Assembly: GCF_000407185.1 (NCBI RefSeq)
Contig: NZ_KE136482.1
Coordinates: forward strand, 1 to 64,000
Direction: 5' to 3'
DNA length: 64,000 bases
Source of the DNA: Enterococcus malodoratus ATCC 43197
Lineage (GTDB): Bacteria; Bacillota; Bacilli; Lactobacillales; Enterococcaceae
Part shown: positions 1-64,000 of the stretch, one piece after another
Numbering within the stretch: the stretch's first letter is position 1
How the letters are laid out: the number at the start of each line of letters is the position of its first letter
The notes under the pieces: generated by a model
The model's input: only the letters and a program-made list of their open reading frames with translations
Database searches by the model: none
What the model was told of the DNA's origin: nothing
Program-made: the position numbers and the translations under genes

Positions 1-1355
1 TTTTAGCAAGCTTGCCTTCAGTGGATATTTTATTGAAGCAAATCGATTCGAACTATCCTCATGGAAAAGCGAAAGAGGCAACACAACAAGTTTTAGCGAA
101 CCTTCGGAAAGAAGTGGTTGAGGGGACACGGCAAACAGCGTTTGATCAAGCAGAAATCTTATCGCTGGTTCAAAAACAGTTAGAAGAAAAGGAATTTTCA
201 TTGCGTCGCGTGATTAATGGAACGGGAACGGTAATCCATACGAATTTAGGGCGTTCTTTATTGAGTGCCAAGACGCAAGAACAATTGCTGGCGACCAGTT
301 TTCATTACTCAAATTTAGAACTTGATTTAGAAAATGGAAAACGCGGTTCACGTTACAGCCATTTAGTCTCAATCGTGAAGAAACTCACAGGGGCAGAGGA
401 TGTCTTAGTCGTAAACAACAACGCAGCAGCGGTGCTGTTGGTTCTGAGCAGCTTGACGAAAGAAACAGAGGTACTGGTTTCGCGGGGTGAGTTAGTGGAA
501 ATTGGCGGAGCATTTCGAATCCCGGATGTGATTACTTCAAGCGGCGGGACAATCGCAGAAGTAGGGACTACTAACAAAACACATCTAACTGACTACGAAA
601 AGGCGCTGACTGAAGAAACCGGGGCTATTTTAAAAGTACACACCAGTAATTATCGAATCGTCGGATTCACTGAAACACCAGCATTAACTGATTTAGCCGA
701 ACTGGCTCACGCGAATAATTTGCCGTTAATCAACGATTTGGGAAGCGGCTTATTATTAGATATGCGCCCATTCGGGTTACCTTACGAACCAACAGTAAAA
801 GAGGTTTTGGACCAAGGCTGTGATGTTGTGACTTTCAGCGGTGATAAATTATTAGGCGGACCACAGGCGGGAATCATTGTCGGCAAACGAGAGTACATCG
901 AAAAGATGAAGAAAAATCAATTGCTGCGGGCATTGCGGATCGATAAGATGACGCTGAGTGCCTTAGAAGCAACACTGGCTTTGTATCTTGATGAAAAAGA
1001 AGCCTTACAATCAGTGCCAACGTTACAAATGATTGGGTTAAGCGAAGAGGATTGTTTAGGAAAGGCTGCTGAACTAGCGGCAATGCTGCAACCCCTTGCT
1101 GAACTAAGTGTGAAGATCGAAAAAGACACGAGTAAAATTGGCGGCGGTTCTTATCCGGAGCATTTGCTGCCGACCTATGCTGTAGTTTTAAGCAGTGAGC
1201 GCTTTACAGCCGATATTTTACAAGAAAAGCTGCGTTTTTCGGCGACACCAATTATCACGCGGATAAAAAATGATTGCAATTATCTTGATCTACGGACGAT
1301 TTCATTGGAAGAATTTCCAACGATCTTAGAGAGCTTGCAAGAAATTTTTAAATAA
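1..1355 (+). CDS. selA: L-seryl-tRNA(Sec) selenium transferase, 5' partial
   Basis: SelA is a PLP enzyme that converts Ser-tRNA(Sec) to Sec-tRNA(Sec) using selenophosphate. The reading frame is open from the left edge; codons for LAS precede a TTG at 12, so the real start probably lies outside the window. The N-terminal RRVINGTGTVIHTNLGRS block, the VNNNAAAVLL segment and the PLP-lysine region TFSGDKLLGGPQAG are typical of SelA, and about 450 residues are present, near full family length. A tRNA-Sec gene at 11836 supports the function. The stop is followed directly by the ribosome binding site of the TudS-like gene, so the two are co-transcribed. selB and selD are not in the window. Confidence 0.93.
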   Translation, partial: LASLPSVDILLKQIDSNYPHGKAKEATQQVLANLRKEVVEGTRQTAFDQAEILSLVQKQLEEKEFSLRRVINGTGTVIHTNLGRSLLSAKTQEQLLATSFHYSNLELDLENGKRGSRYSHLVSIVKKLTGAEDVLVVNNNAAAVLLVLSSLTKETEVLVSRGELVEIGGAFRIPDVITSSGGTIAEVGTTNKTHLTDYEKALTEETGAILKVHTSNYRIVGFTETPALTDLAELAHANNLPLINDLGSGLLLDMRPFGLPYEPTVKEVLDQGCDVVTFSGDKLLGGPQAGIIVGKREYIEKMKKNQLLRALRIDKMTLSALEATLALYLDEKEALQSVPTLQMIGLSEEDCLGKAAELAAMLQPLAELSVKIEKDTSKIGGGSYPEHLLPTYAVVLSSERFTADILQEKLRFSATPIITRIKNDCNYLDLRTISLEEFPTILESLQEIFK

Positions 1356-1373
1356 ATCAAAGGAGGAAGGAGT

Positions 1374-1874
1374 ATTCAACCACAGAAGCAATTAGTTGCC
1401 GTATCTCATTGTGTTTTGAATCAAAATGCAGTGATTCATGGCTGGGAGCGGGCACGCGGAGCATTTCCATTTGCGATCGATTTGTTGAGTCGCGGAGTTG
1501 CTCTGATTCAATTGCCGTGTCCAGAATTTATTGTATTAGGTGGCGGACGTCCGCCGATGACCTACGAAGAGTATCGAGATTTACCCGCTTTTCGTCAGCA
1601 GTGTCAAGCAATGCTGCAACCGATGATCCAGCAGATCCAAGCTTATCAAATGGAGGGGTATCAGTATCTCGGCGTAATCGGAATCAATGAAAGCCCGAAT
1701 TGTTCGATTAGCGGACAACGCGGCGTTTTAATGGAAGAGTTTTTTGCGGAATGTCAAAAGGCTCAAATTGGAACCAATTTTTTAGAAGTGCCCACGTGGT
1801 ACACCGAGGAAGCTCGGGGTGATTTTAATGAACAGTTGCAAATGTTTTTAGAAAGAGGGGTAAGGAATGAATAG
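1374..1874 (+). CDS. TudS-related putative desulfidase (CD3072-like)
   Basis: The protein of about 166 residues resembles small TudS/DUF523-type proteins that use conserved cysteines, probably on an Fe-S cluster, to remove sulfur from thio-compounds. Visible are an N-terminal SHCVLNQNA cysteine motif, LPCPEF and NESPNCS. An ATG does not open this frame. The best start is ATT at 1374, 7-8 bases after AGGAGG at 1361-1366; the TTG at 1416 would delete the first conserved cysteine. It sits 18 bases after selA and overlaps the ECF S-component gene by 8 bases. The substrate is unknown; a sulfur or selenium compound is an inference from neighbours. Confidence 0.75.
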   Translation: MQPQKQLVAVSHCVLNQNAVIHGWERARGAFPFAIDLLSRGVALIQLPCPEFIVLGGGRPPMTYEEYRDLPAFRQQCQAMLQPMIQQIQAYQMEGYQYLGVIGINESPNCSISGQRGVLMEEFFAECQKAQIGTNFLEVPTWYTEEARGDFNEQLQMFLERGVRNE

Positions 1875-2412
1875 TAAAGCAAAAGTGATCGCAATGTGTG
1901 CCATCGCGGTAGCGTTGAATGTTGTGTTGGGAGAAGCGGTATCGATGTTGAGTATTCCGTTATTGTTCTTAGATACGATGGGAACGATTTTTATCGCAGC
2001 AAATTTCGGCATGAGTTATGGGATTTTAACAGGGGTGTCAACGAACCTATTGATGGGAATGATCAGCGGTCCGTTATCAATTCCATTTGCTTTAGTGAAT
2101 GTGGCAGTAGCGGTCATCGTAGCATTGCTGGCGAAAAAAGGCTTTGGTTATAAACAAGCACTGATCGCCGGCGTATTATTAGCATTTATTTGTCCAATGA
2201 TTGGTGCACCGATTCGTTTGGCCCTATTTGGCGGATTTACCGGATCGGGTACGGATATCGTTATTATGGCGCTTAGAGCTTCAGGGAAAGAAATGATCAG
2301 TGCAACATATTGGGGCGCTGTAACCGGCAATTTCGTTGATAAAATCGTCTCGTGTTTATTAGTCGCTTGGTTTATCAAATTGCCGCAAATGAAACGTTTC
2401 GCAGTTAAATGA
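1867..2412 (+). CDS. ECF transporter S component (CD3073-like)
   Basis: An integral membrane protein of 181 residues with five or six hydrophobic segments, alanine/glycine rich, of the type that binds substrate for energy-coupling factor (vitamin-type) transporters. The start ATG overlaps the end of the TudS-like gene and has GGGGTAAGG upstream. No ECF A/A'/T module is nearby, so it would have to use a shared group II module. Pairing with the desulfidase suggests that the imported solute is the desulfidase substrate. The family assignment is from recall of CD3072/CD3073 pairs and is not tested. Confidence 0.75.
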   Translation: MNSKAKVIAMCAIAVALNVVLGEAVSMLSIPLLFLDTMGTIFIAANFGMSYGILTGVSTNLLMGMISGPLSIPFALVNVAVAVIVALLAKKGFGYKQALIAGVLLAFICPMIGAPIRLALFGGFTGSGTDIVIMALRASGKEMISATYWGAVTGNFVDKIVSCLLVAWFIKLPQMKRFAVK

Positions 2413-2461
2413 GCATGAGTATCTTCTAAGGCTGAGGTTCTTAGTCTAGAAAATTTAGAGT

Positions 2462-2508
2462 GAGCTAGTATCAACAGTAAAAAAGTTGAGACTAGCTTAT
2501 TTTTTTGT
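2462..2508 (+). terminator. Rho-independent terminator after the selA operon
   Basis: Inverted repeat GAGCTAGTaTCAAC / GTTGAgACTAGCTT with a 9-base A-rich loop, followed by a run of T. It closes the selA-TudS-ECF operon. Confidence 0.85.
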
Positions 2509-2608
2509 CTTTCATTCAGCTAAGCGGTTTGTGGAAAGGTTTTCTTTTCTATCGGATTCGATTATGCTATTCTATAGGTAATTATTAAACGAGGGGAGGA
2601 ATTTACAC

Positions 2609-2746
2609 ATGGTCTGTATGTCAAAAATAACGATGAATCAAGATAATTTACGATTCCATATCAGCTTTTGTCATACGCTTACCTTTAAAACTGTGGTCAA
2701 GGGAGCAGTCTGCCCAAAATTACATGATTTTAAAGAAAATACATGA
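2609..2746 (+). CDS. Leader peptide upstream of the ABC-F gene
   Basis: A 45-codon reading frame beginning MVCMSK and ending FKENT-TGA, preceded by GAGGGGAGGA with proper spacing. It lies 117 bases before the ABC-F start and its stop codon sits inside one arm of an antiterminator stem. ABC-F ribosome-protection genes are commonly controlled by antibiotic-stalled translation of such leaders. It has no recognised domain; the role in attenuation is inferred from position and pairing. Confidence 0.65.
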   Translation: MVCMSKITMNQDNLRFHISFCHTLTFKTVVKGAVCPKLHDFKENT

Positions 2747-2832
2747 CCATGCGATAAAATCCTTCATAAATGGAATTTTAATGAATAACAAGGTCGTGTA
2801 TGGGTCAACCCTGCACGGCTTTTTCTATTTTT
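2693..2832 (+). promoter_or_regulatory. Translation-dependent transcription attenuator of ABC-F gene
   Basis: Three segments can pair in two exclusive ways. Segment 1 (2693-2699, GTGGTCA within the leader ORF) can pair with segment 2 (2743-2750, ATGACCAT). Segment 2 (2741-2748, ACATGACC) can instead pair with segment 3 (2792-2799, GGTCGTGT). Segment 3 is also the left arm of a terminator hairpin (2793-2819, 11 pairs with one bulge, TCAA loop) followed by TTTTCTATTTTT. A ribosome stalled over segment 1 would free segment 2 and prevent termination. Confidence 0.7.
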
Positions 2833-2863
2833 CGCTTGGTCTTGATCTAAGGAGACGAAGACG

Positions 2864-4441
2864 ATGCTGATTCAAGCAAACAATATAACAAAGAATTTTA
2901 GTACTACTCCAGTCTTTAGAGAGTTGACGATCGCAATTAATTCTGGCGATAAGATTGGTTTAGTTGGAATGAATGGGTGCGGCAAGAGTACCTTATTACG
3001 AATTTTGACCGGGGAAGAAGGAATCAACGGCGGTACTATTGCCCGTCAAAAGGGCTTAACAATCGGCTATGTTCCACAAAAATTATCTTCTAGTGAGAAA
3101 ATTGTCAAAGATTATTTGTTCGACAGCTTTGAGGAAGTAGGGAAATTACGGGAGAAGTTAGGATTATTGGAAGAGGAAATGGCCGATCCGAAGGAAGATA
3201 TTGAGCGGTTGTTGATTAAATATGGCCGACTGCAAGAAATATATGAGGAGTCTGGCGGCTACACCTTGGAAGATCGAATTAGCAGTACGTTGAAGGGGCT
3301 GGGTGTTGCGGATAAACTTGAGGTTCCGCTATCTTCGCTGAGCGGTGGTCAGCGAGTTCGGGTCGAATTGGCGCGAGCGCTGACAGAATCGGCGGACGTA
3401 TTGTTATTGGATGAACCGACCAATCATTTGGACATTGCGGGGATTAATTGGTTAGAGAGTTATTTGAGCCACACCAAACAGGCATACTTAGTGATTTCTC
3501 ATGACCGGGAATTTTTAGACAATGTCGTTGACCGAATCGTGGAGATCGAAGGCGAGCAGGCCATCAGTTATCCAGGAAATTACAGCAAGTTTGCGCAGCT
3601 CAAGCGAGAAAGAATCGCGTTATTACAAAAGAATTATGCATTGCAGCAAAAAGAAATTCAGCGCCTTCAACGAATGAGCCGGCGTTACCGTCAATGGGGT
3701 CAGGAATCGGATAATGAGGATTTTTTCCGCAAGGCCAAAGAAATCGAACGACGAACGGAAAAATTGAAGCAAGCTTTAGTAAAGCCGCCGCAATCAGGCA
3801 AGAAACGATTGCAGCAGGTTACTCAAGCCAATCGATCGGGAAAAGAAGTTCTGATAGCAGAGGGTATCGGTAAATTAGTTGGGGATCGTCTTTTATTTAC
3901 GGAGTCGGATTTTATTATTTATCGGCAGGAACGTTTGGCACTAATTGGGGCTAATGGAAGCGGAAAGACGACCTTGCTGCGGTGCTTGCTGGGAGAAGAC
4001 TCACCAGACGAAGGAAATATTAAGCTAGGTGCCAGTGTCAAAATTGGTTATCTGCCGCAGAAGCTGCGTTTTAAGAAACCAACGCAGCAAATTTTAACGT
4101 ATGTGCGAGAAGTTGTTACGGATGAGCAAAAGGCTCGCCGCATGCTCGCGCGTTTTGGATTTTTCGCTGAAGATGTTTCCAAACGAATTCAGGATCTATC
4201 TGGCGGGGAACAAATGCGGCTGTATTTATTGCTGCTGTTACAAAGTGAAATTAATTTCCTCGTATTAGATGAACCGACGAACCACTTGGATATTGATGGC
4301 AAAGAAGAGCTGGAGGAGATTTTGACTGCTTTCGACGAGACTTTGCTGGTAGTTTCTCATGATCGGTACTTTTTGCGAAAAATCACCGAAGGGCAACTAA
4401 TCATTAAAGACGAGGCGATTCGCAAAGTAGAAAAAAAGTAG
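2864..4441 (+). CDS. ABC-F family ATPase, ribosome-protection type
   Basis: A 525-residue protein with two ABC domains in one chain and no membrane segment, as in ABC-F translation factors and antibiotic-resistance ribosome protection proteins. Walker A motifs are GMNGCGKST (about residue 35) and GANGSGKTT (about 367); both halves have LSGGQ/LSGGE signatures and LDEPTNHLD Walker B motifs. A charged helical linker rich in Arg, Lys and Gln (about 240-310) joins the domains and would reach into the ribosomal E site. The attenuated leader suggests drug-inducible expression. It is not clearly Lsa, Msr, OptrA or PoxtA by its N-terminus, so no symbol is given. Confidence 0.88.
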   Translation: MLIQANNITKNFSTTPVFRELTIAINSGDKIGLVGMNGCGKSTLLRILTGEEGINGGTIARQKGLTIGYVPQKLSSSEKIVKDYLFDSFEEVGKLREKLGLLEEEMADPKEDIERLLIKYGRLQEIYEESGGYTLEDRISSTLKGLGVADKLEVPLSSLSGGQRVRVELARALTESADVLLLDEPTNHLDIAGINWLESYLSHTKQAYLVISHDREFLDNVVDRIVEIEGEQAISYPGNYSKFAQLKRERIALLQKNYALQQKEIQRLQRMSRRYRQWGQESDNEDFFRKAKEIERRTEKLKQALVKPPQSGKKRLQQVTQANRSGKEVLIAEGIGKLVGDRLLFTESDFIIYRQERLALIGANGSGKTTLLRCLLGEDSPDEGNIKLGASVKIGYLPQKLRFKKPTQQILTYVREVVTDEQKARRMLARFGFFAEDVSKRIQDLSGGEQMRLYLLLLLQSEINFLVLDEPTNHLDIDGKEELEEILTAFDETLLVVSHDRYFLRKITEGQLIIKDEAIRKVEKK

Positions 4442-4481
4442 TTCTTTAGCAAAACGCATAAAAATAAATCAATCGTTCGAA

Positions 4482-4527
4482 AACGGCTAGTATCAACGAA
4501 GTAATCGTTGGCATTAGCCGTTTTTTT
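4482..4527 (+). terminator. Terminator after ABC-F gene
   Basis: Inverted repeat AACGGCTAgTATCAACG / CGTTGGcATTAGCCGTT followed by seven T. The GCTAGTATCAAC word is also in the terminator at 2462. Confidence 0.85.
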
Positions 4528-4639
4528 GCGTAAAAAGTTCAAAATGACAAAACTGTTAGCTGATTTTAGGTTGTATCAATGGTTGAAAATTCGGGAATTT
4601 TGTATAGTTGCTCTAGAAATAAAGAAGGAGCAATTAGTT

Positions 4640-4999
4640 ATGAAAAAAATTTTGATTGGTTTAGTTAGTTTGATCATCATCTCCTTTGTGGGCTTAAAGA
4701 TAGCAGAAAAAGTTGTAGCAAGCGGAGATGGTTATTATGTCCAGATCACCACTGACGGGCAGCGTGTTGATGGTAAAGATGACAGCGGACGTCCTTATAT
4801 TGATTATAAGTATTCGCTTCCGGGTTATGACAAAGAAGGCCAGAAAAAGCAGTTAGAATTTAGCGCAGCAAAAGATCGTCCCCTTCGTCGGGAAGCTTTC
4901 CTTAAAGTAACTTGGAAGAAAAGTAAGGGCGTCACCTCTTATGAAGAGGTTCAACAAAAACAAATACCGAAAAAGGCCGCGAGTAAATTAGGGCTATAA
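4640..4999 (+). CDS. yxeA: YxeA family (DUF1093) secreted small protein
   Basis: A 119-residue protein with an N-terminal membrane/signal segment (about residues 4-22) and a C-terminal part with GDGYYVQITTDG and DYKYSLPGYD, characteristic of YxeA/DUF1093. The start is ATG at 4640 after AAGGAG; a longer open frame reaching back to 4508 has no ribosome binding site and crosses the preceding terminator. In Bacillus subtilis yxeA follows the yxdLM antimicrobial-peptide ABC exporter genes; here it precedes the equivalent pair, which supports a shared envelope-stress role. Exact function unknown. Confidence 0.8.
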   Translation: MKKILIGLVSLIIISFVGLKIAEKVVASGDGYYVQITTDGQRVDGKDDSGRPYIDYKYSLPGYDKEGQKKQLEFSAAKDRPLRREAFLKVTWKKSKGVTSYEEVQQKQIPKKAASKLGL

Positions 5000-5047
5000 G
5001 TCTGGTTTACATTCAGGCATGGAATAAAAGGAATGAGGAGTGAAGAT

Positions 5048-5800
5048 ATGGAAAAAATCGTATCCATAAATGAAGTAAAGAAAACATATGGAAAAGGCAA
5101 TCAGAAAAAGACCGAAGCCTTAAAAGGAATTTCATTTGAAGTAGAAAAAGGCGAATTTGTCGGAATCATGGGCGCTTCAGGCTCAGGTAAATCGACCTTG
5201 TTGAATTTATTAGCGACATTGGACAAGCCGACTGGTGGCAAAATCACTATTAATCAAGCCGACGTTACCAAACTATCGGGAAATCAATTAGCGGATTTTC
5301 GCAGTCGTGAGATTGGATTTATTTTCCAAGATTTTAACTTGCTGGAAAATTTAACCGCCGCCGAAAATATCGCTGTTCCACTGTCCCTTCAAGGCGTCAA
5401 GGGAAAAGAGATTCATCGACGAGTCGCCGCAGTTGCACAGCGTTTATCGATCGAAAGCATTCTGAGCAGTTATCCGGCTCAAATTTCCGGGGGACAAAAA
5501 CAACGGGTCGCCGCGGCACGGGCTTTGATTACCCAACCGACCATTCTTTTGGGCGATGAACCAACGGGAGCTTTGGATTCAAATAGTGCGCGAGATTTAT
5601 TGGATACAATGGAAGAATTGAATCAAAAGGATCAAGTATCGATTCTTTTAGTAACCCACGATCCTTTTTCAGCAAGCTATTGCCAACGTATTTTATTCAT
5701 TAAAGACGGCGTGATCTATCAAGAGGTCAAACGCGAAAATCAAACGCGAGAAGCTTTTTATCGTCAGATTTTAAGTATTCTCGGTAATTTGGAACAGTAG
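5048..5800 (+). CDS. ABC exporter ATPase, BceA/YxdL type
   Basis: A 250-residue ATPase of the MacB/BceA type that would power a FtsX-like permease in peptide-antibiotic detoxification. Walker A GASGSGKST, Q-loop FIFQDFNLL, signature ISGGQKQRVAAARAL and Walker B ILLGDEPTGALD are all present. The start at 5048 is favoured because GAGGAG lies 7-8 bases upstream; an ATG at 5033 lacks spacing. It is 10 bases from the permease gene. No two-component system of the BceRS type is adjacent. Confidence 0.88.
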   Translation: MEKIVSINEVKKTYGKGNQKKTEALKGISFEVEKGEFVGIMGASGSGKSTLLNLLATLDKPTGGKITINQADVTKLSGNQLADFRSREIGFIFQDFNLLENLTAAENIAVPLSLQGVKGKEIHRRVAAVAQRLSIESILSSYPAQISGGQKQRVAAARALITQPTILLGDEPTGALDSNSARDLLDTMEELNQKDQVSILLVTHDPFSASYCQRILFIKDGVIYQEVKRENQTREAFYRQILSILGNLEQ

Positions 5801-5810
5801 GAGGGATTCG

Positions 5811-7613
5811 ATGCTTTTAAAATTATCGCTTACTGGAATAAAAGGCCGCCTGCGAGACTATATCGTGCTCTTTTCAGGACTTGTGATGGCTTCGGGGATC
5901 TTTTATATGTTCGAAGCCTTGGCCACGAATGAAACGTTTTTAAAAAGCAATTCGATGATTTCTTCTGTCGTATTGATCTTTCATTTAGGAACCGTACTAC
6001 TTTCGATTATCACGTTTGTATATATACTGTACGCCAACTCGTTCTTGATGACGATGCGGCAAAAAGATTACGCGATGTTTATGATGTTAGGAGCCAAAGG
6101 CCGTAAAATCGCCCAGTTGATCTTTATCGAAACATTTGTCGTGGGTGTCGGTGCAACGGTGGTAGGAACTGTATTGGGAATTGGTTTGAGCAGCGTAGTC
6201 CAACAATTATTGGTTCAACAATTGGCAATTAAGATTACGCATTTTACGGCAGTCAATTCATCGGCGGCCTTGTTGACCTTAGTCTTTTTTACGATCATTT
6301 TCTTGTTAGCGGCATTAGTAAATGCCATGACGATCGTGAAAAAACCGATCTTGACCTTGCTGAGAGCAAGCGAAACACCGTTGCCGGCTAATCGTAAACG
6401 GGTGACATTGGTATTTGAAGTGTTGGCAGGAATTGTTTTCTTAGGGATCGGCTATTTCATGATGGCTCAAGTAATGAAATTCGCTTTTCTAGCGTTGATC
6501 GTGGCTTTGATTACGATTATTCTTGGCACGTATTTTGTTTTTCATTCGATCTTGATTTTCGTTTTGGATGTATTGAAGCGGCGTGATGGAATTGCGTTAA
6601 AAGGCTTGAATAATTTTACGCTGTCTCAATTAAGCTTCCGAATCCAAGATTACACGAGAATTTTGTCTATGGTGGCGATGCTCTTTGCTTTGGCCTTAGG
6701 TGCAATTACGGTGGGACTAGGGTTTCACAATGAAATCACGAAAATGACCGAAGCCACATCAACCTATGATCTAGTGTTGAACAATGGACAAAACGTCAGT
6801 CAAAAGGATCTTAAAAAGATCCATTTAGCTTCTGACAACAGTTATCAGCAAAAAGAAGATAACGATACGGTTTATTATGATCGCACACAATTTGATCAGG
6901 CACCGTTATTGGTTAAGGAATTTACAGGGAGCCGTCAAACGAAAAAAGTTCACTATACTGGCGAGCAATTGGCGAATAACTTGACTGCATCCGATAAATT
7001 ACGGTCTTTGGAATTGCCGGAACAAAGCGCGAAAAAGCATCAATTTTTATCTAGGGAGGAATTTGCGGCTTTACCAAGTAAAACAACCGAGCTGCGGCTA
7101 ATTATGGTAGCAGATTTCGCAAAAGATAAATCCGCGTTGAAAGATTTAGCAGAAGAAAATTTCCGGCTGAATCCAACGTTGAATAAAGAAGAAGGCAGTA
7201 TGACGCAAAAAGTATTGATGTACGAGCTGTATAATGCCTTATTCTCAGGTTTTGAATTCATGGGCTTCTTCTTAGGGATCGCCTTCTTGACGATGCTGGC
7301 CAGCTGTTTGATGTTCAAGATCTTGTCTGGTGCTAAAAGTGATATCCAACGTTACAGCATGCTGGAAAAAATCGGTACACGCCGCCAGCTATTACTAAAA
7401 TCCATTCGGAAAGAAATTGGTGTTCTGTTCTTAGTTCCAGGTCTGTTAGGAGTCATTCATGTGTTGTTCGGACTGCAGATGTTTAAGACACTTTTGAGTG
7501 AACCCTATAACAGTATCTGGCTGCCGTTCCTGATTTTCTTTGTTCTGTATTTTGTCTATTATCTATTGACTGTATGGATCTATACAGGGATCGTCATGAA
7601 ACGTGAGGCATAA
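5811..7613 (+). CDS. ABC exporter permease, BceB/YxdM type
   Basis: A 600-residue membrane protein with the BceB layout: about ten hydrophobic segments, FtsX-like regions near residues 55-180 and 505-595, and a large extracellular domain (about 315-475) between segments that usually senses the peptide. It is slightly shorter than typical BceB (about 640-660). The AGGAGGG ribosome binding site precedes ATG 5811, and a strong terminator follows. The substrate (bacitracin, lantibiotic or host peptide) cannot be told from sequence. Confidence 0.87.
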   Translation: MLLKLSLTGIKGRLRDYIVLFSGLVMASGIFYMFEALATNETFLKSNSMISSVVLIFHLGTVLLSIITFVYILYANSFLMTMRQKDYAMFMMLGAKGRKIAQLIFIETFVVGVGATVVGTVLGIGLSSVVQQLLVQQLAIKITHFTAVNSSAALLTLVFFTIIFLLAALVNAMTIVKKPILTLLRASETPLPANRKRVTLVFEVLAGIVFLGIGYFMMAQVMKFAFLALIVALITIILGTYFVFHSILIFVLDVLKRRDGIALKGLNNFTLSQLSFRIQDYTRILSMVAMLFALALGAITVGLGFHNEITKMTEATSTYDLVLNNGQNVSQKDLKKIHLASDNSYQQKEDNDTVYYDRTQFDQAPLLVKEFTGSRQTKKVHYTGEQLANNLTASDKLRSLELPEQSAKKHQFLSREEFAALPSKTTELRLIMVADFAKDKSALKDLAEENFRLNPTLNKEEGSMTQKVLMYELYNALFSGFEFMGFFLGIAFLTMLASCLMFKILSGAKSDIQRYSMLEKIGTRRQLLLKSIRKEIGVLFLVPGLLGVIHVLFGLQMFKTLLSEPYNSIWLPFLIFFVLYFVYYLLTVWIYTGIVMKREA

Positions 7614-7616
7614 AAA

Positions 7617-7648
7617 AACTTCCAGTTAGCAGCTGGAAGTTTCTTTTA
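7617..7648. terminator. Bidirectional terminator between convergent operons
   Basis: AACTTCCAG / CTGGAAGTT hairpin flanked by A-run and TTCTTTT, able to serve both the exporter operon and the HTH gene on the minus strand. Confidence 0.85.
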
Positions 7649-7659
7649 TAAGAAAGTGT

Positions 7660-7872
7660 TTAAAACGATTCCTCTTCAAGATAAGCGAGAATATCTCCCG
7701 GCTGGCATTCCAACACTTTGCATATTTCATTTAGTGTGGAAAAACGTACGGCTTTGGCCTTTCCGGTTTTTAGTACAGAAATATTGGCATTGGTCATGCC
7801 AACTTTTTTGGCCAGTTCACCGGAGGACATCTTTCTTTTGGCTAACATTACATCTAAATTTACTTGAATCAT
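7660..7872 (-). CDS. Small Cro/CI-family regulator (YozG-like)
   Basis: A 70-residue protein that is little more than a helix-turn-helix: LAKKVGMTNANISVLKTGKAKAVRFSTLNEICKVLECQPGD is the classic HTH_26 layout. It lies 28 bases downstream of the DUF2975 membrane protein gene and is read in the same direction; such pairs are common in Firmicutes, where the membrane protein may control the regulator. A TATCG palindrome upstream of the operon promoter is a candidate operator. Confidence 0.82.
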   Translation of the reverse strand: MIQVNLDVMLAKRKMSSGELAKKVGMTNANISVLKTGKAKAVRFSTLNEICKVLECQPGDILAYLEEESF

Positions 7873-7900
7873 TTTGCTGGGCTCCTTTCGTTCGTCGGGC

Positions 7901-8419
7901 TTAAATCGTTAATTCGTTTTCTTCGGCAATGGCATTGGCCTTTTCTAAAATCTTAGCTAATGCCCAGACGATTGACGCACCAACGATATAGGTTAAGTCA
8001 AGAGCGGCGCCATCGACAGCAAGTCCTTGCATTGAAGCATAAACATCTGGTAAACAAGAAACGACCGATAGAAGCAACAGCACAACCGTAATTTTTTTAG
8101 CCGTTAAAACATTTGTATTTACAAAGATCTGATCCATTTCCAGGTTTTTGAAAAAGCTGCGTACAAAGTAGAACAGCAGACCGTATAAAAGAATATTCGC
8201 CATCAATGTCAAAATAAAAACAGGTGAGGCAACAATTTCATACGTGTATGCGCCAAAAGGCAGCTCGCTGACGTTAATGACCGACAGTTCTTGTGCAACA
8301 GCAGGAATATTGAAGACGATTACGATAATGACCAAACCTGCAGCGGCGATTCCCATGATACCGACAAAAAAACTAAACAACCATTTCAACCCTTTAAAAA
8401 CACTTTTTTCTGAATTCAT
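7901..8419 (-). CDS. DUF2975 membrane protein
   Basis: A 172-residue protein with four hydrophobic segments (about residues 15-35, 60-85, 105-125 and 135-155), the arrangement of DUF2975 (YoaS-like). AAGGAGAG lies before the ATG at 8419. First gene of a two-gene operon with the small Cro/CI regulator. Molecular role unknown; a partner that keeps the regulator inactive is an inference. Confidence 0.75.
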   Translation of the reverse strand: MNSEKSVFKGLKWLFSFFVGIMGIAAAGLVIIVIVFNIPAVAQELSVINVSELPFGAYTYEIVASPVFILTLMANILLYGLLFYFVRSFFKNLEMDQIFVNTNVLTAKKITVVLLLLSVVSCLPDVYASMQGLAVDGAALDLTYIVGASIVWALAKILEKANAIAEENELTI

Positions 8420-8462
8420 AATAATTTACTCTCCTTTTTTGTTTGAATTACTTGTTGAGTTA

Positions 8463-8525
8463 ACTATAAAGCACGATTTAAACAAAGTCAATAAAAATTT
8501 ATCGAAAAACGATAAAAATATATCG
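8463..8525 (-). promoter_or_regulatory. Promoter and TATCG palindrome of the DUF2975-HTH operon
   Basis: On the minus strand TTGACT (8486-8491) and TATAGT (8463-8468) are 17 bases apart. Just upstream lies TATCGAAAAACGATA (8500-8514), a perfect 5-5-5 palindrome, and a further TATCG half site at 8521-8525. The rest of the 8420-8832 gap is AT-rich with no reading frame; an autoregulatory operator is proposed. Confidence 0.6.
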
Positions 8526-8841
8526 AATAGAATGCTATGTTGTCTGTTAATCGATATTTAACTATTTAGGGAGTTATATGAAGAAAATAAAAAACGAATT
8601 GAGGAGATGTTGTTATTTTATGGATAATTATTAAGAATATGAATTTTTTGTGTCTTAGGAAATTTTCATTTAGCAGGAAAAAACGGACAAACTTGCGGTT
8701 CATTCCTTAAATTTTGAAAGAAATCTCACATTCTATTTAAAAAAGATAAAATTACGTAAGCAACTGCAAATAAAAAGGCATATTTTTTAAATCTGCTCTA
8801 TAGTAAGAACGGACAATTTAATAGAGAAAGAAGTGTTCCGG

Positions 8842-10908
8842 ATGAACCGGGTAAAAAAAGCGTTTACCAATCGTTGGCTCATTTTATTGACGGCCAGCGT
8901 ACTGTTTTGGGCAAAGACCATCTTAGCCTATTATGTTGATTTTTCACTAGGTGTAGAAGGGTCCATTCAGTATTTGATCTTATGGATTAATCCGATCGCT
9001 ACGACTTTACTGCTTTTTGGTGTTTTCCTCTACGTCAAAAAATTTAAGCCGGCCTTGATCGTGTTGTTTTTAATGGATCTGCTGAATACCTTGATTCTAT
9101 ATCTGAACGTGATTTTTTATCGGGAATTTACCGATTTTGTGACGATCAAATCGATTTTAGGTTTTTCTAAAGTGTCACAAGGAATTTCAGGCAGCTCTTT
9201 TGCCTTGATGAAAGTTCATGACATTTTTTATTGGGCGGACTTGCTCGTATTTTTAGGAATTTTGATCTACATCATTGCTAAACGTAAAGAAATCACCAGC
9301 AAGCCAGTCAAAAAGACCTTTGCGGTTGCGGTCAGCTGTTTGGCAGCTATGACTTTTTCTGTCAACTTATCATTGAGCGAGGCTAACCGACCTCAACTAT
9401 TGCAACGGACGTTTGACCGTTCTTATATTGTAAAATATTTAGGGCTGGATGCCTTTACCGTTTATGATGGGATAAAAACTGAGCAGACAAATAGTGTCCG
9501 GGCCCATGCTTCAAGTAACGGGCTAACAGATATAATGAAGTACACCAAAGATCATTACGCCGCTGCTGATCCAAGTAAATATGGTATCGCCAAAGGCAAA
9601 AACATCATCGTCATTCATTTGGAAAGCTTCCAACAATTCTTGATCAATATGAAGGTCGATGGACAAGAAGTTACACCGTTTTTAAATAGTCTGGAAAATG
9701 ACAATAAACAAACCTTAGCCTTCGATAATTTCTTCCATGAAGTCGGTCAAGGAAAGACGAGCGATGCGGAAAATATGCTGGAAACCAGTACCTTTGGTTT
9801 GCCTCAAGGGTCATTGTTTACTCAATTAGGGTCTGATAATACATTCCAGGCAGCACCAGCTATTTTAAACCAAGAAGCCGGCTACAGCAGTGCTGTTTTC
9901 CATGGGAATGTCGGCAGCTTCTGGAATCGTGACCATGTCTACAAAAATTTAGGTTATCAGGATTTCTTCGATCGGTCTTATTTCAACCAATCAGATGAAA
10001 ACTTGGGCTACGGGATCTTAGACAAGGATATGCTGAAGGAAACAGTTGGTCATTTAGAGCATTTGCAACAACCGTTCTATTCAAAATTCTTAACGGTAAC
10101 GAACCACACGCCTTATTTGACGGATGAAAAGAATTTTAATTTCCCATCGTTAAAAACGGGCAACAGTACTGTTGATGATTATGTGCGGACAGCACATTAC
10201 TTGGATGAATCATTGCGCCAATTCTTTGATTATTTAAAAGCTTCCGGCGTTTACCAAAACTCGATCTTCATGATCTATGGCGACCATTTCGGAATTTCCG
10301 ATAGCAACAACAAGGATTTGGCCAAAGCGTTAGGAAAAGATCCAACGACTTGGAGTAAATTTAACGATGCGCAAATGCAGCGTGTTCCATTGATGTTCCA
10401 TATTCCTGGCTATACAAATGGCGGAATCCAACATCAATACGGCGGTGAGATCGATGTCTTGCCAACTTTGCTGCACTTGATGGGCATTGATAATAAAAAA
10501 TATATTCAATTTGGTACAGATCTGTTTTCACCACAGCATGATCAAACCGTCGCGTTCCGCAATGGCGACTTTGTTTCACCAAATTATACGGAATTAGGCG
10601 GCGAGACCTATGACAATAAAACAGGTGAGAAAATTGATCCGAAAGCTTTAGGCGTTGCGCCAGAGATTGATAAGGATCAAAAACAAGTCAAGCAAGCATT
10701 GAGTTTGTCTGATAAGCTGAACCAAGAAAATCTTTTGCGTTTCTACACGCCAGAAGGTTTCACACCGGTCGATCCGAAAAATTATGATTATCATAATCTT
10801 GATAAGAAAAATACGGCGATTGAAAAAGAAAAGGGCAATCAGTCAACGAGTATTTACTCGAAAAACGGTAATAAGACAACGGCTGGACTTTACCCGCCAA
10901 TCCAATAG
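8842..10908 (+). CDS. ltaS: Lipoteichoic acid synthase family protein
   Basis: LtaS polymerises glycerolphosphate from phosphatidylglycerol on the outer face of the membrane. Five N-terminal membrane segments (up to about residue 180) are followed by an extracellular sulfatase-like domain. Metal/catalytic features seen are HLESFQ (about 260), the catalytic-threonine motif GQGKTSDAE, FHGNVGSFWNRD and IYGDHFG. Length (688) is slightly longer than classic LtaS. ATG 8842 is chosen over GTG 8833 because AGAAAGAAG is better spaced. It stands alone between terminators; several enterococci carry two LtaS paralogues, so the symbol is provisional. Confidence 0.9.
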   Translation: MNRVKKAFTNRWLILLTASVLFWAKTILAYYVDFSLGVEGSIQYLILWINPIATTLLLFGVFLYVKKFKPALIVLFLMDLLNTLILYLNVIFYREFTDFVTIKSILGFSKVSQGISGSSFALMKVHDIFYWADLLVFLGILIYIIAKRKEITSKPVKKTFAVAVSCLAAMTFSVNLSLSEANRPQLLQRTFDRSYIVKYLGLDAFTVYDGIKTEQTNSVRAHASSNGLTDIMKYTKDHYAAADPSKYGIAKGKNIIVIHLESFQQFLINMKVDGQEVTPFLNSLENDNKQTLAFDNFFHEVGQGKTSDAENMLETSTFGLPQGSLFTQLGSDNTFQAAPAILNQEAGYSSAVFHGNVGSFWNRDHVYKNLGYQDFFDRSYFNQSDENLGYGILDKDMLKETVGHLEHLQQPFYSKFLTVTNHTPYLTDEKNFNFPSLKTGNSTVDDYVRTAHYLDESLRQFFDYLKASGVYQNSIFMIYGDHFGISDSNNKDLAKALGKDPTTWSKFNDAQMQRVPLMFHIPGYTNGGIQHQYGGEIDVLPTLLHLMGIDNKKYIQFGTDLFSPQHDQTVAFRNGDFVSPNYTELGGETYDNKTGEKIDPKALGVAPEIDKDQKQVKQALSLSDKLNQENLLRFYTPEGFTPVDPKNYDYHNLDKKNTAIEKEKGNQSTSIYSKNGNKTTAGLYPPIQ

Positions 10909-10916
10909 TTTTATGT

Positions 10917-10950
10917 AAGAAGTATCCACTCAAAGGATGCTTCTTTTTTT
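10917..10950 (+). terminator. Terminator after ltaS
   Basis: AAGAAGTATCC / GGATGCTTCTT hairpin followed by eight T. Confidence 0.85.
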
Positions 10951-10980
10951 AGGTTAAAATCGGTTCGAGGAACCTGTTGA

Positions 10981-11009
10981 GCAGGTTGGATCCCTACATA
11001 TTCCCGCCC
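10981..11009 (+). pseudogene. Decayed 3' fragment of tRNA-Sec
   Basis: The segment starting GCAGGTTGGATCCCTAC and ending TATTCCCGCC matches the T arm and 3' acceptor strand of the intact tRNA-Sec at 11836 with a few substitutions, and the preceding GAGGAAC resembles its variable arm. The 5' two thirds are missing. It could be the scar of an element that once used the tRNA 3' end as attachment site, or a partial duplication. Confidence 0.6.
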
Positions 11010-11026
11010 CACAAGTTTTTATCAGG

Positions 11027-11146
11027 TCAATGATCCAATAGCTGGCTGATTATTTGGTAAAATAGATGAGAGAGAAGCAATATTGTTAAATCGTAGAAGG
11101 CGTCTTTTAAAAAGCTAGGTGTATTTTCTTTTAAGGTTTTTAACAT
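11027..11146 (-). CDS. Putative 39-residue small protein
   Basis: On the minus strand an ATG at 11146 follows GAAAGGATGATT with good spacing and opens a 39-codon frame beginning MLKTLKENTPSF and containing a hydrophobic stretch LTILLLSHLFY. No homologue is recognised. It lies between the tRNA-Sec fragment and the DUF1622 gene. The 182 bases to the DUF1622 gene contain only a GGCTTCAC/GTGAAGCT hairpin. Support is limited to the ribosome binding site and composition. Confidence 0.35.
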   Translation of the reverse strand: MLKTLKENTPSFLKDAFYDLTILLLSHLFYQIISQLLDH

Positions 11147-11329
11147 AATAATCATCCTTTCAAACTAGTCATGGCTTCACCATAAATAGTGAAGCTTATG
11201 ACCGACTTAAAAGATCCTAAGAAAATGTAAACGTAGATTTGGCAGAAGGAGAGTCAAAATCTATTTGATTCAAAAATGCTTTCGGCTTAATATGGATAGA
11301 GAGAATGAAAAGGAAAAGGTAGGATAGCT

Positions 11330-11683
11330 GTGACTAATTTCGAGAATATTATTCAACATGTTTTTCATCCAATCGTTCTATTATTGGATGTTGTATCGAT
11401 TTCCATTATTGTACTTGGAGCGATTTTTGCGTTTATAAAATTAATTCATCGAGAAGACAAGAAGGATTTTTCGTCCGTTTTGCATAAAAACAGATATATC
11501 AAAGCGTATCTTGGCAGCTACATTTTATTGAGTTTAGAGTTTTTGATCGTGGCGGATATTATTGAATCTATTATCAATCCTACCTTTCAGGACATTATCC
11601 GGTTAGCGCTGATCGTGCTTATTCGAACCATGATTTCTTATTTTTTAAATAAAGAAATCAGCGAGTTTTCTGAAGATCAATAA
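11330..11683 (+). CDS. DUF1622 membrane protein
   Basis: A 117-residue protein with three hydrophobic segments (about 16-38, 60-80 and 87-105) fitting DUF1622, a widespread family of unknown role. It begins with GTG at 11330 after AAGGTAGGA. The gene lies between the decayed and intact tRNA-Sec copies, so it may be cargo of an ancient insertion there, although its base composition does not stand out. Confidence 0.7.
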   Translation: MTNFENIIQHVFHPIVLLLDVVSISIIVLGAIFAFIKLIHREDKKDFSSVLHKNRYIKAYLGSYILLSLEFLIVADIIESIINPTFQDIIRLALIVLIRTMISYFLNKEISEFSEDQ

Positions 11684-11795
11684 ATTATCAGATGAAAACC
11701 AAGCCCGTGTTTACCCTAATAGTTTAGTCATTTTAAAAAAGGAAGGAAGTATTCAAAAGATGGATGTTTCTTTCTTTTTTCTTTGCGATTTGTTA

Positions 11796-11824
11796 TTGAT
11801 TCCCACTTAAAGGAATGGTATGAT
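11796..11824 (+). promoter_or_regulatory. Promoter of tRNA-Sec
   Basis: TTGATT (11796-11801) and TATGAT (11819-11824) with a 17-base spacer; the expected start of transcription is about five bases before the tRNA. Confidence 0.65.
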
Positions 11825-11835
11825 TGTTTTGTTTC

Positions 11836-11932
11836 GGGAGTGGATGGGTTCTGGTGTTCCCTCTGGTCTTCAAAACCAGTATGAGGAGTTAGGAGCTTCT
11901 TGGGTAGGTTCGATTCCTACACATTCCCGCCA
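11836..11932 (+). tRNA. selC: tRNA-Sec (anticodon UCA)
   Basis: A 97-base cloverleaf with an encoded CCA end. The anticodon arm CTGGT-CTTCAAA-ACCAG carries TCA at 11870-11872; the T arm is GTAGG-TTCGATT-CCTAC; the long acceptor pairs GGGAGTG with the 3' strand ending ATTCCC, with G as discriminator base, and there is a long variable arm (GAGGAG/CTTCTT). These are the distinctive features of selenocysteine tRNA, which decodes UGA with SelB. It is transcribed alone. selA about 10 kb away agrees with a working Sec system. Confidence 0.93.
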
Positions 11933-11945
11933 ATATGACGTTAAT

Positions 11946-11997
11946 AGCCAACGAGCTTTGATTTGGATTTTTCTAAGTCGGCGAGTTGGCTTTTTGT
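11946..11997 (+). terminator. Terminator after tRNA-Sec
   Basis: AGCCAAC / GTTGGCT arms separated by a long loop and followed by TTTTTG. Confidence 0.6.
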
Positions 11998-12102
11998 TTC
12001 AATTAAATCTATTGTCTTCATAAAAGAGTGTTTTATTATCTGTAAACGGCGGGTTGTTTTCTTATATAGAATGAAATTACGAAATAGGAGGGATTCTAGA
12101 CA

Positions 12103-12387
12103 ATGCAGGAATATAAATTTGAATCGGAAATTTACGCTTCGGATATTGGAAAAGGCGGTGCGTATATTATTTTTCCTTATGATCTTCGAACAGAGTTTAA
12201 TAAAGGTCGCGTAAAAGTGCAGGCAACCTTTGACGGCATTGACTATCAAGGGAGTATTGTTAATATGGGTGTAAAAAATCAGGATGGCAGTATTTGCTAC
12301 ATTTTAGGAATTCGGAAAGATATCCGCAAAAAGATCAATAAAGATATTGGTGATCGGGTATCTATGGTGGTACGGCCGATTGAATGA
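12103..12387 (+). CDS. DUF1905 domain protein
   Basis: A 94-residue soluble protein with the DUF1905 layout: KFESEIYASDIGKGGAYI, a central FDGIDYQGSIVNMG hairpin and a C-terminal LGIRKDIRKKINKDIGD stretch. AGGAGG lies 11 bases before the ATG at 12103. The family is a small beta barrel of unknown function. It is a single gene. Confidence 0.8.
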   Translation: MQEYKFESEIYASDIGKGGAYIIFPYDLRTEFNKGRVKVQATFDGIDYQGSIVNMGVKNQDGSICYILGIRKDIRKKINKDIGDRVSMVVRPIE

Positions 12388-12500
12388 TTGACGTTAAAGA
12401 AAAATTCGTTTCCACAGTAAAACAAATGGGGTGCGGAATAACTCGTTGATTTTTTGAAGATTTTTTTTACTTTAATGACTAATCGATCATACAACGGAAT

Positions 12501-12529
12501 CCTTTCCTCCTGTATAATAGGAGGAAAGG
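12501..12529. promoter_or_regulatory. Perfect 11-bp inverted repeat around a -10 box
   Basis: CCTTTCCTCCT and AGGAGGAAAGG flank GTATAAT, which supplies a perfect TATAAT -10 (12513-12518). The right arm runs into the AAAGGAGG ribosome binding site of the DUF5648 gene. As the transcript would start within the right arm, the repeat is more likely a protein operator than an RNA hairpin. Confidence 0.5.
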
Positions 12530-12540
12530 AGGCGTTTACA

Positions 12541-13035
12541 ATGAAAAAAAGTTCCGTACTGATCTTTTTGTTGTTTGGTTGCCTGGCTTTATTCGGTTTC
12601 TCGACCAAAGTTTCCGCAGATGTCACTGTCTATCGTCTGTATAACCCTAATTCTGGTGAGCATTTTTACACTACGCAACTGCATGAGAAGGTTAATTGTG
12701 TAAGATCCGGCTGGCATGATGAAGGTGTCGGATGGAAAGCGCCTGAAACAGGGATGCGTGTATTTCGTGTGTATAATCCGAATGCCGGCGATCACCATTA
12801 CACTGTGAATACCCACGAAGTCGCACATTTGAAGAGTTTAGGCTGGTGGGATGAAGGAGAGGCTTTTTATTCTTGCTTTGTAGATTGGCCAAAAGTTAAT
12901 TTGTATCGTCTATATAACCCGAATGCGAAAGCTGGTGCTCATCATTACACACCGCATGCGTATGAACGTGATCAACTTGTTCGAGTGGGCTGGCGTTCAG
13001 AGGGAATTGGATTTTATGCAGCAAGCTTGAAATAG
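12541..13035 (+). CDS. Secreted DUF5648 repeat protein
   Basis: A 164-residue protein with a signal peptide (KKSSVLIFLLFGCLALFG, cleavage near VSA-D at about 23) followed by three repeats of the form YRLYNPNSGEHFYT ... GWHDEGVGW. The repeat is DUF5648, found on many Gram-positive surface and secreted proteins; here nothing else is present. No LPXTG or transmembrane anchor is seen, so it is probably released. Start ATG 12541 follows AAAGGAGGCG; an earlier in-frame codon at 12454 has no ribosome binding site. Confidence 0.82.
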   Translation: MKKSSVLIFLLFGCLALFGFSTKVSADVTVYRLYNPNSGEHFYTTQLHEKVNCVRSGWHDEGVGWKAPETGMRVFRVYNPNAGDHHYTVNTHEVAHLKSLGWWDEGEAFYSCFVDWPKVNLYRLYNPNAKAGAHHYTPHAYERDQLVRVGWRSEGIGFYAASLK

Positions 13036-13141
13036 TTTAGCGGATCAACGGTGAAAGAAGAAGTTCTCCTTAACGTTGATTGTTAAAATGATGCGATTAG
13101 GCGCAGTAGATTTGTTTTTTTAAAGTTATATATGGCTTATG

Positions 13142-13176
13142 AATGCCCAAATCCAAACGGATCAGGGCATTTTTTG
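13142..13176 (+). terminator. Terminator after DUF5648 gene
   Basis: AATGCCC..ATCC / GGAT..GGGCATT hairpin followed by TTTTTG. The 13036-13370 gap otherwise holds an ATCAACG/CGTTGAT inverted repeat near 13045-13080 and a cre site, but no gene. Confidence 0.75.
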
Positions 13177-13334
13177 TGCTGGCTATTTTCGAATGAAAAA
13201 AAATACTCTGAAATAATTGTCAATAAGCAATCGTTTTAGTCTATTTTGATGAATTGAATCGAATTTATTGTTTAAATGAGAATTGTGTGAGAATGATAAA
13301 AAATAACTTAAAAAGAGATGTTTTAAAGGTAAAA

Positions 13335-13348
13335 TGTAATCGGTTACA
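13335..13348. promoter_or_regulatory. cre-like operator upstream of cyclophilin gene
   Basis: TGTAATCGGTTACA fits all fixed positions of the CcpA consensus TGWAANCGNTNWCA and is itself palindromic. It is 23 bases before the start codon, just upstream of TATAAT (13351-13356). Confidence 0.5.
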
Positions 13349-13370
13349 AATATAATCAAGGAGGACTGTT

Positions 13371-14480
13371 ATGAAGCTGAGAAAAGGGTTTGTTCGTTTA
13401 GGTGTGGTGCTTGTTTTAGGGAGCAGCATGCTGGGGTTGGCAAGTGTGGCAGAGGCGAAGAGCAAAGTTCATGATTATTCAAAAGAAGAGACGGTAGACG
13501 AATTGATTGGCCGTCATTGGGATGAGACTGAAATTAAAGAGCAATTTGAGAAATTTTCGAAAAAGCTGACAGACAAAAAAAGCATCAAAAGTGAGATCGT
13601 CAGCGATATCTCGAAAAAGGATCAGAAGAAAATCACTGATTATTTTGACAAGTTTGCTGGGAAGAAAGTAGAGTATGTGTACACCAAATTTGATCAATTT
13701 TACAAAGTAAAAGCGGATGATGATTACAATGATTTGCGGGCAATTCTGGAGTATAAGTTTAAGGTTACTGACAAGAAAAAGGTAACAGAATACAGTGTTC
13801 TATTGAATATGGCACGTCTGGGCGACAAAGACGGTGTGAAGTGGCAGATCTACGATATCCTTTGGAAAGACACGGGAATTGATGTTTCGGATATCGATTT
13901 GAAGCAGCTGGAAAAACCGAGTAAAGGTGAAGAGGTCTGTGTCATGGACACGGATGCGGGAACTATTAAGATGCGTCTATTCCCAGATGAAGCACCCAAA
14001 GCGGTGAAGAATTGGATTCAGCTTTCTAAGGAAGGCTTCTATGATGGAACACCGTTTGCCCGTGTTATCAAAGATTTTGTAATTCAAGGCGGTGCACTCG
14101 ATGGATCTGGCGATGAATCAAAATCAATCTATGACGGCTTCTATGAGGATGAAGTAAATAAAGGTCTGTACAATTTTGACGGAGCGCTATGCCTTGGAAA
14201 TAATGGTCCCCATACGAATGGCAACCAGTTCTATATCGTGCAAAATACGAAGATCGATGAAGAACAATTACCGATTCTGGCTTTACCAGGGAATGTAGAA
14301 GAAAAATATAAAGAAATCGGTGGATTACCGGAATTAGACGGCCGATATACGGTGCTAGGACAGGTTTATGAAGGCATGGATGTCGTGAAGAAAATAACAG
14401 ATCAAGAAACAGACGACGATGACGCACCTGTTTCAGATCCAGTGAAGATTAAAAAGATCACTTTTGAGAAGGTAGAATAA
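13371..14480 (+). CDS. Secreted cyclophilin-type peptidyl-prolyl isomerase
   Basis: A 369-residue protein: signal peptide (to about residue 29, ending VAEA), an N-terminal lysine-rich helical/DUF-like region (about 30-180) and a C-terminal cyclophilin domain (about 188-365). The cyclophilin core FARVIKDFVIQGGALDG and NGNQFYIV are recognisable. No lipobox cysteine follows the signal peptide, so it is probably secreted or loosely wall-bound and helps to fold exported proteins. AAGGAGG precedes the ATG. Gene stands alone between terminators. Confidence 0.88.
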   Translation: MKLRKGFVRLGVVLVLGSSMLGLASVAEAKSKVHDYSKEETVDELIGRHWDETEIKEQFEKFSKKLTDKKSIKSEIVSDISKKDQKKITDYFDKFAGKKVEYVYTKFDQFYKVKADDDYNDLRAILEYKFKVTDKKKVTEYSVLLNMARLGDKDGVKWQIYDILWKDTGIDVSDIDLKQLEKPSKGEEVCVMDTDAGTIKMRLFPDEAPKAVKNWIQLSKEGFYDGTPFARVIKDFVIQGGALDGSGDESKSIYDGFYEDEVNKGLYNFDGALCLGNNGPHTNGNQFYIVQNTKIDEEQLPILALPGNVEEKYKEIGGLPELDGRYTVLGQVYEGMDVVKKITDQETDDDDAPVSDPVKIKKITFEKVE

Positions 14481-14493
14481 ATTTAGAAAAAAT

Positions 14494-14528
14494 AAAACGA
14501 CTTTGGCGTAGTAAGCCAAAGTCGTTTT
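14494..14528. terminator. Bidirectional terminator
   Basis: AAAACGACTTTGG / CCAAAGTCGTTTT hairpin between convergent cyclophilin and ImmA-like genes; left border of the lysis island. Confidence 0.88.
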
Positions 14529-14537
14529 TGCATTCAA

Positions 14538-15005
14538 TTATTCAAAAAAATCGTAAACCCCAATCGTTCCGTCAGCCCGAAAAATGATTCGGTAATTTTT
14601 ATAGGAAAGACCGTCTTCATACATTTTTGCATAGACCTTAACCGCATGCTCAAAGGAATGCTTTGTGATTCCTAAATAATCGGCGCATTCCCAGACATTT
14701 GTGAAGCGTTCTTTGTAGCAGTGGATAATGTCTTGAGGAGTGACGATCAAAGTCGATCCTAAATCACGGGCTTTTTGTTCTTGTTTTCGTTTTTCCTTTG
14801 TATCTTGACTGATGATATCACCTGAACTCGTTAAGTAATGTGCGATTTCCTCAGCAACGGTATCGGTCAACTCTTCAGAGGTTTGACGAGGATTCAAATA
14901 GACATGGTTATCAATATACAATCCTTTTTGGCCATCTGGCATAGAAGGATCGAAAACATAGTTGATTCCTTGAAAATCAGCCATTAATTTTTCTGCTTTA
15001 TCCAT
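14538..15005 (-). CDS. ImmA/IrrE-type metallopeptidase
   Basis: A 155-residue protein with an AEEIAHYL zinc-binding motif (about residues 50-57) of the ExxH form used by phage and ICE ImmA/IrrE proteases, and a C-terminal helical part. Such proteins cleave the neighbouring cI-like repressor after DNA damage. The gene follows the repressor gene by 4 bases on the minus strand, the standard ImmR-ImmA arrangement. Confidence 0.8.
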   Translation of the reverse strand: MDKAEKLMADFQGINYVFDPSMPDGQKGLYIDNHVYLNPRQTSEELTDTVAEEIAHYLTSSGDIISQDTKEKRKQEQKARDLGSTLIVTPQDIIHCYKERFTNVWECADYLGITKHSFEHAVKVYAKMYEDGLSYKNYRIIFRADGTIGVYDFFE

Positions 15006-15009
15006 TCAC

Positions 15010-15336
15010 TCAATCCTTCTTTGCGTGTTTCTGCTTAATAAAGTCAATATAATTCAGAATATCTTCCATTTGTTCTTCAGTCACTTCATCATCAATATGC
15101 GCGGCCACGGTCATCTGTTTGGTCGAAAAAGCATTCTTTTGCGTGCGACCATGTAAATAATCTAAAGAGACATGAAAGAAATCGGCAATTTTATTTTGCG
15201 TTTCTATATCAGGTGTTCGTTTGCCTTGTTCATAGGAGGCATACGTGGTTTTGGCAATCCCTAAATTTTTTGCCATGTCCAACTGGGTAAGGTGAGGTGT
15301 TTTTTTTCTAAGCTTTTTTAATTGTTGTGCAAACAT
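15010..15336 (-). CDS. Phage-type cI-like repressor (HTH_XRE)
   Basis: A 108-residue protein with an N-terminal helix-turn-helix (LTQLDMAKNLGIAKTTYASYEQGKRTP, residues about 16-42) and a short acidic C-terminal helix. Start at 15336 (MFAQQLKKLRK) follows GGGAGTGTTC; upstream in-frame codons to 15417 lie beyond the promoter -10. It should hold the divergent lysis genes silent until the ImmA-like protease removes it. Confidence 0.83.
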   Translation of the reverse strand: MFAQQLKKLRKKTPHLTQLDMAKNLGIAKTTYASYEQGKRTPDIETQNKIADFFHVSLDYLHGRTQKNAFSTKQMTVAAHIDDEVTEEQMEDILNYIDFIKQKHAKKD

Positions 15337-15371
15337 AGGAACACTCCCTTCAGTTTCATAGTAACACGAAT

Positions 15372-15401
15372 AGTATACTAATTTCCATAAAAAACAGACA
15401 A
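15372..15401 (-). promoter_or_regulatory. Promoter of the repressor operon
   Basis: Minus-strand TTGTCT (15396-15401) and TATACT (15372-15377), 18 bases apart. The divergent ArpU-like gene has a TATAAT at 15474-15479, so the 137 bases between form a cI-type switch region. Confidence 0.6.
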
Positions 15402-15554
15402 TATGTCGACAAAACAATTTACAGAGTACGCGAAATGTATTACCATTAATTCATAAAAAAGATTTCGAATACCTATAATAGGGAATTTAGTATTAAAAAT
15501 AATTTCACTATTTCTTGCTAATTCAAGCAGCTGTTATTTTAAGGAGGAGAGCTT

Positions 15555-15944
15555 ATGGAAAAATGGAAGAAAGACTATTTAAAAGGAATTCTGAAAGATT
15601 ACCCTAAGATGGAGGATTACTATTTAGAAAGAAAAGAAAAATTGCTCTTTCATACGAAAGAAACCCAGCAGCATGCGTATGCGAATACGAAAAATAAAAA
15701 ACTATTGATTTCTATTTCTTTAGATCGTCAGCTGATTAATTTGGAACGAAACCGCAAGATCATTTCACTGTGCTTAGACAACGCGACTGCGGAAACCAGA
15801 GAGATCATTGAACTGCTTTACATGAACAACAAACAGAAGGTCAATCTAGACTTGGTGGCTGATCAAATCTATTTAAGCAAACGCCAAGTGATTCGCCTGC
15901 GCGATGCCTTTTTTGAAGAATTAGCGGAACATCTAGGAATTTGA
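15555..15944 (+). CDS. ArpU/RinA-like phage transcription activator
   Basis: A 129-residue basic protein with a C-terminal sigma-70 region 4-like helix-turn-helix (LDLVADQIYLSKRQVIRLRDAFFEELAEHL). Size and composition match late-gene activators of the ArpU/RinA kind, which turn on phage lysis and packaging genes. It is divergent from the repressor and AGGAGGAG precedes the ATG. No direct family match can be proved from sequence reading alone. Confidence 0.65.
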   Translation: MEKWKKDYLKGILKDYPKMEDYYLERKEKLLFHTKETQQHAYANTKNKKLLISISLDRQLINLERNRKIISLCLDNATAETREIIELLYMNNKQKVNLDLVADQIYLSKRQVIRLRDAFFEELAEHLGI

Positions 15945-15966
15945 TGTCTTTTTTTTGGCAACAAAA

Positions 15967-15980
15967 CAAACATACGTTCG
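15967..15980 (+). promoter_or_regulatory. LexA/SOS-like box in lysis island
   Basis: CAAACATACGTTCG matches the Gram-positive SOS box CGAACATATGTTCG at 12 of 14 positions and is followed by TATAGT at 15983-15988. A ribosome binding site and a 14-codon frame (16021-16065, MSKRVLVLSL start) follow. The 15945-16275 gap holds no other gene; the short frame may be the remnant of an SOS-induced gene. Confidence 0.5.
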
Positions 15981-16275
15981 TATATAGTGTAGATAGATCA
16001 AACAGAAAGGAATGAAACGGATGAGTAAACGAGTGCTTGTTTTGAGTTTGGGCGGGAAAACATAAAAATTATGTTTGTGGTGGAGTGAAAGTAGTGTCTT
16101 TGATAGTTCAGAAGGATTTTTGGCAGGTGGTTTTTCTATTTTTGAATGTTTAATGGAGTGTTTTTCAGCGTTGATAGAGAATTACGAAATCATTTATTGG
16201 TTCAAATTGTTCTTCTGAATGTGTTAGAAGGTCAGTAATAAAATAAACGAATAAATTCAGGAAAGCTGGTGAAGC

Positions 16276-16491
16276 ATGGATAACTTTATCTCAACCTTTC
16301 TCAATAATCCTGAAAGCATCGGATTTCCAGTGCTTTTTGTATTTCTCTTAGTGTGGGTGATGAAACAAAATAATGCGCGAGAAGAACGCTATTTAAACAC
16401 GATCGATGATTTGACAGAATCACTCAAGCAGGTAGAGAGAATTGAGACAACGGTCAATCGTATAAATGAACGAGTAGGAGAACATGAATGA
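16276..16491 (+). CDS. Holin-like protein (UviB/BhlA type)
   Basis: A 71-residue protein with one N-terminal membrane segment (about residues 16-31, IGFPVLFVFLLVWVM) followed by a charged amphipathic helix (EERYLNTIDDLTESLKQV). This is the layout of BhlA/UviB holin-like proteins found with phage lysins and bacteriocins. It would open the membrane for the two lysins encoded next. Start ATG 16276 follows GAAAGCTGGTG. Confidence 0.75.
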   Translation: MDNFISTFLNNPESIGFPVLFVFLLVWVMKQNNAREERYLNTIDDLTESLKQVERIETTVNRINERVGEHE

Positions 16492-16756
16492 GGATTTGAG
16501 GAATATTTTGGCGACAAGGCAAGTTGTACGTTGATTCTGATTAACGAAGACGTAAAAACTAACACGATTATTGAATAAAGAAATGTACTATTTATATCGC
16601 TTCCTTGAGGCCGGTTTTAGGAGCAGCTATTTCAAACAAATAGGGGAGTCAGTGCTCTGTGGGTTTGTTGTTGGCGACAGGATATGCTACCAACGAATAC
16701 GGTTTAAAAAGCGGTACGAAATAAAGATAAATATATGAAGAAGGAGGGATTTATTA

Positions 16757-17434
16757 ATGGGCGACATTAATAAAATGATTCAATGGATGAAGGATCATGA
16801 AGGCAAGGTTATTTATGAACAAGTCAGACCATGGGGAACAGGCAATCCACCGCGTTATGATTGTTCAGCAGCGGTTATTTCTGCGTTAAGGGCCGGTGGT
16901 TTTTTGGATAATAGCGGTGGAAATTATGGCAATACTGAGACGCTCTATGGACTGGAAGGTAGTCTTTTGCAGCCGATTTCGCAAGAGCAAGTGGGCAGAG
17001 GAGATATTTTTGTATCAGGACCTAAGGGATCTTCAACAGGAAACAACGGACATACAGGGATTTTTCTTGATAATCAAACGATTATTCATGCTACCAAGTA
17101 TTTACCTTATGGTGTTAATGGAATTGTTACGACTGCGGCGGCCGGTTGGTTAGGCGGTCCTCCCGTTTATTATTATCGATTAAAAGGTGGGAATGCTTCT
17201 GGAGGCGGAGCTGCTAAAGGGGATGTTCAGCCGCAATGTTTCATTGAAATGAATAATGGAATCTCCAGGTTTGATGGAAAGCGAAGACACAATCTTCCTA
17301 ATAAGGATTGTCAGGAAATTTTGAATCGAATTTATAGAGAAAACAATGGCAAGGATATGCCAGCAATCAAGTTGAAGGGTGCTGATGAGGCATGGTTAGT
17401 ACGATTAGATCAAGCCATTAATGCTAAAGCATAG
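16757..17434 (+). CDS. Phage-type peptidoglycan hydrolase (Amidase_5/NlpC-like) with shared C-terminal domain
   Basis: A 225-residue lysin. The N-terminal catalytic domain (about 1-140) has the cysteine motif YDCSAAVISAL, GRGDIFV and NGHTGIFLD with the catalytic histidine, as in bacteriophage peptidoglycan hydrolases of the Amidase_5 family. After a Gly-rich linker (about 143-153) comes a 65-residue C-terminal domain (FDGKRRHNLPNKDCQ ... AWLVRLDQAIN) also found in the next gene. There is no signal peptide, so release depends on the holin. AAGGAGGG precedes the ATG; 21 bases to the next gene. Confidence 0.85.
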   Translation: MGDINKMIQWMKDHEGKVIYEQVRPWGTGNPPRYDCSAAVISALRAGGFLDNSGGNYGNTETLYGLEGSLLQPISQEQVGRGDIFVSGPKGSSTGNNGHTGIFLDNQTIIHATKYLPYGVNGIVTTAAAGWLGGPPVYYYRLKGGNASGGGAAKGDVQPQCFIEMNNGISRFDGKRRHNLPNKDCQEILNRIYRENNGKDMPAIKLKGADEAWLVRLDQAINAKA

Positions 17435-17455
17435 AAAAGAAAGGAGAGGAATATA

Positions 17456-18148
17456 TTGGGACAAAGAGAAGTAGCGAAACAAGTTTGGGATTTTTTAGTA
17501 TCTCGAGGATGGACCAAACAATCTGTGGCTGGAATATTAGGAAATATTCAAAGTGAAAGTAGTCTAAATCCTGATATCTGGTCTGGTGATGGCGGTTATG
17601 GATTAGTTCAATGGACGCCGGGGTCAAAATTAATAAATTGGTGTAATGGGTTAGGTATGAATTATAAAACGGTAGATGCTCAGTGCCAGCGTATTCAATA
17701 TGAGATGGAAAATGGCATTCAATGGTTTAGTAATCCACAAAGACCAGATCTAAGTTATATATCATTTCGAGATTTCACAAAGCTGACGGATGTAAGAAGA
17801 GCGGCTGAATATTTCATTGCGTTTTATGAACATCCGGCAAACCCCAATCAACCAGCTCGAGCAACACAGGCGCAATATTGGTATGACCAATTTAAAAATG
17901 AAGCAAATACAACAAGTCAAGGAGGAATTGAAATGCAAGCACTTATTACGATTGGACAAGGTAGTAAAAAAGGAATCAGTTGGTTTGACGGACAAAAGCG
18001 TCATAATTTGCCTGACGCAGACTGCGCTACGATTTTGAATCGTATTTATCATGAAAACACTGGGAAGTATATGCCGAATATTGATTTATCAGGTAGTTCA
18101 GAAGCTTGGTTAGTTCGTTTGGATCAAGCGATTAATGCAGGTTCTTAA
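17456..18148 (+). CDS. Phage tail-type lysozyme with shared C-terminal domain
   Basis: A 230-residue lysin starting with TTG after AAGGAGAGG. The N-terminal domain (about 1-150) has GILGNIQSESSLNPDIW and GYGLVQWTPG, typical of phage_lysozyme2 (PF18013-like) muramidase domains. The C-terminal 70 residues (about 160-230) are nearly the same as those of the previous gene (FDGQKRHNLPDADC ... AWLVRLDQAIN) and probably bind the cell wall. An internal ribosome binding site lies exactly before this domain. Confidence 0.85.
   Translation: MGQREVAKQVWDFLVSRGWTKQSVAGILGNIQSESSLNPDIWSGDGGYGLVQWTPGSKLINWCNGLGMNYKTVDAQCQRIQYEMENGIQWFSNPQRPDLSYISFRDFTKLTDVRRAAEYFIAFYEHPANPNQPARATQAQYWYDQFKNEANTTSQGGIEMQALITIGQGSKKGISWFDGQKRHNLPDADCATILNRIYHENTGKYMPNIDLSGSSEAWLVRLDQAINAGS
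17933..18148 (+). other. Internal translation start giving the wall-binding domain alone
   Basis: Within the second lysin gene CAAGGAGGAATTGAA precedes an in-frame ATG at 17933, a stronger ribosome binding site than that of the full gene. It would yield a free 71-residue copy of the C-terminal domain. The enterococcal lysin Lys170 is known to be made as full-length enzyme plus independently translated binding domains that form one complex; the same is inferred here. Confidence 0.65.
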
Positions 18149-18186
18149 TAAGAAAAGCCACTTCAATTTGAAGTGGCTTTTCTTAT
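18149..18186 (+). terminator. Terminator closing the lysis island
   Basis: AAGAAAAGCCACTTCAA / TTGAAGTGGCTTTTCTT hairpin; functional in both directions. Confidence 0.88.
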
Positions 18187-18199
18187 TGAAATTAGACGA

Positions 18200-18928
18200 T
18201 TACTTCTTCTCCGCCGCAACGATCAGCATCATTGGTCGGCGCATCTCATCTTTCATTCCCGGGATATCCAGCATGTTTTCCGGTGGCATCGGTTCGACGA
18301 TGCGCGTGATCTGAAAACCGTTGGTTAGCAGGGAATCTAAATAAGTAGTTAGGGTCCGATGATATTTTGTGACGTTGCTGCCGAGAAAGTGGGCGGTTCG
18401 CTGTCCTTCGTAAAAATAGTTATCAACGGGAAAGTGAGCGATTTTTCCTTCTTCATTATAAAACCAATCTTGGGAGCCCTCCGCGGTAAAGATCGGATGT
18501 TCGACTGAGAAGATTAGTTGACCGCCTGCTGTTAACCAGTGGGCGATTTTTTTCGCTAATTTTTCAAAGTCGGCAATATAATGGATTGCTAAGGAACTGA
18601 TGACGATATCAAAGCTGTTTGGTTCAAAAGTTACGTCATCGATACTGGCTTGAAGATAACTGATTGTGTCAAAGGTATTTTTTTGGCGCGCGACTTCCAG
18701 CATCTTTTCGGACAGATCTACGCCTACAACTGAAGCTGCACCGTGTTCTGCTGCATATAAACAGTGCCAACCGTAGCCGCATCCTAGATCCAATACCCGT
18801 TTTTCTTTGAAATCCGGCAACAATTTTTCCAGTGTTTGCCATTCTCCGGCGCCATCTAGTCCTTTTTGACTGCGGTCCATTTGACTGTAGCTTTCAAAAA
18901 ATTTCTCGTTATCATAAATATTTTTCAT
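18200..18928 (-). CDS. Class I SAM-dependent methyltransferase
   Basis: A 242-residue protein with motif I VLDLGCGYGWHCLYAA, motif II VVGVDLSEKMLEVAR and a SSLAIHYI motif, a small-molecule Methyltransf_11 type enzyme. The C-terminal half (GGQLIFSVEHPIFTA) is like enzymes annotated as SAM methyltransferases of unknown substrate. Start at 18928 follows GGAGGAATCAC; an extension to 19009 lacks such a site. Downstream of a 71-residue gene on the same strand. Confidence 0.85.
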   Translation of the reverse strand: MKNIYDNEKFFESYSQMDRSQKGLDGAGEWQTLEKLLPDFKEKRVLDLGCGYGWHCLYAAEHGAASVVGVDLSEKMLEVARQKNTFDTISYLQASIDDVTFEPNSFDIVISSLAIHYIADFEKLAKKIAHWLTAGGQLIFSVEHPIFTAEGSQDWFYNEEGKIAHFPVDNYFYEGQRTAHFLGSNVTKYHRTLTTYLDSLLTNGFQITRIVEPMPPENMLDIPGMKDEMRRPMMLIVAAEKK

Positions 18929-19014
18929 TGTGATTCCTCCATGTAATTTTTTTTTGCCTAAACTACATGGAGTGCATCTCTTTTGTGTGCGATCATTTTT
19001 ATTCCCCACTTTCG

Positions 19015-19230
19015 TTAAATTTCATTCATCCAATACGTACGGTCGATCGGTTCGACAAAGATCTCAAATTCGATGGACTCGTTTTCAATAATATGTGTAA
19101 TCCCATGTACCAATAAAAATTTGTTTGGCTCTCTCAATTGTAAAGTATCGCCTACTTGAGGGATCAAAGAAAGATTCATTGTACATTCTTCCTTGCGGGT
19201 AAGGATATTTTTTAAGCTGGCTTTATACAT
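19015..19230 (-). CDS. Hypothetical 71-residue protein
   Basis: A small acidic soluble protein (LSLIPQVGDTLQLREPNKFL, ending TYWMNEI) of unknown family. Start at 19230 follows GGAGGAACAAAA; an internal ATG at about 19179 also has AAGGAAG upstream, so a 54-residue product is possible. The strong start and the 86-base gap to the methyltransferase on the same strand suggest a common transcript. Confidence 0.6.
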   Translation of the reverse strand: MYKASLKNILTRKEECTMNLSLIPQVGDTLQLREPNKFLLVHGITHIIENESIEFEIFVEPIDRTYWMNEI

Positions 19231-19286
19231 TTTTGTTCCTCCAATTGCACTTGTGTGTAAACATATTCAGTTTAACACAGAAACGA

Positions 19287-19320
19287 AAGAAAAAAAGACC
19301 GTCCAAAAAAGGCAACGGTC
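19287..19320 (-). terminator. Minus-strand terminator A
   Basis: Read on the minus strand, GACCGTTGCC / GGACGGTC closes on TTTTTTTCTTTC. It lies upstream of the 71-residue gene; no reading frame ends at it. Confidence 0.65.
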
Positions 19321-19407
19321 CGCAAGTGAAAAAACAAATTCTATAAAGGATGGGTAATACCCGTTTTTAATATAATAGGAAAAGGCTTTCTTTGCAAATT
19401 TTATGCT

Positions 19408-19438
19408 CAAAAAAAGCCGTCGCAGGGCAACGACGGCT
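19408..19438 (-). terminator. Minus-strand terminator B
   Basis: Minus-strand AGCCGTCG / CGACGGCT hairpin followed by seven T. No convincing gene precedes it in 19440-19764; together with terminator A it hints at an untranslated transcript in the 19231-19764 gap. Confidence 0.65.
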
Positions 19439-19764
19439 GGAGTCCTGGGAAGGAACTCGGATAAACAAATGAACTACTGTTACCATAACGGATAGCTAAA
19501 AGAGATACAAGAAAAATGCTCAGAGAAAAGTAAATGATTCGTGAAATCTGAATGTTGAATTTTATCATAAGATCGCTTTTGTTAGAGGAATAATAGTGTG
19601 AGAACGAAACAATTTAATGGAAATTTTCCAACGGAATGGCTTCATTTACACACGGTTGGACGAAGTCACGATTTTTTTGAGTATGTTCGTTATTAAAAGA
19701 AAAGTTGATTTCGTTTCACAGAACGCTTATTTTCCTTTATAATTTAATTAAGGAGGCGGTTACA

Positions 19765-20196
19765 ATGATTCGTAAATACCAAAATATTTTAGTAGCAATC
19801 GACGGGTCTGAACATTCAGAGCATGCTTTTGATGAAGCCGTTGAAGCAGCCAAACGTTATGATGCCAAACTGAATGTTATTTCAATCATTAATGACAGTG
19901 AACTATCCACGAGTGCCTTTTCTTTCAGTAAAATTTATGCAGCAGAAAAAGAACAAATTGAAAAAGAGATGTTGAAAAAAGTTCATGACGCATCTCGCAA
20001 AGAATTAGACAATGTTGAACCTTTTGTGGAGTTGGGCAGTCCAAAAGAAAAAATTGTGGAATTTGCAAAAGACAATGAAATAGACATGATCTTTCTTGGT
20101 GCTACAGGAAAAGGCGAGATTCGCCTATCCAGAATCGGCTCGACCGCAGCCTATGTTGTGAATCACGCGCCTTGCAGTGTGACCGTTATTCGTTAA
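19765..20196 (+). CDS. Universal stress protein, UspA family
   Basis: A 143-residue UspA-fold protein. ILVAIDGSEHSEHAFDEAVEAA at the start and LGATGKGEIRLSRIGSTAAYVVNHAPCSVTVIR at the end carry the ATP-binding GxxGxxxxxxxGS(T/S) motif. Start ATG 19765 follows AAGGAGGCGG. It is followed 57 bases later by a second usp gene, with no terminator between, so the two may be co-transcribed. It is the most divergent of the five copies in this window. Role: survival under starvation, acid or oxidative stress in general. Confidence 0.9.
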   Translation: MIRKYQNILVAIDGSEHSEHAFDEAVEAAKRYDAKLNVISIINDSELSTSAFSFSKIYAAEKEQIEKEMLKKVHDASRKELDNVEPFVELGSPKEKIVEFAKDNEIDMIFLGATGKGEIRLSRIGSTAAYVVNHAPCSVTVIR

Positions 20197-20253
20197 TTGG
20201 AGTGACGCTGTTACTGTGTACGTTATTAAAACTTGGAATGAGGAGTAGATACT

Positions 20254-20682
20254 ATGATCAGCAGATATAAAAATATTATGGTGGCCGTTGATGGATCCGA
20301 TCAATCGGAAGGGGCTTTTTTCGAAGCGATTGGCGCAGCAAGACGAAATGATGCTAAGCTGTATGTTGTTCAAGTGATTGATGATTCGAGTATTCTATTA
20401 AATAGTGCGCAACCAATGGACACGATTTTGGCCGAAGAATCTCAGCGGGCAAAGCAATATTTAGAAAAGTTAAGTGAACGCGGCCGTTATCCTAATATGG
20501 AGGTCATTCAATATATCGGGAACCCTAAAAAAGCATTGACGGAAGAATTGCCGCAGCAATATGACATCGATTTGATTTATGTAGGTGCGACTGGGAAGGG
20601 CCGTTTCCAACGGTTGCTGGTTGGTTCTACGAGTGGTTATATAGTCAATCATGCTCCATGCAATGTCATGGTAGTGAGATAA
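20254..20682 (+). CDS. Universal stress protein, UspA family
   Basis: A 142-residue UspA-fold protein with IMVAVDGSDQSEGAF, AARRNDAKLYVVQV and the nucleotide loop GATGKGRFQRLLVGSTSGYIVNHAPCNVMVV. Close in sequence to the copies at 22726 and 25634 (AARRN/TRRND and NAPCNVMVV segments), so these arose by duplication. A bidirectional terminator follows. Confidence 0.9.
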   Translation: MISRYKNIMVAVDGSDQSEGAFFEAIGAARRNDAKLYVVQVIDDSSILLNSAQPMDTILAEESQRAKQYLEKLSERGRYPNMEVIQYIGNPKKALTEELPQQYDIDLIYVGATGKGRFQRLLVGSTSGYIVNHAPCNVMVVR

Positions 20683-20723
20683 AAAAGGTTTTGACGAGTG
20701 AACTTATTCGTCAAAACCTTTTT
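20683..20723. terminator. Bidirectional terminator
   Basis: AAAAAGGTTTTGACGA / TCGTCAAAACCTTTTT hairpin between usp and the convergent acetyltransferase gene, overlapping its stop. Confidence 0.88.
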
Positions 20724-21264
20724 CGTATTGTTCTTTCAATAAGGTGTAATGATTCATGTCCCGTAATTTGCCATAAAGAAGCGCATCTTGCTGTTCGATA
20801 CTGGTTAAGCTGAAGCCGCATTTTTGTGCCACCCGGTTACTCGGGAGATTTTCGACATTCGCAAAAATTGATAATTTATTCAAGCCGAATTCGTTGAATG
20901 CGAGATTGCAGATTGCTTGAACACTTTTTGAGATAATTCCACGACTTGTATAAGAAGAATGCAGCCAATAACCGATTTCCCCTTTGCCAACTTTTTTATC
21001 GATAGTATGAATGTCGATACATCCGCAAAGCGTTTGATCGAGAAGGATGAAGAAGAGATAATCGGTTCCTTCAGCGTAGCCGTGAAGCTTGGTCTTAATA
21101 AAATTTTTTTCATCATCCGAAGTTCTTGTTTCCGCGAGGACATCAATAAAAGCTTCAAGATGCGGCCGATCCGACTCCAGCAGAGAAAAAAGTTTTTCTG
21201 CCGCTTCAAGGTGAGGGAAGGCAAGAGACAAGTGGTCATCAATTTTATAAGTAAACGTATTCAT
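20704..21264 (-). CDS. GNAT acetyltransferase (RimJ/RimL-like)
   Basis: A 186-residue N-acetyltransferase. The acetyl-CoA site GEIGYWLHSSYTSRGIISKSVQAICNLAF and ANVENLPSNRVAQKCGF are typical of RimJ/RimL and ribosomal-protein-serine type enzymes. Start at 21264 follows GGAGGTGCTGCTG; a longer frame to 21279 is not needed. The substrate is unknown. Confidence 0.88.
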   Translation of the reverse strand: MNTFTYKIDDHLSLAFPHLEAAEKLFSLLESDRPHLEAFIDVLAETRTSDDEKNFIKTKLHGYAEGTDYLFFILLDQTLCGCIDIHTIDKKVGKGEIGYWLHSSYTSRGIISKSVQAICNLAFNEFGLNKLSIFANVENLPSNRVAQKCGFSLTSIEQQDALLYGKLRDMNHYTLLKEQYEKGFDE

Positions 21265-21321
21265 CAGCAGCACCTCCAAAAAATTATTTTATCGATCATA
21301 ACAGCGGATCTGCTTAAAGTC

Positions 21322-21358
21322 AAAAAAAGGCACCTACCGTGGATTCACAGCAGGTGCT
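21322..21358 (-). terminator. Minus-strand terminator upstream of GNAT gene
   Basis: Minus-strand GAGCACCTGCTG ... AGGTGCC closes on TTTTTTTG. It ends the transcript of the 49-residue gene at 21430-21579. Confidence 0.65.
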
Positions 21359-21429
21359 CTTAACGCAACTTCGCGTCTTTCATTGAGGAGTCACTCCTAT
21401 TTTCGTTTTAAGGTCAGCATTTCTGATCC

Positions 21430-21579
21430 TTATTTCGTTTTTTGCAATTCTTGTACCGCTTTTTCAATCGTTACGCCAGTTGCTACATGATTTTTGTCCT
21501 TTTTGTCGAAAACGATAAAAAGATTTAAATCAGTGTTCAATGTGACACGGTATTGCATGTTTGTGTTATCGAATGTCAT
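21430..21579 (-). CDS. Small 49-residue protein
   Basis: Minus-strand frame MTFDNTNMQYRVTLN ... VQELQKTK preceded by GAAAGGAGAATGATT with ideal spacing and followed by a terminator. The sequence is amphipathic and soluble; VTIEKAVQELQ suggests a short beta-alpha fold. No family is recognised. Confidence 0.6.
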   Translation of the reverse strand: MTFDNTNMQYRVTLNTDLNLFIVFDKKDKNHVATGVTIEKAVQELQKTK

Positions 21580-21683
21580 AATCATTCTCCTTTCTTAGTG
21601 TGACGAAAGGCAACTATTACGTTGATAACGAAATTCCATGTATTAATATAACATAAATCATGAGTGTTTACTAACAAAAAGTT

Positions 21684-21697
21684 TGTAAACGCTGTAA
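21684..21697. promoter_or_regulatory. cre-like site
   Basis: TGTAAACGCTGTAA matches TGWAANCGNTNWCA except one position. It lies between the divergent 49-residue gene and the C39-like peptidase gene. Confidence 0.4.
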
Positions 21698-21853
21698 AAA
21701 ATACTGAACTTTAGCGAATAATTAATGTTTTCCCGCTAAGCCGAAAAAAACGTTAAAATAGCTTAAATATCTAGTGGATTTCAGGATTTTCTTTGATGCA
21801 TTTTCTAATAGATTGTATAATTCCCCATGTGCTAATAAATGTTAGGTGATGGA

Positions 21854-22576
21854 ATGAAGAAAAAAAGAATTGTTTTGCTGCTAGTGCTCGTTGTGGCGAT
21901 CGGCGGGATCATTTATTTTACTCAAGGTAAGAAGGAGCTGACGGAATTAATCGGTCAGCCGCCACAAGAAAATAAAGTGATCTTAGATGTTCCTTTAGAG
22001 GATCAGTTTGAGGATGATGCATTAGAGAATGGCTGCGAAGTGACGGCTCTGTCAATGCTGTTGCGTTATTATGGCTATGATACGAATAAAAATGAACTGG
22101 CTGACGAATTAGATTATCAGCCGCTGTATACGGAATCCGGCAACCACGGAGACCCTCAATTAGGTTTTGTTGGGGATATTACTGGCGGTGATGAAGCGAT
22201 GGGTGTTGGTGTTGAACCAATCGCGAAGCTGGCGGAAGAATATGTCGGGGAGGATTACCGCGTTGTTGCGAGTAAAAAAACATCCTTCGAAAAAATTATG
22301 GATGTCGTGGCTAGCGGGAAACCCGTCTGGATTGTTGCGACGGTAGATTTTCAAGTACCGAAAGATGAGGATTATTTGCTTTGGGAGACGGATCAAGGCA
22401 GCACGTATGTTACACCATTGATTCATTCCGCGGTTATTACAGGGTTTGATCGTGCGAATAATATCGCTTATGTCAATGATCCCTATGGTTATCAAAACCG
22501 CGAAGTCGATTGGTCTGATTTAAAGGAAATCTATCAGGAGTCGGATCAACAGTCATTATATTTGGAAAAGAATTAG
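21854..22576 (+). CDS. Membrane-anchored C39-like cysteine peptidase (Peptidase_C39_2)
   Basis: A 240-residue protein with an N-terminal membrane anchor (about residues 5-21) and a C39-like papain fold outside. The catalytic cysteine is in ENGCEVTALSMLLRYYG, the histidine in PLIHSAVITGFD and the aspartate in AYVNDPYG. Family members are exported hydrolases or surface proteins of unknown target. ATG 21854 is preferred since AGGTGA is near; an ATG at 21839 has no site. A terminator follows. Confidence 0.83.
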   Translation: MKKKRIVLLLVLVVAIGGIIYFTQGKKELTELIGQPPQENKVILDVPLEDQFEDDALENGCEVTALSMLLRYYGYDTNKNELADELDYQPLYTESGNHGDPQLGFVGDITGGDEAMGVGVEPIAKLAEEYVGEDYRVVASKKTSFEKIMDVVASGKPVWIVATVDFQVPKDEDYLLWETDQGSTYVTPLIHSAVITGFDRANNIAYVNDPYGYQNREVDWSDLKEIYQESDQQSLYLEKN

Positions 22577-22584
22577 ATCGTTTT

Positions 22585-22617
22585 AACCACAGAGATTTAT
22601 TTTGCTGTGGTTTTTTA
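22585..22617 (+). terminator. Terminator after C39-like gene
   Basis: AACCACAG / CTGTGGTT hairpin followed by TTTTATTG. Confidence 0.8.
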
Positions 22618-22725
22618 TTGTCTTAAGATAAAATCCAAAATCGTTATATTCGTTTATTTAAAAGGGTTTTTACTGAAAAATAGCTCCTACTTGTTATACT
22701 GGAATAAAAAAGGGGGCAGGACTCA

Positions 22726-23154
22726 ATGAATGAACGTTATTACAATATTCTAGCCGCAGTTGATGGGTCGCCGCAAGCACATCAAGCGTTGATGGAGGCA
22801 GTTGAAGCCGCACGCAGAAATAATGCTCGGCTGTACATTGCGCAAGTCGTTAACAGTAGTGGATTTTTGATCAATAGTGCGACACCTGTGTCCCAGATTA
22901 TTGAGGAGGAAAAGGAGGCTGCGATCAAATTATTAGAGGAAGAATTTGCTGGGATCGACTACTACAACAAGCAGATGGTAACGTGTGTAGGAAGTCCTAA
23001 AAAAGTGCTTTGCTTTGATTTACCGGAAACATATAAAATCGATCTGATTTATATGGGAGCCACGGGAAAAGGTGCCGTTGAACGTATGCTAGTGGGTTCT
23101 ACCACAGCTTATGTAGTCAATAATGCGCCGTGCAACGTGATGGTTGTCAAGTAA
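22726..23154 (+). CDS. Universal stress protein, UspA family
   Basis: A 142-residue UspA-fold protein: ILAAVDGSPQAHQALMEAVEAARRNNARLYIAQVV at the front and the ATP loop GATGKGAVERMLVGSTTAYVVNNAPCNVMVVK at the end. Single-gene transcript with a TTATACT-like -10 about 30 bases before the ATG and its own terminator. One of five usp copies in the window. Confidence 0.9.
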   Translation: MNERYYNILAAVDGSPQAHQALMEAVEAARRNNARLYIAQVVNSSGFLINSATPVSQIIEEEKEAAIKLLEEEFAGIDYYNKQMVTCVGSPKKVLCFDLPETYKIDLIYMGATGKGAVERMLVGSTTAYVVNNAPCNVMVVK

Positions 23155-23169
23155 AGAGGGGAAGCAGAC

Positions 23170-23194
23170 GCCAGCAGCGAATTGCTGGCTTTTC
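23170..23194 (+). terminator. Terminator after usp
   Basis: GCCAGCA / TGCTGGC hairpin then TTTTCC. Confidence 0.7.
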
Positions 23195-23338
23195 CTTGAC
23201 CTTAACGTTGCGTTAAGGTGTAAGATAATTTTGTCAGGATGCCAGTTTTACTTCTTTAATGAATTAGTAGAAGGATAAAAACAAAAGAATTCTCGGATTT
23301 TTAAGAGAATCCTATAGTACGAAATAGAGGGGATCAAA

Positions 23339-24094
23339 ATGGAGTACACAATTAAACAAATTGCTGAAATTTCAGGTGTTACGACGCGAACGCTGCGATT
23401 TTACGATGAGCAATCGCTGTTGAAGCCGGCCTTTTTAAGTGATGTGGGATATCGGATGTATACTGAAAAGGAAGTGGACCGCCTGCAGCAAATTTTATTA
23501 TATCGTTCAATGGGGCTGCCCTTAAAAACGATCAAGGAGTTAATAGATCGTCCGGAGGATAAAATTCAAGAGACGCTGGTACAGCAAAGACTCCAACTAG
23601 AACAGAAACGTCAAGAGTTGGATCGCCTGCTGCAAGTCCTCGATGATACATTACTTTATTACAAAGGAGAGATTGAGATGACAAATAAAGAGAAGTTTGC
23701 GGCATTCAAAAAGGAAAAATTAGCTGAAAATGAAGCCAAATATGGAAAAGAAATTCGAGAGCAGTACGGGGAAGAGGCAGTTGAATCCTCCAATCAAAAA
23801 TGGCAAGAGATGACCGAATTCGATTATCAAAAAATGGAAGAAATTGAAAAAGAGTTGCTTAATCGATTAACACGATATCTGCAAGAAGGAGAACTTCCTA
23901 GTTCGTTAGCAGAAGAGATATTTTCTCTACATAAATTATGGTTGCAGTTTAGTTGGGAAAAGTATTCTGGTGAAGCCCATAAAGGGTTGAGTGAGATGTA
24001 TCTGAACGATGAACGCTTCACTCAGTACTACGATGAAAAAAGCGGAGTAGGCGCAGCCGAAGCGTTGTATCAAATTATTCAACATTATGCTTAG
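23339..24094 (+). CDS. MerR-family regulator with TipAS ligand domain
   Basis: A 251-residue regulator. Residues 1-70 form a MerR winged helix (YTIKQIAEISGVTTRTLRFYDEQSLL), 75-110 a dimer coiled coil and 120-250 a TipAS-type antibiotic-recognition domain (KFAAFKKEKLAENEAKYGKEI ... YYDEKSGVGAAEAL). TipA-like proteins respond to thiopeptides and other drugs and often activate their own promoter. It stands alone; its target genes are not evident nearby. Confidence 0.88.
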   Translation: MEYTIKQIAEISGVTTRTLRFYDEQSLLKPAFLSDVGYRMYTEKEVDRLQQILLYRSMGLPLKTIKELIDRPEDKIQETLVQQRLQLEQKRQELDRLLQVLDDTLLYYKGEIEMTNKEKFAAFKKEKLAENEAKYGKEIREQYGEEAVESSNQKWQEMTEFDYQKMEEIEKELLNRLTRYLQEGELPSSLAEEIFSLHKLWLQFSWEKYSGEAHKGLSEMYLNDERFTQYYDEKSGVGAAEALYQIIQHYA

Positions 24095-24099
24095 TAACC

Positions 24100-24129
24100 G
24101 AGGATTGAGCCCTGACTCAATCCTCTTTT
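24100..24129. terminator. Bidirectional terminator
   Basis: GAGGATTGAG / CTCAATCCTC hairpin between the MerR gene and the convergent HEAT-like gene. Confidence 0.8.
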
Positions 24130-24797
24130 GCCGCTAGTAATTTCAATGAGCGCTGGGCTTCGGACACAAATTGTTTTTCTTGTAATAAAAAGTCCACGCT
24201 CTGAGGAAACGCAGAAAAACAAATCAAAAGCTTCCATTGAATCAATGGCTTATCACGGTAAAGCTTCTGAATTTCAAGAAGCTGATGAAAATTCTCTGTC
24301 GTGGATACTTCTGGATGATAGAAGGCCATATAACCGATTGCATCAATTAGCTCACTTAATTGTGAGAGCGGCAGCCGCTGCGCACTTTCAAGTAGTATTG
24401 AAAAAATCTTCGGATTCATCCGTCCCAAGGAACGGGCAATCAAATCCCGCGGCAGCGGAAAGCTTTTTTTCTTGGACGGGCTAGTCGGTGAATGGTGCTG
24501 ATTGTTACCGATGGATGCGAGGAAGGGAATCATTTTCTGAGCCGTCGCTTGATCCCCGTGCTCCAACTTTTCCATAATGGCTAACCGGGTATAAAGGGCT
24601 GATTCATTAGCCAGTGAGTTCAACAGGATGTTCGTTAACTCACAATCGAGCGGCAATAGTTGGACAGCAATGGTCCGTTCACGTGCGTCTTCAGCAGTGA
24701 GCATGAAGTTCAATTCACTTAGGAATTTATCTTTATAGGCCAATAAATCGCTGGTTTCAACCCATCCGCGTTGTTTTCGTTGCTGATACTTATCCAT
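24117..24797 (-). CDS. HEAT-repeat-like hypothetical protein
   Basis: A 226-residue all-helical protein. Segments such as ERTIAVQLLPLDCELTNILLNSLANESALYTRLAIMEKLEHGD and PRDLIARSLGRMNP look like HEAT repeats, a scaffold for protein binding. AAAAAGGAGCG precedes the ATG at 24797. Its function and partners are unknown; it is divergent from the 90-residue gene at 24923. Confidence 0.65.
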   Translation of the reverse strand: MDKYQQRKQRGWVETSDLLAYKDKFLSELNFMLTAEDARERTIAVQLLPLDCELTNILLNSLANESALYTRLAIMEKLEHGDQATAQKMIPFLASIGNNQHHSPTSPSKKKSFPLPRDLIARSLGRMNPKIFSILLESAQRLPLSQLSELIDAIGYMAFYHPEVSTTENFHQLLEIQKLYRDKPLIQWKLLICFSAFPQSVDFLLQEKQFVSEAQRSLKLLAAKED

Positions 24798-24922
24798 GAG
24801 TTTCGCTCCTTTTTACAAAGTATAACAGAAATGAGGTAAAATAAAATTTGTGTTTCAGTTCACAAAATCGTTGATTTCTATTAAATGCTGTGCTATGATC
24901 AAAAAAAGAAGAGGTGATGGGA

Positions 24923-25195
24923 ATGAAAAAAGTAGTTGCGAATCCAATGGAATTAAGAGATGCTATTCGGTGCGAGAAACAAAATATTTCAATCACAGGC
25001 GGTTTTGCTGAAATGCTGCAACCATTAGCCACACAGCAAGAAGCGAATGCTGATTTGCCGATCGAAACGCTGGATCTGCCAAATTTCGTAAAATTAGCGC
25101 TAGATCCGACAACGATGAAAACTTTATCTACTGCGTACCAAGTGGCCATGAAGAATGGAACCAAAGGATTTGAATTAGAATACGTGAAGATCTAA
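24923..25195 (+). CDS. Hypothetical 90-residue protein
   Basis: A small soluble protein (KKVVANPMELRDAIRCEKQ ... GTKGFELEYVKI) without recognised family. Start ATG 24923 follows AAGAGGTGATG; the ATG at 24914 overlaps this site. A terminator follows. The divergent HEAT-like gene shares its promoter region. Confidence 0.65.
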   Translation: MKKVVANPMELRDAIRCEKQNISITGGFAEMLQPLATQQEANADLPIETLDLPNFVKLALDPTTMKTLSTAYQVAMKNGTKGFELEYVKI

Positions 25196-25242
25196 TTTTT
25201 TTATATCTGTTTGTGAAAAGTATATCAAACTGAAATGATCAT

Positions 25243-25277
25243 TTCCTTGTAGCAAAATGCTGCAGGGATATTTTTTT
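25243..25277 (+). terminator. Terminator after 90-residue gene
   Basis: TCCTTGTAGC / GCTGCAGGGA hairpin followed by TATTTTTTTA. Confidence 0.75.
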
Positions 25278-25463
25278 AGGCCATAGATGGTTGTATATAC
25301 AGGAAAATAATCATTTTAATAATTTTAATTCACCATAATTATGAAAAACGAACACTTTGATAGAAGGTAAATGTTTAGTAACATTCAGAATAAATTTGAA
25401 AATGTTAAAAAAACAATTCGTAAAATCGCCAAAAAGAAGAAGAAATCTGTTAAAATATGAATA

Positions 25464-25550
25464 TGAGGAAGACCTCTCTCAATCTTTCTTAGCTAGTTTT
25501 ATTTGACTAGCATCCCCTTTAAGCACCTTGGTGATCAAGGTGCTTTTTTA
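25464..25550 (+). ncRNA. Candidate small RNA with three hairpins
   Basis: After a TAAAAT -10-like box (25451-25456) come three hairpins: GAGG-aaga-CCTC, GCTAGT-tttatttg-ACTAGC and an intrinsic terminator AAGCACCTTG-gtgat-CAAGGTGCTT with a T run. No reading frame with a ribosome binding site lies within. The rest of the 25196-25633 gap is AT-rich. The -35 is weak, so the start is uncertain. Confidence 0.45.
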
Positions 25551-25633
25551 TTTTTGAAAAAAGAAAGCGTTTTTTATATCTGCTGTACAAAGGTATTGAT
25601 AGTTAGTTACAATGGAAAAAAGGAGGTCTTATT

Positions 25634-26059
25634 ATGAAAGAGTCATACAAAAAGATACTTGTTGCAGTAGATTCATCCGAGCAGGCACGCCGAGCATTTC
25701 AAGAAGCAGTCGAAGTCACCCGCAGAAACGATGCACATTTGTATATTTTGATCGTATCCGACACCAATCATTTGGGGGCCGAACCTTACGCCGTGGATCA
25801 CATCGTCAAGCAAGCCTATAAAGCTGCTAGCGCGGTTGTTGGTTCCTTGGAGGAATTACTTCCAGACGATATTTCCTTTACATCCATTATTGACGATGGC
25901 AATCCGAAAGCCCAAATTGTTGCTTATGCCGAAGAGGAAAAGATTGATTTGATTTTGATGGGTGCCACTGGAACGGGGACCTTTTCACGATTACTATTAG
26001 GATCGACGACAGCTTATGTTGTCAATAATGCGCCTTGTAACGTGATGGTTGTTCGATAA
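25634..26059 (+). CDS. Universal stress protein, UspA family
   Basis: A 141-residue UspA-fold protein: ILVAVDSSEQARRAFQEAVEVTRRNDAHLYILIV at the front; the loop GATGTGTFSRLLLGSTTAYVVNNAPCNVMVVR at the end binds nucleotide. Starts with ATG after AAAAAAGGAGG and ends in its own terminator. In the strongly conserved AVD-G-S motif glycine is replaced by serine (AVDSSEQ). Confidence 0.9.
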   Translation: MKESYKKILVAVDSSEQARRAFQEAVEVTRRNDAHLYILIVSDTNHLGAEPYAVDHIVKQAYKAASAVVGSLEELLPDDISFTSIIDDGNPKAQIVAYAEEEKIDLILMGATGTGTFSRLLLGSTTAYVVNNAPCNVMVVR

Positions 26060-26065
26060 AAAAAT

Positions 26066-26092
26066 TAGCCAGCACACGTGTGCTGGCTTTTA
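26066..26092 (+). terminator. Terminator after usp
   Basis: AGCCAGCACAC / GTGTGCTGGCT hairpin then TTTAG; convergent with the SOS operon. Confidence 0.75.
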
Positions 26093-26350
26093 GCTTGCCG
26101 TCTGATAGGTTTGAAAATCGTTCATGAGTTTGGTTTTGCCCAATACCGCGTACTTGGCTACGATCAATTGTCCGCGGGTATTTCGTTTGCCTAAAACAAC
26201 GATCTTCATGCCATTTTCTACATCCGCTAGAAAGTTCAGCGAGTGAGCGGCAATCAAGCAATTGGTATCGGCAAGTTGGAAATAGACTAAGGGCTGCTGT
26301 GAAAATTGAACAATTTTTAGTTTTGTAACGGTTCCTTTAAGTGATTCCAT
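26090..26350 (-). CDS. Hypothetical 86-residue protein in SOS-boxed operon
   Basis: A small basic beta-rich protein (MESLKGTVTKLKIVQF ... GKTKLMNDFQTYQTAS) whose pattern of strands resembles an OB fold. It starts at 26350 after GAGGAGGAAG, inside the last 14 bases of the gene before it, so translation is coupled. With its partner it sits behind a LexA box, pointing to a DNA-damage role. No family is recognised with confidence. Confidence 0.6.
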   Translation of the reverse strand: MESLKGTVTKLKIVQFSQQPLVYFQLADTNCLIAAHSLNFLADVENGMKIVVLGKRNTRGQLIVAKYAVLGKTKLMNDFQTYQTAS

Positions 26351-26591
26351 CGGACTTCCTCCTCGTGTGGATGCCTTTGAAAACGAGTTCATTGTTTTTG
26401 CGTTCAAACTGAAAATAAATATCCTTTTTGCGACCGGTCTTTTTGGCAGGGATAACAAAATAATCACGATCTTCAGCATCCATTTTTGCGGTAATTTGGT
26501 TCAAAAATAAAGCTAGCGGCAGTGAATCCTTCACTAGGGAATCATAGGTTCGATAGAAAATTTCAACAGAATCTGGACTAATCATAGACAT
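26337..26591 (-). CDS. Hypothetical 84-residue protein in SOS-boxed operon
   Basis: A small charged protein (ISPDSVEIFYRTYDSLVKD ... GIHTRRKSDGIT) with no recognised domain. Three ATG codons lie close together; 26591 is chosen because GAGGTGAT is 5-6 bases upstream. Start is 25 bases from a near-perfect LexA box. In enterococci and related bacteria pairs of small genes accompany Y-family polymerase umuC; no polymerase gene is present here. Confidence 0.6.
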   Translation of the reverse strand: MSMISPDSVEIFYRTYDSLVKDSLPLALFLNQITAKMDAEDRDYFVIPAKKTGRKKDIYFQFERKNNELVFKGIHTRRKSDGIT

Positions 26592-26615
26592 GGTCATCAC
26601 CTCAAAATCATTATA

Positions 26616-26629
26616 CGAACATTTGTTCG
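26616..26629 (-). promoter_or_regulatory. LexA/SOS box of two-gene operon
   Basis: CGAACATTTGTTCG differs from the Gram-positive SOS consensus CGAACATATGTTCG at one position and is immediately upstream of the two-gene operon. Confidence 0.8.
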
Positions 26630-26684
26630 AAAAGTAAAGCGGCAAGCTAAAAAACTTTTCGAATTAAAGTACGCAAAAAACAAA

Positions 26685-26717
26685 AAAAGAAACCTCCAAG
26701 TAATTGGACAGTTCCTT
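26685..26717 (-). terminator. Minus-strand terminator after small membrane protein gene
   Basis: GAACTGTCCAA / TTGGAGGTTTC hairpin (imperfect) followed by TTTTTTTG on the minus strand. Confidence 0.6.
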
Positions 26718-26836
26718 TACAGCAATATCTTTAAAATGAAATAGACAATAATCCAGAATAGGATGCAAAAAGCAAAAATAAGTCGATAGATGATGTGTCT
26801 TGGCTGGCGGTAAAGCCATTCGTAAATTTTTTTCAT
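26717..26836 (-). CDS. 39-residue membrane peptide
   Basis: Minus-strand frame MKKIYEWLYRQPRHIIY followed by one hydrophobic segment (about 19-38, LIFAFCILFWIIVYFILKILL). AAAAAGGATTTTTACT precedes the ATG and a terminator overlaps the stop. The size and single segment resemble bacterial small membrane regulators or type I toxins, but there is no proof. Confidence 0.55.
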   Translation of the reverse strand: MKKIYEWLYRQPRHIIYRLIFAFCILFWIIVYFILKILL

Positions 26837-26933
26837 AGTAAAAATCCTTTTTATTCAGTGATTCTGACAGGAAAATCTGTCACCAACTGGAATGCTACCG
26901 CAATGGAGGAGAGAAGTAAAGCAGGGAAGATCA

Positions 26934-26969
26934 AAAAAACACGGCTGCGAATTTCACAGCCGTGTTTTA
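26934..26969. terminator. Strong terminator after the tRNA-like RNA
   Basis: AAAACACGGCTG / CAGCCGTGTTTT hairpin. Read on the minus strand it follows the tRNA-like element and is followed by TTTTTTG. Confidence 0.8.
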
Positions 26970-26978
26970 CTATCCAAG

Positions 26979-27061
26979 TGTGGACGGCTGGAATCGAACC
27001 AGCACCTCTATCTTAAATGCGGACTACATCACTGAACGAGTAAAACACCAAGTTCATCCAC
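26979..27061 (-). ncRNA. tRNA-like RNA of 83 bases
   Basis: On the minus strand the 5' GTGGATG pairs with CGTCCAC (7 pairs) and GCTGG-TTCGATT-CCAGC is a canonical T arm with TTCGATT loop, followed by A as discriminator. A GAAC/GTTC stem may replace the D arm. The middle part gives no normal anticodon arm (best: GATG-TAGTCCG-CATT without U33). No CCA is encoded. It has its own promoter and terminator, so it is expressed. It may be an unusual tRNA, a tRNA pseudogene or a regulatory tRNA mimic. Confidence 0.6.
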
Positions 27062-27068
27062 GACTATA

Positions 27069-27096
27069 AGTATAGCGAAGCGGCTGGGAATTTGAA
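27069..27096 (-). promoter_or_regulatory. Promoter of the tRNA-like RNA
   Basis: Minus-strand TTCAAA (27091-27096) and TATACT (27069-27074), 16 bases apart; transcription would begin at about the first base of the tRNA-like body. Confidence 0.6.
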
Positions 27097-27124
27097 AGAA
27101 TACGTATGTTTTATTAAAAAATTA

Positions 27125-27496
27125 TTATACTTTGACCTTTTTCTCGTACTCTTCGCCGAATTCTCTGGCGATCATCCAGCCATAGCTTTCAGTAATAGCC
27201 GCAGCGGTAGAGCCGTTGACGATGTTGCCGGCAACTGGAAGCTTTCCAGCTAAGAAGCGTGCAGTCATTTGACCTGCTTTTTGTGCTAAAAATTGTGTCG
27301 CTAAGGCTTTTGCGGCGCCTTCTTCAAGTTTGATATGAAAAACTTTGCCCAAAGCGATCACCATGGCGGTTTGGATCGGCAGCAAGACGGTCGCATCTGG
27401 AAATGGCAGTTGAGCCATCCCGGCACCGACTCCTGCGGCAGCCGACGCAGCACTGTGAATGATGAGATGGGCTTTTCTTCGTTGTATTTTGTTCAT
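27125..27496 (-). CDS. Hypothetical helical protein (DUF697-like)
   Basis: A 123-residue protein rich in Ala and Gly. HSAASAAAGVGAGMAQLPFP, VLLPIQTAMVIALGKVF and GNIVNGSTAAAITESYGWMIAREF recall the C-terminal hydrophobic domain of DUF697/YcjF-like proteins. AAGGAGATTCCGAG precedes the ATG at 27496. Weak membrane association is likely; role unknown. Confidence 0.6.
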   Translation of the reverse strand: MNKIQRRKAHLIIHSAASAAAGVGAGMAQLPFPDATVLLPIQTAMVIALGKVFHIKLEEGAAKALATQFLAQKAGQMTARFLAGKLPVAGNIVNGSTAAAITESYGWMIAREFGEEYEKKVKV

Positions 27497-27680
27497 CTCG
27501 GAATCTCCTTACCCGTTTGTTGAAGAAAGTTTAGCATCTTAATCAGAAAAGGACAATTTATCCAACCTTCCTTAAAGCAGTTTTAATGATTCCAAAATTA
27601 AAAAAACGAGGAGAAACGTTTGTTTTCATTTTTCCTGTGATTGCTGGAATGATAAACTAGGGGTGAAAGGGGCGGCAAAA

Positions 27681-28118
27681 ATGGTTGATGAATATAAAAA
27701 TATTTTAGTAGCAGTAGATGGTTCTGAACAATCCAAAAAAGCGTTTGATGAAGCGATCAATATCGCGAAGAGAAATAACGGCAAGCTGACCTTGGCAACA
27801 GTGATCGACACGGCTAGTTTTAGCGGAACGACCGGAGGAAATTCGATTCCATTGATGCAGGAAGTCCACGAAAAAGCCCAGAAAATCATCACAGAGCTGG
27901 AGCATCATCGAATCGCCGAGGAACAGGAAGTTCATTTGACTTCGCAGATCATCGCGGGAAATCCTAAGCGGGAAATCGTAGAGCTGGCCGAAAAACTTGA
28001 GATAGATTTGATCGTTATGGGAGCCACCGGTTTAGGGGCATTATCCTTGCTGCTCGTTGGTTCGACAACCGCCTATGTGGTAAATCAGGCGCCATGTAAT
28101 GTCATGGTAGTAAAATAA
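27681..28118 (+). CDS. Universal stress protein, UspA family
   Basis: A 145-residue UspA-fold protein: ILVAVDGSEQSKKAFDEAINIAKRN and GATGLGALSLLLVGSTTAYVVNQAPCNVMVVK. ATG 27681 follows AAAGGGGCGG; a GTG at 27663 has no site. Fifth usp copy in the window. Confidence 0.9.
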   Translation: MVDEYKNILVAVDGSEQSKKAFDEAINIAKRNNGKLTLATVIDTASFSGTTGGNSIPLMQEVHEKAQKIITELEHHRIAEEQEVHLTSQIIAGNPKREIVELAEKLEIDLIVMGATGLGALSLLLVGSTTAYVVNQAPCNVMVVK

Positions 28119-28124
28119 ATACAC

Positions 28125-28160
28125 AAAAATCGTCTGACCGGTAAAGTCAGACGATTTTTT
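28125..28160. terminator. Bidirectional terminator
   Basis: AAAAATCGTCTGACC / GTCAGACGATTTTTT hairpin between usp and the convergent DUF960 gene. Confidence 0.85.
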
Positions 28161-28467
28161 CGTCTAAAGTCATGAGTAATTCGTTCCCGTCATCATAGAC
28201 ATACATGACTTTAGGAAATTCCACCTCATCGTAGGCTTCGACATATGGTGCTGTGATTCCATCGGAAAAATAAGGATCATTTTGTGAATACACGACACTC
28301 AGTGTTCGAGCCATTTTGTTTTTGAAAAAGTGAAAACGTTGTGGTGAAGTAAGCGGCAAGCCCTTCATGGGACGGATAAAAATCATATGCCAAATTTCTT
28401 GCTGCATATGCTCAGGAACGACGTCAAAAGGGACATCGCTGCGGCGTGTTTTGGTTGGTTCAAACAT
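28147..28467 (-). CDS. DUF960 family protein
   Basis: A 106-residue protein with TKTRRSDVPFDVVPEHMQQEIWHMIFIR near the start, the pattern of the DUF960 family, common in enterococci, lactobacilli and their plasmids. GAAAGGGCTGAG precedes the ATG. Its function is unknown. Confidence 0.72.
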   Translation of the reverse strand: MFEPTKTRRSDVPFDVVPEHMQQEIWHMIFIRPMKGLPLTSPQRFHFFKNKMARTLSVVYSQNDPYFSDGITAPYVEAYDEVEFPKVMYVYDDGNELLMTLDEKIV

Positions 28468-28657
28468 TTTCTCAGCCCTTTCTTTGCTTTATCATAGCAG
28501 GTTTTTTTTAGAAAAAAAGCAAAAGCAATTAATTTCTAGGAATTTAGTTCGTTAAAACTGTTTTTTTAGATTAAAAATGATAAGGTGAAGGGGAAAAGAA
28601 CAAGAGATTTCGCACTTGAAATCAATTTTGAACGACAAATGAATGAGGGTGAAACAG

Positions 28658-29551
28658 ATGCGTTATGGAATTTTTTTTAATCCTAATGCTGGAGATGGCG
28701 ATGCAGAAGAATTAGCCAAGAAAATGCGTGAAAAATTTGAACAAGCCGGACATTCGGCCGATTTTTTGACCGCACCTGATCCTGATCAGGCAATCGAAGA
28801 AGTCAAGAGTGCTTTGGATGATCACGACGGTATCGTAGCGATTGGCGGCGATGGTTCGCTGAATATCGTAGGGACGGCATTTGTTCAAGCAGGAAAGTCA
28901 TTGCCGCTTGGAATTATCCCAGGAGGGACCATAAATAATTTCGCAAAACGGTGGCATTTGCCAATGGATGAGGAGGCCGCAATGGATGTGATCATTGCTG
29001 GTCATCAGCGCAAGGTGGGAATCGCGGCCTGCCAAGATCGACAAAAGGCGGTCATTAGCTCCTTTACTTTTGGCTCATTTGCGGATATTTCAAATGAGGT
29101 TCGTCAAAGTGAAAAACGGAAATTTGGTTTGATCGTTTATCCTTTGAAGGCGCTCAAACAAATTGGGAAAGATACTTCTTATCCTGTAGAAATTACGGCA
29201 GACGATTATCATGAGAAACTGAAAGTTTGGTTTGCCTTATCTACGACCACGCATTCGATTGGCGGAAGAGAGTATGTAGATTCAGATCTTGACGACCTGC
29301 ATGTCAGCATTTTGCATAATATGCGCTTTCGGAAATTACTTCAGCTTCTCCGCTTTGTTTTTACTGGTCGGCTAAAAGATTCAGATGCAATGACTTATTT
29401 AGAGACGAGCAAGTTGGAGTTAAAACCGCTGACAGACAAAAAGATCTATTCCCGAATTGATGGGGATAAGGGTCCGGCATTACCGTTAACCGTGGAATTT
29501 CTGGCCGATTTTGTGCCGCTTTATGTACCAGAAGAAGATGAAAAAAACTAA
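28658..29551 (+). CDS. Diacylglycerol/lipid kinase family protein
   Basis: A 297-residue kinase of the DAGK_cat/YegS family: FNPNAGDGDAEELA at the start, the nucleotide motif IGGDGSLNIVG (about 66-76), GIIPGGTINNFAKR and a C-terminal beta-sandwich. Such enzymes phosphorylate diacylglycerol to recycle it from lipoteichoic acid synthesis, or other lipids. ATG 28658 follows GAGGGTGAAAC. The PNPOx-like gene follows after 19 bases. Confidence 0.87.
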   Translation: MRYGIFFNPNAGDGDAEELAKKMREKFEQAGHSADFLTAPDPDQAIEEVKSALDDHDGIVAIGGDGSLNIVGTAFVQAGKSLPLGIIPGGTINNFAKRWHLPMDEEAAMDVIIAGHQRKVGIAACQDRQKAVISSFTFGSFADISNEVRQSEKRKFGLIVYPLKALKQIGKDTSYPVEITADDYHEKLKVWFALSTTTHSIGGREYVDSDLDDLHVSILHNMRFRKLLQLLRFVFTGRLKDSDAMTYLETSKLELKPLTDKKIYSRIDGDKGPALPLTVEFLADFVPLYVPEEDEKN

Positions 29552-29570
29552 GGATCGGAGGAGTTTAAAA

Positions 29571-29978
29571 ATGGATAAAAACATGGAAACATTGTTGGCT
29601 AATGCCGATACATTTATGTTGATCACAATGGACAATCGCGAGTTTCCTCATGCGATCGCAGTTTCCCCGCCGCTGGAACGAAATGGCTTCTACTATTTCA
29701 AATTCTATATCAATGGTGAGGGACGTACGGCAGAAAACATTCGTCATAATCGAATCGGCAGTCTTTTTTGTTTCGACAAAGAAAAACATGAGAGTGTTTC
29801 GTTGAAAGGCTATCTATTTGTTGAAGAATTAGTTGAGTATAAGAAATTAGCTGCTCAACTGAATGAGTTTCAAAAAGGCTTGAATTACGAACACCCGGTT
29901 ATCGCGATTTTTGAGACCTTAAGCGTTAAACATTACGAGAATATGCACGGCGAATTTTTAGATGTACCGGAAAAATAA
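29571..29978 (+). CDS. Pyridoxamine 5'-phosphate oxidase-like flavoprotein
   Basis: A 135-residue split-barrel protein. METLLANADTFMLITMDNREFPHAIAVSPP and FYINGEGRTAENIRHN match small PNPOx-like FMN-binding proteins. Such proteins are often called general stress protein 26-like. GGAGGAG precedes the ATG. Cofactor and substrate cannot be assigned. Confidence 0.78.
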   Translation: MDKNMETLLANADTFMLITMDNREFPHAIAVSPPLERNGFYYFKFYINGEGRTAENIRHNRIGSLFCFDKEKHESVSLKGYLFVEELVEYKKLAAQLNEFQKGLNYEHPVIAIFETLSVKHYENMHGEFLDVPEK

Positions 29979-29980
29979 AA

Positions 29981-30025
29981 AGAAAGTTTCGTCCCTCGAA
30001 TTTAAAGGGATGAAACTTTCTTTTT
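29981..30025. terminator. Bidirectional terminator
   Basis: AGAAAGTTTCGTCCCT / AGGGATGAAACTTTCT hairpin with A and T runs on both sides. Confidence 0.88.
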
Positions 30026-30027
30026 GC

Positions 30028-31287
30028 TTAATCTATTTCAGCTGTAGCGGTACCTGAAGCTTTGGCTTTTTTGATGATCATAGTAAGAACCAATGAGAAG
30101 ACGATACAGCCAATCCCCATTGCAATGGCATACATGAACATCATGTTGAAGCCGGCTTTACCAGGATTTGCGTCTAACCAGCCGCCGATCATTGTATACA
30201 TGAAAACATCTGGCAAGTAGCCTAAACATGAAACGATCCCAGATACACGACCGGTCATTTCAACTGGGAAGCCAGCGTCATCAATAATCGCGAAGTATTG
30301 ACTGCGTACTACGTAGATAAAGAACAATCCGAAGATAAAGTTCGCTATTACAGCGGTCAATAAGCCAGCGCCAACCGGTAAAACTAAGAAGCCGGCAAAA
30401 CAAAGTGTCAGTAAAGCAGCACCGCCGATAATTACGCGAAGTCGCGAACCTAATTTATCAGCAATAATCCCGCCGATGATTCCGCCGGCCGCCTGAACTA
30501 AATAACGCATCCCGCCAAGTGTGGTTCCGCCTGCGACAGATAATCCATAAACATTGATGGCGTAAGTGTTGATGTATCCTAAAATACCGTAAATACTATA
30601 AGCGAAGAATACGATTGCGACCAATACCCAAGTACGCGGCATTTTCAAGGTCTTAAACATTCCGATAGCAACTTTTGATAGAGGCTCTGTATGAGTTTCT
30701 GCTGCAGTGTCTTCAATAACAAACCAATTTAAAATACCAATAATGATAACAGCGATCGCACATACGCGAATAGCCCAAGTTGTACCTAAAACTTCATTTG
30801 AGAAACGACTGTAAACGAATGTCATCCCGAATACCAGCAACGCGTTCAAAAGTCCGCGCAATCCTTCTTGCCAACCGAATAAACGTCCTTGTTCTGAGCT
30901 GTCGCCCAACATCCGAGTAGCTTTAATCGCGGCAGACCAGTAGGTGATGATGGTCGAAACCCCCATTAAAACGAAAATCAATCGGCTGATTTGGAAGCCC
31001 GGGAAAGTTGAAAACCAAAAGCCCAAGACACCCGTAATCAAGAATGAAAAGGTCAGCAACTTGCGAGCTGAGAATTTATCGGCAACGATCCCGCCGACAA
31101 AGTAAGAAAATGTCGCCATAGTGGCATAACCCGATGAAAGCATCCCCATTTGTGCGTTGGTCAGATCCATCGCCTTTTGGATCGGAACATAAAACGTCTC
31201 CCGAATGTAAGGAAGCTGAAAGATAATCCCAGCGCCGGCCGATAATAGCAATAATGTTCCCCATTTTTTAACTGCTTGTTTGTTCAT
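30028..31287 (-). CDS. MFS transporter, organophosphate antiporter-like
   Basis: A 419-residue major facilitator with 12 hydrophobic segments. The first loop (GGIVADKFSARKLL) and GWQEGLRGLLNALL recall the organophosphate/phosphate antiporter branch (GlpT/UhpT), but the assignment is loose. AGGAGGGTG precedes the ATG. A cre-overlapped promoter and an attenuator lie upstream, and the glycerol-3-phosphate-responsive antiterminator gene glpP is divergent next door, so a phosphorylated polyol is the best guess for the substrate. Confidence 0.75.
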   Translation of the reverse strand: MNKQAVKKWGTLLLLSAGAGIIFQLPYIRETFYVPIQKAMDLTNAQMGMLSSGYATMATFSYFVGGIVADKFSARKLLTFSFLITGVLGFWFSTFPGFQISRLIFVLMGVSTIITYWSAAIKATRMLGDSSEQGRLFGWQEGLRGLLNALLVFGMTFVYSRFSNEVLGTTWAIRVCAIAVIIIGILNWFVIEDTAAETHTEPLSKVAIGMFKTLKMPRTWVLVAIVFFAYSIYGILGYINTYAINVYGLSVAGGTTLGGMRYLVQAAGGIIGGIIADKLGSRLRVIIGGAALLTLCFAGFLVLPVGAGLLTAVIANFIFGLFFIYVVRSQYFAIIDDAGFPVEMTGRVSGIVSCLGYLPDVFMYTMIGGWLDANPGKAGFNMMFMYAIAMGIGCIVFSLVLTMIIKKAKASGTATAEID

Positions 31288-31324
31288 ATAACACCCTCCT
31301 GCTTGTGAATTGTTTTACAAAAAA

Positions 31325-31378
31325 CAAAAAAGAAGCAACGCTTAAGTAAGCGTTACTTCTCTCTGGTCTCCAGCAACA
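31325..31378 (-). promoter_or_regulatory. Attenuator leader of the MFS gene
   Basis: The expected RNA starts near 31377. It can form GTTGCT / AGTAAC (six pairs, one wobble) enclosing CTGG-aga-CCAG, or the terminator AGAAGTAACGCTTA / TAAGCGTTGCTTCT followed by TTTTTTG. The two are mutually exclusive. GlpP, encoded next door, acts on leaders like this one in other Firmicutes. Together with the promoter and the glpP upstream region it fills the 31288-31714 gap. Confidence 0.6.
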
Positions 31379-31383
31379 CCCAA

Positions 31384-31412
31384 AGTATAGAATTTAATGA
31401 AAGCGATGTCAA
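31384..31412 (-). promoter_or_regulatory. MFS promoter with overlapping cre site
   Basis: Minus-strand TTGACA (31407-31412), 17-base spacer, TATACT (31384-31389). TGAAAGCGATGTCA (31398-31411) fits every fixed position of the CcpA consensus and covers most of the -35, predicting glucose repression. Confidence 0.75.
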
Positions 31413-31714
31413 CATCTTTTTAAACCTAAATTTTTCAGAAAAATAATCTCAATGAATATTTAGCGGTAAAAAAGTAGGGAAAACCTTGATAAATCAACGA
31501 ATAATTTTGACTCAGCCTTTTTTCGAGAGATTGACGTAACGTCTGTTTTCCCTTAGACTGTGGAAATACAGCAGCCGCGGAAATGATTCTTTTGAGAGAT
31601 TGGCGAAATCAATTCAGGAAATAGATTTCGGATCGCACAAATTTTCATGAAAGGGCTTGTGAGATATGCTAGAATGAAAGCGTATTAAATTACTTGGTAG
31701 GGATAAGGATAAAA

Positions 31715-32281
31715 ATGAAAAAGAAAATTATTCAAATGATGGAAGACAACCCATTGATTGCTGCCATCAATAGTAAGCGCAGTTTTGAAAAGGCCTTGAC
31801 CTGCGAAAGTGATATCATCTTTGTCTTGTATGGCGATGTTTGCAGCATCGTAGACATTGTCGATCGGCTAAAGGAAGCCGGCAAGATCGTGATGGTGGAT
31901 GTGGACTTGATCGATGGCTTGGCTACCAAAGAGACGGCGGTCGATTATTTGAAGCGAGCCACGCGAGCAGATGGGATCATCAGCTCGAAATCAATCTTAT
32001 TAAGGGCCGCAAATGCCAGAGGATTGTTTACGGTTCATCGCTTCTTCCTAATTGACTCAAAATCGTATCATAATTTACCGAAGCAATTAGGGACGTCAAA
32101 GGCGGATGTCGTGGAGGTCTTACCTGGTGCGATGCCAAAGGTTTTATCATGGGTACAAGATGTCGTGGATGTACCAATCATCGCCAGCGGACTCGTTTGT
32201 GACAAGGAGCTGGTAATGACGGCATTGCAGGCAGGAGCAGTAGCCATTTCAACAACCAACATGGATGTTTGGGAAATATAA
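31715..32281 (+). CDS. glpP: Glycerol-3-phosphate responsive antiterminator
   Basis: A 188-residue GlpP protein. MMEDNPLIAAINSKRSFEKAL, FVLYGDVCSIVDIVD and the TIM-barrel-like end VEVLPGAMPKVLSWV are diagnostic. In Bacillus it binds the glpD leader and allows read-through when glycerol-3-phosphate is present. ATG 31715 after AAGGAT is preferred over TTG 31694. No glpFKD genes are adjacent here; the attenuated MFS gene is the obvious local target. A strong terminator follows. Confidence 0.88.
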   Translation: MKKKIIQMMEDNPLIAAINSKRSFEKALTCESDIIFVLYGDVCSIVDIVDRLKEAGKIVMVDVDLIDGLATKETAVDYLKRATRADGIISSKSILLRAANARGLFTVHRFFLIDSKSYHNLPKQLGTSKADVVEVLPGAMPKVLSWVQDVVDVPIIASGLVCDKELVMTALQAGAVAISTTNMDVWEI

Positions 32282-32317
32282 AAAATTAAAACGGTCGTTG
32301 TTGCTAAGAGGACAGAG

Positions 32318-32355
32318 AAAAGCGGACACCAGCTTATTTGGTGTTCGCTTTTTTG
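32318..32355 (+). terminator. Terminator after glpP
   Basis: GCGGACACCA / TGGTGTTCGC hairpin then six T. Confidence 0.85.
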
Positions 32356-32455
32356 TTTTGGATTTATCTATGTATGGCCTAACGAACACGTTGCATCAGT
32401 AACGGATTGAACGAGTTTGCGCAGCCTTTATCACACACTAACAGGGGGAAGATAA

Positions 32456-33232
32456 ATGGAAATCACAGAATTCGGTATGGATTTTTTTTCATTGGAGGGA
32501 AAAGTCGCCATCGTGACTGGGGGGAATACCGGTATTGGGCGGGCCTTTTCATTGGCATTGGCAAAAAGCGGAGCAAATATCCTTGTTCCCAGCTTGATCG
32601 ATGATGACGGTACCACGCAAAAAATTATTGAGGAGACTGGCTCATGCTATGTCTTCATGGAAGTGGATTTGACCGAAGAGGGCGTTCCCCAACAGGTGGT
32701 GGAGCATTGTGTGGAGGTTTTCGGCACCGTTGACGTGCTGATTAATTGTGCCGGGCTGTATCTTGCAGCCGATGTGCGCCAGTTCGACCGCTCAAAATGG
32801 GACCCGATGATCCAGCTGAATCTGACCGCGGCTTTTGAGATGGCTCATGAGGCAGCCAAAGTAATGATTCTGCAAAAGAGCGGCAAGATTATCAATATCT
32901 GCTCCTTGTTTTCATACTTAGGCGGCCAGCAATCTCCGGCAAATGCCGCAGCGAAGCATGGATTGGTCGGGTTGACCAAGGCATATTGCGACGAATTAGC
33001 CCAATACAATATTCAAGTGAATGGAATCGCGCCAGGGTATTTAGCTACGGATATGACTAAGAAGGATCGCGAAGACCCTGAGATCAACCAGCAAGTCTTG
33101 GCACACGTCCCCGCCAATTATTGGGGAGAGCCAGCGGATTTGATGGGGGCGATTATTTATTTAGCGAGTCCCGCTTCAAATTTTGTTAACGGACATATTT
33201 TACCAGTGGACGGCGGCTATTTAGTCCGCTAG
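32456..33232 (+). CDS. SDR-family protein lacking the catalytic tyrosine
   Basis: A 258-residue short-chain dehydrogenase-like protein with VTGGNTGIGRAFSLALA cofactor site and DVLINCAGLY. The catalytic motif YxxxK is NAAAK here (SPANAAAKHG) where the paralogue at 40901 reads AYAASKHG, so the general-acid tyrosine is an asparagine. The serine region NICSLF is kept. It is nearly full-length and has ribosome binding site AGGGGGAAG, so it is expressed, possibly as a structural or regulatory partner of the active paralogue. First gene of the OpuC-like operon. Confidence 0.85.
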   Translation: MEITEFGMDFFSLEGKVAIVTGGNTGIGRAFSLALAKSGANILVPSLIDDDGTTQKIIEETGSCYVFMEVDLTEEGVPQQVVEHCVEVFGTVDVLINCAGLYLAADVRQFDRSKWDPMIQLNLTAAFEMAHEAAKVMILQKSGKIINICSLFSYLGGQQSPANAAAKHGLVGLTKAYCDELAQYNIQVNGIAPGYLATDMTKKDREDPEINQQVLAHVPANYWGEPADLMGAIIYLASPASNFVNGHILPVDGGYLVR

Positions 33233-33297
33233 CGACTGTTTGTTGCGGCAAGCTTTTTTGCCGCGACGTATTACATAATGGATGGAGGAATCATTTT

Positions 33298-34419
33298 ATG
33301 ATCGAGTTTGAACAGGTAGAGAAAAGGTATGGCGAAGAGGCAATCGCAGTCCACCCATTTGATTTGACGATTGAAGATAATCAATTTATTTGTGTCATCG
33401 GTACCAGCGGGAGCGGGAAAACCACGCTGGTGCGGATGATCAATCGAATGATCGAACCCTCAAAGGGGATTATTAAGATCAATGGGCAAGATGTCACCAA
33501 ATTGAACGAAGACGAGCTGCGGCGAAAAATCGGCTATGTGATTCAGAACATCGGCTTATTTCCTCATATGACCATTCGGGATAATATTATGATCGTTCCG
33601 AAGCTTTTGAAATGGAGCGAAGAAAAGAAGGCGGGAATTGCGGAGCGCTTGATTCAACGGGTAGATTTGCCGTTAGAATTTTTGGAACGCAAACCGAAAA
33701 ATCTTTCCGGCGGACAGCAGCAGCGGATCGGAGTAATCCGCGCATTAGCCGCCAGCCAAGATATTATTTTAATGGATGAACCCTTTGGCGCCTTAGATCC
33801 AATTACGCGGGATGCCTTGCAGGAGATGATCAAAGGTCTGCAGCAGGAAATGAAAAAGACGATTGTTTTTGTGACTCATGATATGGATGAGGCGATCAAG
33901 CTGGCTGATAAAATCATCATCATGGATCATGGTGAACTCGTTCAATATGACGAGGTTGAAACGATCCTTGAACATCCGGCGAATGATTTCGTGGAAGAAT
34001 TGATTGGGAAGCGCAAGCGCAACAGTTATTACAACAATGAAATGACCGTGGCCGATTTGATGGTGAAGCGGGTCGAGGCTATTTCGATCAGCAAGTCGAT
34101 CACCGATGCGATTCGTCAAATGTCCGAAAAGAAGGTGGACACGCTGCTAGTGGTGGACGATCAGCGCTGCTTAAAAGGCTTTGTCGATATCAACTTTATT
34201 GAACGAAATATTTCTAAACTAAAGCCGGCTTCGTCGGTTTTCGAGGTCATGGGAAAAGATACGGCCAGCGTTAATCAAAATGACCGTGTGGCCGATGTGA
34301 TCGAGCCGCTAATCAACCATACCTTTAAATATTTGCCGGTAGTGGATGATGAGGACCATCTTGTCGGGATCGTGACCCGATCGTCCTTGGTGTCGCTTGT
34401 ACAGGAACAGTTGCAATAG
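33298..34419 (+). CDS. OpuC-like ABC transporter ATPase with CBS domains
   Basis: A 373-residue ATPase of the glycine betaine/carnitine/choline (OpuCA) type. Walker A GTSGSGKTT, signature LSGGQQQRIGVIRAL and Walker B ILMDEPFGALD are followed by two C-terminal CBS domains (about 255-370, VTRSSLVSLVQ end) that sense ionic strength or nucleotides. The four genes 33298-36581 overlap or nearly touch. Its setting within a catabolic island suggests feeding rather than osmoprotection. Confidence 0.9.
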   Translation: MIEFEQVEKRYGEEAIAVHPFDLTIEDNQFICVIGTSGSGKTTLVRMINRMIEPSKGIIKINGQDVTKLNEDELRRKIGYVIQNIGLFPHMTIRDNIMIVPKLLKWSEEKKAGIAERLIQRVDLPLEFLERKPKNLSGGQQQRIGVIRALAASQDIILMDEPFGALDPITRDALQEMIKGLQQEMKKTIVFVTHDMDEAIKLADKIIIMDHGELVQYDEVETILEHPANDFVEELIGKRKRNSYYNNEMTVADLMVKRVEAISISKSITDAIRQMSEKKVDTLLVVDDQRCLKGFVDINFIERNISKLKPASSVFEVMGKDTASVNQNDRVADVIEPLINHTFKYLPVVDDEDHLVGIVTRSSLVSLVQEQLQ

Positions 34420-34430
34420 GAGGTGATGAC

Positions 34431-35051
34431 ATGAGTTTTTGGTCCGAATACGGAAGTGAAATAGTATTAAAATTTTGGGAACATTTTTATTTATCCTTTT
34501 TAGCGATTTTTTTAGGAATTCTAGTGGCGGTTCCTTTAGGCGCGTGGCTGACCCGTGTGAAAAAAGGGTCTGAGACAGTCATCAAAGTGGTCGGTGTGTT
34601 TCAAACGATTCCTTCGCTGGCGCTGCTTTCCATCATGATTCCTTTTTTCGGGATCGGTAAGATTCCAGCGGTCATCGCCTTGTTCTTATACTCATTATTG
34701 CCAATTTTGCGCAACACTTATGTCGGTATCAAATCGGTGGATGCGACCTATTTGGATGCCGCAAAGGGTATGGGAATGTCGCAAATGCAGCGTTTATTGC
34801 AAATCGAATTGCCTTTAGCAATGGGCGTTATCATGGCGGGCATTCGGGTATCGACGGTCTATGTTATCTCTTGGACGACTTTGGCCGCTTATATCGGTGC
34901 CGGCGGTTTGGGCGACTATATTTTCAATGGATTGAACCTTTATCGGATGGACCTGGTGCTGATGGGGACGATCCCAATTACGCTGCTGGCGTTGATTTCT
35001 GACGCGCTTTTGAAACGCTCTGAACAAAAATTAACGATGGATCGAGGGTGA
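34431..35051 (+). CDS. OpuC-like ABC permease (first)
   Basis: A 206-residue permease with five or six membrane helices and the EAA-type loop LDAAKGMGMSQMQRLLQIELPLAMGVIM. It corresponds to OpuCB. AGGAGGTGATGAC precedes the ATG and the stop is 4 bases before the next start. Confidence 0.88.
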   Translation: MSFWSEYGSEIVLKFWEHFYLSFLAIFLGILVAVPLGAWLTRVKKGSETVIKVVGVFQTIPSLALLSIMIPFFGIGKIPAVIALFLYSLLPILRNTYVGIKSVDATYLDAAKGMGMSQMQRLLQIELPLAMGVIMAGIRVSTVYVISWTTLAAYIGAGGLGDYIFNGLNLYRMDLVLMGTIPITLLALISDALLKRSEQKLTMDRG

Positions 35052-35055
35052 GTCG

Positions 35056-35964
35056 ATGAAAAAGCGAAATGTACTTTTAGCGGCGATGATCCTGTTGTTC
35101 GGCAGCTTTATTGTGCGGAATTTTACCGCCAAAGACGATACGATCACGGTAGCCGGAGGAGTCACTTCGGAATCGCAGATCTTGGGAAATCTCGTAGTCG
35201 AACTGCTCCAGCATTCGACGGATAAAAACATTGTCTATCTGAATAATTTAGGTTCGGCGAATTTGATGCATGAAGCGATGGTTCGCGGCGATTTGGATAT
35301 TGCTCCGACTCGTTATACCGGAACCGATTTGATCGGTACGCTAGGACTGCCGACGGAAAAAGATCCGGATAAGGCCTTAAAAATCGTTCAGCGGGAGTTT
35401 GATAAACGGTTTGGTTTTGATTGGTTCCCTAGCTATGGTTTTTCGAACCAATTTACCTTTATGGTGACACAGGAAACGGCCAAAAAATATGATTTGAAAA
35501 AGGTTAGCGATCTGCAGAAATGTGCGGGAAAAATGCGTTTGGGTTCGGATCAAACGTGGTACAAGCGGGAAGGCGACGGCTATAAGGGCTACACTGAAGC
35601 GTATAAAACCAAGTTTCAGCGAGTCTATCCAATGCAGGTCGGGCTGCTGTATGATGCCTTGGTCGCTGAGGAGCTGGATGTGATCCTAGGCTATTCAACC
35701 GATGGCCGGGTCGGCAGTTATGATTTGGTCATGCTGGAAGACGATTTAAAATTCTTCCCGCCGTATACTGCCAGTGTCGTTGTTTCGGGAGAGACGCTGA
35801 AAAAATACCCCGAGCTAAAGCCGATCTTATTGAAACTGCAAAATACGATTGATACGGAAACCATGCAGCGTTTGAATTACGAATCAGATAATGAGCTGCT
35901 GGAGCCAAAGATTATTGCGCGCCGTTTTTTAGAGAAGCATAACTTTTTTGAGGAGGGAAGCTGA
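35056..35964 (+). CDS. OpuC-like substrate-binding protein, non-lipoprotein
   Basis: A 302-residue periplasmic-binding-type protein of the OpuAC/OpuCC class (TVAGGVTSESQILGNL, TRYTGTDLIGTLG, VILGYSTDGRVGSYDLVMLEDD). The N-terminal hydrophobic segment (about 7-20) has no lipobox cysteine, unlike most OpuCC, so it is probably held by its uncleaved helix. Ligand-binding tyrosines and tryptophans cannot be mapped with certainty. Stop overlaps the next start. Confidence 0.87.
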   Translation: MKKRNVLLAAMILLFGSFIVRNFTAKDDTITVAGGVTSESQILGNLVVELLQHSTDKNIVYLNNLGSANLMHEAMVRGDLDIAPTRYTGTDLIGTLGLPTEKDPDKALKIVQREFDKRFGFDWFPSYGFSNQFTFMVTQETAKKYDLKKVSDLQKCAGKMRLGSDQTWYKREGDGYKGYTEAYKTKFQRVYPMQVGLLYDALVAEELDVILGYSTDGRVGSYDLVMLEDDLKFFPPYTASVVVSGETLKKYPELKPILLKLQNTIDTETMQRLNYESDNELLEPKIIARRFLEKHNFFEEGS

Positions 35965-36581
35965 TGTTTGATAATCTTGTTCAATACCTAAGTGAAAACT
36001 CTTCTTACCTGATCACACAATTCGGAGTTCATGTGTATATCTCGGTGATTGGTGTCGTGTTGACCTTCTTGATCGGTTTTCCTTTAGGGATTCTTTTATC
36101 GGAGCGGCCAAAGCTTTCGGATATCGTGATCGGGATCATCAATGTGATCCAAACCATTCCCTCGATTGCGATGTTGACCGTTCTTTTGATTTTGATGGGG
36201 CTAGGGCAGAATACGGTCGTGGCTACCGTTGTCTTGTATTCGCTGCTGCCGATCGTGAAAAACACCTATGTTGGCTTAGTCAATGTGGACCCGATGTACG
36301 TGGATAGTGCCAAAGGAATCGGCATGAATCGTTATCAAATTTTATATATGATCAAGATTCCGTTGGCGATGCCGGTGATTTTAGCCGGCGTTCGAAATGC
36401 TTTGGTGATTTCTGTCGGGATCACAACGATCGGCTCATTTGTGGGAGCCGGCGGGGTCGGGGATGTGATCTTACGCGGGATCGCGATCACGGATGGCGGA
36501 CCAATCATTATCGTAGGGGCCGTTTTGTGCGCCTTTATCGCTATGATGATGGACTGGCTGTTTGATTGGATCATGAAATAA
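35964..36581 (+). CDS. OpuC-like ABC permease (second)
   Basis: A 205-residue permease paralogous to the gene at 34431, with an EAA loop VDSAKGIGMNRYQILYMIKIPLAMPVILAGV. It corresponds to OpuCD. ATGs overlap with the preceding TGA, so translation is coupled. A bidirectional terminator lies about 60 bases further. Confidence 0.88.
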   Translation: MFDNLVQYLSENSSYLITQFGVHVYISVIGVVLTFLIGFPLGILLSERPKLSDIVIGIINVIQTIPSIAMLTVLLILMGLGQNTVVATVVLYSLLPIVKNTYVGLVNVDPMYVDSAKGIGMNRYQILYMIKIPLAMPVILAGVRNALVISVGITTIGSFVGAGGVGDVILRGIAITDGGPIIIVGAVLCAFIAMMMDWLFDWIMK

Positions 36582-36643
36582 GCGGGTCTGTTCAACGTGA
36601 AAGTCGCTTGCTGAGAACAAGCAGCGACCAGCAAATGAATCAC

Positions 36644-36686
36644 AAAAAAATGACCTTCGCGAATTATTCGCGAGGGTCATTTTTTG
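36644..36686. terminator. Bidirectional terminator
   Basis: AAAAAAATGACCTTCGCGAA / TTCGCGAGGGTCATTTTTTG hairpin between the importer operon and the RpiR gene. Confidence 0.88.
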
Positions 36687-37377
36687 TCAGCTTGCGGATG
36701 ACTTCTTCGATGTACATCAACAAGATCGTTCGGGTCTTTTCGTGGGATTTCAAGTGTTCCTCTTGGTGAGACTTGGTTAAGAAGATGATCTCACTGGCAT
36801 CGAGGGACAAGTCGGTATTCATTTCCTCCATGACCAATAATGATTTGGCATGGTGTTTTTTGGCTTCTTCGAATAAAGGATCGAAATTCGCGAATTTTCC
36901 CGCGACGGAAAAAATCAGCAGCAGCGAGTCATCCGTCAACAAATCAGGAATCAAGGAAGGCTGACTTACACGAATGACATTTTTGTTCAAGGTGAAGTTC
37001 AGCTTATATTCAAAATATTCCATACAGAAGTTTGTTGGGCCGTACCCAAACAATAAGATTTTTTCTGATTGCTGGATCAAATCGGCCAGATAATCAACGG
37101 AGGATGCATCGAAGTTTTCCATGAAGTCTTGAATACGGGCAAATTCACTATTTAATTTTTTTTGTTTGACTAATTCCTTCCCGGCTAAGAAGCGCGAATA
37201 TTCCTTATAGCCTGAGAAGCCCATTTTTTTAACCAGCTTAGAGATCTTTGAAGGAGAAACGTCTGCTAGTTTCGCGGCTTCGGTGATTGTCATCTGCGGC
37301 TGGTCTTGGCTGGCCGTCATCAAACAGCGATGAATCTCTATTTCCAGATCATTTAACCGATCCAATTGAATCTTCAT
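36664..37377 (-). CDS. RpiR/MurR-family regulator with SIS domain
   Basis: A 237-residue regulator: N-terminal HTH_6 (MTITEAAKLADVSPSKISKLVKKMGFSGYKEY, about 29-60) and a C-terminal SIS sugar-phosphate-binding domain (about 95-225, ILLFGYGPTNFCMEYF). It lies divergent from the FAD oxidase operon and between it and the importer; it probably controls both. Start at 37377 follows AGGAGGCACCG; the frame could extend to 37425 but without a site. Confidence 0.87.
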   Translation of the reverse strand: MKIQLDRLNDLEIEIHRCLMTASQDQPQMTITEAAKLADVSPSKISKLVKKMGFSGYKEYSRFLAGKELVKQKKLNSEFARIQDFMENFDASSVDYLADLIQQSEKILLFGYGPTNFCMEYFEYKLNFTLNKNVIRVSQPSLIPDLLTDDSLLLIFSVAGKFANFDPLFEEAKKHHAKSLLVMEEMNTDLSLDASEIIFLTKSHQEEHLKSHEKTRTILLMYIEEVIRKLTKNDPRE

Positions 37378-37540
37378 TGCGGTGCCTCCTTTATGATACA
37401 TCAAGAATAGCATAGCAAAAGACAAAAAAGCAAATAAAAAGTGGAAAATTTTCCAAACAGTTCAATAAAGTTGAAAAAAAGTAGAAAATCTAATTAAATT
37501 TTAATGTAAAATGAATTTCAGCACTTTATACTGAACTCAG

Positions 37541-37554
37541 GAAAAGCGCTTTCG
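37541..37554. promoter_or_regulatory. cre-like palindrome upstream of FAD oxidase operon
   Basis: GAAAAGCGCTTTCG has the AAAGCGCTTTC core of cre but differs at three fixed end positions. It is 27 bases before the start codon. Confidence 0.4.
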
Positions 37555-37580
37555 AAAAAAAGATGAATGGAGCTAATTGA

Positions 37581-39068
37581 ATGAATTCTGAAACATTGGT
37601 GAAAGAAGCAATCATTAAAGACGTAAAGAACATCGTTTCTGAAGAGCAGGTCGTTACGGATCGCGAAACATTGTATGATGCGTCCTCTGACCGCTATCGT
37701 AAATACATGAAAGCAAAAGGAGTATTAGACAATCCGCTGCCGACTGCAGTCGTTTATCCTAATAATCCAGAAGAAGTGAAAGAGCTTTTGATGTATTGCA
37801 ACGAAAATGATATCAACGTCATTCCCCGCAGTGGACAAACTGCAACAGAAGGCGGCTTGGAAAACTGGAAAGATCTAGCATTAGTGATCGATGGATCGCA
37901 TATGAACAAAATTTTGAAGATCGATCCTTATAACATGCAAGCGACTGTTCAAGCAGGTGTGCCGTTGCAAGCATTAGAAGATGAATTAAGAAAAATCGGC
38001 TACACTACCGGACATTCGCCGCAATCAAAACCAATCGCGCAATACGGCGGATTAGTGGCAACACGCTCAATCGGACAATTTTCTACCTTATACGGCGGAA
38101 TCGAAGATATGGTCGTAGGGCTTGAATGTGTCTTCCCGAATGGGCATATCTCGCGTATCAAAAATATTTCTCGTCGTGCTGGCGGCCCAGACATTCGCCA
38201 CATCGTTATCGGAAATGAAGGAACGTTGTGCTATATCACGGAAGTAACAGTGAAAATCTTTAAACATTATCCAGACAACAATAAATTCTACGGCTACCTA
38301 GTGAACGATGTAGAAGATGGAGTGAAGGTCCTTCGCGAAGTGATGGTCAACGGATATCGTCCATCTGTTGCTCGGACGTACTCGCCGGAAGATGCGCGTC
38401 AGCACTTCTATCATTTCTACGAAGACAAATGCGTCTTGATTTTCATGGCTGAAGGCCCAGAAGGTATTGTTGAAGCGACTGGTAAGGGAATCGAAGAAGC
38501 GGTTGAGAAATTCAAAGACGGTATCGTGAAGCAAGTGGATTCTCAATTGATCGAAAACTGGTTCAACCAATTGAACTGGACACAACAAACGATTGATGAT
38601 GAAGTTCAGGGCATGATCGATAACGACAAACATGATGGCTACACTACCGAAGTATCAGCGGATTGGGAAACAATCACTAAGATTTACAACAACGTAATCG
38701 ACAGAATTCGCAACGAGTTCCCGCGTGCTGATGATTTGACGATGCTGGGCGGACATTCTTCACACAGCTATCTAAACGGTACAAACATGTACTTCGTTTA
38801 TAACTATGACATCAACTGTGAACCAGAAGATGAAATGAAGATCTATCACCATCCGATCCAAGCGATCATCGTAGAAGAAACGCTGAAATTAGGCGGCTCA
38901 ATGTGTCACCATCACGGTATCGGCAAGTATCGTAACGAATGGACAAAAGAAGAGCATCAATCTGCGTACTATATGTTAGAAAGCCTGAAAGAAGTTTTCG
39001 ATCCGAAGGGTGTCATGAGTTTCGGAAATATTTATCCCGTTCAAGAAGGCTTGAAGTATCAAAAATAA
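37581..39068 (+). CDS. FAD-linked oxidase, GlcD/lactate dehydrogenase-like
   Basis: A 495-residue FAD enzyme with an N-terminal PCMH domain (PTAVVYPNNPEEVKELLMYCN, IPRSGQTATEGGLEN, about 55-230) and a C-terminal FAD-oxidase domain ending SMCHHHGIGKYRNEW and VMSFGNIYP, as in GlcD, D-lactate dehydrogenases and alkyl-DHAP synthase. With EtfB and EtfA directly downstream, electrons are expected to go to ETF rather than oxygen. The substrate is likely a 2-hydroxy acid or polyol-derived compound. First gene of a four-gene block ending at 41677. Confidence 0.88.
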   Translation: MNSETLVKEAIIKDVKNIVSEEQVVTDRETLYDASSDRYRKYMKAKGVLDNPLPTAVVYPNNPEEVKELLMYCNENDINVIPRSGQTATEGGLENWKDLALVIDGSHMNKILKIDPYNMQATVQAGVPLQALEDELRKIGYTTGHSPQSKPIAQYGGLVATRSIGQFSTLYGGIEDMVVGLECVFPNGHISRIKNISRRAGGPDIRHIVIGNEGTLCYITEVTVKIFKHYPDNNKFYGYLVNDVEDGVKVLREVMVNGYRPSVARTYSPEDARQHFYHFYEDKCVLIFMAEGPEGIVEATGKGIEEAVEKFKDGIVKQVDSQLIENWFNQLNWTQQTIDDEVQGMIDNDKHDGYTTEVSADWETITKIYNNVIDRIRNEFPRADDLTMLGGHSSHSYLNGTNMYFVYNYDINCEPEDEMKIYHHPIQAIIVEETLKLGGSMCHHHGIGKYRNEWTKEEHQSAYYMLESLKEVFDPKGVMSFGNIYPVQEGLKYQK

Positions 39069-39138
39069 AACAGGATTCATTCGAGGGCGAGTCTTCGCCC
39101 TTGAATGAGAATGGAATTTGCGAGATAGGAGGGGAATC

Positions 39139-39927
39139 ATGAAAATCATTTGTTTAGTCAAATTTGTACCGGATACGGAAAAGTTTGTCTACGATTACGA
39201 GACGGATAAAATCGACCGAGATATGTCCCGGCTTATTCTAAATCCAGATGATAAGAATGCCTTGGCTTTTGCGATGATGCAGAAAAAAAAGGACCCTGCT
39301 ATTTACGTAGAGGTCGTTACTATGGGACCCATGAAGCTGGAAGAACCGATGAAGGACTTTGTACGATTAGGTGCCGATCAGGCGGTTTTGATCAGTGATC
39401 GTCAGTTCGCCGGCAGTGATTCACTGGTAACGAGCCGGATCATCTCTAGTTATTTGGCTTCAAAGGACTATGATCTATTGCTCACCGGCACACATACGTT
39501 AGATGGCGGAACGGGGCATGTTGGTCCGCAGATTGCAGAAATCATGGGGATCAACCAATTTTCTAATATCGTGGCCATCAAAGAAGCAACGGAAGAATTT
39601 TCGATCGTGGAAGCCTTGCAGGAGGAAAAAACGTATCGCTTGAAAATTCAAAATCCGAGTGTGTTGAGTGTGACGCATCAAATGAATTTGCGTTTAGGAT
39701 TTGTAAGATATGAAAATATCGGGAGAAATGTGGATGACCAATTTTCACTGGTGAGCAACGAAACGTTGAAGTTGCCGGCAGAAAAAATTGGCGGCAAGGG
39801 TTCACCAACTAAGGTGAGAAAAAATGTGGTTGTTAAAAGAGAGCAAGTGGCGCATAAAGTGGTAAAAGTCGACGACGAGGGTATTGAAGAAGTCGTTCAT
39901 TTTCTAAAGGAAAAGGGGTACTTATAA
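39139..39927 (+). CDS. etfB: Electron transfer flavoprotein beta subunit
   Basis: A 262-residue EtfB protein: IICLVKFVPDTEKFVYD, the NPDDKNALAFAM segment and LLTGTHTLDGGTGHVGPQIAEIMG are typical. The NPDD..A motif also occurs in the bifurcating EtfB of lactate and butyryl-CoA dehydrogenases. AGGAGGGG precedes ATG 39139. Its stop overlaps the etfA start by one base. Confidence 0.88.
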   Translation: MKIICLVKFVPDTEKFVYDYETDKIDRDMSRLILNPDDKNALAFAMMQKKKDPAIYVEVVTMGPMKLEEPMKDFVRLGADQAVLISDRQFAGSDSLVTSRIISSYLASKDYDLLLTGTHTLDGGTGHVGPQIAEIMGINQFSNIVAIKEATEEFSIVEALQEEKTYRLKIQNPSVLSVTHQMNLRLGFVRYENIGRNVDDQFSLVSNETLKLPAEKIGGKGSPTKVRKNVVVKREQVAHKVVKVDDEGIEEVVHFLKEKGYL

Positions 39928-40853
39928 TGTTTAAAGGACTCATTCTGATAGATAACGATCAGGTCGACTATTCATTGGCTTTGGTTGATGTAGTGAATCG
40001 CCTAGCTGGTGAAGAAGAAACGTGTGTTTATGGATTAGGAATCAATTTGCCTGAAAAAGTAAAGGGACTGGATGCAGTGATCCAGGTCAATGCACCGACG
40101 ATCCAGCCAAAGGACAGTCGACTAACGACCGATATCATTGAACAGGTTCATAGGAAGTATCAGTTTGACAGCATCATCATTCTAGCGACGGAATTTGGGC
40201 GAATGGTGGCTCCTCGCTTGGCAATGCGGCTTGAGGTAGGATTAGTGGCTGATATTACGGATATCCAAGTTGATAAGCGCGGAAAAAAAATGATTCGACC
40301 GGCTTTTTCAGGCAATATCATGGCAAGTATCGTGTGTGAATCGACACCGATCATGGCAAGTGTGCATCCGAATGTTTTTCAGACGGCGGACTTGACCAAA
40401 GAACCAGAAGTGATTGATTTTATCCCGACCGATTTGAAAGCGTCATCAATCGAGGTGTTAGAGGTGGTTGAGAGCGCAGAAAGCACTGTGGATATTCGCG
40501 AGGCGGATGTGATTGTTTCGGCAGGCGGCGGATTTACGCAACCGATCGATCAATTGCAGGATTTGGCAGATGAGCTGACGGGTGTCGTAGCGGCATCAAA
40601 GCAGCTCGTGGATCGGAAAAAGGCGCCACGAGAAATTCAGGTGGGGCAATCGGGTAAAACAGTCAGTCCGGATCTCTATATAGCGTTAGGTATTTACGGC
40701 TCGACGCAGCATATCGAAGGGTTAAAAAATGTGAAGGAAATTATTTCGGTGAATACCGATCTTGGGGCACCGATGAATTATTTAGCCAGTCTCGTCGTTC
40801 ATGGCGATGCGGCCGAATTTGCAAGGAAACTGAGTACCAAACTTAAGGGATAA
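39927..40853 (+). CDS. etfA: Electron transfer flavoprotein alpha subunit
   Basis: A 308-residue EtfA. The FAD-binding C-terminal domain is clear (DVIVSAGGGFTQPIDQLQDLADEL, GQSGKTVSPDLYIALGIYGSTQHIEGL, INTDLGAPM). No extra ferredoxin domain is fused, unlike some lactate dehydrogenase-Etf complexes. EtfAB here should carry electrons from the FAD oxidase to the quinone pool or, if bifurcating, to NAD. Confidence 0.9.
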   Translation: MFKGLILIDNDQVDYSLALVDVVNRLAGEEETCVYGLGINLPEKVKGLDAVIQVNAPTIQPKDSRLTTDIIEQVHRKYQFDSIIILATEFGRMVAPRLAMRLEVGLVADITDIQVDKRGKKMIRPAFSGNIMASIVCESTPIMASVHPNVFQTADLTKEPEVIDFIPTDLKASSIEVLEVVESAESTVDIREADVIVSAGGGFTQPIDQLQDLADELTGVVAASKQLVDRKKAPREIQVGQSGKTVSPDLYIALGIYGSTQHIEGLKNVKEIISVNTDLGAPMNYLASLVVHGDAAEFARKLSTKLKG

Positions 40854-40900
40854 CCCCAAGCGGGTGAAAAAACAAAATAAAAGGAAAAGAAGGTAAAAAA

Positions 40901-41677
40901 ATGGAAATCAAAGACTTTAAGATGGACATGTTTCACATCAAAGGAAAAAACGCGATCGTAACAGGCGGAAACACTGGATTAGGACAAGCATTCTCATTGG
41001 CATTAGCTGAAGCTGGCGCAAATATCTTTATGCCATCAATCATGCCGGATGATCCAGAATTTAACGCGGTTCTAGCAGAACGCGGCGCGAAAACAGCATA
41101 TATGGAAGCCGATATTACGAAAGACGGTGTCTGCCAAGAAGTAATTGAAAAATGTGTCGCTGAATTTGGCTCCGTTGATATTTTAGTAAACTGTGCTGGG
41201 ATTTGCCCATGTGACGACGTAGTAAGCTACGGCCGCGATAAATGGGACCCAACGATCAATATCAATTTAACGGCAGCCTTTGATATGAGTCATGAAGCAG
41301 CAAAAGTTATGATTCCACAAAAGAGCGGAAAAATCATCAACATCTGTTCAATGTTCTCTTTCTTAGGCGGACAATGGGCACCCGCTTATGCAGCCTCTAA
41401 ACATGGTTTAGCTGGCTTAACCAAAGCGTATTGTGACGAATTAGCGCAATACAATATCCAAGTAAACGGTATCGCACCGGGCTATTTCCAAACCCATGCG
41501 GCGAAGGCTTCGATTGAAGATCCTGAACGCAGCAAATGGATCGTGGACCACACACCAGAAGGACGTTGGGGTGACGTTGCTGACTTGATGGGTGCGACTG
41601 CATTCTTAGCTTCTGAGGCTTCACATTTCGTTAATGGCCACATTCTAGCAGTCGATGGCGGATTCTTAGTACGATAG
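40901..41677 (+). CDS. SDR-family NAD(P) oxidoreductase, active site intact
   Basis: A 258-residue dehydrogenase paralogous to the gene at 32456 along its whole length. VTGGNTGLGQAFSLALA, INLTAAFDMS and the catalytic AYAASKHG (Y and K present) indicate an active enzyme; it resembles gluconate 5-dehydrogenase and KduD-like enzymes that act on sugar acids or polyols. AAAGGAAAAGAAGG lies before the ATG. It is the last gene before a terminator, then comes the FGGY kinase. Confidence 0.87.
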   Translation: MEIKDFKMDMFHIKGKNAIVTGGNTGLGQAFSLALAEAGANIFMPSIMPDDPEFNAVLAERGAKTAYMEADITKDGVCQEVIEKCVAEFGSVDILVNCAGICPCDDVVSYGRDKWDPTININLTAAFDMSHEAAKVMIPQKSGKIINICSMFSFLGGQWAPAYAASKHGLAGLTKAYCDELAQYNIQVNGIAPGYFQTHAAKASIEDPERSKWIVDHTPEGRWGDVADLMGATAFLASEASHFVNGHILAVDGGFLVR

Positions 41678-41684
41678 TCTATCC

Positions 41685-41717
41685 AAAAGACTGAGAACCT
41701 TTCTTCTCAGTCTTTTT
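41685..41717 (+). terminator. Terminator after SDR gene
   Basis: AAAAGACTGAGAA / TTCTCAGTCTTTTT hairpin. Confidence 0.85.
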
Positions 41718-41797
41718 GTACTTTTTAGGGTTCGCGAAAAGGACCGATGTAAGGATCTATTATAATAGAAGAAAAATTTCAATTGAAGGAGAGCCGT

Positions 41798-43243
41798 ATG
41801 GAGAAAAAATATATTGTTGGGATTGATGGCGGGAGTCAAAGCACGAAGATCGTCATTTTCGATTTGGAAGGAAATATCGTAGGTGAGGGCAAAGAAGCGT
41901 TGCGTCCGATGCACTTAGGCGAAGATGTCGTTGTTGAACATCCGGGCGATGACCTGTGGGATGCGTTATGTGTCGCAGCGAATAAAGCGATGGATGAATT
42001 CGGCGTACGAAAAGAAAATATTGTCGGCATCGGATTAGGATTTATTCGCTGCTGCCGCGTACTATTGAAAAAAGACGGCACATTGGCGCAGCCGGTAATC
42101 AGCTGGATGGATAAACGGACCTCTACGCCCTATGTCCATGATAATCCCGATGTTCAATATGTAACATCAACAAGCGGGTATATTACGCATCGCTTGACTG
42201 GCGAGTTCAAAGATAATATTGGTAATAACTTTGGTCAATGGCCGGTTGATTATGAAACATGGGACTGGTCAACCAATGATGAAGTGCTGAAGCAATACAA
42301 CCTACCAGAGGATATGCTGTTTGAAGCCGTGAAACCCGGCGACAAATTAGGTGAGGTGACTAAAGAAGCCAGCGAGAAAACAGGCTTGCCAGCAGGGTTG
42401 CCAGTTTTTGCGACAACAAGCGATAAAGCAGTGGAAGCGTTAGGTGCCGGATTGATCCAAAATACGAGTGCAGTCGTTTCTTTAGGAACCTATATTTGCA
42501 GCATGATGATGGGCAAGGAGATGCCGCCAAGCGACGCGGTTAATTACTGGGGAATTCTATCATCAATGCCGAACCGCTATATCTATGAAGGCTATGGCAT
42601 TCGCCGCGGGATGTGGACAGTGTCTTGGTTCAAGGATCTTTTAGGCGAAAAAATCAGTATTCGTTCGAACTATCAAGGCATCAGCGAAGAGGAATATTTG
42701 AATGAACAAGCAGCGAATATTCCCGCCGGAAGCGATGGTTTAATGACAAAATTAGACTGGTTAGCGAATCCATGGGAACCCTTCAAACGCGGCGTGATGA
42801 TCGGCTTTAATGCCCATCACGATTATCGCTATCTATACCGTTCAATTTTAGAAGGTATCGCCTATACAATGAAAAACAATGTCACAAACATGACGGACGA
42901 AATGGGTCATCCGATCGATGAAGTAATCGTGACTGGCGGCGGCTCAAATAGTGATCTATTGATGCAGATTTTTGCGGATATTTTCAATTTGCCGATCAAA
43001 CGAAATGTAGTCAACGGCAGCGCCAGTGTTGGTGCGGCGATTAACGCGGCAGTTGGCTTGGGCATTTATGAGAGTTATGAAGAAGCTGTTGAAAAAATGG
43101 TCAAGGTGAAGGATGTCTTCACACCTAAACCGGAAAACGTTGCGATCTACAAACGCTTGAATGAAGAAGTTTATCAAACCTTGACGAATTATACCGATGA
43201 AGTATTGAAGAAGAGCTATGAGGTGCTGCATCCAGAAGGATAA
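41798..43243 (+). CDS. FGGY-family carbohydrate kinase
   Basis: A 481-residue sugar kinase of the FGGY (xylulose/erythrulose/glycerol kinase) family: phosphate-binding loop IVGIDGGSQSTKIVIFD, second-domain VTGGGSNSDLLMQIFADIFNLPI and a GTYICSM segment. ATG 41798 follows AAGGAGAGCCGT. The substrate is not readable. It may phosphorylate the keto product of the SDR. A separate terminator upstream suggests its own promoter. Confidence 0.88.
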   Translation: MEKKYIVGIDGGSQSTKIVIFDLEGNIVGEGKEALRPMHLGEDVVVEHPGDDLWDALCVAANKAMDEFGVRKENIVGIGLGFIRCCRVLLKKDGTLAQPVISWMDKRTSTPYVHDNPDVQYVTSTSGYITHRLTGEFKDNIGNNFGQWPVDYETWDWSTNDEVLKQYNLPEDMLFEAVKPGDKLGEVTKEASEKTGLPAGLPVFATTSDKAVEALGAGLIQNTSAVVSLGTYICSMMMGKEMPPSDAVNYWGILSSMPNRYIYEGYGIRRGMWTVSWFKDLLGEKISIRSNYQGISEEEYLNEQAANIPAGSDGLMTKLDWLANPWEPFKRGVMIGFNAHHDYRYLYRSILEGIAYTMKNNVTNMTDEMGHPIDEVIVTGGGSNSDLLMQIFADIFNLPIKRNVVNGSASVGAAINAAVGLGIYESYEEAVEKMVKVKDVFTPKPENVAIYKRLNEEVYQTLTNYTDEVLKKSYEVLHPEG

Positions 43244-43284
43244 CCAGCGTTAAGACTGATTCTGTTTTTATATGAAATAAATCT

Positions 43285-43347
43285 GTGAGCGGGTCTTCAA
43301 ATGTTAGAGCAAAAAGCTAATGTTTGGAGATCGGCTTTATTTTTTTG
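43285..43347 (+). terminator. Terminator after FGGY kinase
   Basis: Imperfect inverted repeat TCTTCAAATGTTAG / CTAATGTTTGGAGA, then T run (TTTATTTTTTT). Confidence 0.55.
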
Positions 43348-43455
43348 TACAAACTTTCTTTTTAGAATCATTTTAGTGATTATGAGTAATTTATGAGTGA
43401 ATCGCGGGTGCAACCCTGCTATAATAGAAAAAATATTTAAAAAGGGGCGAAGGAA

Positions 43456-45195
43456 GTGACAAAAGAGACATTAAAGCGATTGATCGATGCGGCGGCAGGA
43501 CGTGTTCCGGCTGATTTAGTTCTAAAAAATGCGCAGGTGGTCGACGTTTATCAAGCAGAGATCATGCAAGGCGATGTGGCGATCATTGATGGAAAGATTG
43601 CTGGTGTTGGTAAAGATTATCAAGGAAAAGAAACGATCGATCTAAAAGGAAAATTTGTTGCTCCAGGATTTATCGATCCCCATATCCACGTGGAATCGTC
43701 TTATGTGACCCCAGAAGAGTTTGGCCGATTGCTAGTTCCTCATGGAACGACCACCGTGCTGGCTGATCCTCATGAGATCGTGAACGTACTTGGCTTGCAG
43801 GGCTTGGATTATATGGTGGAGGCGGCCAAGGAAACAGCCTTGGACATTCGCTACATGATGCCTTCTTGTGTGCCCGCGACCAACATGGAGAATGCTGGAG
43901 CAGTCGTAGAAGCAGCAGATATGATTCCATCGTTTGAAAAAAATCAGGTCGACGGATTAGCCGAATTTATGAATTTTCCCGGCGTGATCAATGCTCAGGA
44001 TGAGGTGCTGGATAAACTAGTAGCCGCCAAAGAGCGGAATCTACGAATTGATGGGCATTCGCCAATGGTCTTTGAAAAAGACTTGAACGCGTACGCAGCA
44101 GCGGGCATTGCGAATGATCATGAATGTTCGACGGTCCAAGAGTTAAAGGATCGGATTGCTCGCGGCATGTATGTCTTTTTACGTGAAGGCTCAGTTACGC
44201 AAAACTTGCGGACCCTCCTAAAAGGTGTGACCGATAATAACTATCAGCGATGCGTGTTATCAGCGGATGACTTGCAGGCAAAAACGATGCTGGAAAAAGG
44301 ACACTTGGATAACAGCATTCGAATTTGTATCGAGGAGGGCGTTTCGCCGATTCGAGCGATCCAACTGGCGACGATCAACGCTGCGCAATGCTGTCAATTG
44401 ACTGATCGTGGCGCGATTGCTCCAGGTTTAAGAGCAGATTTAGTCATCTTCTCTGATTTGGCACAGCCAGAAGTCGAAGCGACTTATATCGCCGGAAAAC
44501 TAATCGCAGAAGCTGGAAACTATCTGCCAGCAATCAAACGAATTTCAACGGAAAACGTTCAATCCAGCGTGCATATCGATAATTTCCGTAAAGAGCAATT
44601 AACGCTGACCTTAAACAGCAGCAGAGCCCGTGCGATCGAAGTGATTCCGCAAGAAGCGTTGACCAATGAAGCGATCGTTTCTGTTCAGCGAGATATCAAC
44701 GATCAGTTTGTCTTTGATTCGCAGCAGGACGTGACTAAAATCGCCGTCGTTGAACGCCATCACAATACTGGAAATGTGTTTGTTGGGTTATTGAAGGATT
44801 ACGGCTTGAAGAAAGGCGCGATCGGCCTATCGATTGCCCATGATTCACATAATCTGATCGTAACAGGAACGAACGATGAGGACATGGCCGCAGCTGTTCA
44901 AGCGTTAAAGGAACAAGAAGGCGGCGTGGTTTTGGTTGAGGCAGGAGAAGTCATCGGCAGTATGGCCTTGCCGATCGCGGGCTTGATGAGCGACCTTTCA
45001 GGCGAAGCCGTAGCGGAACAAGAGGCGGAGATCAATCGTTTGGCCCATGAAACATTAGGTGTCTCGGAAAAAGTTGATCCGATCATGACGTTAGGCTTTA
45101 TGTCGTTAGCGGTCATTCCCAATTTGAAAATCACGGATATCGGTCTGGTAGACGTAACGAAATTTGAAGTCGTTCCAGTATCGGTGGAAGAATAA
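43456..45195 (+). CDS. ade: Adenine deaminase
   Basis: A 579-residue amidohydrolase that turns adenine into hypoxanthine for purine salvage. Metal-binding DPHIHVESS, DPHEIVNVLG and the long C-terminal AdeC domain ending NLKITDIGLVDV match AdeC. It starts with GTG at 43456 after AAAGGGGCGAAGG. Single gene, with terminator. Confidence 0.93.
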   Translation: MTKETLKRLIDAAAGRVPADLVLKNAQVVDVYQAEIMQGDVAIIDGKIAGVGKDYQGKETIDLKGKFVAPGFIDPHIHVESSYVTPEEFGRLLVPHGTTTVLADPHEIVNVLGLQGLDYMVEAAKETALDIRYMMPSCVPATNMENAGAVVEAADMIPSFEKNQVDGLAEFMNFPGVINAQDEVLDKLVAAKERNLRIDGHSPMVFEKDLNAYAAAGIANDHECSTVQELKDRIARGMYVFLREGSVTQNLRTLLKGVTDNNYQRCVLSADDLQAKTMLEKGHLDNSIRICIEEGVSPIRAIQLATINAAQCCQLTDRGAIAPGLRADLVIFSDLAQPEVEATYIAGKLIAEAGNYLPAIKRISTENVQSSVHIDNFRKEQLTLTLNSSRARAIEVIPQEALTNEAIVSVQRDINDQFVFDSQQDVTKIAVVERHHNTGNVFVGLLKDYGLKKGAIGLSIAHDSHNLIVTGTNDEDMAAAVQALKEQEGGVVLVEAGEVIGSMALPIAGLMSDLSGEAVAEQEAEINRLAHETLGVSEKVDPIMTLGFMSLAVIPNLKITDIGLVDVTKFEVVPVSVEE

Positions 45196-45197
45196 GA

Positions 45198-45247
45198 AAA
45201 AGTTAGGTAAAAGATCCTCGAAAGAATCTTTTGCCTAACTTATTTTT
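45198..45247. terminator. Bidirectional terminator
   Basis: AAGTTAGGTAAAAGAT / ATCTTTTGCCTAACTT hairpin between ade and a small convergent gene. Confidence 0.85.
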
Positions 45248-45497
45248 TTGGTTTAAAAATGGCTGGCAGAAAAATGAAGAATGAAAGAATGATCACACTA
45301 GCCCCAACAGTCAGCAATAATTTTGCCAGACCTAACTGAGAAGCCCCGGCAAAATTGCCAAAAACATTCGATAAAATAATAACCAAACTGACTAATACCG
45401 TAGCAATAATGGCTTTCATCCGTTCCCCGCGTTTCTCAAAATAAGTAATCACTGAATAAAGTCCCCAACCCAACAAAACAATCGTTAATGTATCCAT
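45240..45497 (-). CDS. Small membrane protein
   Basis: An 85-residue protein with three hydrophobic segments (about 1-18, 27-48 and 58-80) and a basic tail PAIFKPKK. ATG 45497 is favoured by GGGAGTTGG upstream; a start at 45533 gives a lysine-rich extension without membrane features. No family recognised. Confidence 0.65.
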   Translation of the reverse strand: MDTLTIVLLGWGLYSVITYFEKRGERMKAIIATVLVSLVIILSNVFGNFAGASQLGLAKLLLTVGASVIILSFFIFLPAIFKPKK

Positions 45498-45765
45498 TTT
45501 TTTCCAACTCCCTTTCTTTGATGTATTCATCATATCAAGGAAACAAGAGAGAAAAAACTTACGAAAGCAGTGGTAAACTTACGATTGTGAAAGGTTCAAT
45601 GTTATTTGGTTATAAGCGATAAATGAAGGTTGAGAATAAAATCCCGGTCGGCGCTTATTGACGAAGCACTCGGATTAGGAGAAAATGTTCGCAAAGAGAG
45701 TTTTTCCAGAAGAGCGGTCTGCTGAAGCAGTCGGTCCTCTGACAAAATAGTGAAGGAGTGTTGGC

Positions 45766-46296
45766 ATGGTACGAATAGCTGTCGATATGGACGAAGTGAT
45801 CGCGGATTTTATGTCTAAAGAGATTCGACTGTTTAATGAGTCAAATGGAACCGCGTACACCAAAGAAGGGATAGCTGGCAAGAAATTGCGTGAGCTGCAT
45901 CCAGAAGAAACTGAAAATATTCGCAAACGGGTCAGTGATCCCACCTATTTTTCTGATTTGCCCTTGATTGACGGCGCAAAAGAAGCGCTAGAAAAATTGG
46001 CGGAGAAACACGAGATCTTTATTACGACTGCCGCAATGGAATTTCCGACATCGTTCAACGCAAAATATGCTTGGCTCAAGGAGCATTTTGCCTTTATTCC
46101 GGAAAGCCATTATGTTTTTTGCGGCGATAAATCGATCATTTCTGCTGATTATTTGATCGATGATCATTTGCGTCATTTGGAAACCTTCCGTGGCCAAGGC
46201 ATCCTTTTCGCTGCCCCCCATAATGCCCATGAAACCTACGAGCTCAAATTGAACGGCTGGGATGAAGTGTACCGTTACTTTGACGAGAAGTACTAG
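45766..46296 (+). CDS. 5'(3')-deoxyribonucleotidase-like phosphatase
   Basis: A 176-residue HAD-type phosphatase of the NT5C family. VRIAVDMDEVIADFMSKEIR contains the nucleophile aspartates DMDEV; FITTAAMEFPTSF and ISADYLIDDHLRHL supply the remaining motifs. It dephosphorylates nucleoside monophosphates or similar. A small gene by itself with terminator. Confidence 0.85.
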   Translation: MVRIAVDMDEVIADFMSKEIRLFNESNGTAYTKEGIAGKKLRELHPEETENIRKRVSDPTYFSDLPLIDGAKEALEKLAEKHEIFITTAAMEFPTSFNAKYAWLKEHFAFIPESHYVFCGDKSIISADYLIDDHLRHLETFRGQGILFAAPHNAHETYELKLNGWDEVYRYFDEKY

Positions 46297-46321
46297 ACGG
46301 CCTTACAAAAGGGGTCGATGA

Positions 46322-46362
46322 ATAGGTTTCTTGTGATGAAACAAGAAACCTGCTATTTTTTC
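46322..46362. terminator. Bidirectional terminator
   Basis: ATAGGTTTCTTGT / ACAAGAAACCTGCTAT hairpin followed by TTTTTTC. Confidence 0.75.
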
Positions 46363-47363
46363 TTTCCCTTTAAGAATTTATTGATTCTATTCTGCCGGCT
46401 TTTCTCTGCTCGATCTTGTGCGATTTGTTCTTTGGTCTTGCCATAGAGCAGAAAGTTAGTATCCGAGTAATCTGGTGTCGCGGCACTGTTTTTAGACGGC
46501 GTTTTTCCTGCTTTAGACGTCACAGGCTCTTCGCCAGGGAGCGGGTACAGCGCATCTGCCCTCGCAGCGGCTTCTTCATAGCTCAGGCGGGGACTGTTGG
46601 CTGACTTCGTAGGCTGATTTTTTTGCGTCGTTTTCTTTTTAGCAGGGTTGGAAGCTGTAGGAACTAGTTCTTGCGGCTTTTTTACTTTGCGAGGCTGTTT
46701 TTCTTCAATAGTCAGGTTCTGAGCAGGGGCTTCTAGTTCTGCTTGAATCGCTTCATGCTCCGCATCAATACAGCCTTTTTTGCTTTTGAATTTTACGTAT
46801 TCAGCAAAGCGGCGGACACCGGCGGCTTGGAAAATGGTCAGCGTTGTCAAAATCCCCAATACTTCAGCGGTTTCCTCTACGGAGCACACTTGCTTCGTAT
46901 CACGCAGCGTCCATGTGTGGCGTTTTCCGTTAGCGTCTTTAAAAATCGACACAAGATCGAATTGAAAGTCGGATTTATTTGCTGTTTCAAGGTTCTTTTT
47001 CTTTAACAGCTGGTTGTAAAGCTGAGCTTCTTTGGTTAATTGCTGATAGTCTTCTTTATTACTGAATAAACGCTGGATGACAGTTTGCCATTCAACGCTG
47101 GAAAAGAAGTCTTCAAAGTAGACGCAGTGTCTGCGCAAAGTATCATTTGGTGTTTCAGTCATGAAAATTTGATGAATCAACGCACTTAGTGGCTGAAGCG
47201 AAAAGTCGCCCACACAGATCGAGTGGCGAAATAGGATCGCTACAAGGTACTCCACGACTTCGGCTGCTTGCTGCGTTTGTTCGAAATACTGACGAACTCT
47301 TTTCAAGAGCGTCTCCTTTTTCATACCAAATAATTGTCTTTGCCCCAATTTCGCTACTTCCAT
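46353..47363 (-). CDS. Hypothetical protein with basic disordered tail
   Basis: A 336-residue protein of unknown family. Residues 1-195 are helical and mixed; from about 215 it is low-complexity, rich in Lys, Pro, Ser and Thr (KKTTQKNQPTK, PGEEPVTSKAGKTPSKNS), ending in a very basic RINKFLKGKKK. No signal peptide or membrane segment. ATG 47363 follows GGAGGAAATTGAAG. A cre site sits 36 bases upstream of the start. It could bind nucleic acid; this is only a guess. Confidence 0.65.
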   Translation of the reverse strand: MEVAKLGQRQLFGMKKETLLKRVRQYFEQTQQAAEVVEYLVAILFRHSICVGDFSLQPLSALIHQIFMTETPNDTLRRHCVYFEDFFSSVEWQTVIQRLFSNKEDYQQLTKEAQLYNQLLKKKNLETANKSDFQFDLVSIFKDANGKRHTWTLRDTKQVCSVEETAEVLGILTTLTIFQAAGVRRFAEYVKFKSKKGCIDAEHEAIQAELEAPAQNLTIEEKQPRKVKKPQELVPTASNPAKKKTTQKNQPTKSANSPRLSYEEAAARADALYPLPGEEPVTSKAGKTPSKNSAATPDYSDTNFLLYGKTKEQIAQDRAEKSRQNRINKFLKGKKK

Positions 47364-47398
47364 CTTCAATTTCCTCCAGACTAGTAAAAAACATTTGT

Positions 47399-47412
47399 TG
47401 TAAACGTTTTCT
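47399..47412. promoter_or_regulatory. cre-like site upstream of the 336-residue gene
   Basis: TGTAAACGTTTTCT matches TGWAANCGNTNWCA except the last base. The rest of the 47413-47762 gap is AT-rich and shows no gene. Confidence 0.5.
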
Positions 47413-47756
47413 GTAATTTATATCTAAAAGAGTAACCTTTAATAACGAGGTTGTAAATAGTTTTTCGATATACTTTTTTTAATAATCTTTCGTAAAATAT
47501 TTGAATAATAAGGTTTATGAGTCTCTTTTTTGAAAAAAACTCACGGATTAGTAAAGATTAAAATAACTAATTAGTGATTTTGCTCAAGAGGAGATCGGTC
47601 GTGAGCGGTTCTATTTGATTTTTTCGCATCTGGTTTATTCTAAAGTAAGCGAGATGATTATAATCAGTCTGGTAAAGGCCGTGGATCTCTATAGGGAATG
47701 GTGCTTTTTTTAAGCAGATAGCGGATTTTTTGATGAAAAACCCAAATTTTTAATGC

Positions 47757-47800
47757 AAAAAAAGCTGCCTGTATCTCATTAAGAGATCAGGCAGCTTTTC
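47757..47800 (-). terminator. Terminator of Na/Pi gene (minus strand)
   Basis: AAAGCTGCCTG / CAGGCAGCTTTT hairpin next to the stop codon, followed on the minus strand by TTTTTTG. Confidence 0.85.
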
Positions 47801-47802
47801 TA

Positions 47803-49569
47803 TTAGTCTAATGCTTCGCTAGCATCACCAATTGCGTCGTCAAGTGATGCGGCGGGTTCTTTGTAATGGAAGTTTGAGGTATCGTATTTAAAGTTGTATT
47901 TATTTCCTAAGAAATATTTCGCGATATGCAGCGTACGATCACTGGAACGTTCAAGGTTAGAACTGATATCGATCAACAGCACGCCATCCGCTGCCCGACC
48001 TTCACCTTTAGTCATTAAGCGGATATATTTCTTCCGCAATAGTTCAACCAGCTGATTGATCTCTTCTTCACGATCCAACATTTTCTGAGCGAGTTCAACA
48101 TCGTCATTATCTAAAACCTGCATCGCATCTCGGATATTTTTTAGGACTTTATCGAAAAGCAGCTCAAGGTCTTCGTCATGAAGCAGGAATGTTTGCCGAT
48201 TATTGGTTGATTTGGTCTTATTCCGTTTGTCTTTTGCCCGCTGCTTTTCTTCTAGGGCAATGGATTCTTCGACATACCGAATGATGTTCATCGAATGGTC
48301 GCCCATGCGTTCGAAGTCTTTGGTGAACTCTAGCAGCATCGCTTGTTCCTGACTCTCCAAAGGTGTTAACTCGGTCGCAGAAATTTTTACGAGATACTCC
48401 GTCAATTCAATGTCGCATTGATTGATGGCATCCTCATATTGTAAAACGTCATCGCGCCACTCTTCTTTGGTGTCGTTGTAGTATTTACGTGCGGCCTTCA
48501 ATGAAGAAAGGACGTAATTTCCCATTTGAACCACTTCACCTTTTGCTTGCTCGATCGCCATAACAGAAGATGTATGGATGATAGGCTCGCTTAAAGTGAC
48601 TGAGCGGATGTTCAGATTCTTCTCGCTGCCAGGAACGATCTTCTTCACGAGCATCTCGATCTGCGGAATGAACCAGAACTGGATCGCCAAGTTGGAAAGA
48701 TTGAAGAGCCCATGGGCAAAGGCGATCTGCATGGCTGGATTCAAGCCCAGAGAACTTGCAAAGAAGGTGACGAGCCTTGTAAATGGTACTAATAATAACG
48801 TGAAAATAATGGCACCAACTAAGTTAAAGATCACGTGAGAGGCGGCGGTACGCTTAGCGGCAACACTTGCGCCTAGACAAGCGATAATGGCAGTGATTGT
48901 CGTACCGATATTATCCCCAAATAGAATGGGTAAAGCAGCGGTTAAGGTGACACTGCCCTGCATATAAAGCTGTTGCAGAATCCCGATCGTCGCACTAGAG
49001 CTTTGCAAGACCATCGTCAATAATGTACCGATTCCAACACCTAGGATCGGGTGATGAGAAACACTGATCATTAATTGATTGAATTGTGGCAGGTCTTTTA
49101 ATGGGTCCATCGCCGTTCCCATCAATGTCAAACCATAGAAAAGGGCTCCGAATCCGAAAAGGATCTGCCCAATTGATTGCAGAGTAGTTCGTTTGGAAAA
49201 GAAGAGCAGGATCGCACCCGCACCGATGATCGGCAGGGAGTATTCACTCAAACTGAAGCCGATAATGAAAGCGGTGACAGTCGTCCCCACGTTGGCTCCC
49301 ATGATGACTCCGATCGCTTGCTTCAAAGTCATAAAGCCGGCACTCACAAGTCCGACAGCTAAAACGGTTGTGCCTGAACTGCTTTGGATTAAACCGGTAA
49401 CGATAATCCCGGCTAAAACGGCACGAAATGGCGTTGAGGTGAAACGATTTAGAATTTCTCTTAATCGATTTCCGGCAGCTTTTTGCAAGCCGTCGCCTAA
49501 ATATTTGATCCCAAAAAGGAAAATTCCTAATCCGCCTAAGAAAGAAAAGATCATTTCTTGATAAGACAT
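47803..49569 (-). CDS. Na/Pi cotransporter with PhoU-like domain
   Basis: A 588-residue membrane protein. Residues 1-310 hold two Na/Pi symporter repeats with the QSSSGTT and QSSSAT motifs and about eight helices; residues 340-565 form a helical PhoU-like domain (EFTKDFERMGDHSMNIIRYVEES, SNLERSSDRTLHIAKYFLG). It is a sodium-driven phosphate exporter or importer (NptA/YjbB type). Single gene with terminator. Confidence 0.9.
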   Translation of the reverse strand: MSYQEMIFSFLGGLGIFLFGIKYLGDGLQKAAGNRLREILNRFTSTPFRAVLAGIIVTGLIQSSSGTTVLAVGLVSAGFMTLKQAIGVIMGANVGTTVTAFIIGFSLSEYSLPIIGAGAILLFFSKRTTLQSIGQILFGFGALFYGLTLMGTAMDPLKDLPQFNQLMISVSHHPILGVGIGTLLTMVLQSSSATIGILQQLYMQGSVTLTAALPILFGDNIGTTITAIIACLGASVAAKRTAASHVIFNLVGAIIFTLLLVPFTRLVTFFASSLGLNPAMQIAFAHGLFNLSNLAIQFWFIPQIEMLVKKIVPGSEKNLNIRSVTLSEPIIHTSSVMAIEQAKGEVVQMGNYVLSSLKAARKYYNDTKEEWRDDVLQYEDAINQCDIELTEYLVKISATELTPLESQEQAMLLEFTKDFERMGDHSMNIIRYVEESIALEEKQRAKDKRNKTKSTNNRQTFLLHDEDLELLFDKVLKNIRDAMQVLDNDDVELAQKMLDREEEINQLVELLRKKYIRLMTKGEGRAADGVLLIDISSNLERSSDRTLHIAKYFLGNKYNFKYDTSNFHYKEPAASLDDAIGDASEALD

Positions 49570-49840
49570 AATGCGCGTCCTCCGCTAAATTTTTTTGCAT
49601 GCTACTACCAAAATAATAGATTCACAAGTAAAAAGAAAGTCTTTTATTAAAAAAAGCGTTGTTTTTTTCGAAATAACTGAATTATTTTGAGTTAATTCGA
49701 AAAAACTGCTTCATCTAAGGGATAAACGGAAGGAATTCTTTTGTGTTTTTTAGCGCTTTCAGCTACTCTTAAAGTAGAAGGAATTTTTTTGTTCAATTGG
49801 ATAAACAAGGGCATTTTCAAAAACAGAGGAGATGTGTCGG

Positions 49841-51241
49841 ATGCTTTATGGAAAGAAAAATCGGCGTGAGGCAAGTTATTTGGAACCAATTTTTGGATCA
49901 AAGAATGAAGATGAAACATTACCTTCGTACCATTTAGGTGAAAAATCGATCGAACCGCGAATCGCCTATCAGATGATCAAGGACGATCTATTAGATGAGG
50001 GAAATTCGCGTTTGAATCTAGCGACGTTCTGTCAGACATTTATGGAGCCGGAAGCGGTCAAGCTGATGAGTGAGACGCTGGACAAAAATATGATCGATAA
50101 ATCTGAGTATCCTCGCACAGCCGAAATGGAGAATCGCTGCGTGAATATCATTGCAGATCTCTGGCATGCGCGCGGACCAGAAAAATATATCGGAACGTCA
50201 ACGATCGGTTCCTCCGAAGCCTGTATGCTGGGCGGAATGGCGATGAAATTTGCTTGGCGCAAACGGGCAGAGGCCTCAGGTATGAATACCCAAGCGAAGA
50301 AGCCGAATTTGATTATTTCTTCGGGCTATCAAGTTTGTTGGGAGAAATTTTGCGTATATTGGGATATTGAGCTGCGGGAAATTCCGATGACGGAGGATCA
50401 CTTGTCGTTAGATGTGGAAAAGGCCATGGAAGCGGTGGATGACTATACGATCGGAATCGTTGGAATCTTGGGGATTACGTATACCGGACAATACGATGAC
50501 ATCAAAAAATTGGATCAATTAGTCGAAGCACACAATCAGCAAACCGAGCACAAAGTCTATATTCACGTGGACGCGGCCTCTGGCGGGCTGTATGCGCCGT
50601 TTGTCGAACCAGAATTAGAGTGGGACTTTCAATTGAAAAATGTCATCTCGATCAATACATCCGGTCATAAATATGGCTTAGTGTATCCCGGTGTCGGCTG
50701 GATCGTTTGGCGTGATGAAAAATATTTGCCGGAAGAGCTCGTCTTTAAAGTCAGCTATCTCGGCGGTGAAATGCCGACGATGGCAATCAATTTTTCCCAC
50801 AGTGCTTCCCAGATGATCGGTCAGTATTATAATTTTGTGCGTTTTGGCTTTGACGGGTATCAGAGTATTCATCAGCGGACACACGATGCGGCGGTTTATT
50901 TAGCCAAAGAAATTGAGCAGTCTCGTCATTTTGAACTGATCAATGATGGCAGCCAGCTGCCGTTGGTCTGCTATAAATTAGCCGCTGACAGTGAGCGCAA
51001 ATGGACGCTTTATGACCTGTCGGATCGCTTGTTAATGAAGGGCTGGCAAGTTCCTTCCTATCCGCTGCCCAAAAATTTGGACCATCAGATCATTCAGCGG
51101 ATCGTAGTACGAAGTGATTTTGGCATGAATATGGCCCATGACTTTATTGAGGATTTGAAGGCGGCAATCAAAGAGTTGGAAAATAGTCACTTAGTTTTTC
51201 ATAAGGAGACGGAAATAAAAAATTATGGCTTTACCCATTAA
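49841..51241 (+). CDS. gadB: Glutamate decarboxylase
   Basis: A 466-residue PLP decarboxylase that turns glutamate into GABA and consumes a proton, giving acid resistance. PLP-lysine motif SINTSGHKYGLVYPGVGW, HVDAASGGLYAPF and EYPRTAEMENRCV are typical GadB. ATG 49841 follows GAGGAG with 9-base spacing; ATG 49832 is too close. The usual antiporter gene gadC is not adjacent; instead a small DsrE-like gene follows after 23 bases. Confidence 0.92.
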   Translation: MLYGKKNRREASYLEPIFGSKNEDETLPSYHLGEKSIEPRIAYQMIKDDLLDEGNSRLNLATFCQTFMEPEAVKLMSETLDKNMIDKSEYPRTAEMENRCVNIIADLWHARGPEKYIGTSTIGSSEACMLGGMAMKFAWRKRAEASGMNTQAKKPNLIISSGYQVCWEKFCVYWDIELREIPMTEDHLSLDVEKAMEAVDDYTIGIVGILGITYTGQYDDIKKLDQLVEAHNQQTEHKVYIHVDAASGGLYAPFVEPELEWDFQLKNVISINTSGHKYGLVYPGVGWIVWRDEKYLPEELVFKVSYLGGEMPTMAINFSHSASQMIGQYYNFVRFGFDGYQSIHQRTHDAAVYLAKEIEQSRHFELINDGSQLPLVCYKLAADSERKWTLYDLSDRLLMKGWQVPSYPLPKNLDHQIIQRIVVRSDFGMNMAHDFIEDLKAAIKELENSHLVFHKETEIKNYGFTH

Positions 51242-51264
51242 TTGAATCAAAGGAGGCGTTTTTA

Positions 51265-51582
51265 ATGAAAGTAGTTTTCCATGTCGATGAGTTGGGAATG
51301 ATTAGAGAGGCTCGTCATAACATTGAATACGTGTTATTGACGGAGCCGGAGGCAGACATTGTGCTATTGATGAATGGCGAAGCGATCCAAGGGTACCTGC
51401 TGCCGCGAGTGATCAAGTTCATGAAGGAATACCGCAACATCACATATCAAGCTTGTCACCAATCAATGCGCAATTTTCACGTTCGTTCGAAGCAAATGCA
51501 TGAGCAAGTCGAAATCATCGAATCTGGCGTGATTGGCTTAGTTGCGCTGCAAGAGCGGGGATATTCGTATATTAAGTGTTAA
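51265..51582 (+). CDS. DsrE/DsrF-like small protein
   Basis: A 105-residue protein with the DsrE-like fold (VVFHVDELGMIREARHNIEYVL, IVLLMNGEAIQGY, ESGVIGLVALQERGYSYIKC). The family often moves sulfur but the single cysteines here need not do so. AAAGGAGGCG precedes the ATG; probably co-transcribed with gadB. Confidence 0.75.
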   Translation: MKVVFHVDELGMIREARHNIEYVLLTEPEADIVLLMNGEAIQGYLLPRVIKFMKEYRNITYQACHQSMRNFHVRSKQMHEQVEIIESGVIGLVALQERGYSYIKC

Positions 51583-51588
51583 AAGTTT

Positions 51589-51622
51589 GAGTCCTTCTTC
51601 ATAAGAAGGGCTTATTTTTTTT
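51589..51622 (+). terminator. Terminator after gadB operon
   Basis: AGTCCTTCTT / AAGAAGGGCT hairpin then TATTTTTTTT. Confidence 0.7.
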
Positions 51623-51819
51623 GCTTTAGCAGTTGAATGACTGTCGCTCCAAAATATTTTGAACACTTTAGAAAAATAAATGCTGAAATGACCGCCGGCT
51701 GTGCTTTAATAGTGAGTGCACCATTGATTCAGGCGTTTTTTGCATTTTTAATTTGAAAAAGTTGCCATTTTAAGTAAAGGGCTTACATTGTATAGTTTAT
51801 TTGTAAGCGGGAGGTAGTT

Positions 51820-53745
51820 ATGAGACAAGAAAAAATTGTTGAATACTTATATGCGAAGAAGCAAGCGATTGCTCCCAAGGCATTAGCCGCTGCCGTTCAA
51901 ATTTCGGAGCGGACACTTGCCAATGACATCAAATGGCTGAAGGAAATCGGTTCGACAGAAGGCTTCACGATCGAACGCGTACGTTCGGCGGGCTATCAGT
52001 TGAAGATTCTGGATAAGGCCAAGTTCCGAAACTACTTGTCACAGTCAAAGCAGCAAGAACAGGTAGACAATTCAAGTCCGCAAGAACGCGTCAAAAATAT
52101 CGAACTGCTGCTGCTGTTCAATGATGAGTACATCACCATGCAGCAAATCGCGGAATGGCTGGATGTCAGTTTGTCGACAGTCAAAGCGGATATCAAACAA
52201 GTCGAACAGTTTTGCGAGAATTACGAGCTTTCGCTTTTCAGTAAAGCTCATTACGGCTTGAAAATTCTCGGCACAGAAAGTAAAAAGCGGCGGGCGATTT
52301 TATATTTGGTTCGCAACACGATTCATACACCGGTACTGACGGAAAAGTATAAAGAATTCAATTTTGTTTTTGATGAACAGGCTTTACGGCAATTCTTACA
52401 GGAACAGCTGAAAATGAACCAATTAAAAATCAGCGACATCGTCTTTGAGAATATCGTCCAGCATATTCGATTACTAAGTTTTCGAATCTTGCAGAACAAT
52501 ACATTGAGCAAGGAAGAGGTTGAAGAGACCAACATCGTTGACGGCTATGACCGTTTGACGGAGGCGTTGGTTGGCTATTTAGAAGCGACCTATCAGTTAA
52601 CCTTTTCTCACGCGGAGAAAAATTATTTAGAAGAGCAGCTGCGGGGGAAATTCACGGTTCTCGATGATGCCGCGAGTAACAGACAATTGGCTTCGGCGAT
52701 TCAAAAAGCGCTGGAACTGGTTGATCGACGTTACCATACGAGCTTCCGGCAAGATCAGGATTTGGCGAACGCGCTATTGATGCATGTCGCGCCATTACTT
52801 CAACGGCTCTATACCGGACATCAGCTGGAAAATCCGATCATTGAAGATATTTATACACAATACGCCAATGTTTTCAATGTGGCAATGGTATTCATCAATG
52901 AACTGAATAAGGATTTGGATGCGGATATCAGCAAAGACGAGATCGGTTATGTGGCGATTTACTTCGCGGCCAGTTTGGAAAAGCAATCCAATCAAGTGAT
53001 TGATGATTATCAGAAAATAGCGGTGATCTGTTCAACCGGCGGCGGTGCGGCGTACTTGCTGAAGGTTAACTTGGAACGTCTTTTCAGCAATGCCGAGGTC
53101 GAAACCTTCGCTTTAAATGAGATGGATCAGATTGATTCAAGCTTTGATTTATTGATCTCAACGGTTCCATTGGAGCAGGCCAATTTCGAGCTTCCGATTA
53201 TTTTTACGAAAACGATTTTGAGCCAAGCGGAAATCAGCAAAATCGAGAAAGACTTGAATTTGCTGCGAGAATCGCAAAACAAAGTTCATGATGTGAATCA
53301 GTTTATTCTCAGTCTGTTTGAGCCGGAGTGGTTCCAGATCGAGGAACAGGCAGATAATTATTTGCAGGTCTTAGAAAATGAAGGCGCTCGCTTAGAAAAG
53401 CAAGGCTGGGTCGAACAGGGCTTTAAGCAAAGTGTTTTAAATAGAGAGCGGATGATCGATACGATCTATCAGCAGGGGGTCGCAGGACCTCACCCGATGG
53501 AACAAATGGCGGTCAAGGAAGTCATTGATGTGATCTTGCTGAAAAAACCGCTGATGTATCGCGACAAGCAAGTAAAAATCGTCTTTCTGATCAACATTAA
53601 AAAAGACCATTTAAATCTCCACAAAGAAATCAGCCGGCTGATGATCAAAATGATGGATGATCCGATGCTGGAGCTGCAATTAACGAAAATCAAGAATTTC
53701 CAAGACTTTACGTCTTATATGAAAAGTTTAATGAAAGAAGGATAA
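51820..53745 (+). CDS. BglG/LicR-family PTS regulator (HTH-PRD-EIIB-EIIA)
   Basis: A 641-residue regulator. Two N-terminal helix-turn-helix parts (LAAAVQISERTLANDIKWLK and IAEWLDVSLSTVKADIK), two PRDs (about 185-395), an EIIB-like domain (ICSTGGGAAYLLK) and an EIIA type-2 domain (GVAGPHPMEQMAVKEV). It responds to phosphorylation by HPr and the PTS it controls. AAGCGGGAGG precedes ATG 51820. It is the first gene of the locus and six bases from the IIA gene. Confidence 0.9.
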   Translation: MRQEKIVEYLYAKKQAIAPKALAAAVQISERTLANDIKWLKEIGSTEGFTIERVRSAGYQLKILDKAKFRNYLSQSKQQEQVDNSSPQERVKNIELLLLFNDEYITMQQIAEWLDVSLSTVKADIKQVEQFCENYELSLFSKAHYGLKILGTESKKRRAILYLVRNTIHTPVLTEKYKEFNFVFDEQALRQFLQEQLKMNQLKISDIVFENIVQHIRLLSFRILQNNTLSKEEVEETNIVDGYDRLTEALVGYLEATYQLTFSHAEKNYLEEQLRGKFTVLDDAASNRQLASAIQKALELVDRRYHTSFRQDQDLANALLMHVAPLLQRLYTGHQLENPIIEDIYTQYANVFNVAMVFINELNKDLDADISKDEIGYVAIYFAASLEKQSNQVIDDYQKIAVICSTGGGAAYLLKVNLERLFSNAEVETFALNEMDQIDSSFDLLISTVPLEQANFELPIIFTKTILSQAEISKIEKDLNLLRESQNKVHDVNQFILSLFEPEWFQIEEQADNYLQVLENEGARLEKQGWVEQGFKQSVLNRERMIDTIYQQGVAGPHPMEQMAVKEVIDVILLKKPLMYRDKQVKIVFLINIKKDHLNLHKEISRLMIKMMDDPMLELQLTKIKNFQDFTSYMKSLMKEG

Positions 53746-53750
53746 AAAGA

Positions 53751-54077
53751 ATGAACGATCAAGAGATGGATATTTTTAAAATTATTTCCGCGGCAGGAGA
53801 TTCACGAGGCTCTGCTTTTGAGGCTTTGCGACTGGCGCGTAAAGGAAAATTCGAAGAGGCGGATGCAAAAATGCAAGAAGCCAAAGAAAAAAGCATCGAC
53901 GCACACGACGTGCAATCTAAATTGATCACTGGCGAAATCAACGGGGAGAAAACTGAAACCAGCCTGTTGATGGTCCATGCGCAGGATCATTTGATGACCA
54001 GCATCTTGGCGCGTGATTTGATTGAAGAAATGATCGGTATGTTAAGGGAACAAAGCGAAGCAAAGGCTTTGCACTAA
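53751..54077 (+). CDS. PTS lactose/cellobiose-type IIA
   Basis: A 108-residue three-helix EIIA; the phospho-accepting histidine is in LMVHAQDHLMTSILARDLIEEMI. It passes phosphate from HPr to the IIB protein encoded next. In the same operon as IIB and IIC. Confidence 0.88.
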   Translation: MNDQEMDIFKIISAAGDSRGSAFEALRLARKGKFEEADAKMQEAKEKSIDAHDVQSKLITGEINGEKTETSLLMVHAQDHLMTSILARDLIEEMIGMLREQSEAKALH

Positions 54078-54105
54078 AATAAAAAATATTTAGGGGGATA
54101 TACAC

Positions 54106-54444
54106 ATGAAAACACTGCTAGTTTGTGCCGGAGGTTTTTCAACGACTATGATGATGGAGTCAATGAAGAAAGTCGTGAAAGAATCAAAAAATTTGGATGA
54201 AAAGGATTATCCAATGGAAGCGATCGGTGTCGATAAATTGGAACGCTACATTGATGATTATGATGTGATCTTAGTCGGACCGCAATTGAGCCACAAATAT
54301 GATTTCATCAAAGGCGAAGCAGAAAAGGCCGACAAGCCAACAGTTTTATTGACTTCTGATATTTATGGATCAATGGATGGCGCTACCGTGATGAAACAAG
54401 CCTTAGTCGCTTATCGTAAAAATCAAGCAATCAAAAATCAATAG
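54106..54444 (+). CDS. PTS cellobiose-type IIB
   Basis: A 112-residue EIIB; the active cysteine is in TLLVCAGGFSTTMMMESMKK (residue 7 or so). AGGGGGATATACAC precedes the ATG. It phosphorylates the sugar brought in by the IIC at 54460. Confidence 0.88.
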   Translation: MKTLLVCAGGFSTTMMMESMKKVVKESKNLDEKDYPMEAIGVDKLERYIDDYDVILVGPQLSHKYDFIKGEAEKADKPTVLLTSDIYGSMDGATVMKQALVAYRKNQAIKNQ

Positions 54445-54459
54445 TCAGGAGAGAAAAAA

Positions 54460-55809
54460 ATGGAAAATCCAAAGAAACAGAGTGCCTTTGATAAAGTCGA
54501 AGCATTCATTCGTAAAACATTGGTTCCAATTGCCAACAAAGTTGACAGCAATCCTTACTTAACGGCCATTAAAAAAGGGATGGTCGTGATGACACCGGTG
54601 CTATTGTTGGGTTCGATCGCGGCGATCTTCCCATCGATTCCCGAGTTCATCAAAACGCAGGCTGTGGCGAACTGGTTTGAGAATTATGGCTATATTTTTG
54701 GCATCATCTCTAAAGTTTCGTTAGGTTTGGTTGGTTTGTACGCGGTCTTAGCCATCTCGTATTTCTTGAGTGAGCATTACAAGCTCTATACCGTCGGCTC
54801 CATGATGCTTTCTGCCATCGCTTTTTTAATCGTGGCGATGGATGTCGATAAAAACGGCAATATCGTTGCTTCTTACCTGGATTCAAAAGGGTTGTTCACC
54901 GCCATTTTCGTAGCTATTATTTCGGTAAAAATTTATCAGTTCTTTACGAAGCACAAATTGGTAATTAAAATGCCTGAAGGGGTACCAGATTTTGTTTCCA
55001 GCTCCTTCGAATTGATTACACCGACTGCGGCGATCGGGATCTTGTTCATCGTGATTCGTGCAGTGACAGACAGCTTATCTGGCGGGATCTTATTACCGCA
55101 GGTTATTATGAACATCTTAGCACCAGCGATCGGCAGTCTTGATTCACTATGGATGATCTATTTTGTCTTAGTATTACGTTTGGTCTTCTGGTTCTTCGGG
55201 ATTCACTCAGCGGTCTTGTCTCCGATTCTTTCACCGATCGCGGTGCAATATTTATCAGAGAACATTGCGGCTCACGAAGCTGGTCAACCGTTGCAGCACG
55301 TAATTACAAATGGTACGTTATCTGCTTTTGCGAATTTCTCAGGATCAGGGGTCACGATCGGTTTAGTCTTGGCGATGCTGATCAGTAAATCTTTGCGCTA
55401 TAAAAAGGTTGGGGCGGTGGCCTTGCTGCCATCACTATTTGGGATCAATGAGCCGGTACTCTTCGGTGTGCCGATCATTCTGAATCCGGTGTTGATGATC
55501 CCATTCATTTTCGGCGGGGCATTTGTAGGTATGCTGCCGATGATTTGCATGAAACTAGGTCTATTGAACTTCCCAATCTTTGATCCGCCGTATGTTCCGG
55601 TCTTCATGGAAGGCTTTTTGACTGGCTTTGACTGGCGCTCGATCATTGTTCAAGTAGTACAAGTAGCCCTGTCATTTGGCTTGTATCTGCCATTCTTCAA
55701 AGTTTTAGAAAAACAAGAATTAGAACGCGAAGCATTATTAGAAGCAGAAAAAGCGAACTCTGTCATTTCAGATGACGACGAACAATATTTAACAGATATT
55801 GATTTCTAG
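54460..55809 (+). CDS. PTS cellobiose/lactose-family IIC permease
   Basis: A 449-residue membrane permease with about ten helices; LPSLFGINEPVLFGVPIILNPVLMIPFI is the signature of the Lac/Cel IIC family, followed by an acidic tail. The usual 6-phospho-beta-glucosidase gene is missing. Instead two peptidases and a C-S lyase follow, so the substrate may be an amino-sugar or a glycosylated or peptide-like compound. Confidence 0.88.
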   Translation: MENPKKQSAFDKVEAFIRKTLVPIANKVDSNPYLTAIKKGMVVMTPVLLLGSIAAIFPSIPEFIKTQAVANWFENYGYIFGIISKVSLGLVGLYAVLAISYFLSEHYKLYTVGSMMLSAIAFLIVAMDVDKNGNIVASYLDSKGLFTAIFVAIISVKIYQFFTKHKLVIKMPEGVPDFVSSSFELITPTAAIGILFIVIRAVTDSLSGGILLPQVIMNILAPAIGSLDSLWMIYFVLVLRLVFWFFGIHSAVLSPILSPIAVQYLSENIAAHEAGQPLQHVITNGTLSAFANFSGSGVTIGLVLAMLISKSLRYKKVGAVALLPSLFGINEPVLFGVPIILNPVLMIPFIFGGAFVGMLPMICMKLGLLNFPIFDPPYVPVFMEGFLTGFDWRSIIVQVVQVALSFGLYLPFFKVLEKQELEREALLEAEKANSVISDDDEQYLTDIDF

Positions 55810-55813
55810 CCGA

Positions 55814-55843
55814 GAAAAAGGACAGTTGCGACTGTCCTTTTTT
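55814..55843 (+). terminator. Terminator after IIC gene
   Basis: AAAAAGGACAGT / ACTGTCCTTTTTT hairpin; partial read-through into the peptidase genes is possible. Confidence 0.8.
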
Positions 55844-55881
55844 GGTCGATCCCGAATGACATAGAAATAAGGAGCAATCAG

Positions 55882-56964
55882 ATGAGAATAGAAAAATTAC
55901 GACAACTATTAGGCGAAAAGCAGCTATCTGGACTGTTAGTGACGGACAAAATCAATCGTCGCTACTTATGCGGATTTACCGGTTCTAACGGACTATTATT
56001 GGTCACAGAAAACGACTTGCGTCTCTTTGTAGATGGGCGCTATACACAACAAGCGCAGCAGCAGACTGCTGGAGTTGAGATTTGTGAGATTCCTGTTGAC
56101 GGCAATCTGCTGTCGACTTTACAGCCCTTCGTGAAGGGATTGACCCTAGGATTTGAAGCAGGCACGATTTCCTATCAAACATTTACCGGCTTCCAATCAT
56201 TGCTGGAAGAAGTCGGCGGCCGATTAATCAAAACGGCCAATTTAATCGAAAGCCTGCGGATGATCAAAACATCAGAAGAAATTCAAGCAATTAAACAAGC
56301 GGCCGCTATCGCAGATCAAACGTTGGAAATTATCTTGCCGATGATCCGCAGCGGAATGAGCGAGCTGGAATTGGCCAATGAAATTGATTACCGCAGCAAA
56401 AAGCTGGGTAGTGAAGGCCCCGCTTTTGAAACGATCGTAGCTTCAGGAACACGCACGGCCTTGCCTCATGCCCATGCTAGTCAGAAAAAAATTGAAGCCA
56501 ATGAGCTGATCATGATCGATTTTGGTTCGATCTATCAAGGCTATTATTCAGATATCACACGGACTTTCGGTTTTGGTGAAGTATCCGCTGAAATCGAACA
56601 AACCTATCAGCAGGTTTTGACTGCCCAAAAAACAGCGATTCAAACAGTGGCTTTAGGGAAAACGCTCGGGGAGATCGACCAAACGGCACGGCAAATTTTG
56701 GCGCAGGACAATCTGGCGCAGTTCTTCAGCCACAATCTAGGTCACGGTATCGGACTTTCTTGTCACGAATATCCGGCATTGGCACCAAATGAGGCGTTGC
56801 CAATCGAAAGGAATATGACCTTCACGATTGAACCGGGAGTATATTTACCAGCATCCGGTTTTGGGATTCGAATCGAAGATGATGTGGTCGTGAATGACGC
56901 CGGGCACGCCGAAATTTTGACTCAGTTTAATAAGGAGTGGATGACAATTGACTGCAACGGCTAA
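55882..56964 (+). CDS. Xaa-Pro peptidase, M24B family
   Basis: A 360-residue aminopeptidase-P/prolidase-type enzyme. The metal ligands appear in IDFGSIYQGYYSDITRTFG, HNLGHGIGLSCHEYP, TIEPGVY and RIEDDVVV. It removes residues in front of proline. AAGGAGCAATCAG precedes the ATG; its end overlaps the start of the M42 gene by 17 bases. Confidence 0.9.
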   Translation: MRIEKLRQLLGEKQLSGLLVTDKINRRYLCGFTGSNGLLLVTENDLRLFVDGRYTQQAQQQTAGVEICEIPVDGNLLSTLQPFVKGLTLGFEAGTISYQTFTGFQSLLEEVGGRLIKTANLIESLRMIKTSEEIQAIKQAAAIADQTLEIILPMIRSGMSELELANEIDYRSKKLGSEGPAFETIVASGTRTALPHAHASQKKIEANELIMIDFGSIYQGYYSDITRTFGFGEVSAEIEQTYQQVLTAQKTAIQTVALGKTLGEIDQTARQILAQDNLAQFFSHNLGHGIGLSCHEYPALAPNEALPIERNMTFTIEPGVYLPASGFGIRIEDDVVVNDAGHAEILTQFNKEWMTIDCNG

Positions 56965-57994
56965 ATTATTGATGGAATTATCTAACCTAGACGCATTACC
57001 GGGACAAGAGGCCCAGGTTCAAGCGGCGCTGCAAGAAACGATTCAAGGATCGGTCACGAAGGATGCATTTGGCAATCTTTATTTCGGTGATCTGCAAACT
57101 ACTAAGAAAAAAATCGCTCTGTACGCCCATATGGATGAGGTCGGCTTTTTCGTTCATCGGATAACCGAGGACGGCTTTGTCTATTTTTATCCGATTGGCG
57201 GCTGGTGGGGCCATGTGGTTTTAGGTCAGCAAGTACGGGCGACCTGTCGTAAAAACGGCGCCGTTTTGGAAGGACTCGTGGGGACACTGCCCAAAACAAG
57301 CCATAAAATGTCCGAAGTCGTACCCCTCAGTGAGATGTACATTGATTTTGGTGTTCAGTCAAAAGCAGAATTAGAAGCGGCCGGTTTGCAAGTTGGCGAT
57401 ATGATTTTGCCGAATACAGCGGCAAAGAAAAGCTTCAATCAAAAGAAAATCATCGGCAAAGCGTTGGATGATCGGGTGGCTTGTACCGTCATGGCGCAAA
57501 TCAAAAATCAAGTCGAAACCCAAAATATTGAAGTTATCGGTGTTGGGACGGTCCAAGAAGAAGCCGGAACCCGCGGCTCAAAAGTCGCTGCGGCGCAAGT
57601 CGAAGCGGACATCAATATCGTGATCGATGTTGCCAATGGGAAAGATACGCCAAAAGCGGCAGAATTTACCAACCGCATTCAAGGAAACGGCCCCGGTTTG
57701 GTCTTGGCGGATAAAACAGCTCTCGGCAATTTAAAATTACTAGATTATTGCAAGGAAATCGCCGAAAAGAATCAAATCGCTTGGCAATATGATCTATTAG
57801 GCGGGGGCGGCACGGACGCTGGATCAGTCCAGCTATACGCGGGGAAACCAACCTTAGTATTTTGCGTGCCGGTTCGTTACTGTCATTCATGGAATTCGAT
57901 TGTGGCGATCTCCGATGTCGAAGCGACGATCAAGCTGCTGTCGGCAGTCATCCGTTCATTAGATGAAGGAGGCTGCGATCTTGAGCAATTTTAA
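56948..57994 (+). CDS. M42 family metallopeptidase (glutamyl aminopeptidase/FrvX-like)
   Basis: A 348-residue zinc aminopeptidase. YAHMDEVGFFV, LDDRVACTVM, QEEAGTRGS and GGGGTDAGSV mark the M42 active site. It starts with TTG at 56948, with AAGGAG 10 bases upstream inside the M24 gene; ATG 56972 is an alternative. FrvX-like proteins are also found with PTS genes in other bacteria. Confidence 0.88.
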   Translation: MTATAKLLMELSNLDALPGQEAQVQAALQETIQGSVTKDAFGNLYFGDLQTTKKKIALYAHMDEVGFFVHRITEDGFVYFYPIGGWWGHVVLGQQVRATCRKNGAVLEGLVGTLPKTSHKMSEVVPLSEMYIDFGVQSKAELEAAGLQVGDMILPNTAAKKSFNQKKIIGKALDDRVACTVMAQIKNQVETQNIEVIGVGTVQEEAGTRGSKVAAAQVEADINIVIDVANGKDTPKAAEFTNRIQGNGPGLVLADKTALGNLKLLDYCKEIAEKNQIAWQYDLLGGGGTDAGSVQLYAGKPTLVFCVPVRYCHSWNSIVAISDVEATIKLLSAVIRSLDEGGCDLEQF

Positions 57995-59174
57995 CGAACA
58001 ACGGTCTCGTTACGGAACTTATTCGACCCAATGGGACTATGTACAGGATCGTTTTGGCGAAAAGGACCTGCTGCCGTTTTCTATTTCAGATACGGATTTT
58101 ATGATTCCAGATGGCACGATCGAGGTACTGGATGAAGCCGTTGCACGAGGCTTTTTCGGCTATACTCGCTGGAATCATTTGGATTACAAACGCAGCATCA
58201 CCCGCTGGTTCCAGCAGGAATTCGACAGTGAGCTTGATCCCGAGTGGTGTGTCTATTCATCGAGTGTAATTTACAGCTTATCGGTTTGCATTCAATTGCT
58301 AAGCCAAAAAAACGATAAAATCGTGACCTTCACACCTTGTTACGATGCCTTTTTCAATTGCATCGGCGGAAATGAACGAGAACTGATAGGCTTTTCACTA
58401 ACGAATCAGAACGAACAATTTACGATCGATTTTCCAGCACTGGAAAAAGTATTCATTGCTGAAAAACCAGCGATCTTCCTATTGTGCAACCCGCATAATC
58501 CAACAGGCCGAGTATTCACCGAAGAGGAATTGACGCGCCTGATTTCATTATGCAACGCCTATCATGTCGCGCTCATCAGCGATGAAATTCATATGGATGT
58601 TCGCCGTCCCGGAAAGCAGCATTTACCGATTTTACGTTTTATTGATCAAATTGAGGTGCCGGTCGTTTTATTATCCTCCGCATCGAAAACCTTCAATTCA
58701 CCAGGACTTGGCGGTTCCTACGCGCTGTTTCCAGAAGCAGCACTCCGCGAGCAATTTTTGAGTATTTTGAAGGGAAGAGACGGCCTATCCTCGATTCCAT
58801 ATCCGGCACTCTTGGCAACGATGGATTGCTACAACAATCAAAAAAATTGGCTGGAAGAGCTGAATCGGACTATTGACGAAAATTTTGAGCTATTGAAAAA
58901 GATTTTGGCTGATGATCCGCGCATTCACTTTGCCATTCCAGAAGCGACCTATCTCGGCTGGATCAACGTCAAAGAATTGCCTTATAGCATGGAAGAATTG
59001 CAGACGGTTTTGGTCAAACAAGAAAAAGTCGCCATCATGAAAGGCGCGACCTATGGACCAGAAGGCGCCGATTATCTGCGCTTCAATCTCGGAGCACCAA
59101 AAGAAAAAATCATTGATGGTGCGGAACGCTTAATGCGCACTGTTCGATATTTAGATGAAAGATCCTCTTGCTAG
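57981..59174 (+). CDS. MalY/PatB-family aminotransferase (C-S lyase)
   Basis: A 397-residue PLP enzyme of aminotransferase class I/II. CNPHNPTGRVFTEEEL, ISDEIHMDVR and the PLP lysine in LSSASKTFNSPGL are typical of MalY/PatB, which cleave cystathionine or other C-S bonds. TTG 57981 is chosen: GAAGGAGG is 7-8 bases upstream, while the upstream ATG 57963 overlaps that site. The gene overlaps the M42 gene by 14 bases. Confidence 0.87.
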   Translation: MSNFNEQRSRYGTYSTQWDYVQDRFGEKDLLPFSISDTDFMIPDGTIEVLDEAVARGFFGYTRWNHLDYKRSITRWFQQEFDSELDPEWCVYSSSVIYSLSVCIQLLSQKNDKIVTFTPCYDAFFNCIGGNERELIGFSLTNQNEQFTIDFPALEKVFIAEKPAIFLLCNPHNPTGRVFTEEELTRLISLCNAYHVALISDEIHMDVRRPGKQHLPILRFIDQIEVPVVLLSSASKTFNSPGLGGSYALFPEAALREQFLSILKGRDGLSSIPYPALLATMDCYNNQKNWLEELNRTIDENFELLKKILADDPRIHFAIPEATYLGWINVKELPYSMEELQTVLVKQEKVAIMKGATYGPEGADYLRFNLGAPKEKIIDGAERLMRTVRYLDERSSC

Positions 59175-59187
59175 AGGGTCTTTTTTG
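59156..59187 (+). terminator. Terminator after MalY-like gene
   Basis: GATCCTCTTG / CTAGAGGGTC hairpin followed by TTTTTTG, overlapping the stop codon. Confidence 0.75.
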
Positions 59188-59337
59188 TATGGCAGGACAT
59201 GTTATATTTTAAGTTACACAAACCTCGGGCAATGAACGAAAAGTAGTGTTCAGTGTTTTTTTATTTTACGGGACTATTTTTTGGTCTACTTGCCATTTTG
59301 GAGGCGTGCTACATTAAGGATGAAGGTGAGGATGATA

Positions 59338-60978
59338 ATGAATAACGAATATGTAGATAGTAAACAACGGAAGTATTTGATTATCAAACGTTTGCTTAAT
59401 CAGGAGCATCTAAGTTATCAGCAATTATCAGAAGATTATTATGTTTCTCGAAGCAGCATCGCCAATGATATTTCCTATATTAAGGATGTGTTTTCGAAGG
59501 AGGATTTAGCGTTAACGTTTGACAACTCGGGCACCTATTTCAAAGGATCAGAAGCACAAATCCAGAAAATATTAAAACGAATTGTACTTAATCTGCTGAA
59601 TAATGAATTATCGACGGAACATTTCATTGATGCGGCGTTAATGAAAAAAGTCGCCCAAGGATTCTCGCGAGCACTGAATGAGAAAAAGATCGAGATACCT
59701 GAAAGCTATACTCAGAATATTATTGTTTCTATTGTACTAATCATTCAACGCGCTAAGGAAAATCATCACATTCACTTAGAAGGAACCAACCAATACGGCA
59801 AGTTCTTCTTAGAATTTGACAAGTATCCCTTAGTTTATGGACTTTTAAACGAACTGCAGGAACAAAACATTTATCATTTTTCCCAAGAAGAAATCCAGCA
59901 TTTAACCTATCTGATTGTCGGAAGCGGCTTGCGTTTCTTTATGAAGGATGATGCGATTCCCCTCAGTTTTAGAGGGAAAGTCCGTTTTTTGATCCAAAAA
60001 GTTAGTGAGGGCCTGCAGACGGATTTAACGCAGGACGGACGTTTGGAAGAAGATTTAGTCGTGCATCTGTATCAATTGATTTTACGGCTCGAGGCTCAAT
60101 CATCAGTAGTCAATCCACTGATTGAGGAAATTAAGCAAACGTATCCGTCGCTATATGGTGTTGTTTGGTTTGCGCTAGCGGATTTTTGTAAGCCGTACCA
60201 AATTGCTTTATCTGATGATGAGGTGGGTTTCGTAAGTATTCATTTTCAAGCTGCTTTGGAGCGTATTAAAAAGATGCATAAAATTTTGTTTGTTTGTCCA
60301 AATGGAATCGGAACAAGTTCGTTTGTTTCGGCGAAAATCCGCCGGATATTGCCTGATGTGAATAGCATTGAAACCGTATCGACCTCGACACTTACGAAAA
60401 TGGACCTTTCGGATGTTGATTTTATTATTTCCACTGTTCCTGTACCGATCACTGAAAAACCAGTTGTCCGAATCAGTCCGATGGTGACAGCGAAAGACAT
60501 GAAACGAATTATGAATCATTATATTGATTTGATCATTGCCCGAGAGCAAAATGCTCCGCCTAAATTGGAAATAGCCAGCGAGACTAAAGATCTGATCGCA
60601 CAAAATATTTTATTTCAAAATTTTTCGACGAAGCAGGAAGCCTTAAATTTCTTAATTGATCAGCAAGCCTTTTCTGACGAGGAACTAAAAGAAAAGTTCA
60701 AATTATCTGTTTGGGAACGCGAAAGATTGCAATCGACCTATTTAGATAACGGCTTTGCGATTCCTCATGGTTCACCTGAATTTGTTGAGAAAACAACGAT
60801 TTCAATTTTGATTTTAGACAAACCCATCAACTGGGGAAATCAAAAAGTCGACATTATCGTCTTATTGATAATCAAGGAAGAGGAAGTTCGAAAAGTTGAA
60901 CCTGTGATGGAATTGGTCATGCAAGGGATTGAGGATAAAAACGGATTCATATCAAAAATGATGGAGGTTAAAACATGA
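59338..60978 (+). CDS. BglG-family PTS regulator (HTH-PRD-EIIB-EIIA)
   Basis: A 546-residue regulator with one N-terminal helix-turn-helix (LSYQQLSEDYYVSRSSIANDI), two PRDs, an EIIB-like domain with cysteine (ILFVCPNGIGTSSFVS) and an EIIA type-2 domain with histidine (GFAIPHGSPEFVEK). It overlaps the IIA gene by 4 bases. ATG 59338 after GTGAGG is favoured; ATG 59320 and 59332 are in frame. It should activate its own PTS operon. Confidence 0.88.
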   Translation: MNNEYVDSKQRKYLIIKRLLNQEHLSYQQLSEDYYVSRSSIANDISYIKDVFSKEDLALTFDNSGTYFKGSEAQIQKILKRIVLNLLNNELSTEHFIDAALMKKVAQGFSRALNEKKIEIPESYTQNIIVSIVLIIQRAKENHHIHLEGTNQYGKFFLEFDKYPLVYGLLNELQEQNIYHFSQEEIQHLTYLIVGSGLRFFMKDDAIPLSFRGKVRFLIQKVSEGLQTDLTQDGRLEEDLVVHLYQLILRLEAQSSVVNPLIEEIKQTYPSLYGVVWFALADFCKPYQIALSDDEVGFVSIHFQAALERIKKMHKILFVCPNGIGTSSFVSAKIRRILPDVNSIETVSTSTLTKMDLSDVDFIISTVPVPITEKPVVRISPMVTAKDMKRIMNHYIDLIIAREQNAPPKLEIASETKDLIAQNILFQNFSTKQEALNFLIDQQAFSDEELKEKFKLSVWERERLQSTYLDNGFAIPHGSPEFVEKTTISILILDKPINWGNQKVDIIVLLIIKEEEVRKVEPVMELVMQGIEDKNGFISKMMEVKT

Positions 60979-61424
60979 CTTTAACAAATACGATATTGCC
61001 AAAAGATCAAATTCAGGTTGCGGAAACAATTGAGAATTGGCAGCAAGCAGTCAAACTTGCCAGTGAACCTTTGCTAAAACAGGGATTTATCACTCAAGAA
61101 TATATCCAATCCATGATTAACAGTGTGAAGGAACACGGACCGTATATGGTAATAGCCGATTATTTTGCTTTGATGCACGCTCGGCCTGGGGAGGGGGTTA
61201 TTCAGCAAAGTATGAGTCTGCTGGTAGTGAAAGAGCCTGTCGATATGATGAACAAGCCCGTGAAGATATTTTTAATTCTAGCGGCCAAAGACAATCAAAG
61301 CCATTTAGAAAGCTTGCAGAAGATCATGACAATCTTTATGGATACCCAGAAATATCAGGTAATTCTAAGCGGAAATAAAGCAGAAATAACCGAGTTGTTT
61401 ATTGAAGGAGGAAATGGAAGATGA
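60975..61424 (+). CDS. PTS ascorbate/fructose-type IIA
   Basis: A 149-residue EIIA type-2 protein; the phospho-histidine is probably in FALMHARPGEGVIQQS. Its start and stop overlap the flanking genes by four bases each, so the operon is translationally coupled. It serves the SgaB/SgaT-type IIB and IIC that follow. Confidence 0.87.
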   Translation: MTLTNTILPKDQIQVAETIENWQQAVKLASEPLLKQGFITQEYIQSMINSVKEHGPYMVIADYFALMHARPGEGVIQQSMSLLVVKEPVDMMNKPVKIFLILAAKDNQSHLESLQKIMTIFMDTQKYQVILSGNKAEITELFIEGGNGR

Positions 61425-61702
61425 AAATTTTAGCAGTCTGTGGATTTGGTGTAGGCAGTTCGATGGTATTGAAGATGTCAATTGATAAAGTGGTGAAGGA
61501 ATTAGGCTTGAAAGCCACCGTTGAAAATACGGATCTCTCAACGGCGAAGGCGACACCGGCCGATGTATATTTCACCAGCAATGAATTGTTGACGGAACTA
61601 AAATCATCGGTTAAATCACCTGTTTATCCGATTAAAAAATATATGGATGTTGCTGAAGTACGTGCGCAAATGGAAAAATACTTAAACGAAAGAGAGGGGT
61701 AA
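61421..61702 (+). CDS. PTS ascorbate-type IIB
   Basis: A 93-residue EIIB; ILAVCGFGVGSSMVLKMSI holds the active cysteine in the SgaB-like loop. Directly before the IIC gene. Confidence 0.88.
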   Translation: MKILAVCGFGVGSSMVLKMSIDKVVKELGLKATVENTDLSTAKATPADVYFTSNELLTELKSSVKSPVYPIKKYMDVAEVRAQMEKYLNEREG

Positions 61703-61706
61703 GATA

Positions 61707-62957
61707 ATGGGGTTTATTACAGATCACATTCTAAAAAATCCGCCGGTGCTATTAGGATTAATTGCTATGATTGGACTAGTCATCCAACGAAAATCGATTT
61801 CTGAAATTATTAAAGGTTCTATGACTGCGGCTTTTGGGATGGTTATTTTAACTGCTGGTGTCAACATGCTGGTAGGTACGATCGCACCAATTAATGTGGC
61901 CGTCCAAACACAGTTAGGGGTAAAAGTAGCGGAAGGGCTTTCAGACGTGACCTTTACTGCTGAATACGGCGGGACAGTAGGATTGGCGATGTTCTTGGGC
62001 TTGATCCTGCATTTATTGATCGCGCGTTTCACACCGATCAAGACGATTTTCTTAACCGGTCATATGCTTTGGTGGTTCCCGTTTGTATTGGTTGCTGGCG
62101 GAGTAGAGGCAGGCATGAAGGGGACCATGCTAATTGTAGTAAGTGCGGTCTTGTCAGCCGTTTATTGGTCAGTGATGCCGTGGATTATGCGGAAATATGT
62201 CTGGGATGCCACCGGGGACGATTCCTTCTTGATTGGTCATCCGACAGGAATATTGTCTTTGATTTCCGGATTCGTTGCTAAAAGAGTGGGTAATAAGGAA
62301 AAATCTACAGAGGACTTGAATGTTCCGGAAAGTCTATCCTTCTTCAGAGAAATTTCGATTACTGGCGGACTGGTGATGTTTTTGATGAATCTTGTTGTAG
62401 GGATTATTGCTCCTGTCTTGATTCCCAAAGGCGGCAACCTAGTTATGTTTGGGATTGAAGCAGGTTTAAACTTTGGTGCCGGCTTACTAATCATGCTTTA
62501 CGGGGTTCGCCTGCTGATCAATCAAATTATTCCTGCCTTCCAAGGGATTGCTGAAAAAGTCGTGCCCGGGGCAAAACCGGCATTCGATGTGCCGATTCTA
62601 TTTAATTACCGTCCAAATGCCGTAATCATTGGTTTTATCGTCGCGATGGTTACGTCAACAATCATGGTTATTATCGTTAATAGTTTTGATCTTTTCGGTA
62701 TTTTGATTGTTCCATTGGTCATCACGAGCTTTTTCGAATGTGGCGGTGCTGCTGTAATCGGAGAAGGACAAGGTGGACTTCGCGGAGCGATTATTGGAAC
62801 AATTACTGCATCGATAGTGATGGTTCTGCTAGTCGGTGTTTCAGCGGTAATGTTTAGTACGACAATTCAGAATTGGATACTGATCTTTGGCGGAAATGAT
62901 CTTTCCTTGTGGGGAATGGTCGGAAAACTAGTGGGCAGTTTGTTTGGAGGGTTTTAA
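61707..62957 (+). CDS. PTS ascorbate-type IIC (UlaA/SgaT-like)
   Basis: A 416-residue permease with 11 or so membrane helices, of the SgaT/UlaA family (GVNMLVGTIAPINVAVQTQLGV, HPTGILSLISGFVAKRVGN). UlaA is longer (about 465) and the C-terminus is shorter here. No ulaDEFG-type catabolic genes are nearby, so the true sugar is uncertain. GAGAGGGGTAAG precedes the ATG. Confidence 0.87.
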   Translation: MGFITDHILKNPPVLLGLIAMIGLVIQRKSISEIIKGSMTAAFGMVILTAGVNMLVGTIAPINVAVQTQLGVKVAEGLSDVTFTAEYGGTVGLAMFLGLILHLLIARFTPIKTIFLTGHMLWWFPFVLVAGGVEAGMKGTMLIVVSAVLSAVYWSVMPWIMRKYVWDATGDDSFLIGHPTGILSLISGFVAKRVGNKEKSTEDLNVPESLSFFREISITGGLVMFLMNLVVGIIAPVLIPKGGNLVMFGIEAGLNFGAGLLIMLYGVRLLINQIIPAFQGIAEKVVPGAKPAFDVPILFNYRPNAVIIGFIVAMVTSTIMVIIVNSFDLFGILIVPLVITSFFECGGAAVIGEGQGGLRGAIIGTITASIVMVLLVGVSAVMFSTTIQNWILIFGGNDLSLWGMVGKLVGSLFGGF

Positions 62958-63695
62958 ATGTTTCAATACTTTGATCGTATTCAGGAAATACTAAAAGAGG
63001 TTGAGTTAAAAGAAGCAGAGGCAATAAATCAGACGATTGAGCTGCTGACGGATGCTAATTTGAATGAAAAAGGAATTTATATTTTTGGAGCGAGTCATGC
63101 GGGGATTTTGGCGGAAGAGCTGTACTATCGTGCTGGCGGAATGATGACGATCAATGCAATTTTTGGTCGTGAGCTGATGCTAGATCAATCACCGATCACG
63201 GTTACCAGTAAAATGGAGCGTTTGGAGGGTTATGGGACTACATTAGCCTCAACGATTCCCTTCAAGGAAGGTGATGTGCTGATTCTCCATTCTGTTTCTG
63301 GGCGAAATCCCGTAACGATTGATCTGGCATTATCGGCTATCAAAAAGGGTGTAAAGATCGTGGCATTAACGAATGTCCATTATTCAAAACAGGTTTCGAG
63401 TCGGCACTCTTCAGGAAAACGGTTATTTGAATTAGCGGATGTTGTTTTGGATAATCACGGAGACACGGGAGATGCCTGTTGTTCTATCGAAGGGATTGAG
63501 CAGAAGGTTGGACCTAGTTCTACAGTAGTTGGAGCGACGATTTTAAACACGATTGTCGTAGAAGTCACACGTAAATTAATTGAACGTGGGGTTGAATACC
63601 CGCCTATTTTCTACTCAGCTAATCTTGATGGCGGCGACCAATTGAATCAAGAGCTGTTTAAAAAATATGAAAAGGTCATTCATTACAGCTTATAG
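62958..63695 (+). CDS. SIS-domain sugar isomerase-like protein
   Basis: A 245-residue protein with a SIS domain (IYIFGASHAGILAEELYYRAGG, LILHSVSGRNPVTIDLALSAIKKG) of the UPF0309 type seen in sugar-phosphate isomerases and deaminases. It abuts the IIC stop by one base and ends the operon. It likely processes the phosphorylated sugar delivered by the PTS. Confidence 0.82.
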   Translation: MFQYFDRIQEILKEVELKEAEAINQTIELLTDANLNEKGIYIFGASHAGILAEELYYRAGGMMTINAIFGRELMLDQSPITVTSKMERLEGYGTTLASTIPFKEGDVLILHSVSGRNPVTIDLALSAIKKGVKIVALTNVHYSKQVSSRHSSGKRLFELADVVLDNHGDTGDACCSIEGIEQKVGPSSTVVGATILNTIVVEVTRKLIERGVEYPPIFYSANLDGGDQLNQELFKKYEKVIHYSL

Positions 63696-63699
63696 TACA

Positions 63700-63746
63700 A
63701 AAAACAGAGAAGCAGCCAGTCAACCTCGGCTTACTTCTCTGCTTTT
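63700..63746. terminator. Bidirectional terminator
   Basis: CAGAGAAG / CTTCTCTG arms around a long loop, then TTTTTC, overlapping the end of the small convergent gene. Confidence 0.6.
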
Positions 63747-63910
63747 TCGTTCCATTTCTTCGGGCTCCAAATATTGCCTTCCAGCGCGATTTGCAGACTT
63801 TCGTTGTCATCTTCTAATTGTTCAATGTATTTTACCGCTTCGCCTATAACGAATTGATACTTTTCATCTGAAATCGTGGCTAATTGTTCTTGCAACCAAG
63901 TATTTCGCAT
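63731..63910 (-). CDS. Small 59-residue protein
   Basis: Minus-strand frame MRNTWLQEQLATISDEKYQ ... KKWNEKAEK, preceded by GAGGTGAAGTAA. A soluble acidic helix-rich protein with a coiled-coil-like VKYIEQLEDDNESLQ; no family recognised. Confidence 0.6.
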   Translation of the reverse strand: MRNTWLQEQLATISDEKYQFVIGEAVKYIEQLEDDNESLQIALEGNIWSPKKWNEKAEK

Positions 63911-63984
63911 TTACTTCACCTCAAAAGCAGTGTAGCATAGAATCAGTTGATGGTCGGCACGTGATGCTTGGGAGGAAATAGACA

Positions 63985-64000
63985 ATGGAAATAAATGAAA
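63985..64000 (+). CDS. 5' end of a gene cut by the window
   Basis: GGAGGAAATAGACA precedes an ATG whose frame (MEINE) runs to the window edge. Only 16 bases are visible. Confidence 0.35.

Follow-up and report, generated by a model that had tools for sequence, protein, structure and literature searches.

In the tRNA-like domain of tmRNA the acceptor and the T arm are kept, the anticodon arm is replaced by a helix and the D arm is reduced; a tag ORF, pseudoknots and a G3-U70 pair are further features of tmRNA. The eukaryotic mascRNA/MALAT1-type RNAs are small and tRNA-like as well, with a reduced middle arm, and are released from a long RNA. The CiaR-controlled csRNAs of streptococci are not tRNA-like; the CiaR site is an NTTAAG-N5-WTTAAG repeat located about 10 nt before the -10 box. 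Finally, the sections of PMC3399842 used here describe “tRNAOther”, a pseudo-tRNA of the Bacillus cereus group which lies beside a genomic island, has a Trp anticodon and was proposed as a tRNA-like element of a larger regulatory RNA; extensive similarity to its transcripts is given there for the B. cereus group only, although the introduction of that paper places tRNAOther also in some other Bacilli.

The RNA family presented in this paper is apparently undescribed, since no published description was recognised in the literature searched, and by analogy its nearest described system is tRNAOther. The two are alike as tRNA-like RNAs outside translation in the Firmicutes, found near an island and with a regulatory role proposed (for tRNAOther, in the same sections of PMC3399842). 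In contrast to tRNAOther, the enterococcal family has no Trp or other anticodon, the anticodon arm being absent from the RNA under study; many members have a predicted start at the acceptor; and the family covaries over several genera, with up to 4 copies per genome (genome G138). With tmRNA it shares the kept acceptor and T arm, the replaced anticodon arm and the reduced D arm, but its members measure only 57 to 132 nt, ARAGORN, which looks for tmRNA too, calls none in the window, and the hallmark G3-U70 is absent, pair 3-70 being G-C in 85 and A-U in 5 of 90 distinct sequences. Unlike the mascRNA-type RNAs, the family is bacterial and often has its own predicted promoter and terminator.

The member that we concentrated on lies in a 64,000-nt stretch of the Enterococcus malodoratus ATCC 43197 genome (the window). 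A sequence-only reading had described at this place a tRNA-like RNA with a seven-pair acceptor stem and a perfect T arm, a middle which cannot form a normal anticodon arm, a promoter set for a start at the acceptor and a terminator just behind, giving no strand; our analysis bears out each of these features and places them on the minus strand, from 27061 to 26979. The RNA comprises 83 nt including position 73 (A26979) and is assigned to subfamily A. In the minimum free energy (MFE) fold, the 5' acceptor strand GUGGAUG (27055-27061) pairs with the 3' strand CGUCCAC (26980-26986) in seven pairs, one of them U-G, and covariation supports the same stem. A mini D-like arm, AAC-UUGGU-GUU (27044-27054), with three pairs and a GG-containing loop, abuts the acceptor directly, and the T arm GCUGG-UUCGAUU-CCAGC (26987-27003) has a perfect stem with the loop UUCGAUU. 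The place of the anticodon arm is taken by a different arm of 35 nt (27006-27040), composed of an outer helix, CUC (27040-27038) with GAG (27008-27006), and an inner helix, AGUG (27033-27030) with CAUU (27019-27016), which closes the loop AUGUAGUCCG (27029-27020). Neither the fold nor covariation gives a 5-pair stem with a 7-nt anticodon loop in this middle part. The fold has an energy of -25.3 kcal/mol (z -2.10; plus strand of the same region, z -0.89), and this is matched by 8 of 200 shuffles, which makes the energy by itself only mildly unusual. The window copy scores 71.6 bits with the second of our covariance models (R2, below) and is the only one in its genome, where the other model matches have E values of 0.29 or weaker.

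The window RNA is not an ordinary tRNA. No standard cloverleaf was found for it: ARAGORN calls no tRNA at the site, and the Rfam tRNA model (RF00005), run at relaxed thresholds, gives 17.2 bits against a curated cut-off of 29. This alignment covers the seven-pair acceptor stem and the T arm with its TUCRA-type loop and omits the D and anticodon arms; the 5-pair anticodon stem, the 7-nt loop and the anticodon of the model have no counterpart in the fold, in the covariation or in the ARAGORN results. None of the Rfam 15 families other than tRNA reached the gathering threshold over the RNA, either in the window or at the loci of 20 relatives; at relaxed thresholds an L20-leader model overlaps the region with 20.5 bits (cut-off 58.7), aligning mainly to the terminator hairpin. 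Standard tools miss this RNA in the window, where ARAGORN and Rfam at the gathering threshold are silent.

Relatives were sought on several taxonomic levels. A BLAST search in 60 genomes, including the window's own, returned full-length relatives (E<=2e-27) from 13 of the other 59; these hardly vary in the middle, and their T-stem pairs change together. A second group, subfamily B, has the start GTGGATGAACTTGGTGTTT and the T arm in common with subfamily A and a different middle. The covariance model built from subfamily B (R1) matched 69 of 105 genomes of the bacterial family at E<=0.01, or 65 after removal of four matches (29.7-31.8 bits) which were taken as ordinary tRNAs, two of them (L088 and L094) having been read. 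R2, built from 46 members, matched 110 of 395 genomes of the order at E<=0.001, where matches of 38 bits or less were taken as ordinary tRNAs and dropped; at E<=1e-6 (44 bits and more) we count 68 of the 395 genomes, distributed over three families of the order. The class-wide R2 search at E<=1e-5 gave 8 matching genomes among 398 of Bacilli, all of them Lactobacillales and none outside this order. The named carriers in Enterococcus include avium, raffinosus, devriesei, hulanensis, hermanniensis, pallens, moraviensis, caccae and others, and Vagococcus records also carry the RNA. The pattern GTGGATGAACKTGGTGTT occurs in 82 genome stretches, including many chance matches in unrelated phyla; by reading, the RNA-like ones come from Enterococcus, Vagococcus and a Lactobacillales MAG.

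A viral or phage source was considered and rejected: an exact 19-nt pattern has one viral-contig match, a chance match inside a long ORF, and the phage collection yielded only a 24-nt T-arm match in one Vibrio phage (two records). The RNA may sit on a secondary replicon, because the orthologous locus of E. raffinosus (L249, NZ_CP081847.1) belongs to a 985-kb replicon recorded as a plasmid and the window's contig has 1.19 Mb. Two kinds of small RNA gene were seen in the surroundings of family members. A selenocysteine tRNA lies in the window at 11836-11932 on the plus strand, and in E. hermanniensis (L045) about 70-75 nt separate a B-type copy from a selenocysteine tRNA encoded on the opposite strand; at L048, an Rfam BsrC match (1705-1792, minus strand; 59.8 bits, cut-off 38) lies about 110 nt from a B-type copy, again on the other strand.

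For structural comparison we used one match from each of 94 chosen sources (90 distinct rows), leaving out L087 (34.4 bits), the truncated L023 and a number of near-identical or unfetched matches. Aligned by R2, these members have 93.4% of base-pair cells intact, so the decay of stems in relatives that would mark a pseudogene was not found; two-sided changes occur at 21 of the 29 pairs, and covariation scores 0.355, with controls in which the partners are slid reaching 0.075 at most. This alignment is fitted to R2 and leans towards its structure, and the members are related so that the counts do not represent independent events; we therefore regard the covariation as strong but not independent evidence. 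An alignment of subfamily A made without a model (14 sequences, 11 distinct) has 99.2% of cells paired, with three T-stem pairs changing on both sides, and the CUC/GAG and NAUG/CAUU helices with the 10-nt loop fit all 14 sequences; the joint MAFFT alignment of A and B lost its register in the middle, and no counts were taken from it. The single-sequence MFE folds of eight members are less uniform: only the window and L083 give the full outline with its D hairpin; this hairpin is missing from L039, L053 and L187, which keep the acceptor and the T arm, and the folds of L210, L199 and L208 depart from the consensus.

The constant part of the family consists of the acceptor, the D hairpin and the T arm. 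G1-C72 is kept in all 90 distinct rows, pair 6-67 is mismatched in 19 of them, and the second pair of the D arm covaries (A-U 80, G-C 7, C-G 2, other 1; n=90). In the T arm, 99.3% of cells are paired and three of the five pairs show two-sided changes. An elbow contact between the GG and the T loop is plausible, since the T loop is UUCRA in 92 of the 94 members and the D-loop region contains GG in all 94. The length of the replacement arm may be put at about 10 to about 85 nt from the family's range of 57-132 nt, with 47 nt outside the arm in the window; this arm is near invariant in subfamily A, and it is changed or replaced in other clades. An encoded CCA is present in none of the 94 members, but this was dropped as an informative sign, since 23 of 24 ordinary tRNA sequences of the window's genome also lack it (of three that were flagged, a single one, a tRNA-Asp copy, proved on inspection of the ends to have CCA after position 73). 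The RNA is, judged from its relatives, not a pseudogene, because covariance searches recover related members in Enterococcus, in Vagococcus and in a third family of the order.

The predicted transcription signals agree with this view of a maintained gene. Upstream of the window RNA lies the promoter-like sequence TTCAAA-16-TATACT (27069-27096, minus strand), with a predicted start at G27061 or C27062; its -10 box ends 7 nt ahead of G27061, the first acceptor base. A promoter scan of the window alone is weak (5 sites found, 3.9 expected), but all 15 A-type members counted carry, 6-7 nt upstream of the first acceptor base, a -10-like hexamer, and over the 94 members 41 hexamers have this spacing against 11.9 in shuffles. 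At this spacing the RNAs should start at G1 without a leader, and we suggest that transcription of many members should begin at the first acceptor base; in some other members a candidate -10 lies further upstream, and their transcripts would begin with a leader. Behind the window RNA, an intrinsic terminator (26936-26968, minus strand), a 15-pair hairpin with 7 G-C followed by a T run, begins 10 nt past the last base. Within 110 nt, a terminator-like hairpin is found in 37 of the 94 members, the window's included, and in 2-7 of 94 in five shuffles. Taken together, the covariation in the 94 relatives and the -10-like hexamer at a fixed distance from the acceptor give good support to the view, argued already in the sequence-only reading, that the RNA has a function.

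Part of the family may be under specific control. A relaxed NTTAAG-N5-NTTAAG direct repeat, presumably comparable to the streptococcal CiaR site, stands upstream of 13 of the 94 members (shuffle mean 0.16), six of them B-type and seven from other clades (L039, L040, L042, L043, L044, L047, L072, L073, L078, L095, L098, L099, and L201). The likeness to the csRNA promoters extends to its location 10 nt before the -10 hexamer in the B-type copies; in contrast to the csRNAs, only these 13 members have the relaxed repeat, and a CiaR-type repeat is absent upstream of the window copy. The repeat fits a regulated rather than a housekeeping expression of the 13 members. A hairpin-like inverted repeat was also seen by eye shortly before the acceptor at L187, L188, L225, L075, L041 and L208, all of which, except for L208, lead into a peptide ORF.

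The comparison points to tRNA acceptor, T-arm and elbow features conserved without an anticodon arm, behind a predicted promoter that is fixed in many members. An RNA conserved in this way across related species probably has a job other than reading the genetic code. Our tentative preference, which agrees with the mimic or decoy named in the sequence-only reading and which we hold at somewhat short of even, is for a non-decoding tRNA mimic that would work through its acceptor, T arm and elbow and, bound in trans, would serve as a regulatory decoy or scaffold. According to this scheme, the RNA would be made as a transcript of roughly 80 nt and bound in trans by a protein that recognises tRNA via the acceptor, T arm and elbow; RNase P or Z, a CCA-adding or modifying enzyme, EF-Tu, or an envelope enzyme using aminoacyl-tRNA are the candidate partners. 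The bound RNA would then act as decoy or scaffold, with the lineage-specific arm adding specificity or stability. A trans-acting RNA fits with the neighbouring genes, which differ among the 11 B-type loci with listed ORFs, and with the presence of up to four copies in a genome. Some data speak against the mimic: the middle of subfamily A shows a conservation beyond what a simple spacer would require, three of the eight MFE folds lack the consensus, pair 6-67 has its mismatches, and 28 of the 94 members lead into a small membrane-peptide ORF, so that a cis role is possible at least there.

This cis role represents the main rival, which we consider unlikely but worth weighing at length. It supposes that the tRNA-like fold near the 5' end of small membrane-peptide mRNAs controls the peptide, the fold being cut by tRNA-processing nucleases or protecting the 5' end, with the stand-alone copies derived or attenuated. 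The ORFs themselves are more frequent than expected: under a strict test (ATG start preceded by a Shine–Dalgarno sequence, 26-60 aa, hydrophobic helix, 15-110 nt downstream), 27 of the 94 members pass, whereas the antisense side gives none in 94 and 2503 random places give 17. The set of 28 was listed by hand, starting from 30 and removing the non-hydrophobic L083 and the TTG-started L073; L065 was retained though its hydrophobicity is just under the cut. None of the 28 has the terminator-like hairpin that 37 of the 94 members possess, and another peptide, which is conserved (MKK..WLYRQP..) and distinct from those of the 28, is encoded up to about 700 nt downstream of seven A-type copies, those of L003, L005, L008, L010, L014, the truncated L023 and the window. 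The last of these is the small ORF MKKIYEWLYRQPRHIIYRLIFAFCILFWIIVYFILKILL (26717-26836, minus strand), which stands behind the terminator and has a ribosome-site-like stretch. By its predicted flanks the RNA is either a unit of its own or the head of a peptide mRNA. Against a general cis role, however, the hairpin follows straight after the RNA in those 37 members, among them the window's, and 29 of the 94 have neither hairpin nor ORF; the mutual exclusion of the two depends on the chosen set, since L073, left out of the 28, has both a hairpin and a TTG-started hydrophobic ORF which passes a looser test. Moreover, the peptides differ between clades, and nine downstream peptides, including the 39-aa ORF of the window, match no Pfam or NCBIfam family above the cut-off. 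The 68-aa protein behind L043 does match Pfam DUF378 above the cut-off. A link to the SE2200 small proteins of staphylococci was dropped, because the single match (one peptide, E 0.002) is below the curated cut-off, the RNA was not found at SE2200 loci (no Rfam match at four, no tRNA-like sequence in the short stretches) and the class-wide search gave no member outside the order.

A base-pairing sRNA, in which mRNAs would be found by the middle loop (AUGUAGUCCG in subfamily A) and the tRNA-like body would provide no more than a stable scaffold, appears to us quite improbable. It would account for the near invariance of the subfamily A middle, unpaired positions included, and it has a precedent in tRNAOther of B. 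cereus, for which the sections of PMC3399842 used here propose a role within a larger regulatory RNA. Nevertheless, the 12-nt complement of the A loop has 26 occurrences in 21 genomes, of which 10 are the RNA genes themselves, and the remaining 16 are no more than the reversed control gives, likewise 16 (one pattern, by our own sums). The loop also differs between clades, and the clade-to-clade variation of the middle arm would fit a mimic better than base pairing.

That a charged RNA serves as an amino-acid donor, feeding a non-ribosomal aminoacyl transferase for lipid or peptidoglycan, was among the functions named in the sequence-only reading and has since been weakened; we consider it highly improbable. 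The acceptor and T arm, the half which such enzymes see, are the most conserved part of the RNA, G1-C72 is invariant in the 90 rows, and the inability to decode would keep the amino acid out of translation. Position 73, however, which is read by many synthetases, is G in 55, U in 22 and A in 17 of the 94 members, and this variability speaks against a single amino-acid identity, such as a tRNA has. The mismatches of pair 6-67 (19 of 90) also disagree with a donor, and the members predicted to start at G1 would bear a 5' triphosphate unless processed.

Like genuine tRNA genes, the gene of this RNA seems to serve as a site of integration. Element ORFs were listed around two A-type loci (L182, L183). 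In E. devriesei (L182 1519-12899), the full gene and a duplicate of its 3' part enclose an element of about 11 kb, whose tyrosine-recombinase-like gene is represented by two listed ORFs; compared by eye, the ORFs that flank this region on either outer side look like the neighbours of the window RNA. Similar sequence follows the gene in E. pseudoavium. The second copy of E. hermanniensis was also considered as an attachment-site duplicate, which was rejected, this copy being a B-type paralog. On the E. devriesei arrangement one could regard the whole RNA as the relic of a decayed tRNA gene, kept as a phage or island attachment site, but a relic would not be expected to show two-sided stem changes, a wide distribution and a promoter at fixed spacing, and we give this explanation very little credence. 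Still less credible is an ordinary tRNA with an odd fold: it could call on one ARAGORN call among 46 loci (L008, tRNA-Ile, anticodon AAT) and on the distant member L199, the only one of 20 relatives' loci above the Rfam tRNA cut-off (29.1 bits against 29), yet ARAGORN is silent in the window and at the other 45 loci, the window RNA scores below that cut-off and by inspection the middle arms have no common anticodon loop.

Returning to the tRNA mimic, one can propose, as a broader and rather doubtful reading, a new class of regulatory RNA: a leaderless mimic with an interchangeable arm which would tie the tRNA-handling machinery to the enterococcal cell envelope. With the same doubt, this class would be partly controlled by a regulator of the envelope-stress type and partly fused to small membrane-peptide genes. 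In E. faecalis the RNA adjoins nhaC in one record, and another genome has an identical RNA; since this species carries a copy, existing transcriptome data and laboratory strains may be used for testing. The terms nhaC, EF0636, EF0637 and tRNA-like are absent from the main texts of the E. faecalis/E. faecium transcript map (PMC7724050) and of the Grad-seq publication (PMC10117718), and the copy may stand as an unnamed sRNA in the supplementary tables of PMC7724050.

Few bacterial RNAs are known which keep the half of a tRNA used by processing and charging enzymes and discard the decoding half. The compensatory conservation of such an RNA across several genera would offer a testable handle on the purpose of tRNA mimicry in bacteria.
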